Made by a program: the position numbers and the translations under genes
In this document: positions 1-24,168 of the stretch, piece after piece
Layout of the letters: every line of letters begins with the position of its first letter
Numbering within the stretch: position 1 is the first letter of the stretch
The notes under the pieces: model-generated
Database searches by the model: none
The model's input: only the letters and a program-made list of their open reading frames with translations
What the model was told of the DNA's origin: nothing
Source of the DNA: a virus
IMG/VR virus record: IMGVR_UViG_3300033153_001766
Coordinates: 1 to 24,168 of that record
DNA: 24,168 nucleotides
Direction: 5' to 3' (one strand)

Positions 1-75
1 GAACAAATATTATCTAAACCATGGGATTATCCCATAGAGATTCAAAGGTTCTATGACGCTGGAAGAGGCATATAA
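1..75 (+). CDS. C-terminal end of an unidentified upstream gene (partial)
   Basis: Frame 1 is open from the window edge and ends with TAA at 73-75, giving 24 residues that finish in FYDAGRGI. The stop lies 23 bases inside the next gene, an overlap of the kind seen elsewhere in this window, so I take it as a real gene end and not chance. Nothing in the fragment identifies the protein. A perfect 15-base palindrome lies inside it at 21-35. Confidence 0.5.
   Translation, partial: EQILSKPWDYPIEIQRFYDAGRGI
21..35. repeat. Perfect palindrome (7-base arms) just upstream of a gene start
   Basis: ATGGGAT-T-ATCCCAT is a perfect inverted repeat with a one-base centre. It ends 17 bases before the ATG at 53. 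It could be an operator, or it could be an accident of the coding sequence for PWDYPI. The one-base loop is too tight for an RNA hairpin with all pairs formed, so a dimeric protein site is the more natural reading if it has a function. Confidence 0.4.
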
Positions 76-304
76 GATTGTCCAGGGGGAAGCCTCTGAA
101 GAAGACGTATGTAAGATCTTAGAGTACTATATCTTACTACGCAAGGGACAGAAGGTGACAGTATTGCCGCCTAAAGCAAGCTCAGGAAATCAACAAGTTT
201 ACCTAGGTAAGCTTAACCTGATGTTCCTGATGTATTCACATGCAGTAGACTACATCCAGTTGATGCATGATAAACCAGATGAAGTAAAAAAGAAGTATGG
301 CTAA
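53..304 (+). CDS. Small protein of unknown function (83 aa)
   Basis: I do not recognise this protein. It starts MTLEEAYKIV and is predicted to be mostly helical, with a short basic stretch (RKGQKVTVLPPK, about residues 30-41) in the middle and a charged C-terminus. It overlaps the gene before it by 23 bases and the RepL-like gene after it by 8 bases (ATGGCTAA, where the start of one gene contains the stop of the other). That spacing suggests coupled translation with the winged-helix gene. The start is the first ATG in the frame; no clear ribosome binding site is visible. Its position among small regulatory genes does not settle a role. Confidence 0.7.
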   Translation: MTLEEAYKIVQGEASEEDVCKILEYYILLRKGQKVTVLPPKASSGNQQVYLGKLNLMFLMYSHAVDYIQLMHDKPDEVKKKYG

Positions 305-743
305 GAAGCTAGCACATATCGAAGAAACAGTAGACCGTACAACAGGAGAGATACAAACAGTCAAGAAGACTTTCGCAGTAAAGTCGAAGACTACCGAAGA
401 GTTCTTCATGGTATTCCTGTCCGGACTGAATGCTTTGTGTGCTCTATCTAGACCATCGGACATTAAAATCTTGGCATGTCTCTGTGAGCGTGCTGAGTAC
501 AACACTGGGATAGTCCGTCTGACAGCGAACGATAGAAAGGAGTTGGAGAAGAAGTTAGGTGTGAGAACACAAGCTTTCACTAACTCGCTATCACGCTTGA
601 AGAAGGCTAACTTGGTGACAGGCGACAGGGGAGCCTATGAGGTGAACCCACAGCACTTTTGGAAGGGGGAGACTAACGAAAGACAACGTCTGTTAAAGGC
701 AAGGAGTATGGATGTGCTTCTTAAATACAGACACGAACCTTAA
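297..743 (+). CDS. RepL-like winged-helix DNA-binding protein
   Basis: A 148-residue protein that looks like the winged-helix domain of the RepL family (plasmid replication/copy-control proteins, also common in phages). Residues 35-60 form a helical lead-in (EEFFMVFLSGLNAL), residues 74-104 hold the helix-turn-helix (LTANDRKELEKKLGV then TQAFTNSLSRLKKANLV), and residues 108-124 match the wing and end motif (GDRGAYEVNPQHFWKG; the Y-x-[VI]-NP and F-x-KG pattern is typical). It probably binds DNA as a replication initiator or transcription regulator; which of these cannot be decided here. It overlaps the previous gene by 8 bases and is followed 9 bases later by a phosphoesterase gene. The family call comes from pattern memory and has not been checked by a profile search. 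Confidence 0.7.
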   Translation: MAKKLAHIEETVDRTTGEIQTVKKTFAVKSKTTEEFFMVFLSGLNALCALSRPSDIKILACLCERAEYNTGIVRLTANDRKELEKKLGVRTQAFTNSLSRLKKANLVTGDRGAYEVNPQHFWKGETNERQRLLKARSMDVLLKYRHEP

Positions 744-752
744 AAAACAACT

Positions 753-1454
753 ATGAAAAACGATAGAATCCTCTTTATATCAGACTTACACACTCCGTAT
801 CATCATCAAGATGCTGTGGCTTTTCTTGCAACGATCAAGAAGAAATACAAGCCAACCAGAATCATTAATGTTGGTGACGAAGTCGATTATCACGCACTCT
901 CATTCCATCCAAGTAACCCGGATCTAGATTCAGCGGGGGTGGAGTTAAGTAGAGCAAAGGCATCGATTCAGGAGTTAGCTAGACTGTTTCCTAAGATGGA
1001 CCTAGTCCATTCTAACCATGGGAGCATGATCTACAGAAAAGCTAAGGTATCTGGTATGCCAAGACACGCCCTGAAGAGTTATAACGAGGTGTTGGGTGTG
1101 GATGAGGACTGGAAGTGGCATATGAATATTACCCTACCTCAGAAGTATGGTAAAGACATCTATGTTACTCACGGTTCTAGAAAGAACTCTGAGACGTACG
1201 CTAAACAAATGGGGTGTAACGTAGTGCAGGGACATTACCACGAGGATTTCCGCATAGGGTATCACAATACACCTAGTGGTCTGATTTGGGGTATGAACGT
1301 CGGATGTTTAATCGATGATGACTCGATGGCGTTTGAGTATAACAAGGTGAATCCATTCAAGCCTATCTTAGGATGTGGATTCGTGGATAAAGGTAGACCT
1401 TCTTTGATACCAATGATGGTTGACGGAAAAGGTAATTGGGATGGAAGAGTATAG
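753..1454 (+). CDS. Calcineurin-like metallophosphoesterase
   Basis: A 233-residue protein with the ordered metal-binding motifs of the calcineurin-like phosphoesterase superfamily: SDLH (D11, H13), GDEVD (G41, D42), SNHG (N88, H89), THG (H140) and GHYH (H161, H163). It would use two metal ions to hydrolyse a phosphomono- or diester; the natural substrate cannot be told from sequence. The usual GNH(D/E) motif is here SNHG, so the acidic residue after the histidine is missing while the catalytic Asn-His pair is kept. Such enzymes are common phage accessory genes, with proposed roles in nucleotide, RNA-end or DNA metabolism. Nine bases separate it from the RepL-like gene, and it overlaps the next small gene by 14 bases. 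Confidence 0.85.
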   Translation: MKNDRILFISDLHTPYHHQDAVAFLATIKKKYKPTRIINVGDEVDYHALSFHPSNPDLDSAGVELSRAKASIQELARLFPKMDLVHSNHGSMIYRKAKVSGMPRHALKSYNEVLGVDEDWKWHMNITLPQKYGKDIYVTHGSRKNSETYAKQMGCNVVQGHYHEDFRIGYHNTPSGLIWGMNVGCLIDDDSMAFEYNKVNPFKPILGCGFVDKGRPSLIPMMVDGKGNWDGRV

Positions 1455-1611
1455 ACTTATGAGATATGTGTATGACGATATAGAAACCGCGCTTACCATG
1501 TCGGATAAGTTTAAGGAACTCTTCTTGGATGAGGGGTTGTATGTAGGACACAACATCACCCCTTTACGTACCGGAAGGTACATGGTAAACATTAAAGTAG
1601 CAGTGGAATGA
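1441..1611 (+). CDS. Small protein of unknown function (56 aa)
   Basis: I do not recognise it. I place the start at the ATG at 1441 (MEEYRLMRYVYDD), which overlaps the phosphoesterase end by 14 bases and has a purine-rich GGAAAAGG upstream. A TTG at 1420 in the same frame is possible but less likely. The product is acidic in its first half and ends with a short beta-like segment (TGRYMVNIKVAV). The stop codon overlaps the ATG of the next gene at 1608 by 4 bases (ATGA), consistent with coupled translation. Confidence 0.6.
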   Translation: MEEYRLMRYVYDDIETALTMSDKFKELFLDEGLYVGHNITPLRTGRYMVNIKVAVE

Positions 1612-1976
1612 AGCTAACAACAAAAGTAGACAGACATACACATATCACTCACTGGATAAAACTTTGGAACGGTGGGATGCAACTCACTGATAAAGAGCAA
1701 GTTTTCTTCGGAGAGATACTGTATAGATATATGCACTTGATGGACAAAGGAATCAAAGAGCCTTACTTGGGCGAACTTGTGTTTAGCACTAAGCAGATGC
1801 AAGAGATCAAAAGTAAGCTGAAGTTGTCCAAACAAGGATTAACAAACTACAAGATGGCCCTGAGAGATAAAGGCTGTATTGTGAAAGGGGAAGAAGGATG
1901 GTTTGTACCTGAGATCTTGATACCGAAAAAGGAGGTAACATTTAGTTTTGAGTATGAAAAACGAACCAGTAACTAG
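1608..1976 (+). CDS. Probable helix-turn-helix protein
   Basis: A 122-residue protein whose layout suggests a winged-helix DNA-binding fold: a helix starting LTDKEQVFFGEILYRYM (residues 27-43), then FSTKQMQEIKSKLKLS (59-74), a candidate recognition helix KQGLTNYKMALRDKGC (75-90), and a beta-wing-like end, IVKGEEGWFVPEILIP (91-106). This resembles the arrangement in RepL-type proteins, but the closing NP motif is absent, so the family is uncertain. A role in phage gene regulation or replication is inferred from fold and neighbours only. The next gene starts 23 bases inside its 3' end, and a TAnnTTTG promoter-like box lies inside its last codons. Confidence 0.6.
   Translation: MKLTTKVDRHTHITHWIKLWNGGMQLTDKEQVFFGEILYRYMHLMDKGIKEPYLGELVFSTKQMQEIKSKLKLSKQGLTNYKMALRDKGCIVKGEEGWFVPEILIPKKEVTFSFEYEKRTSN
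1943..1950 (+). promoter_or_regulatory. TAnnTTTG promoter-like box, 3 bases before ATG
   Basis: TAGTTTTG matches the Bacteroidota minus-7 element TAnnTTTG and is followed by AGT and then the ATG at 1954. A TTG at 1917-1919 lies 23 bases upstream and could act as a loose minus-33 element. The box sits inside the 3' end of the preceding gene. The same arrangement occurs at 9356 and 14939, which raises confidence in this weaker example. A GGAGG at 1931-1935 is too far (18 bases) from the ATG to be a usual ribosome binding site. Confidence 0.4.
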
Positions 1977-2316
1977 AGAACAGCTTGAGGAAGCTATAAT
2001 GGAGCAAGAAGACTTAGAGTCTTTTAAGCCCAAACCTGTAGAGCAGATGGATCGCAAGGAGAAGAGGTCTCGTAAAAGATACTACGAGAAGGAACTCAAG
2101 AAGCATGAGCTACGTAAGCCGACCATCAATCTTACGCTGCGGAAGGAGCTAGGCGTCTTGAAGAAAGACGTAGTGAAGATGGGGGAGACAAGGATGAAAA
2201 TCTGTCAGACCTGTGAACACTTTAACAACACTAAGAAGAACTGTAACTTATGCGGGTGCCACATGCCAAAGAAAACCTTGGTCGAAACTGCCACCTGTCC
2301 AGACAAACGATGGTAA
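1954..2316 (+). CDS. Zinc-ribbon protein
   Basis: A 120-residue protein with a very basic, helical N-terminal two thirds (for example DRKEKRSRKRYYEKELKKHEL, residues 33-53) and a C-terminal cysteine cluster: C84-x2-C87, C97-x2-C100-x-C102 and C115, ending CPDKRW. This layout fits a small zinc ribbon of a type common in phage proteins and suggests nucleic-acid binding. The start at 1954 is preferred over the TTG at 1948 because TAnnTTTG-AGT-ATG is repeated at two other genes. If the box is active, this mRNA would have almost no leader. The next ATG follows one base after the stop. The specific function is unknown. Confidence 0.65.
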   Translation: MKNEPVTREQLEEAIMEQEDLESFKPKPVEQMDRKEKRSRKRYYEKELKKHELRKPTINLTLRKELGVLKKDVVKMGETRMKICQTCEHFNNTKKNCNLCGCHMPKKTLVETATCPDKRW

Positions 2317-2317
2317 T

Positions 2318-2809
2318 ATGATTACGACAATAGCACAGATAGAGAAACTTTATGACGAATCACTTCCTCTGTACTTACAGCCAGGTCAAGGAGCTAAGGA
2401 CTTATATAACTCAATAGCTATCCAACTGAAGGAGAAGCCAGGTAAGTTCTTGTTACTTAGTGCTTCAGAGATTAAGATGGTATGTGACTGTATCATGTAC
2501 GTTAACTCTTTCTCAGAAGACGAGACTCTTAGGTACTCAACTGAACCTATGGTAAGTATACCAGGAAAATCGTTTCCTATATACGATAAGGATGTGATCT
2601 CTAGACAGTACTCAGACCTTAAACTTAATGTTAAAAGAGGTGCACTACAGTCTAAGAACAGTACTATTCCTGCTCCTCATCATACTCATAATCCTTTCGA
2701 GATAGAGAAGATACGAGCTCAGCACAAGAAGAACCAACCAGGTATCAATTCTAGTGAGTTCTCAGTACCGTTAGAAGAAGAGTGGTTTTACGCAGCAGGA
2801 TTATTGTAA
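2318..2809 (+). CDS. Conserved-looking phage protein of unknown function (163 aa)
   Basis: I do not recognise a domain. I chose the ATG at 2318, one base after the zinc-ribbon stop, because upstream extension would run through that gene in another frame. The N-terminal half looks helical (IAQIEKLYDESLPLYL; SEIKMVCDCIMYVNSF), and the C-terminal half is richer in proline and histidine (IPAPHHTHNPFE), probably extended. It precedes the packaging genes with one base between it and the next ATG, so it is likely co-expressed with them. A packaging or virion role is inferred only from this position. Confidence 0.7.
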   Translation: MITTIAQIEKLYDESLPLYLQPGQGAKDLYNSIAIQLKEKPGKFLLLSASEIKMVCDCIMYVNSFSEDETLRYSTEPMVSIPGKSFPIYDKDVISRQYSDLKLNVKRGALQSKNSTIPAPHHTHNPFEIEKIRAQHKKNQPGINSSEFSVPLEEEWFYAAGLL

Positions 2810-2810
2810 C

Positions 2811-3398
2811 ATGGAGAACTTTAATATAGAAGACAGTTTTTGGGAGGCACATCCTGGGCTATTAGCTGCAGGGCCTTTCAAAGAGATTCATCGAACGGAT
2901 AAGAGCCGTAACAAGACTAATTCCAGCAAGCTTGCTTGGTGTATTAAGCTGATATGGAACAGGAAATCCGATTACTATAATTTACCAGAGACAGGGGAAA
3001 ACAACAAAATCGAGTTGATCTTTGGTGACTTCTTGGGAAACCCAAAGTATTACTATGAGAACAAAGAGAAAGTTGAAGACCTCAGACAGTTCTATCTTAA
3101 CTCGACAGAAACAGTCGCAATCAGAACCCTCCGTGGAATCGAGGAGAAACTTATGGAGCGTGACCGCTTCCTTAGAAATACTCCTTATGATGATGGAGGT
3201 GACCCTAGCGATCCTGATGGAGTGATGTTAGATATTGGTGACTGGGCCAAGAGGATAGACACCATTGATAAGATGATGGCTAACACAGAGAAGTTGTACA
3301 ACCTCTACGAAAAGGCTCGTAAGGTAGTGGAACAAGAAGAACAAGTAACCGCTATGGGAGGGGCTCAGGAGTCTCTCACAGATAATGGAGGGATATAA
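2811..3398 (+). CDS. Unknown protein upstream of terminase; small-terminase candidate by position
   Basis: A 195-residue protein with no motif I can name. The first 100 residues mix helix and basic patches (IHRTDKSRNKTNSSK, about 26-40), and the C-terminal half is strongly helical with a coiled-coil look (EEKLMERDRFL; KRIDTIDKMMANTEKLYNLYEKARKVVEQEE). It stands two genes before the large terminase, a common place for a small terminase, and oligomerising helices plus a basic N-terminus would fit. That is positional inference: I see no definite helix-turn-helix. Its stop overlaps the next start as TAATG, suggesting coupled translation with the HU/IHF-like gene. Confidence 0.6.
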   Translation: MENFNIEDSFWEAHPGLLAAGPFKEIHRTDKSRNKTNSSKLAWCIKLIWNRKSDYYNLPETGENNKIELIFGDFLGNPKYYYENKEKVEDLRQFYLNSTETVAIRTLRGIEEKLMERDRFLRNTPYDDGGDPSDPDGVMLDIGDWAKRIDTIDKMMANTEKLYNLYEKARKVVEQEEQVTAMGGAQESLTDNGGI

Positions 3399-3652
3399 TG
3401 AGTAGTACTGCAGCATTGCATAAGAAGACCTATCAGAAGCTTGCTAAAGAGTTCGGATTACCCGTAGAGCAAGTGAGGAAGATGTGTGAATCTCAGTTTG
3501 AGTTTACTAAGGAAGTGATTCAGTCTGGGGAGGATGAACAAGTCCGCCTTCAGTATCTGGGTCTCTTTCAAGTAAAACCGGGAAGAAGGGAAACCGTGAG
3601 AAAGAGAAGAGAGCACATAAAGAAGTACAGGAATGAAAATCGACAAACGTAA
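3398..3652 (+). CDS. HU/IHF-like DNA-bending protein
   Basis: An 84-residue protein close to the usual HU/IHF length (about 90). Residues 7-43 fit the two N-terminal helices (KKTYQKLAKEFGLPVEQVRKMCESQFEFTKEVI in outline), and residues 48-62 fit the strand and turn VRLQYLGLFQVKPGR, which parallels the HU pattern of charged-hydrophobic-LG-x-F-x-V. The C-terminus is very basic (RRETVRKRREHIKKYR). The long DNA-contacting arms of typical HU are shortened or replaced by this tail. HU/IHF-like genes within virion cassettes are known from crAss-like phages. Here it sits directly before the large terminase and overlaps it by 20 bases, so a role at the packaging start site is an attractive inference. 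Confidence 0.65.
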   Translation: MSSTAALHKKTYQKLAKEFGLPVEQVRKMCESQFEFTKEVIQSGEDEQVRLQYLGLFQVKPGRRETVRKRREHIKKYRNENRQT

Positions 3653-5936
3653 CGATGAAGCTAACTATGTAGATGAGGGAAGACATAGTAAGCACGTATC
3701 TAACAAACACTTCCTTCATGACATAGTATCACCATACCCACTGTCAGTTAAATACAAACCATACTGGGCCGAGATCAAGAGGCGATGTATGGAAGGCTTT
3801 TGGCATGATGGTAAGTGGATGCCAGGACCACTATATTTCTACGTGAATATCTGTAAGATCAGGATCGATAAGAAAGGTGGGGGTACAACCAAGATTATTG
3901 GTAGACCATTTCTCAGAGATTTGGAGTGGGAGAAAGCATACGTTCTTATGGAAGCTAGAGGGTTCTCTGGTTTCGCAGAAGATGAGGACTATACATGCTA
4001 TGACGAGTTCGCTAAACTAGACAAAGTAGACGATGAAGAAAGAGACGAAATCATTGCAAGCGCTCCGGAAAGCGCTGTTACACTCAACGGAGAGGGACAT
4101 AGAGTTCCTAAAACATATGTCAGACCTAGGTATTATCTACGAAAACTCCACAGCAGAAACTTCGGAAAACCCTTGTTTAAGTCGGCAGCTTGGAATGTCA
4201 TTGATATCGAATGTAGGGGAGGAGGAAAGTCTTACTGGGGAGCAAATGGAATTGTTCTACATCCCTTTTTGATGGATGGGGTGTATGACTACGATGACTA
4301 CTTGTATCAGAGAGACGTAGTTAAGGATCCGTATACAACCGATATTATCGTAGGTGCGATTGACGGTAAGTACACGAAGGATTTACTTGAGAAGGTACAG
4401 TTAGGTATCGACAACTTAACAGGTGCTTTTGAGACACAAGGTAAGCTATTCCCTAGTCCACTTAGCAAGAGAACTACTGGTTCTTGGTACTCAGGTAAGC
4501 AGTTTGTTACCAATGAGTATGACGTTAAGAAGGGTAATGACTGGATCAAGAAAGGGTCTAAGAGTAAGATCTATCACCGTACGTTTAAGGATGATGAACA
4601 CGCAGGTAACGGTATTCGTATCTCGTTAGGAGTACTTGAGGAGGTTGGTTTCTTCTATAACCTGAAAGAATCCTTAGGTCACATGAAGGATACTATGTAT
4701 GGTGGTGATGGACGTAAGTTCGGAACTTTGTACATGTTTGGTACAGGAGGAGATATGGAAGGAGGGTCCTCAGAGGCTGCTCGTGACGTTTTCTTTGACC
4801 CAGAGGCCTATGACTGCTTAAGCTTCGAGAACGTGTGGGAGGACAATGGTATGGACGTTGGATTCTTCGTACCGTATCACATGGGTATTAACAAGTTCAA
4901 GGACGAGGAAGGTATCACTGATGTGGCCCGTTCTAAGAAGTTCGTTGAGAAGAAACGTGACAAGCTGAGAAAAGCTAAGAATAAACAACCACTTTACCAT
5001 GAAGAACAAAACAACCCAGAGACTCCAAGTGAAGCATTCTCAGTTCCAGACGGGAACTTATTCCCAGTTGGTGAACTGCGAGAACATAAAAACTGGTTAC
5101 TGTCAACGGTTAAAACAGACGGCTTTGTTGCCGGTGACTGTGGAACGCTCGTTTGGGAACAGGGAGAAGATGATAAACCACAGATCAAGTGGAAACCCGA
5201 TCTTGATGGTGTTCTTAAGCCTTGTGGCTTCCCTGTAAAACAGAAGGACGATAAGACAGGATGTATACAGATTTGGGAACACCCACAGAAAATTGATGGG
5301 ACCATTCCATATGGTATGTACATAGCTGGGACTGACCCTTATGATCAGGACCAGGCAGATAACACGAGCTCCCTCGGGTCTACGTTTATCTACAAGACGT
5401 TCCATACATCGGAAGGAATCTATGAATGGCCTGTGGCTGAGTACACTGCAAGGCCTGCTACAGCGGCAGAACACCACGAAAACATCAGGAAGTTACTCAC
5501 GTACTATAACGCAAGGGATCTTTACGAGAACGAAAGAAACACTCTGAAGATGCACTTTGAACACAAAAATTCACTATATTTGCTAACTAAGACTCCAACC
5601 CTGCTCAAAGCTACAGAAGGAAGCAAGGTAAACCGTCAGTATGGTATCCATATGACGAAGCAGATAAAGAGTGAGCTAGAGATCTATACGAGAGACTGGC
5701 TACTACAAGAGAGAGGGGGAGGTAAGCTGAATCTACACATGATCTACAGTCTACCATTAATCGAGGAGTTAATACGGTATAACGAAACCGGAAACTTTGA
5801 CCGTGTGATTTCCTTCATGTTGGTGATACTTCATCGCCTTCACAACCACAAGATTAAAGTTGAAGCAGTTAAAACAGAAGCAAAAGCTCAGGATCCATTC
5901 CTGACTCGAGCATTTACAGGCAAGTTCTATGGCTAA
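3633..5936 (+). CDS. terL: Terminase large subunit (DNA-packaging ATPase/nuclease)
   Basis: This 767-residue protein is the motor that pumps DNA into the prohead and cuts the concatemer. The ATPase domain has a Walker A-type loop RGGGKS (residues 195-200, K199), a Walker B-like segment ISLGVLEEVGFF (330-341, acidic pair E336-E337) and a later GTLYMFGTGG stretch like the coupling motif. The C-terminal RNase H-fold nuclease shows AGTDPYDQDQAD, with D568 the likely first metal ligand. About 190 residues precede Walker A, longer than in many terminases; my recollection is that crAss-like homologues share this. It overlaps the HU/IHF-like gene by 20 bases and the portal gene by 8 bases (ATGGCTAA), as expected for a packaging module. 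A TATATTTG at 5575-5582 lies inside the gene and leads to no start codon. Confidence 0.93.
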   Translation: MKIDKRNDEANYVDEGRHSKHVSNKHFLHDIVSPYPLSVKYKPYWAEIKRRCMEGFWHDGKWMPGPLYFYVNICKIRIDKKGGGTTKIIGRPFLRDLEWEKAYVLMEARGFSGFAEDEDYTCYDEFAKLDKVDDEERDEIIASAPESAVTLNGEGHRVPKTYVRPRYYLRKLHSRNFGKPLFKSAAWNVIDIECRGGGKSYWGANGIVLHPFLMDGVYDYDDYLYQRDVVKDPYTTDIIVGAIDGKYTKDLLEKVQLGIDNLTGAFETQGKLFPSPLSKRTTGSWYSGKQFVTNEYDVKKGNDWIKKGSKSKIYHRTFKDDEHAGNGIRISLGVLEEVGFFYNLKESLGHMKDTMYGGDGRKFGTLYMFGTGGDMEGGSSEAARDVFFDPEAYDCLSFENVWEDNGMDVGFFVPYHMGINKFKDEEGITDVARSKKFVEKKRDKLRKAKNKQPLYHEEQNNPETPSEAFSVPDGNLFPVGELREHKNWLLSTVKTDGFVAGDCGTLVWEQGEDDKPQIKWKPDLDGVLKPCGFPVKQKDDKTGCIQIWEHPQKIDGTIPYGMYIAGTDPYDQDQADNTSSLGSTFIYKTFHTSEGIYEWPVAEYTARPATAAEHHENIRKLLTYYNARDLYENERNTLKMHFEHKNSLYLLTKTPTLLKATEGSKVNRQYGIHMTKQIKSELEIYTRDWLLQERGGGKLNLHMIYSLPLIEELIRYNETGNFDRVISFMLVILHRLHNHKIKVEAVKTEAKAQDPFLTRAFTGKFYG

Positions 5937-8373
5937 CGAATTTTATACTAATCAACTGACGGCTGCTATGCCACCCCAGAAACTCTCTCACGCAAAGAAG
6001 GGTAAGGAGTGGCGTAAAAGCTGTGTCGCTGCAGTAGCTACCATGGGAGACGGAGACGTGTCTAATGGTAGGACTACTTGGGCAAGAAAGCAAACTAACT
6101 ATGATCTGGTTAACTCTATTACCAATCCTAAAGACTTCAAGCATGTCTTGGACCCTTATGGTGTTGGAGAAGCTAAGATAGGTAACCAGCCGGCAAAGAT
6201 GAGGGACATCAACTTGATCGTTAACAAGATTAACTTACTTAAGGGTGAGGAGATGAGTCGTCCTTTCAACTTCCAGGTAGTTGCTACTAACGGAGAAGCA
6301 GAGTCATTCCGTGAGGAAGAGATGAAAAAGATGCTTCTTAAGACTGCTCAGCAAATCATAGCTAAAGAGAGCGGTATTCCACAGTTACAGGAAACGGATC
6401 CTAATACAGGAGAGCCAGTAGAACCTCAGACTTTTAAACAGGTAGAAGAATACGCAATGTCTTCTATCAAAGATATCAGAGAGCAATGGGCTGCAGATAT
6501 CCTGAAGTACTTAGAGCATAAAGAGAATCTAGCATTACGTTTCAACGAAGGTTGGGAGCATGCTATGATTGCGGCCGAAGAGATCTATTATGTAGGTATC
6601 GTTAACGGAGAACCTAAGCTACGTGTATGTAACCCTCTTAACTGCGACTTTGATCGTAACCCAGATAACCCTAACATTGAAGATGGGGACTGGTTCAGAG
6701 AGGACCGTTGGATGACAGGAGGTCAGATCTTAGACGAGTACGGTGAGTACATGACTGAAGATGAGGTCAAACGTCTAGATAACGGGCAACTTAAGCAGAA
6801 CTTGAACAACGATATGGTTCCAGGGTTTGCTTACTCGAAGAGCGATATCAACTCATTTGAGTACGGCCGTAATGGGTCCCGTACACAAAGCAACAACAAG
6901 CAATACAGAGTTACTCACGTCGTATGGAAGTCTATGAAGAAGGTAGGCTTTGTTGAATACGAGGATGAGAACGGAGATACTCAGACCGGTATGGTCGATG
7001 AAACCTTCAAGCTTACCCCGGAGATGAAAGCCTCGGGGTACACCTTGGAGTGGAGATGGATTCCTGACGTGTGGCATGGTACACAGATCGGAGACATGTT
7101 CTTAAACATAGAGCCTATGCCTAACCAGAGCCGCTCTATGGATAATCCAAGTGAGGTGAAACTACCTTACATTGGACGCGTATACAACGCAACTAACTCG
7201 GTGCAGACCAGTTTAGTAGACTTACTTAAACCTCACCAGTATCTATACAACATCGTATGGTACAGATTGGAGATGGAACTTGCTAAGGCAAAGGGTAAGA
7301 AAATGGTTATGGATATCGCTCAGATTCCACGTAGTGAAGGTATTGACCTTGACAAGTGGATGTACATGTTCGATAACGTAGGTATTGCCTTCATTAACTC
7401 ATTCGAGGAAGGTAAGGATAAGTTCCAGGGACAGACGTCTCAGTTCAATCAGTTCAGTAACATTGACATGGGACTATCTCAAGCGGTTGGACAATATGTG
7501 AATATCCTAGCTAAGATTGAGCAACTAGTGGATAAGATTGTGGGAATCACTCCTCAGAGAGAAGGATCGGTTCAAGCAAGTGAAACTGCTACTGCTACTC
7601 GAATGGCAACAAATAACTCGTCTTACATTACTGAACCTTGGTTCTACACACACAACGAGATTAAGAAGAAAGTCCTTACACAGTTACTAGAAACCGCGAA
7701 ATTCGCATATCCAGACAAGAAGAAGATTCACTATATCCTTGATGATGTTCAGCGTGTATTTGCTGATATCGACATGGAGAAGTTTGCTGATTCGGATTAC
7801 GGAGTATTCTTGAGTAACTCGTCTAGAGATAACATGATCTTCACTAAGCTTGAACAAATGGCTCAGATGGCACTGTCTGCTGACAAAGCAACGTTCTCTG
7901 ATGTTATCAAGATGTTCAAAGCAGAATCGATTTCTGAGTTGTCTAACCACATTGAGAAGTCTGAAGCGAAGAAAATGGAGCAAGAACAAGCTCAGATGCA
8001 AGCTCAACAAGAGATGCAACAACAGCAGATCGAGGCTAACGAACGTGAGAAAGAGGCTGAACGAGAGTTCATCGCAGAGCAGAATCAACTTGATAGAGAA
8101 GCTAAGCTTCAAGAAGCCGCGATTAAAGCAGCCAACTTTGATACTGACACTGCCGATTCAGGACAGATCGAAGTCTTGGAAGCTAGCAAGTTAGCAATCG
8201 AACAAAGTCGTATAGCTGCAGACAGAGCTGATAAGCAACATGACAGAGCTGTTGGCCAAGTAGAGAATGCTAAAGACCGTGCTGTCAAGATGGAAGAGAT
8301 TCGATCTAAAGAGCGCATTGCTAAAGATAATAATAGAACCGCCTTGAAGAACAAGGTATCAGGAGAAAAGTAA
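5929..8373 (+). CDS. Portal protein
   Basis: At 814 residues and directly after the large terminase, this is the expected portal: the twelve-subunit ring at the capsid vertex through which DNA passes. The middle (for example KLPYIGRVYNATNSVQTSLVDLL and VGITPQREGSVQASETATATRM in outline) has the look of crAss-like and P22-type portals. Residues from about 677 to 814 form a long Gln/Glu/Arg-rich coiled coil (MEQEQAQMQAQQEMQQQQIE), which could form a barrel-like extension into the capsid as in P22. The gene starts inside the terminase stop (8-base overlap) and is followed by the next ATG one base after its stop. The call is firm from length, order and overall pattern; no fold prediction was run. 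Confidence 0.88.
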   Translation: MANEFYTNQLTAAMPPQKLSHAKKGKEWRKSCVAAVATMGDGDVSNGRTTWARKQTNYDLVNSITNPKDFKHVLDPYGVGEAKIGNQPAKMRDINLIVNKINLLKGEEMSRPFNFQVVATNGEAESFREEEMKKMLLKTAQQIIAKESGIPQLQETDPNTGEPVEPQTFKQVEEYAMSSIKDIREQWAADILKYLEHKENLALRFNEGWEHAMIAAEEIYYVGIVNGEPKLRVCNPLNCDFDRNPDNPNIEDGDWFREDRWMTGGQILDEYGEYMTEDEVKRLDNGQLKQNLNNDMVPGFAYSKSDINSFEYGRNGSRTQSNNKQYRVTHVVWKSMKKVGFVEYEDENGDTQTGMVDETFKLTPEMKASGYTLEWRWIPDVWHGTQIGDMFLNIEPMPNQSRSMDNPSEVKLPYIGRVYNATNSVQTSLVDLLKPHQYLYNIVWYRLEMELAKAKGKKMVMDIAQIPRSEGIDLDKWMYMFDNVGIAFINSFEEGKDKFQGQTSQFNQFSNIDMGLSQAVGQYVNILAKIEQLVDKIVGITPQREGSVQASETATATRMATNNSSYITEPWFYTHNEIKKKVLTQLLETAKFAYPDKKKIHYILDDVQRVFADIDMEKFADSDYGVFLSNSSRDNMIFTKLEQMAQMALSADKATFSDVIKMFKAESISELSNHIEKSEAKKMEQEQAQMQAQQEMQQQQIEANEREKEAEREFIAEQNQLDREAKLQEAAIKAANFDTDTADSGQIEVLEASKLAIEQSRIAADRADKQHDRAVGQVENAKDRAVKMEEIRSKERIAKDNNRTALKNKVSGEK

Positions 8374-8374
8374 T

Positions 8375-9157
8375 ATGGAAAGCAAGTACATCGGAATAAA
8401 GAAATACATGGGAGGATTTCAGCCTGGGCCTGGTCCCCATACAAGCCAGTTTGGTAATCAGGTAAATAATACCGCTGCTTACTTCTCTAAAGGTGAAGGA
8501 TTAACTGCTGCTGAGATGAACGTAGGTCAGATTGGAAACAACAGGTTCCAAGACGCTGCAGGACAGACTTGGAAAGCAGATAGAAAGAATGGTGGCTTTA
8601 AGAGAAGAACCGGAGGGTTTCTAGGTTTAGGTGGTCAAGTAGAACACCAACAAAGATTAGCTTACTCAAAAGGTAGAAGAGGAACAGGTGACACTCGTGA
8701 GTACATGGGTGGACTAAGTGCTGCCGGAGGTATCATGGGAGGTGTCGGAGGTTTAGCTTCTTTATATGGAGGTTTAGCTGGTAATGAGAAAGCTGGAAAA
8801 ATTGGCCAAGTACTGGGAAGTTTTGGTTCTGCTACGAGTACTATCGGAGGGGCTGCTGGCAAAGCACCAGCTACAGCTCCTGATACACCTCCACCGGCAA
8901 CTATACCTAAACAAGAGGATCCTATAATGATCGATGATGCTACCCACCAAAAGAATATTCAGCAAAGAAGGGATATTATCTCAGATGATGAGTTATATGG
9001 TACTGGGAATGATGATCCTGAGTTACAGATCTCACCAGCTCAGAAAGCTAAGATGCACCAAGAAGGTGTAGCTAGAATGGGGTTCAGATATGGTAGGAAT
9101 GGCTCTGCTGGATTAATGGCTAAGTATGGATGTTACATGAAACCTAAGAAGAAGTAA
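8375..9157 (+). CDS. Glycine-rich structural protein with glycine-zipper segment
   Basis: A 260-residue protein of unknown function. The N-terminus is GF/GP-rich (KYMGGFQPGPGPH). Residues 111-165 form a glycine- and alanine-rich hydrophobic stretch (GGIMGGVGGLASLYGGLAG) with repeated GxxxG spacing, of the sort that inserts in or packs against membranes. A proline/alanine linker follows (APATAPDTPPPATIP, about 166-180), then an acidic-polar region and a short basic end (MKPKKK). Placement between portal and scaffold suggests a virion component. Two ideas are an ejected protein that touches the host membrane or a portal-associated head protein; the sequence alone decides neither. Its stop overlaps the next start as TAATG. 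Confidence 0.7.
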   Translation: MESKYIGIKKYMGGFQPGPGPHTSQFGNQVNNTAAYFSKGEGLTAAEMNVGQIGNNRFQDAAGQTWKADRKNGGFKRRTGGFLGLGGQVEHQQRLAYSKGRRGTGDTREYMGGLSAAGGIMGGVGGLASLYGGLAGNEKAGKIGQVLGSFGSATSTIGGAAGKAPATAPDTPPPATIPKQEDPIMIDDATHQKNIQQRRDIISDDELYGTGNDDPELQISPAQKAKMHQEGVARMGFRYGRNGSAGLMAKYGCYMKPKKK

Positions 9158-9288
9158 TGGCTAAGAAGAAACAACTAGACGGCTCATATGCACTTATGAG
9201 TCGTGTTCTAGACGACGATAAATTGATGGGCTATACCCTCGAAGACAAGAAGGCTCCTAAGAGCAAGAAAGTTAAGAAGAAAACTTAA
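9157..9288 (+). CDS. Lysine-rich 43-residue peptide
   Basis: A short open frame starts in a TAATG overlap with the preceding gene, the same junction used by several long genes here. The product MAKKKQLDGSYALMSRV... ends in a strongly basic tail (KKAPKSKKVKKKT), with eleven lysines in its last 22 residues or so; the middle is acidic (LDDDKLMG). The coupling and good codon content argue that it is a real gene. A small DNA-binding or capsid-internal peptide is possible. I know of no named family for it. Confidence 0.6.
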   Translation: MAKKKQLDGSYALMSRVLDDDKLMGYTLEDKKAPKSKKVKKKT

Positions 9289-9314
9289 AGCCCACGAAAC
9301 AAGCAAACCTGTGA

Positions 9315-9334
9315 AGGAAGTACATAGACTTCCT
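9315..9334 (+). terminator. Hairpin between portal module and scaffold gene (weak terminator or operator)
   Basis: AGGAAGT, a six-base loop, then ACTTCCT form a perfect 7-bp stem, with GGATTTT following. The T run is only four long and offset by three bases, so termination would be partial. The hairpin lies 21 bases upstream of the TAnnTTTG box at 9356, so the same inverted repeat could be an operator for that promoter. It sits in a 78-base gap without a gene. Confidence 0.45.
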
Positions 9335-9355
9335 GGATTTTAACGTAAACTAAAC

Positions 9356-9363
9356 TAACTTTG
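9356..9363 (+). promoter_or_regulatory. TAnnTTTG promoter-like box, 3 bases before the scaffold ATG
   Basis: TAACTTTG matches the Bacteroidota minus-7 consensus and is followed by AGT then ATG at 9367. No convincing minus-33 TTTG or TTG is present at the usual distance. The position fits: an otherwise unexplained gap ahead of the capsid genes, following a hairpin. With the box centred near minus 7, transcription would begin at or beside the A of the ATG, giving a leaderless mRNA. Confidence 0.5.
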
Positions 9364-9366
9364 AGT

Positions 9367-10542
9367 ATGGGAAAGACAGAAGAATCGTTCGTAGACGTTT
9401 GGGGATTCGATACGAGCAAGTACAACGCTGACTCTGATGCCGCTGAAGAAGTGGATGTAAAAACAGAGCAAGGTGTAAGTACTATTGACCAGGAGCCAGA
9501 AGCTCCAGAAGACAAGGATAAAACTAAGCCAGAAGATGGTGTTCCAGGGGAATCTGAGGAGACAGACGCCGGTGAGAAACAGGGCGCGGAAGAGGAGAAA
9601 CAGGATACTCCTCCAGCAGAAGAAAGTAAGGAAGATGCCTCACCAAAACCTCAGAAAGAAGAGGAACCAGCTGAGCAGGTAACAGAATACCAAGAGCTCG
9701 CACAAGGCCTAGTTAACGAAGACCTACTTGATTTCGATGATGAGAAAGAGTATGATTTCGATTCCGAAGAGGGTTTAAAAGAACTTATCTCGGAAACAGT
9801 AGAAAAACGTTCTGCTGCAGCGATTAGCACTTACAAGGATAACTTGGGTGAAGAAGCGAAGCAGTTACTAGAAGTGTTGGAAAAAGGAGGTACAGTAGAT
9901 GACTTCCAAAAGCTTAACCAACAAATCGACTTCAAAGACATTCCTTTGGAGGATAAGAACGGAAACGCTTACGAAAAGAACCAGATGTATCTTATCGAAG
10001 ACTGGATGAAAGTTCAGAACTATGATAAGGAGGAGATTGAAGAAACAATCAACGATTACGTCGAAGGAGGGTTACTTAAGAAACAAGCAGCAATCGCTCA
10101 AAAGAAGCTAGCTCAATGGCAAGAGAAAGAGAACAAAGCGTTACTCGCTCAGAAAGAACAAGAGCAAGCTGAAGCACAGAGAATCGCTGAAGAGCAAGCA
10201 ACTAACTTTAAAGAGTCGGTTATTGCTACGAGAGAGATCTCTGGATTCAAAGTAACTGAAGCGAAAGCTAAGAAACTATATGACTTCATCACTGCTAAAG
10301 ACAAGGATGGTAAGTCAGAGTTTGACAAGAGAGATACTCCTGAGAATAGACTTCTTTACGCATACTTTGCGATGGAAGGATTTGACAAGGAGAAGCTTTC
10401 AAAAGAGATCGCTAGCAAACAAGCTAAGTCTCTGAAGAGAAAGTTAAGTAGATTCTCAGACAGCAATGCTGCTCCTAAGAGATCTGCTAACGAAGTAAAA
10501 AGAACTAATCAAGAACTAGGGGATATCCCTTGGTCAATGTAA
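9367..10542 (+). CDS. Probable scaffolding protein
   Basis: A 391-residue acidic protein immediately before the major capsid gene, the classic position of a scaffold that guides prohead assembly and is later lost. The N-terminal third (about residues 25-110) is highly acidic and low-complexity (EEVDVKTEQ, EEEKQDTPPAEESKED), probably disordered. Residues about 120-230 are mixed helices, about 235-285 form a Gln/Glu/Lys/Ala coiled coil (AIAQKKLAQWQEKENKALLA), and the C-terminus is basic (KSLKRKLSRF, KRSANEVKR), as in scaffolds that bind capsid protein through a basic end. I start at ATG 9367, not the TTG at 9361, because the TTG is part of a promoter-like box. The major capsid gene begins 21 bases downstream. 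Confidence 0.75.
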   Translation: MGKTEESFVDVWGFDTSKYNADSDAAEEVDVKTEQGVSTIDQEPEAPEDKDKTKPEDGVPGESEETDAGEKQGAEEEKQDTPPAEESKEDASPKPQKEEEPAEQVTEYQELAQGLVNEDLLDFDDEKEYDFDSEEGLKELISETVEKRSAAAISTYKDNLGEEAKQLLEVLEKGGTVDDFQKLNQQIDFKDIPLEDKNGNAYEKNQMYLIEDWMKVQNYDKEEIEETINDYVEGGLLKKQAAIAQKKLAQWQEKENKALLAQKEQEQAEAQRIAEEQATNFKESVIATREISGFKVTEAKAKKLYDFITAKDKDGKSEFDKRDTPENRLLYAYFAMEGFDKEKLSKEIASKQAKSLKRKLSRFSDSNAAPKRSANEVKRTNQELGDIPWSM

Positions 10543-10563
10543 AGACTATAAACTGGAATAACT

Positions 10564-12027
10564 ATGGCAAGTACTACTAAAGTATCACCGTTACAGGTGT
10601 ATCAATCTAGAGACTTCTCAGGTTTGACGGAAACAAATCACCTGTCCAACGCATACTTGACTGAACCTGAAAAGGTAGGGTCAGTGTTAGCTTATGCTTT
10701 CGGTATTCAGGATAATAACGTTTTGTCTTTGTTAACTGGAGGAATCGGTAACACTCTGTACGTAACAGACAGAGAGTATGAGTGGATGTTACATTCACAA
10801 TCAGAAAGAGCGATTGAAGTACAGCAAGACACTGCTGGAACCAACGACACACCAGGTTATGCAGGAGCACAGTTCCAATTAATCCTTGCGGAGAAATGGT
10901 TCGAGGTTACTGATAACTTGATCGCAGATGACACAAGAACACAAGTTCACGTTGTATCTGAACCATATCAATCAGGAAGTGGATGGGTTTACACCGTTCA
11001 ATTAACAGACCCTTCTTACGAAGCATTCTGTGATCCTGATTTCTTAAAGCCGGGAGCTCGTTGGTCGAAAGACTGGAGTTCAGTTGAGGAATACTCAATC
11101 AAAGGTGGTGGACACGGGTACTCTACTCCTTACAAACTACGTAACCAACTTACAACAATGCGTAAGACTTACAAGGTTACTAGAGAAGCTGCACAAGCTG
11201 TAATGGTAGTTGAGTTATTCTCACCAGATGGTTCTCAATCAACTAAGCTTTGGACTAAGCTTGCTGAGTGGACTGCAATGGCTAAGTGGTACAGAGAGAT
11301 TGATAGATCATTCATCTACTCGAAGTACAACAAAAACTCTCAAGGTATTGTTACCTTACAAGGAGAGAACAAGAGACCAATCTACCACGGTGCTGGTTTC
11401 AGAGAGCAGATTTCACCTGCTAACAAGCGTTACTACACAACTTTAACATACGAGATCTTGGATGAGTTCTTACTTGACTTAAGCTACGCAGCTGATAAGT
11501 GGGGTGGAGATCATAAGTTCGTTGCCTTAACAGGTAAGATGGGTATGAGAGAGTTTGACAGAGCGATGAAAGAGTACAACAACTCTAACGGTATCACGAT
11601 TACTGATCACGGTACATTCATCACTGGAAAAGGAGACGAACTTGGTATCGACGGTTACTTCAGAACTGTGAAGTTCATGAACGGAATCGAGTTGACTATC
11701 AAAGAGTTCCCTCCATACGATGACATCATCCGTAACAGAGAGGTTCACCCTCTTACAGGTAAACCAGTTGAATCTTACAGATTCACAATCTTGAACTTCG
11801 GTCGCAAGAATGGTAAAGCCAACATTAAGAAGGTGGCAATGAAAGATTCAGACATGGCTATGTGGCATGTGAATGGATCAACTGATCCTTATGGAGGAGT
11901 AGCTAAGTCTATCTCTACTATGAGATCAACAGGTATCGACGGATATGAAGTTCACTTCTTATCACAATGTGGTATCATGGTTGAGGATCCAACTTCGTGT
12001 GGTGAATTAATCTTAAGAATCTGCTAG
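10564..12027 (+). CDS. Major capsid protein (crAss-like type)
   Basis: A 487-residue protein that forms the icosahedral shell (HK97 fold in this group). The features I recognise from crAss-like capsid proteins are LLTGGIGNTLYVTDREYEW near residues 56-74, KYNKNSQG near 258, FREQISPANKRYYTTLTYE, and especially LTGKMGMREFDRAMKEYN near residues 321-338. The gene is 21 bases after the scaffold gene, ends with TAG, and is followed by a strong terminator at 12047-12089, fitting high late expression. Codons look uniform and highly expressed in type. This is the strongest marker that the window belongs to a crAss-like phage. Confidence 0.93.
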   Translation: MASTTKVSPLQVYQSRDFSGLTETNHLSNAYLTEPEKVGSVLAYAFGIQDNNVLSLLTGGIGNTLYVTDREYEWMLHSQSERAIEVQQDTAGTNDTPGYAGAQFQLILAEKWFEVTDNLIADDTRTQVHVVSEPYQSGSGWVYTVQLTDPSYEAFCDPDFLKPGARWSKDWSSVEEYSIKGGGHGYSTPYKLRNQLTTMRKTYKVTREAAQAVMVVELFSPDGSQSTKLWTKLAEWTAMAKWYREIDRSFIYSKYNKNSQGIVTLQGENKRPIYHGAGFREQISPANKRYYTTLTYEILDEFLLDLSYAADKWGGDHKFVALTGKMGMREFDRAMKEYNNSNGITITDHGTFITGKGDELGIDGYFRTVKFMNGIELTIKEFPPYDDIIRNREVHPLTGKPVESYRFTILNFGRKNGKANIKKVAMKDSDMAMWHVNGSTDPYGGVAKSISTMRSTGIDGYEVHFLSQCGIMVEDPTSCGELILRIC

Positions 12028-12046
12028 ACAGATTCAAACTTAACAT

Positions 12047-12089
12047 GGCCCCCATGCCTCTGCTTCAAGCACACTTGGGGGTCTTTTTT
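12047..12089 (+). terminator. Rho-independent terminator after the capsid gene
   Basis: GGCCCCCA (12047-12054) pairs with TGGGGGTC (12076-12083), 8 bp including one G-T pair, closing a loop of about 21 bases, and is followed by TTTTTT at 12084-12089. It lies 20 bases after the capsid stop. Only 20 bases separate it from the next ATG and no promoter box is visible there, so downstream genes probably rely on read-through. That would set capsid protein well above the following gene. Confidence 0.85.
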
Positions 12090-12109
12090 AAAACTATCAT
12101 AGGGGAAAG

Positions 12110-12922
12110 ATGATAACAAAAGTAAAGAAGGTCGAGAGACTAATCAACTGGGGTGCTAAGGACCCAAAAACTGGTAAGACATTGCCGATGTATGAAAACT
12201 GCAACGACTCATTTGTACCAGGCTTAGACAAAGTAACAGGGGTGTTACGCACAGGTTTAACAAGCAAAGAAGAAGCGGACTTCGAAGACAGACTAGGTAT
12301 GGAGAAAGGAACTCTTGCCAAAAGCAGCTCTTACTGGAGAACGTTCAAAGTAAAGATTCCATCAGGGGGATTAACGTTAAACACAGATAATCCTAAGGAT
12401 GCTTTGACACATAAGGTGTTACAAGCAGATCCTACAGTTATTCAAAGTGTAGCTGAGTTAAAGAAAAACGCTCATGCAGAATACATGATGATAACAGAAT
12501 CTGGTGAAGCGAAAGTGAAGAATGTTGCTAGAAACATCATCGCTCAAGCGTACGCCAAGTTCGTTAAACTTACTCAAGCAGAGACAATCGACGCGTTGTA
12601 TATGTTTGGTAAAAACCCATCGGATATCGACTTCGAGGTTGCTCAAAACAGATTGGGTGAGATCGTTGAAGCAGATCCGGCTAACTTCTTAGCGGTAGTT
12701 GGAGATAAGTTATTCAAGGACAAAGTGTTCTTTATGAAGCTTATCCGAGAAGGAGTAGTTAAGAAACACGGTACAGGAACGGGAACTAACATGCCGTTGT
12801 ACTTTGAGGATATCATGTTAGGTTCTGGTTTGGAGGAAGCAATCGCCTTCTACAAGGACAAAGAAAACCAACAGATTGCACTAGGTATTAAGAAAGCGTA
12901 CGAAGCGATAATCAAACAGTAA
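12110..12922 (+). CDS. Capsid- or head-associated protein of unknown function (270 aa)
   Basis: This gene follows the major capsid gene and begins with an unusually clear ribosome binding site for this window, AGGGG at 12101-12105, four bases before the ATG. The first 120 residues hold several beta-like stretches (SYWRTFKVKIPSGGLTLNT), and the rest is helical (VARNIIAQAYAKFVKLTQAETIDALYMFG). My impression is that a protein of this kind follows the capsid gene in crAss-like genomes, but I cannot name it. A head-completion, capsid-auxiliary or connector part is the likely class, judged by position. Its stop overlaps the next start as TAATG. Confidence 0.7.
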   Translation: MITKVKKVERLINWGAKDPKTGKTLPMYENCNDSFVPGLDKVTGVLRTGLTSKEEADFEDRLGMEKGTLAKSSSYWRTFKVKIPSGGLTLNTDNPKDALTHKVLQADPTVIQSVAELKKNAHAEYMMITESGEAKVKNVARNIIAQAYAKFVKLTQAETIDALYMFGKNPSDIDFEVAQNRLGEIVEADPANFLAVVGDKLFKDKVFFMKLIREGVVKKHGTGTGTNMPLYFEDIMLGSGLEEAIAFYKDKENQQIALGIKKAYEAIIKQ

Positions 12923-13650
12923 TGACGATAGAGCAGTTTCATAGAGAGTTTAAAGTCTTCTTTGACAAAGCTGATTCAGCTGCCTATCCTGAGTTCTTAG
13001 ATGGAGAGATTGATATCTACCTAAACGAGGCTCAGGAGAGGATCGTCAAACAAAGATACGGTAAGAATAACATCTACCGTTCTGGATTTGAGGAGATTCA
13101 AAAGAGAACTGAGGATTTGAAGGAACTGGTTGAAACTCGCTTTTGTACTGTCACTAGTGAAACGGCTTACCAATATATTGGTGATAACGTTTTCAGAGCA
13201 GACATTCAGTCTTTGTTTGTAGACGCCGGGTTAACACAACCCGCTACTGAAGAGTATCAGTTCTACTTAAAAAGCATTGCTCAGACTTGTGATGATAATG
13301 ATTGCTGTAGCTGGTCAAGAGTTAAACTCGTACAACACGATGATATCTCTACCGTAGCAGAAGATCCTTTCAACAAGCCTAAAAAGAACAGACCAATTAT
13401 CTTCTTCGAATCAGGCGACATCTTTGTCTGGACAGCAGATGGTAATACGATTGATGGATTCCAAGTGACTTTCATCAAGAGACCGGCAACGATGGATATC
13501 GGAACGTACGGTGGGGCTGTAACAGAGTGTGAACTCTCAGAACATCTACATAAAGAATTGTTACAAGAAGCTATTCAGATAGCTCTTGAGAACATAGGAT
13601 CTCCGAGGACTCAAACACAAGGTCCTCTTAACGTCCAAACAAGTGAATAA
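12922..13650 (+). CDS. Head-tail connector/ring-type protein
   Basis: A 242-residue protein beginning MTIEQFHREFKVFFDKADS and continuing with FLDGEIDIYLNEAQERIVKQRYG and FEEIQKRTEDLKELV. This helical N-terminus, in which a hydrophobic-DGEI(D)-x-Y-LN-x-AQ-E-R segment stands near residues 28-41, is one I associate with connector or ring proteins of Bacteroidota phages. The middle has a CDDNDCCSW cluster and the second half is beta-rich (RPIIFFESGDIFVWTADG). Such proteins stack under the portal to build the short tail channel. The assignment to a ring is inference from pattern and position between head and tail genes. It starts in a TAATG overlap with the previous gene, suggesting the two are made in balanced amounts. 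Confidence 0.65.
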   Translation: MTIEQFHREFKVFFDKADSAAYPEFLDGEIDIYLNEAQERIVKQRYGKNNIYRSGFEEIQKRTEDLKELVETRFCTVTSETAYQYIGDNVFRADIQSLFVDAGLTQPATEEYQFYLKSIAQTCDDNDCCSWSRVKLVQHDDISTVAEDPFNKPKKNRPIIFFESGDIFVWTADGNTIDGFQVTFIKRPATMDIGTYGGAVTECELSEHLHKELLQEAIQIALENIGSPRTQTQGPLNVQTSE

Positions 13651-13674
13651 AGTTTAACACGTAAATGACTTATC

Positions 13675-14865
13675 ATGTCTAATTACAACAACGTAAACCG
13701 AGTACTTATCGGTGATGGAACTAACGGAGCTGTTACGAACATCAAGAACATTGAAGCTGGAGACTTGGTCCTTTTAGATCAAGACTTTAACGCAATCCCA
13801 GACGTAGCAACGGCTGCCGCGTTAAGCAAGTTCAAACCAGTTTTCATCGCTGCAGGTACTGCGGACGGAAAAGCTATCCTGTCTTCCCCTATACATGGTA
13901 ACACAGTTTCAGCGTACGAGGGCGCGGATTTCGCTGCCCCAGCTGAGCTGGACGTTATAGTAGGGTATAACGGAGACGCCGGTACTGGAATCGTAGTAGA
14001 TCCAAGTACTGAGTACAGATTAAGAATTACGATCTTAGATGATCATCGTACACATGGTATGCGTACGACATTGATGGACTACAACTACGCAGGAGGACCT
14101 AACGCGACTGCTGAAGATTGTGTAGCTACTATCGCGTGCTATTATGCACAAAAAGAGTATGGACAAAACTTCATGCACGACAAAGTGAGATTGTTGAGAG
14201 TATCTGACGGTAAACAGTACATCCGTTACTCAGGAACAGGACCTCGATCACCTATCTTGAAGGTAGTTGAAGTTATCGACGCAAACACAGTGAAGTTTGA
14301 CGTTCCTTTCAACGAAGGAGTTAACGTCACAGTTCCTGCTGCAAACGTAGGTATCTTGGACACACAAACTGAGTTTGGATTCAAGCTTAACGGAATCCCA
14401 CAAGAAGCAATGTTAAGCAGAACTCCTAACGAACCTTGGGGACGTTATGAGTGGATCAACTACAAAGCTTTCTTCGGAGAGGCTGAAGCTACAGATTTCG
14501 AATCTGCTGCTCAAACAACTGTAGTTACAGAATTAAATCCAGGTAATGGATACTGGAAACAAGTTGCATTCGAAGAAGAACAAGCGAAAGGTTACTTAGG
14601 TGACACTTCAAAAAGACGCTTCGATGACAAGAGAATCGTTTCTAACGTAGTGGTTGACGAGGAGTATGACGTTGTTAACGTTATCCACCACGACATCCAC
14701 AGAGGAGACTTCCAAGACACGTACAACGCGCCTTTGAAGACAACTATTTACATTCCTAACGACTCTGCTCAAGGAGATGACACTCCTGGAAATAACGAGT
14801 TCTTGGCAATCCTTAACGCGTACTTCGGTACAGTAGTAGGGTTCCCACTTATCCAATTCTCGTAG
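13675..14865 (+). CDS. Abundant structural protein of unknown role (396 aa)
   Basis: I cannot assign a family. The protein is mostly beta by appearance, with an N-terminal AIPDVATAAALSKFKPVFIA region, a long central domain (YRLRITILDDHRTHGMRTTL, about residues 120-140), and a C-terminal FLAILNAYFGTVVGFPLIQF. It has no signal peptide. It is followed by a very strong terminator at 14893-14923, the same treatment given to the major capsid gene, and its codon choice resembles that gene, so a protein present in many copies per virion is likely. Candidates are an auxiliary/decoration capsid protein, a head fibre or a tail-tube-like protein. A 24-base gap precedes its ATG, without a recognised promoter. 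Confidence 0.7.
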   Translation: MSNYNNVNRVLIGDGTNGAVTNIKNIEAGDLVLLDQDFNAIPDVATAAALSKFKPVFIAAGTADGKAILSSPIHGNTVSAYEGADFAAPAELDVIVGYNGDAGTGIVVDPSTEYRLRITILDDHRTHGMRTTLMDYNYAGGPNATAEDCVATIACYYAQKEYGQNFMHDKVRLLRVSDGKQYIRYSGTGPRSPILKVVEVIDANTVKFDVPFNEGVNVTVPAANVGILDTQTEFGFKLNGIPQEAMLSRTPNEPWGRYEWINYKAFFGEAEATDFESAAQTTVVTELNPGNGYWKQVAFEEEQAKGYLGDTSKRRFDDKRIVSNVVVDEEYDVVNVIHHDIHRGDFQDTYNAPLKTTIYIPNDSAQGDDTPGNNEFLAILNAYFGTVVGFPLIQFS

Positions 14866-14892
14866 GATCCCTTCCTACCACTCTAGAGTCTA

Positions 14893-14923
14893 GGGAGAGG
14901 CGTATTGTCTCTCCCTTTTTTTT
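14893..14923 (+). terminator. Strong rho-independent terminator
   Basis: GGGAGAG (14893-14899), a nine-base loop, and CTCTCCC (14909-14915) form a perfect 7-bp stem followed by eight T (14916-14923). It begins 27 bases after the stop of the 396-residue protein. A separate 10-base palindrome ACTCTAGAGT lies just before it at 14880-14889. A promoter-like box follows at 14939, so this marks a transcription boundary between connector/capsid genes and the tail genes. Confidence 0.92.
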
Positions 14924-14938
14924 GTCCCATCCTTTCCG

Positions 14939-14946
14939 TATATTTG
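14939..14946 (+). promoter_or_regulatory. TATATTTG promoter box, 3 bases before ATG
   Basis: TATATTTG is a perfect TAnnTTTG box. CGT follows and then the ATG at 14950. A TTTG at 14921-14924 lies 14 bases upstream, shorter than the usual minus-33 spacing and partly made by the terminator's T run, so I do not count it firmly. Its place between a strong terminator and a gene start makes a real promoter likely. Confidence 0.6.
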
Positions 14947-14949
14947 CGT

Positions 14950-15333
14950 ATGCTACTTTCAGAGATAGTCTATAATATTAAGAACCTCCTAGCAGGGGGT
15001 ATAGAGTCAGATGATGAGAACCTGTCTAATGCACAGGTAGGCTTCATGGTTGGCTACTACCGTTCTAAGCTGTTTAAACAGGAAGCTGACAAAGGTCGTT
15101 TATCTAAAGAACGCTGGGTTCAGAACCTAGGTAAAGTTCCTGTACAAATGGCTGATAAGAACGAGTGTTGTGATATCGACACGTGTATCATGAGAACCAA
15201 AGAACAAATCCCACTACCGATAGAATCAAACAAAGGTATCAACTTGACTTTTGTTGGAGGATTGAACGGTACTCCTTGGCAAAAGTACTCACAACGGAGC
15301 GTATTGGTCGATGGCGAACAAGTACACTGGTAA
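14950..15333 (+). CDS. Ring-type tail-connector protein, N-terminal part (frame-split)
   Basis: 127 residues starting MLLSEIVYNIKNLLAGG. An upstream in-frame start at 14905 would lie inside the terminator stem, so the ATG at 14950 is preferred. The segment with DENLSNAQVGFMVGYYRSKL and the cysteine cluster ECCDIDTC resembles the first half of ring proteins in crAss-like phages as I remember them. The final residues after about position 110 (SQRSVLVDGEQVHW) look non-native. In the +1 frame the same bases read HNGAYWSMANKYTGN and run into the next gene. I take this as the N-terminal half of a single protein of about 232 residues, interrupted by a frameshift between 15266 and 15333, either real recoding or a sequence error. 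Confidence 0.7.
   Translation: MLLSEIVYNIKNLLAGGIESDDENLSNAQVGFMVGYYRSKLFKQEADKGRLSKERWVQNLGKVPVQMADKNECCDIDTCIMRTKEQIPLPIESNKGINLTFVGGLNGTPWQKYSQRSVLVDGEQVHW
15266..15333 (+). other. Window in which the reading frame must change (+1)
   Basis: In the frame of the downstream half the last upstream stop is TGA at 15263-15265. In the frame of the upstream half the first stop is TAA at 15331-15333. Any joining event must fall between them. The smoothest join is near CAAAAGTACTC at 15280-15290, giving WQ(K/S)-HNGAYWSMANKYTG. An AAAA run at 15281-15284 is a plausible place for either an indel or slippage. Confidence 0.55.
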
Positions 15334-15649
15334 CATAACACGTTGGTATTATCAGAACGGGTACATCTATATCGTGAATCCTCCAACTTTGATGATGGAT
15401 TCTATCAACATTCAAGGAATCTTTGAGGAGCCTATGGTTGCTGAGAAGTTCCGTACTTGTGATTGTCTAAACGAAACTACTTGTATCGACGAGGATACAC
15501 TAGATTTCGAGTACAAGATGCCGCTTCACTATGTAGACACAATCGTTAAGCTAGTAGCTCAAACCGAGTTAAGGATTCTGACATCTCTTCCTATGGATAT
15601 GTCAAACGATTCTGTAGACCAAGTAGCGAGACATGCCGGAAGTAAGTAA
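15311..15649 (+). CDS. Ring-type tail-connector protein, C-terminal part (frame-split)
   Basis: Counted from the ATG at 15311 this is 112 residues, MANKYTGNITRWYYQNGYIY onward, but the frame is open back to 15266 and upstream codons read THNGAYWS, which look like native protein. The sequence (NGYIYIVNPP, then FRTCDCLNETTC, then LPxHYVDT-like MPLHYVDTIVKLVAQTEL) fits the second half of the ring protein whose first half is encoded at 14950-15333, one frame away. If made alone from this ATG, it would lack the N-terminal domain. It overlaps the HU/IHF-like gene after it by 17 bases. The beta-rich character and the order suggest a ring stacked below the portal. Confidence 0.65.
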   Translation: MANKYTGNITRWYYQNGYIYIVNPPTLMMDSINIQGIFEEPMVAEKFRTCDCLNETTCIDEDTLDFEYKMPLHYVDTIVKLVAQTELRILTSLPMDMSNDSVDQVARHAGSK

Positions 15650-16061
15650 AGGATATTCTCTTAATCACGCATACAAGTTCTATAAGGACAAGTATGGAGA
15701 TGATATAGACAAGGCGACATACAGAGCAGTATGCTGTGCCTTCAACAAAGAAGTTATAAACCAGGCCTTAGAAGGCAAGATGGTTAAGCTCCCACATCGT
15801 ATGGGGAGTATATGGGTGAAGAAGTACCAGATAGATCCAGACAATCCTCCTATTGACTTGAACGAGTCTAAGAAAGCAGGTAAGGTTATCTATCACTTGA
15901 ACTTCCACTCAGATGGTTACACGGCCCGTTGGGCATGGTCTAAGAGAAACAACTTGGTTACCAACCTAATCTACTACTCTTTCCATGCAACTCGAGCCAA
16001 CTCACGAGCGTTAGCAAAGATAATGAAAGACCCTGGTGGTCATAAAAGATACTTCTCATGA
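15633..16061 (+). CDS. HU/IHF-like structural protein
   Basis: A 142-residue protein whose first 65 residues follow the HU/IHF plan: a helix (NHAYKFYKDKYGDDIDKATYR in outline, residues 11-31), a second helix (VCCAFNKEVINQALEGKM, 33-50), then VKLPHRMGSIWVKKY (51-65), matching the HU pattern of G-x-x-V-x-L-x-x-x-G-S/T-[FI]. The rest is a 75-residue extension rich in Arg, Trp and Tyr that HU lacks. An IHF-like gene in the tail cluster is a known hallmark of crAss-like phages. Whether it still binds DNA or serves only as a virion building block is open. It overlaps the previous gene by 17 bases and the next by 4 (ATGA). Confidence 0.7.
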   Translation: MPEVSKGYSLNHAYKFYKDKYGDDIDKATYRAVCCAFNKEVINQALEGKMVKLPHRMGSIWVKKYQIDPDNPPIDLNESKKAGKVIYHLNFHSDGYTARWAWSKRNNLVTNLIYYSFHATRANSRALAKIMKDPGGHKRYFS

Positions 16062-16927
16062 TATACAACATGGAAAAGGTCGACCGTGTCATCTCCAAGA
16101 TCGTTATGGATCTAGGACTTGGTCAGACTGATATACCTTTCGGAGATTTCGTAGAATGGATTGCAGATGCACTTCAGCACATTGGTGCGTATCCACAGTT
16201 TGTGGAGAAGAGTTGTATCATATCAATCAACGACTATTCGGGATTACTTCCTTGCGATACTTACAAAGTCATCAGAATGAAGAAAAGCATGTCGATTCCT
16301 GAAGGGGATATTGACCCTGACGGTGGATTCTACGGAGGTACTTTAGTCAACATGCTTAACAAAGCAGGTGTAGACTATGAATCTTTGGATGCGTATGAAA
16401 GGTATAAGATCATAGCGGTCCCTGGTATTGCTCATGTAGGTTACATCGATGACCTTAGTGTACTAGCTGATAAGTTAGGTTACAACGGTAACTTGATTGG
16501 GAACGCCCCACATACTAGACACACTGCCAATGATTACAACATCAACTTCAACAAGGTTACTACTGGATTTAGATACGGGTTTATCGAACTTCAGTATCTT
16601 TCTTTTGCAACAGATGAGCGTGGATGGCCATTGGTACCGGATGATGTATCTTTCAGAGATGCTTTGTTTTGGAAGTGTGCTTATCACTTAAGTATGAGAG
16701 ACCCTAAGTGTCTCAAGAACCCACGTATGCAGGATATGGAATACTGTCGTCAGATGTGGAATAAGTACTGTGTTCAAGCAAGAGCAGGTGCTAACATGCC
16801 AGATATGGCTACTCTAGAAAGAATCAAGAACCAGTGGTTGAAGTTAATCCCAGAGACTACTCTGGAGAACTACGACTATGCGGGACTTGGTAGACAACAA
16901 AACTTAAACCTTGATGGTAGATTCTAA
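16058..16927 (+). CDS. Tail-connector (tail tubular/P22 gp4-like) ring protein
   Basis: A 289-residue protein just before the huge muzzle-type gene, the position of the gp4-like or tail-tubular-A-like ring protein in crAss-like phages. Residues 5-40 (VDRVISKIVMDLGLGQTDIPFGDFVEWIADALQHIG in outline) form the helical domain typical of that group. Next come beta-rich segments (IISINDYSGLLPCDTYKVIRM) and a C-terminal helical part with conserved-looking DALFWKCAYHLSMRDPK. It should join the portal/ring stack to the muzzle. A second ATG at 16070 is possible. The start overlaps the previous stop by 4 bases and its own stop overlaps the next start as TAATG. The family is inferred from position and helix pattern. 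Confidence 0.7.
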   Translation: MIYNMEKVDRVISKIVMDLGLGQTDIPFGDFVEWIADALQHIGAYPQFVEKSCIISINDYSGLLPCDTYKVIRMKKSMSIPEGDIDPDGGFYGGTLVNMLNKAGVDYESLDAYERYKIIAVPGIAHVGYIDDLSVLADKLGYNGNLIGNAPHTRHTANDYNINFNKVTTGFRYGFIELQYLSFATDERGWPLVPDDVSFRDALFWKCAYHLSMRDPKCLKNPRMQDMEYCRQMWNKYCVQARAGANMPDMATLERIKNQWLKLIPETTLENYDYAGLGRQQNLNLDGRF

Positions 16928-19900
16928 TGGGAGAGCAAAGTAATAAGTTCAAGAAAGGTCTTAACCAAGACATTCACCCAGCTGAGCAAATGGAACAAAC
17001 TTACCGCTCAGCTACCAACTTCACTCTATTAAGTGAACAAGGGAACATCTATGCCCTTACTAATGAGGACGGAACAGTAGTTATTCCTGAGGTAACATTT
17101 CCTCCAGGAAAGAAGCCTATTGGACACAGTGTTCTTAACAACGATATAATCGTCATCTTATGTGACGAAAACGATAACTCTCAGGTGGGTTGGATTAGAG
17201 AAGACTCATCTGACTTACACCCAGTCTATGGATATTATCATCCAGCGGCACCTATTGATCCTAACTTTGATCCTGACACAGATGATCCTTTGGATGTGTG
17301 GCCTGAGGATAACAAGGAGTTTGGGTTTAAACTTACTCATCCGGTTGACTGTGTGAGCAGAAAGCTTATCAATGGTTCAAGAGTATTATACTACACAGAT
17401 AACTTGAATCCTTTTGGTAGAGTAGAACTTGAGGATGCACCTGAGGTGGGGAATGTAGCTGAACAAGCGCGCCTTATCTTTAACCAACAGATTCCTACGA
17501 TCAACTTCAAAGAGATGAGGGAGAACGTAGCTGGTTCATTACGTCCTGGTGTGTACCAATTCATTACTAGATATGTGACAGAAAACGGTGGAAGAACTAC
17601 GTTTGGAATCCCTACTGATCAAATCTCAGTAGTACCTACAACCAAAGACAATGGTGTAGACGCATATCACGGAGAGTTCTACAATAATGAGCAAGTCAAC
17701 AAAAACATTGTTTTAGAACTTACAGGTGTTGATCAAAACTATCAAGAGCTTGAGATCGTTGCTTGTTACTATGAAGGAGGAACTACATTCAACGCTAGAG
17801 TTGTAGCTACGATTCCTATCACAAACGATACGGTAGAATATATCTTTACTGGGCCCGAAACAGGTGAAGAGATCGCTATTACTCGTGAAGAACTTCGTCA
17901 GGTTCCAGTATCATATAAGAGAGCAAAGTGTATCGAACAAAAAGATAACACGCTATTCTTGAGTAACTTGAGCGATAACGATATCGATTCTGATGCGTTA
18001 CAACAAGTTGCTAACAACATGACTGTCTCATATCAGATCAACGAGATATTGTATAGTGGTCGTGATGGTACACCTATCACTAACAATCAAGGAGGATTTG
18101 AGCCTGTTACAATCAGAATACAATCAAACAATCAGATCGTAGTAACTTTCTCTAGTCCAGTTGCTGAGATAGATAGTTTTAATGAGAACAGTTTTAATGA
18201 CCACAATCTTATAGGATTTACACAAGTTAGATACGGTGGTTTAGATCAAACTCTTCTTAAGAACGGAGAGCCTGCTCGAGGAGAGATTGATCACGCAGCA
18301 ACTGCGGTAGGAGATACTGTAGAGATAGATGGTATTACTTTTACTGCTGTAGCATTAGGTGGGATTACAGATCCTGCTTCAGAATTTGAGGTAGATGGAG
18401 TTAATAACACAGCTAGTAACTTAGCTATTGCTATCAATACAAACCTCCTCCTAAACTATTCGGCTACTCTTATTGATAACGGCGGCATAAAAACTTATGT
18501 TGTTTGGAATGGTATAGGAGGTGAAGGTGTAGCTATAAACTACACAGGCGGTATAACCGGAGATGCGACTCTTACAGGAGAAGATACTACTCTCAGTCTT
18601 TACTATGCTACTGATATGGAACGTACAGGGTTTAATCAAATTACTTGGACGTTTGATGGAGTCGGGCAAATTAGTGAGCTTGATGAAGTAAACTTTGCTG
18701 AGATCATAGGAATCTTTGGTTCTAATCAAACAAGTGTGACTGGATCTCCAGCACTTGAAACAGAAGAAACAGAACCTACTGCTACAGACGCAGTTGCTAA
18801 AGGATTCACAGATCATATAGATGAAAAGATTGGGTATGATACCCGTTCATATAGAAGAGGGGAAGTATATTCCCTAGGATTTATGTTACTCTTCAAAGAT
18901 GGTAGTACGTCTTTTGTGTACCATATTCCAGGAAACGACAAATCTGTTTCTACTGTAGGTAAGCACTATCCTGACTTAGGAGGAGCTACTTATCGTACAG
19001 GAAACACAACAGGAGAACTGGGTACTTTTGTATCACAGGCTACTTACCCACGTGACCAAAACTATCCAGGAGATGGTTCGGTCCCAGGAGATGATAATAT
19101 TGCATCTAACCGTAGTACTAGACATCACGTGATGCCTACACTAGAACAAGAACCACACTTCAGATCGGGTGTTGGTGTATCAGTTGTACGTACGCTTGGA
19201 TTAAAGTTTGAGATTGATCCGGCGTTTGACATACCTGCCGGACTTAAAGAAGATGTAGCTGAGATTATTTTCGTGAGAGAAAGACGTAATCTAGACTTAA
19301 ATAAGTCTGTAGTTGCTCAAGGATTAGTTAATCGTTTGGTTGAAACTGCTGACAACTGTGATTCATACGGACGTATGCAAGGAAATGATCAAGATGGGGT
19401 TAAAGGGCATTACTGTTTACAAGAGATGCCTTTCTTTAACAACTTAGAAAGTATGACTGTGTTAGGAGACTCTGCATTCAAGTCTTCCGGACATTCATAC
19501 AGAGGTGTTTGTTGGCCACAGAACAACGGCAACCCTGAGAATAGCTGGTCTCAAAACAACAATCCTAGTTTTCCAGCTCCACATACTTTCTCAAACGGAC
19601 AAAAGATTAATACTAGTATTCGAGGAAACAGAGGATTTTTCCACTGTCCAGAATCTATATTAGCTGCTGACACAGGTATATCTGTGGACGAGCTTAACAC
19701 GGGTGTTCTTAAACCATGGCTTAAATTGACGGGTACTGGGTATGCTACTCGAGCGGCAGGTTGTGTATATGAAGGTGGTGCAGGTACAGACGTTTGTACA
19801 GGATTTGGTTATCAAGATATCCATGGTGACTATAATGGATACGATCCTTCATATGAATACGAAGAAGCTTACAATCGTGTGATCGTAGGTATAGAAAATA

Positions 19901-22032
19901 GACCAGCTGGAGAACAACGTAACAAAGCGATTGAACCAGACTCTGGTGTACCTAATAAAACAACTACTCGTTGGACACAAGGAGGTTGGGAAGTTAAGGT
20001 ATTTAACCCTGCTTCTGGACAACCTAATGATCCAGATCAAGTAGAACACTGGTTTATCGATGGTGGTGGACAGAAGTTATATGTCAATCATGACGTATAC
20101 AGTTGGGATAAAAACGAAATTTGTTTAGATAACTGTAAGAACTCTACTCAAGGAGGATTTGTTAAGGTTGTAGGAACTAACCAACGTATGCGTCCTGGTG
20201 ATACTATGACTATAGCTAACCACTTGTACAACTTAGAAAAAGATAACCCTAACCAGTATGGACAACTTACTCAGGCTACTTACATTCCTTGTGGTAGATC
20301 TGAATTGATTCCAGCTGGTGATACATATGAAACATACTTCTCTGGTGACACATTCATCACGAAGTTCAGTTTTAACACAGCAGGTCTTGTGTTTTATCAT
20401 CCTTATGATAGATTAAGAGGAGCTTCAACAAACTCTCCTAGTGCTACTACATCTCGTCGTAACTACGGACATGTGACGAATGGTAACCAAGGACAAGATC
20501 CTCTTAAAGCTGAAGGATATGATATGCGTGCGTGTCACTACTACTTTGTAGAAAGTGATATTAACACGTACTATAGACATAGACCAGCAGACGAAGAACG
20601 TCAAGATTACTTTCCACATGAGGATGATCCACAAGCACAGTTGGATAACTTCTTTGGATGGGCAGGAAACATTCGTGCATATAACGGATTATATAGTTTT
20701 GAGAACGCTTTGAAAGAATACTTTACAAAAGGTTCTACTCAACAAGAAGTAACTAAGTTTGAGAACAGAACTATATACAGTGAGAAGGCGTTGACTGACA
20801 CTGTAGTAGACTCGTACCGTAGCTTCCTTGTGAATAGCTACTATGATTTACCAGCACATACTGGGCCTATCTGGGATACTTTTATTTTTGGTAACACCTT
20901 GTATATGCACACACCTAAGTCATGTTGGAGAACCTTTGCTGAACCAGCTGCTACGCTAAGCGGAGGTAACATTTCTGACGTTGTACTGGGTACCGGTGCA
21001 TTGTTTGCTCGACCTTCAAGCGAGGTTATGACTACTGATGGAGGCTATGGAGGAACGATTAGTCAGTTCGGAGGAGTTCATACTCATATGGGATATATGT
21101 TCCCTGACGTCTTACAAGGAAAGATCTTCCTTTTAGGTATGTCTAAGAACGGTCCTGTAATGAACGACCTGTCTCTACAAGGACTATATACCTTCTTCCA
21201 CGAGAAGATCCCTGAGGGATTGATCAAAGTAGGTGGTAAGTTTGACTTGTCTAACATCAACAATGATGGAGCTCACTTGATTGATAACCCTTACAACGGG
21301 ATTGGATTCATGGGAGGATACGATTATAAGAGCCGTAGAGCATGGATTGTTAAGCAAGGAGATGAAGGATGGACATTATCTTACTCAGCATTGATGCAGT
21401 CTTGGTCAAGTTTCCATGACTACGCGAAGGATAATGCACCTGATATTATTGTCCCTATGGACAACAGAGTGTTCTTCTTCAAGTTTATCAACGGTGAAGA
21501 GACTGTGCATGAGATGAACATTGGGCCTAAAGGAACATACTTCGGTACAACTTTCGATAGTAAGCTGGAGATGTCAGTTCCAACAGGAGAAGCTATGAGC
21601 TTCACTAACCAGTTGATTCACTCAAACTCACTAAGCAACGGACAGAAACAGAAGGAGGATTTCTTCAAAACCGTACAAGTCACAAGTGACCATCAAAACA
21701 CAACGGAACAAGCTTTCGTAAGTGGGAACAGTTTTGCTCCGGCAAAGCAAGTAAACGAAACGTTTTACAAGTTCCGAAACGATAGATATCAGGTTAGTAT
21801 ACCACGCGATGCCGTAGTGTACAACAACCAGGATATATATGACCTCAACAACATATGGCAACCATACGGTGGTACAGTAGCTATCGATGACCCAAGTGTT
21901 ACAGAGGACTACATAATCAGAGAGCGTATCAAAGGAGAATACGCTGTCTTTAACTACACGTATGACAATACGCCTAACAACGTCTTTGTTCTTCGTGAAA
22001 TAAGAACTATCTTTGAACGTAATATAAGGTAA
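16927..22032 (+). CDS. Giant muzzle/tail-tube-type protein (1701 aa)
   Basis: The largest gene of the window. The N-terminus, KKGLNQDIHPAEQMEQTYRSATNF (residues 9-32 in outline), matches the opening motif of P22 gp10 / T7 gp12-type tail-tube proteins, whose family starts with KGLNQD and a TYRxxxN segment. In crAss-like phages the corresponding protein forms the 'muzzle' at the end of the short tail. The body is beta-rich, as expected for a propeller. Residues about 453-555 look like an inserted Ig-like or adhesin-type domain (VGDTVEIDGITFTAVALGG, then ASNLAIAINTNL, then GEDTTL). The C-terminal part has aromatic, blade-like repeats such as GGYDYKSRRAWIVKQGDEGWTLSYSALMQSW. It starts by TAATG coupling and ends by another TAATG. 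Confidence 0.8.
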   Translation: MGEQSNKFKKGLNQDIHPAEQMEQTYRSATNFTLLSEQGNIYALTNEDGTVVIPEVTFPPGKKPIGHSVLNNDIIVILCDENDNSQVGWIREDSSDLHPVYGYYHPAAPIDPNFDPDTDDPLDVWPEDNKEFGFKLTHPVDCVSRKLINGSRVLYYTDNLNPFGRVELEDAPEVGNVAEQARLIFNQQIPTINFKEMRENVAGSLRPGVYQFITRYVTENGGRTTFGIPTDQISVVPTTKDNGVDAYHGEFYNNEQVNKNIVLELTGVDQNYQELEIVACYYEGGTTFNARVVATIPITNDTVEYIFTGPETGEEIAITREELRQVPVSYKRAKCIEQKDNTLFLSNLSDNDIDSDALQQVANNMTVSYQINEILYSGRDGTPITNNQGGFEPVTIRIQSNNQIVVTFSSPVAEIDSFNENSFNDHNLIGFTQVRYGGLDQTLLKNGEPARGEIDHAATAVGDTVEIDGITFTAVALGGITDPASEFEVDGVNNTASNLAIAINTNLLLNYSATLIDNGGIKTYVVWNGIGGEGVAINYTGGITGDATLTGEDTTLSLYYATDMERTGFNQITWTFDGVGQISELDEVNFAEIIGIFGSNQTSVTGSPALETEETEPTATDAVAKGFTDHIDEKIGYDTRSYRRGEVYSLGFMLLFKDGSTSFVYHIPGNDKSVSTVGKHYPDLGGATYRTGNTTGELGTFVSQATYPRDQNYPGDGSVPGDDNIASNRSTRHHVMPTLEQEPHFRSGVGVSVVRTLGLKFEIDPAFDIPAGLKEDVAEIIFVRERRNLDLNKSVVAQGLVNRLVETADNCDSYGRMQGNDQDGVKGHYCLQEMPFFNNLESMTVLGDSAFKSSGHSYRGVCWPQNNGNPENSWSQNNNPSFPAPHTFSNGQKINTSIRGNRGFFHCPESILAADTGISVDELNTGVLKPWLKLTGTGYATRAAGCVYEGGAGTDVCTGFGYQDIHGDYNGYDPSYEYEEAYNRVIVGIENRPAGEQRNKAIEPDSGVPNKTTTRWTQGGWEVKVFNPASGQPNDPDQVEHWFIDGGGQKLYVNHDVYSWDKNEICLDNCKNSTQGGFVKVVGTNQRMRPGDTMTIANHLYNLEKDNPNQYGQLTQATYIPCGRSELIPAGDTYETYFSGDTFITKFSFNTAGLVFYHPYDRLRGASTNSPSATTSRRNYGHVTNGNQGQDPLKAEGYDMRACHYYFVESDINTYYRHRPADEERQDYFPHEDDPQAQLDNFFGWAGNIRAYNGLYSFENALKEYFTKGSTQQEVTKFENRTIYSEKALTDTVVDSYRSFLVNSYYDLPAHTGPIWDTFIFGNTLYMHTPKSCWRTFAEPAATLSGGNISDVVLGTGALFARPSSEVMTTDGGYGGTISQFGGVHTHMGYMFPDVLQGKIFLLGMSKNGPVMNDLSLQGLYTFFHEKIPEGLIKVGGKFDLSNINNDGAHLIDNPYNGIGFMGGYDYKSRRAWIVKQGDEGWTLSYSALMQSWSSFHDYAKDNAPDIIVPMDNRVFFFKFINGEETVHEMNIGPKGTYFGTTFDSKLEMSVPTGEAMSFTNQLIHSNSLSNGQKQKEDFFKTVQVTSDHQNTTEQAFVSGNSFAPAKQVNETFYKFRNDRYQVSIPRDAVVYNNQDIYDLNNIWQPYGGTVAIDDPSVTEDYIIRERIKGEYAVFNYTYDNTPNNVFVLREIRTIFERNIR
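18175..18200 (+). repeat. Short direct repeat inside the muzzle gene
   Basis: AGTTTTAATGA occurs at 18175-18185 and again at 18190-18200, a 15-base period, encoding DSFNEN-SFNDHN. It lies roughly 80 bases before the inserted-looking domain. It may be a small in-frame duplication. Confidence 0.5.
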
Positions 22033-22112
22033 TGCAAGAAGGAAACATATATGGAGTACAGAAAGTCGAAGAGGACAAGAAGAAGCACGTAACAGATTTG
22101 TTAGTTCTTTAG
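22032..22112 (+). CDS. Short reading frame MQEGNIYGVQ..., likely the true N-terminus of the next gene
   Basis: The ATG at 22032 sits in the TAATG overlap used at four other gene junctions, so translation probably starts here. Yet the frame stops at TAG 22110-22112 after 26 residues. The following 506-residue frame is open upstream to 22028 in another frame and lacks a good ATG. A frame change of minus 1 within 22032-22112, for example at the AAGAAGAAG at 22077-22085, would join MQEGNIYGVQKVEEDK to EEARNRFVSSLEGRALRTNEM. The alternative is that this is a real 26-residue leader peptide. Confidence 0.45.
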   Translation: MQEGNIYGVQKVEEDKKKHVTDLLVL

Positions 22113-22123
22113 AAGGAAGAGCA

Positions 22124-23644
22124 TTGCGTACAAACGAGATGGTTGCACAACAAGCTGAAAATGGTATGAATGCAAAGAACACTATAGTAGCCGAAATCGA
22201 AGGAGATGGAAGCCGAGACTACAATATGGGAATCGGAGAGATTCACACAGATAAAGACTTCAACATTAAAACCGTTGCTGCCGGAGCTAATACTCACGAA
22301 GACGATGGTTTAAAAGTAGTTATGTCTGAAGGTGATGTTGTGTTCCCTACCCAAACTTCAAAGAAAGAATACAAGAAAGTTCTTTCTGATATTCGTCGTT
22401 ATAAATTATATGGCGACGAAAGAGCTAAGAAAAGATTAATCAAGCGTAGAGATTCTCTTCCAACAGATGAGGATTATGGCTATGCTGAAAACGGTTTGCA
22501 CTATCCAGATGGTAACAGCGGACTTGATCCAAAGTATACTTTTGACGGAGTAGGAGAACCAGATAATCCAGATATTGTTGAAGGAGGAAGTAGATCAGGC
22601 ACGTTCGATGAAGAGATGGAAAAAACTATCAGGTCTTTAAGAGCTACTGTTGATAAAGATAAGCTTACTAAAGAAGAGTGGAATGCTCTTTTGGATGAAG
22701 GTCTTGCTGATTCTCCTTTTACTAAACAAGACGTTTGGTCATACTTAGGTAACCAAGGAGATGATGTTGGTACATTCAACAGTGATAACACTGGTATTGG
22801 TAAACTTAGTCAACGTTACTCTAATGCATATAGAGATCCAGGTACAAAGAAAACAGCTGTTGCCAAAGAAGTACCTAAGGCTACTAAGCAAAAGAAAGCT
22901 AAAGAGAAAGATAACAAGGAGAAAGAAGCTGGTAGTGGATCATCTGTTGGGTCTAAGATTTGGCAAGGAGCAAACAATGTCGCTAAGTATTCTAACATTG
23001 CCAACAACATGATCAAGGGAATGTCTCCAGCAGAGAAAGTTACTCGTCGTCAAGTTGAAGGAGAGTTTCAAGACTACAGAGACATGAGTCATCAAGCTAG
23101 AGCGGATGTTCGTGAGAACAGAAACTTTATGATGAGACAAGCTCAAAACAGGGCGTCTAGAAGTGGTCAGTTAGGAACGAATGCCCAGTTAGCAGCACAA
23201 TACGCTAGAAACATGGAGCGTATCAATGAACATGAAGCACAACGTAGATGGCAGACAGATGCTGCTAATACACAGTTGACTAACGAATTAAACCGCATCA
23301 ACACTCAGATTGCTAGAGAGGATGACGACAAAGACGCTATGAACAGAGCTGCTCGAGCTAAATATCAAGACACTGCTATGGCAGAACTTGCTGAAATAGC
23401 TCAGTATAATGAACAAGCAGCCTGGGCTAAACAGTTAGATGCAGCAAAAATGGCTCAAGACCAAGAATCTCTTAAGTACTTAGGTACTAGAAGATATCAC
23501 TTAGATGAGAGTGATGATATTGCTTTCAGAGATCCTACAGCAACAGCTGAGGACGGTCTTCATCACAAAGGAAAAAAGAAAAAGAAACAGTTAGGTCCTG
23601 GTGATTACACTATGTTACCTGACGGAACTATAATATTAAGCTAG
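22124..23644 (+). CDS. Cargo/ejection-type virion protein (start uncertain)
   Basis: 506 residues if counted from TTG 22124, which has AAGGAAG five or so bases upstream; the first ATG is 22139. The first domain contains AENGMNAKNTIVAEIEGDGS and a GDVVFPTQTSKKEYKKVLSDI segment that I associate with the protein following the muzzle gene in crAss-like phages. A lysine-rich disordered linker follows (KQKKAKEKDNKEKEAGSGSS, about residues 254-273), then a long helical Gln/Ala/Arg/Asn-rich region (NRASRSGQLGTNAQLAAQYA) and a basic GKKKKKQ near the end. Such proteins are stored in the tail/capsid and expelled with the DNA. The true N-terminus may lie at 22032, across a frame break. The next gene begins 1 base after the TAG. 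Confidence 0.7.
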   Translation: MRTNEMVAQQAENGMNAKNTIVAEIEGDGSRDYNMGIGEIHTDKDFNIKTVAAGANTHEDDGLKVVMSEGDVVFPTQTSKKEYKKVLSDIRRYKLYGDERAKKRLIKRRDSLPTDEDYGYAENGLHYPDGNSGLDPKYTFDGVGEPDNPDIVEGGSRSGTFDEEMEKTIRSLRATVDKDKLTKEEWNALLDEGLADSPFTKQDVWSYLGNQGDDVGTFNSDNTGIGKLSQRYSNAYRDPGTKKTAVAKEVPKATKQKKAKEKDNKEKEAGSGSSVGSKIWQGANNVAKYSNIANNMIKGMSPAEKVTRRQVEGEFQDYRDMSHQARADVRENRNFMMRQAQNRASRSGQLGTNAQLAAQYARNMERINEHEAQRRWQTDAANTQLTNELNRINTQIAREDDDKDAMNRAARAKYQDTAMAELAEIAQYNEQAAWAKQLDAAKMAQDQESLKYLGTRRYHLDESDDIAFRDPTATAEDGLHHKGKKKKKQLGPGDYTMLPDGTIILS

Positions 23645-23645
23645 T

Positions 23646-24168
23646 ATGGCAGTTAACAGATATATGCAGCCAGTAAAGGCTGACTACTTTCAAACGTATG
23701 TGAGTCAACATGTACCACCTCCATTTGAGTTAATGCAACGAGCACTGGAGAATAAGCAGAAGCACTATGATGTTTTAGCTAAGAACATGGAAGACCAAGA
23801 AGCATTCTTAAATAAGTTGACTGCTTATACAGATGCTGATCAAAGCGAGATTGCTGAAATACGCCAAGGTCTTAGTGATCAACTTCATCAGTTAATGGAT
23901 TCTGGTGACTTAACACAGAACGAGGAACAAATCCGTAAGTTCGGTAGAGCGATAGGCCAAGAGTTTACTGGAGGTCGTTTAGGTGAATTAGTTCGTGGTA
24001 AGCAAGTTGAAGAAGCTTATAACAAGATGAAGTCAAGTAAAGACTTTGCTAAGAATGCGTCTCATACAGATAAACAGTTCTTTCATAATCTAGATCAACG
24101 TAACAGAAAAACCGGAGGAGGAGAGAACGAGTTAGTTCAAATCGCAGGTAGATCTATGTTATCTGAAT
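23646..24168 (+). CDS. N-terminal part of a large cargo/virion protein (cut by window end)
   Basis: Open from the ATG at 23646 to the window edge, 174 residues so far, without a stop. It begins MAVNRYMQPVKADYFQTYVS and continues PPPFELMQRALENKQKHYD, an N-terminus that in Bacteroidota phages often opens very large helical virion proteins encoded after the first cargo gene. The visible part is helical and charged (RQGLSDQLHQLMDSGDLTQ). In crAss-like genomes the following genes encode giant cargo proteins and the virion-packaged RNA polymerase; which of these this is cannot be judged from the N-terminus. It starts one base after the previous TAG. Confidence 0.75.
   Translation, partial: MAVNRYMQPVKADYFQTYVSQHVPPPFELMQRALENKQKHYDVLAKNMEDQEAFLNKLTAYTDADQSEIAEIRQGLSDQLHQLMDSGDLTQNEEQIRKFGRAIGQEFTGGRLGELVRGKQVEEAYNKMKSSKDFAKNASHTDKQFFHNLDQRNRKTGGGENELVQIAGRSMLSE

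Follow-up and report, generated by a model that had tools for sequence, protein, structure and literature searches.

Probable host-type promoter boxes beside conserved start codons predict leaderless late mRNAs in a crAss-like phage

Probable promoter boxes next to the start codons of two late operons

Two -7 boxes in the window, the whole stretch of 24,168 nucleotides analysed, very probably act as host-type promoters giving rise to late mRNAs with no leader or almost none. Located at 9356 (TAACTTTG) and 14939 (TATATTTG), both have the form TAHHTTTG, and we consider it likely that they act as Bacteroidota sigma-A -7 elements of late structural operons, with mRNA starts at most about 2 nt from the AUG.

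Gene content places the window, a 24 kb fragment, among the crAss-like phages (Crassvirales): it encodes Crass_capsid and CrAss_Ring proteins, and the portal and TerL genes occur in the usual order. The genes concerned are:

3633, TerL
5929, portal
9367..10542, + strand, putative scaffold gene, head of the scaffold-capsid operon, with homologues in relatives; named solely from its position just before the capsid gene
10564..12027, + strand, major capsid protein (Crass_capsid PF23898, E 1.2e-140)
14950..15333, + strand, tail ring protein 2, N-terminal part, head of the tail operon (PF25702)
15311..15649, + strand, tail ring protein 2, C-terminal part, in another frame (PF25702)
16058, ring 1

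Among annotated phages, capsid identity to the window does not exceed about 45%, and relatives in IMG/VR range from 91% down to about 50% identity. For comparison we defined clade A by a capsid identity of at least 73% (18 loci including the window) and clade B as more distant relatives with 59-64% capsid identity. Capsid relatives were also sought in bacterial genomes as a hint to the host, and none was confirmed there.

The box-ATG pattern in the window

The pattern TANNTTTGNNNATG has exactly three matches in the window, all on the + strand (1943-1956, 9356-9369 and 14939-14952, with ATGs at 1954, 9367 and 14950). Dinucleotide shuffles contained 0.20 matches on average, and none of 100 reached three, which bears out the proposal of the first-pass annotation that three occurrences of TAnnTTTG-N3-ATG are far from chance. 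Its count of roughly ten TAnnTTTG matches on the + strand was too low: the box alone (TANNTTTG) occurs 30 times over both strands, 14 of these on the + strand (shuffle mean 17). The GT before the ATG, to which attention had likewise been drawn, is present at all three sites but carries little weight, since a pyrimidine at -1 is common generally. Across the 840 gene starts examined, 57% have T or C at this position, so that a GT or pyrimidine before the ATG was rejected as an initiator signature; for starts of the capsid gene, where no box is adjacent, the figure is 24 of 26.

The three sites share a spacing of 3 nt, and this identity does not extend to relatives as a rule, where the box lies 3 or 4 nt (scaffold gene) or 3-6 nt (ring gene) from the ATG. 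Sites of the form TANNTTTG-N3-ATG are few in relatives, with a count not far above that of a reversed-pattern control, and an exact spacing of 3 as a genome-wide rule was therefore rejected.

The match at 1943 is most likely coding sequence, as judged from conservation:

1943..1950, + strand, match TAGTTTTG, judged not to be a promoter, inside the conserved C-terminal coding end TFSFEY of ORF 1608-1976

The site encodes F-S-F-E-Y at the end of this ORF. Relatives preserve the TFKF residues of a TFxFxY end and not the box (TAAGTTTA, TAAATTTT), and in some of them the distance from the box to the next ATG is altered. In addition, TAGTTTTG departs from TAHHTTTG by a G at the third position, which is virtually never found in the -7 boxes of F. 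johnsoniae (PMC6847099). With the C-terminus of the upstream ORF conserved and the box lost or its distance changed, 1943 was rejected as a promoter. The genes at 1608-1976 and 1954-2316 share a 23 nt overlap; in relatives, the codons for TFKF at the end of the first gene reach into or adjoin the ATG of the second.

The first-pass annotation had proposed leaderless promoters read by the host at all three sites and had named absence of the motif from close relatives as grounds for abandoning this view. Such a loss is seen at 1943, where the end of the protein dictates the match. At 9356 and 14939 the box is kept in relatives at conserved ATGs, and 14939 also follows a terminator, so that the proposal is supported for these two.

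The probable scaffold gene promoter

The predicted promoter of the scaffold gene comprises:

9356..9363, + strand, -7 promoter box TAACTTTG, 3 nt before the ATG at 9367
9364..9366, + strand, AGT between box and ATG, with a +1 predicted at or beside 9367 on the basis of PMC6847099

A box of the form TAHHTTT(G/A) stands 3-4 nt before the orthologous scaffold ATG in 17 of the 18 clade A loci, window included, compared to an average of 0.15 and at most 2/18 in shuffled upstream regions; as in all our locus counts, relatives share ancestry and are not independent events. The 18th locus (L078) has TATATTCG at 3 nt, and many boxes in relatives terminate in A, not G. The spacing is 3 nt in nine loci and 4 nt in the other nine; no other spacing occurs. 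On the capsid tree, it switches between 3 and 4 nt at least six times.

In clade B, the box lies 19-32 nt from the scaffold ATG, typically about 22 nt, which leaves a leader of host style that often contains AACAACAA. Of 19 clade B loci, 10 have a TTTG 21 nt upstream of the box (shuffles: mean 0.58, maximum 3), while only one of the 18 clade A scaffold sites has this -33 element. The element is hardly evident among mapped F. johnsoniae promoters (PMC6847099), and hence it is not strictly defining. Adjacent and distant boxes interchange at least three times on the capsid tree. Since the box can occupy differing distances in the two clades, it behaves as a promoter. No comparable motif is present at the start of the adjacent capsid gene.

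Homology in relatives begins at the scaffold ATG, and the ORF from 9367 contains no further in-frame ATG for 206 codons, indicating that this conserved AUG is the translation start. The TTG was rejected as a start codon: it is in frame solely at spacing 3 and, being out of frame at spacing 4, is not a conserved feature.

A probable terminator-promoter joint at the ring gene

Upstream of tail ring protein 2, three elements follow one another between 14892 and 14950:

14892..14923, + strand, intrinsic terminator AGGGAGAGGCG-TAT-TGTCTCTCCCT with T run, closing the preceding operon
14939..14946, + strand, predicted -7 promoter box TATATTTG, 3 nt before the ATG at 14950
14947..14949, + strand, CGT between box and ATG, with a +1 predicted at or beside 14950

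With the terminator followed at once by the predicted promoter and the AUG, the end of one operon and the start of the next fall within about 60 bp. An intrinsic terminator lies directly upstream of the ring gene in 33 of 34 distinct loci (shuffles: mean 6.2, maximum 10). The box occurs 3-6 nt from the conserved ring ATG in 22 of the 34 (shuffles: mean 0.63, maximum 4); the other 12 have no recognisable box at this distance. Homology in relatives begins at the ATG at 14950. In most clade B ring loci the T run of the terminator stops 13-15 nt before the ATG, and thus the 5' leader would be very short at most, barring terminator read-through. A comparable layout of the ring gene is found in the gut phage cr109_1.

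Comparison with hosts and cultured phages

The phage boxes have the same -7 consensus as Bacteroidota sigma-A (sigma-ABfr) promoters, described as TTTG/TAnnTTTG (PMC6847099, PMC7366714, PMC9723704). Clade B phages share the -33 TTTG of these promoters, whereas clade A lacks it, and clade A also differs from the host in the position of the box. Among 957 genes from Bacteroidota genomes, the distance from box to ATG peaked at 19-36 nt and only two boxes lay at 3-4 nt; in contrast, 19 of 476 clade A phage genes had a box at 3-4 nt, mostly scaffold orthologues. According to published data, leaderless genes amount to 5.5% in F. psychrophilum, and leaders under 10 nt to about 3.7% in B. thetaiotaomicron. 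The cultured phage phi14:2 has host-type boxes as in the window, at distances of 4 nt (g110), 5 nt (g070) and 6 nt (portal gene). Phage crAss001 has host-type boxes too, but all six in its first 50 kb lie 19-35 nt from the gene.

The closest described arrangement is that of Deinococcus-Thermus, in which reporters showed that a -10 motif next to ORFs drives leaderless genes (PMC12340547). There, likewise, the core element lies a few bp before the start codon and is subject to a spacing requirement. However, that is a bacterial phylum with TANNNT, whereas here a Bacteroidota phage carries TAnnTTT(G/A), found at certain late operons, in one case directly coupled to a terminator. In lambda, host RNA polymerase produces a phage mRNA that has no leader, the cI mRNA from PRM; cI is a repressor gene of an enterobacterial phage, in contrast to the late structural operons described here.

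Proposed mechanism and alternatives

We infer that host RNA polymerase with sigma-A would bind the -7 box, that transcription would start at or beside the A of the ATG, and that the host ribosome would initiate at the 5'-terminal AUG without a leader. The sigma-A step is most likely on two grounds, the consensus and the published attribution of late crAss-like transcription to host RNA polymerase, which is expected to be rifampicin-sensitive (PMC10136315, PMC8375218). As implied by the positions of box and terminator, the 5' ends would lie at or near the AUG. Their exact place matters, since the gap between box and start in F. johnsoniae is usually 4-5 nt (PMC6847099); with the box 3 nt away, transcription would then begin at the T or G of the ATG. 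Either this gap is reduced by one nucleotide at these sites, or the AUG is present on only some of the transcripts. The extreme form of the latter, a true promoter with +1 on or after the T or G, AUG-less transcripts and protein made mainly from longer read-through mRNAs, would agree with the usual host gap and with the G as a normal purine start at spacing 3, but appears unlikely. At the scaffold gene, boxes at 4 nt, for which +1 would fall on the A, are no rarer than boxes at 3 nt, and the ring spacings of 3-6 nt all put +1 at or beside the AUG. Moreover, the terminator cuts the ring gene off from upstream transcription, and the ATG is the only conserved start. We also regard it as improbable that a phage-encoded or virion RNA polymerase reads these promoters, in which case the mRNAs might still be leaderless. 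Crass-like phages do carry a virion RNA polymerase, but this enzyme is reported to act on early genes (PMC10136315); the motif fits the host sigma-A box, and in clade B the host -33 element is present as well, at 21 nt.

Two further readings dispense with a promoter. The motif might be a translation signal, an A/U-rich start context within a longer mRNA, as A-rich start contexts are used by Bacteroidota and gene starts in these phages are generally A-rich at -3 and at -11 to -14. This is very improbable: the motif equals the sigma-A -7 consensus, in clade B it is found about 22 nt away together with a -33 TTTG, and the adjacent capsid gene starts without it. The existence of orthologous genes with and without a leader likewise indicates a promoter and not a translation signal. 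To chance or coding constraint as the source of all three matches we give almost no credence. It is likely true of 1943, with its conserved TFxFxY end and a box that is not kept, but is already contradicted for the other two, which are intergenic and conserved far above shuffles, and a terminator lies upstream of 14939.

Host-type promoters with leaderless or nearly leaderless mRNAs at 9356 and 14939 would be of wider interest, as late promoters of crAss-like phages have hardly been described; a 2023 review of the order does not contain the word promoter (PMC10136315). Our literature search found no report of leaderless crAss-like mRNAs; late transcript starts of phi14:2 have possibly been mapped (Drobysheva 2021). 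The results suggest that these phages may have their virion genes translated from leaderless mRNAs, in hosts where such mRNAs form only a small minority, and that late promoters of two structural operons may abut the start codon in a group of environmental crAss-like phages, an arrangement rare in the bacterial hosts. The box-to-ATG pattern provides a testable sequence rule for the heads of late operons, and the orthologous genes offer a natural comparison of a host-type promoter with and without a leader. With the boxes of phi14:2 at 4-6 nt from its genes, the leaderless prediction is testable in an existing phage-host pair.

A dyad upstream of the scaffold box

A symmetrical element precedes the scaffold promoter:

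9315..9334, no strand assigned, inverted repeat AGGAAGT-ACATAG-ACTTCCT, upstream of the scaffold promoter

In both clades, dyad symmetry is highest at 26-28 nt upstream of the scaffold box, with differing letters (clade A: 3.82, shuffle maximum 3.00; clade B: 5.88, shuffle maximum 3.26). Forms in relatives include GTACAC-N7-GTGTAC and ATAACAAA-TTTGTTAT, among others. The dyad keeps its position relative to the box, not the ATG, suggesting that a regulator may bind the DNA here; it is a candidate operator of a late regulator. It remains a lead because the best repeat of the window is weak and off-centre, about 31 nt upstream of the box compared to about 27 nt in relatives. A uniform hairpin at this place was rejected, since individual loci gave no significance; significance was confined to the position-fixed dyad profile. 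Exact GTACAY-N7-RTGTAC sites were sought in eight clade A contigs and a single one was found, upstream of the scaffold gene of G010; thus no regulon was found.

Tentatively, the compact terminator-promoter-AUG joints of late structural operons in this uncultured lineage might give truly leaderless mRNAs while a phage regulator on the dyad controls the scaffold-capsid promoter, a combination that we consider possible but doubtful. Under the same speculative scheme, the dyad about 27 nt upstream of the box would have diverged in sequence between lineages with its position unchanged.

Other features of the window

Tail ring protein 2 is broken across two frames in the window, both parts matching PF25702, whereas relatives encode it in one uninterrupted ORF of about 215-238 aa. 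Close to the break is an A run at about 15280, and either a genuine frameshift or an error of sequencing may be responsible. The capsid gene is followed by a terminator-like hairpin with a T run (12046-12089). The next gene, at 12110, lacks an adjacent box and has a leader rich in purines, and therefore seems to be expressed differently.
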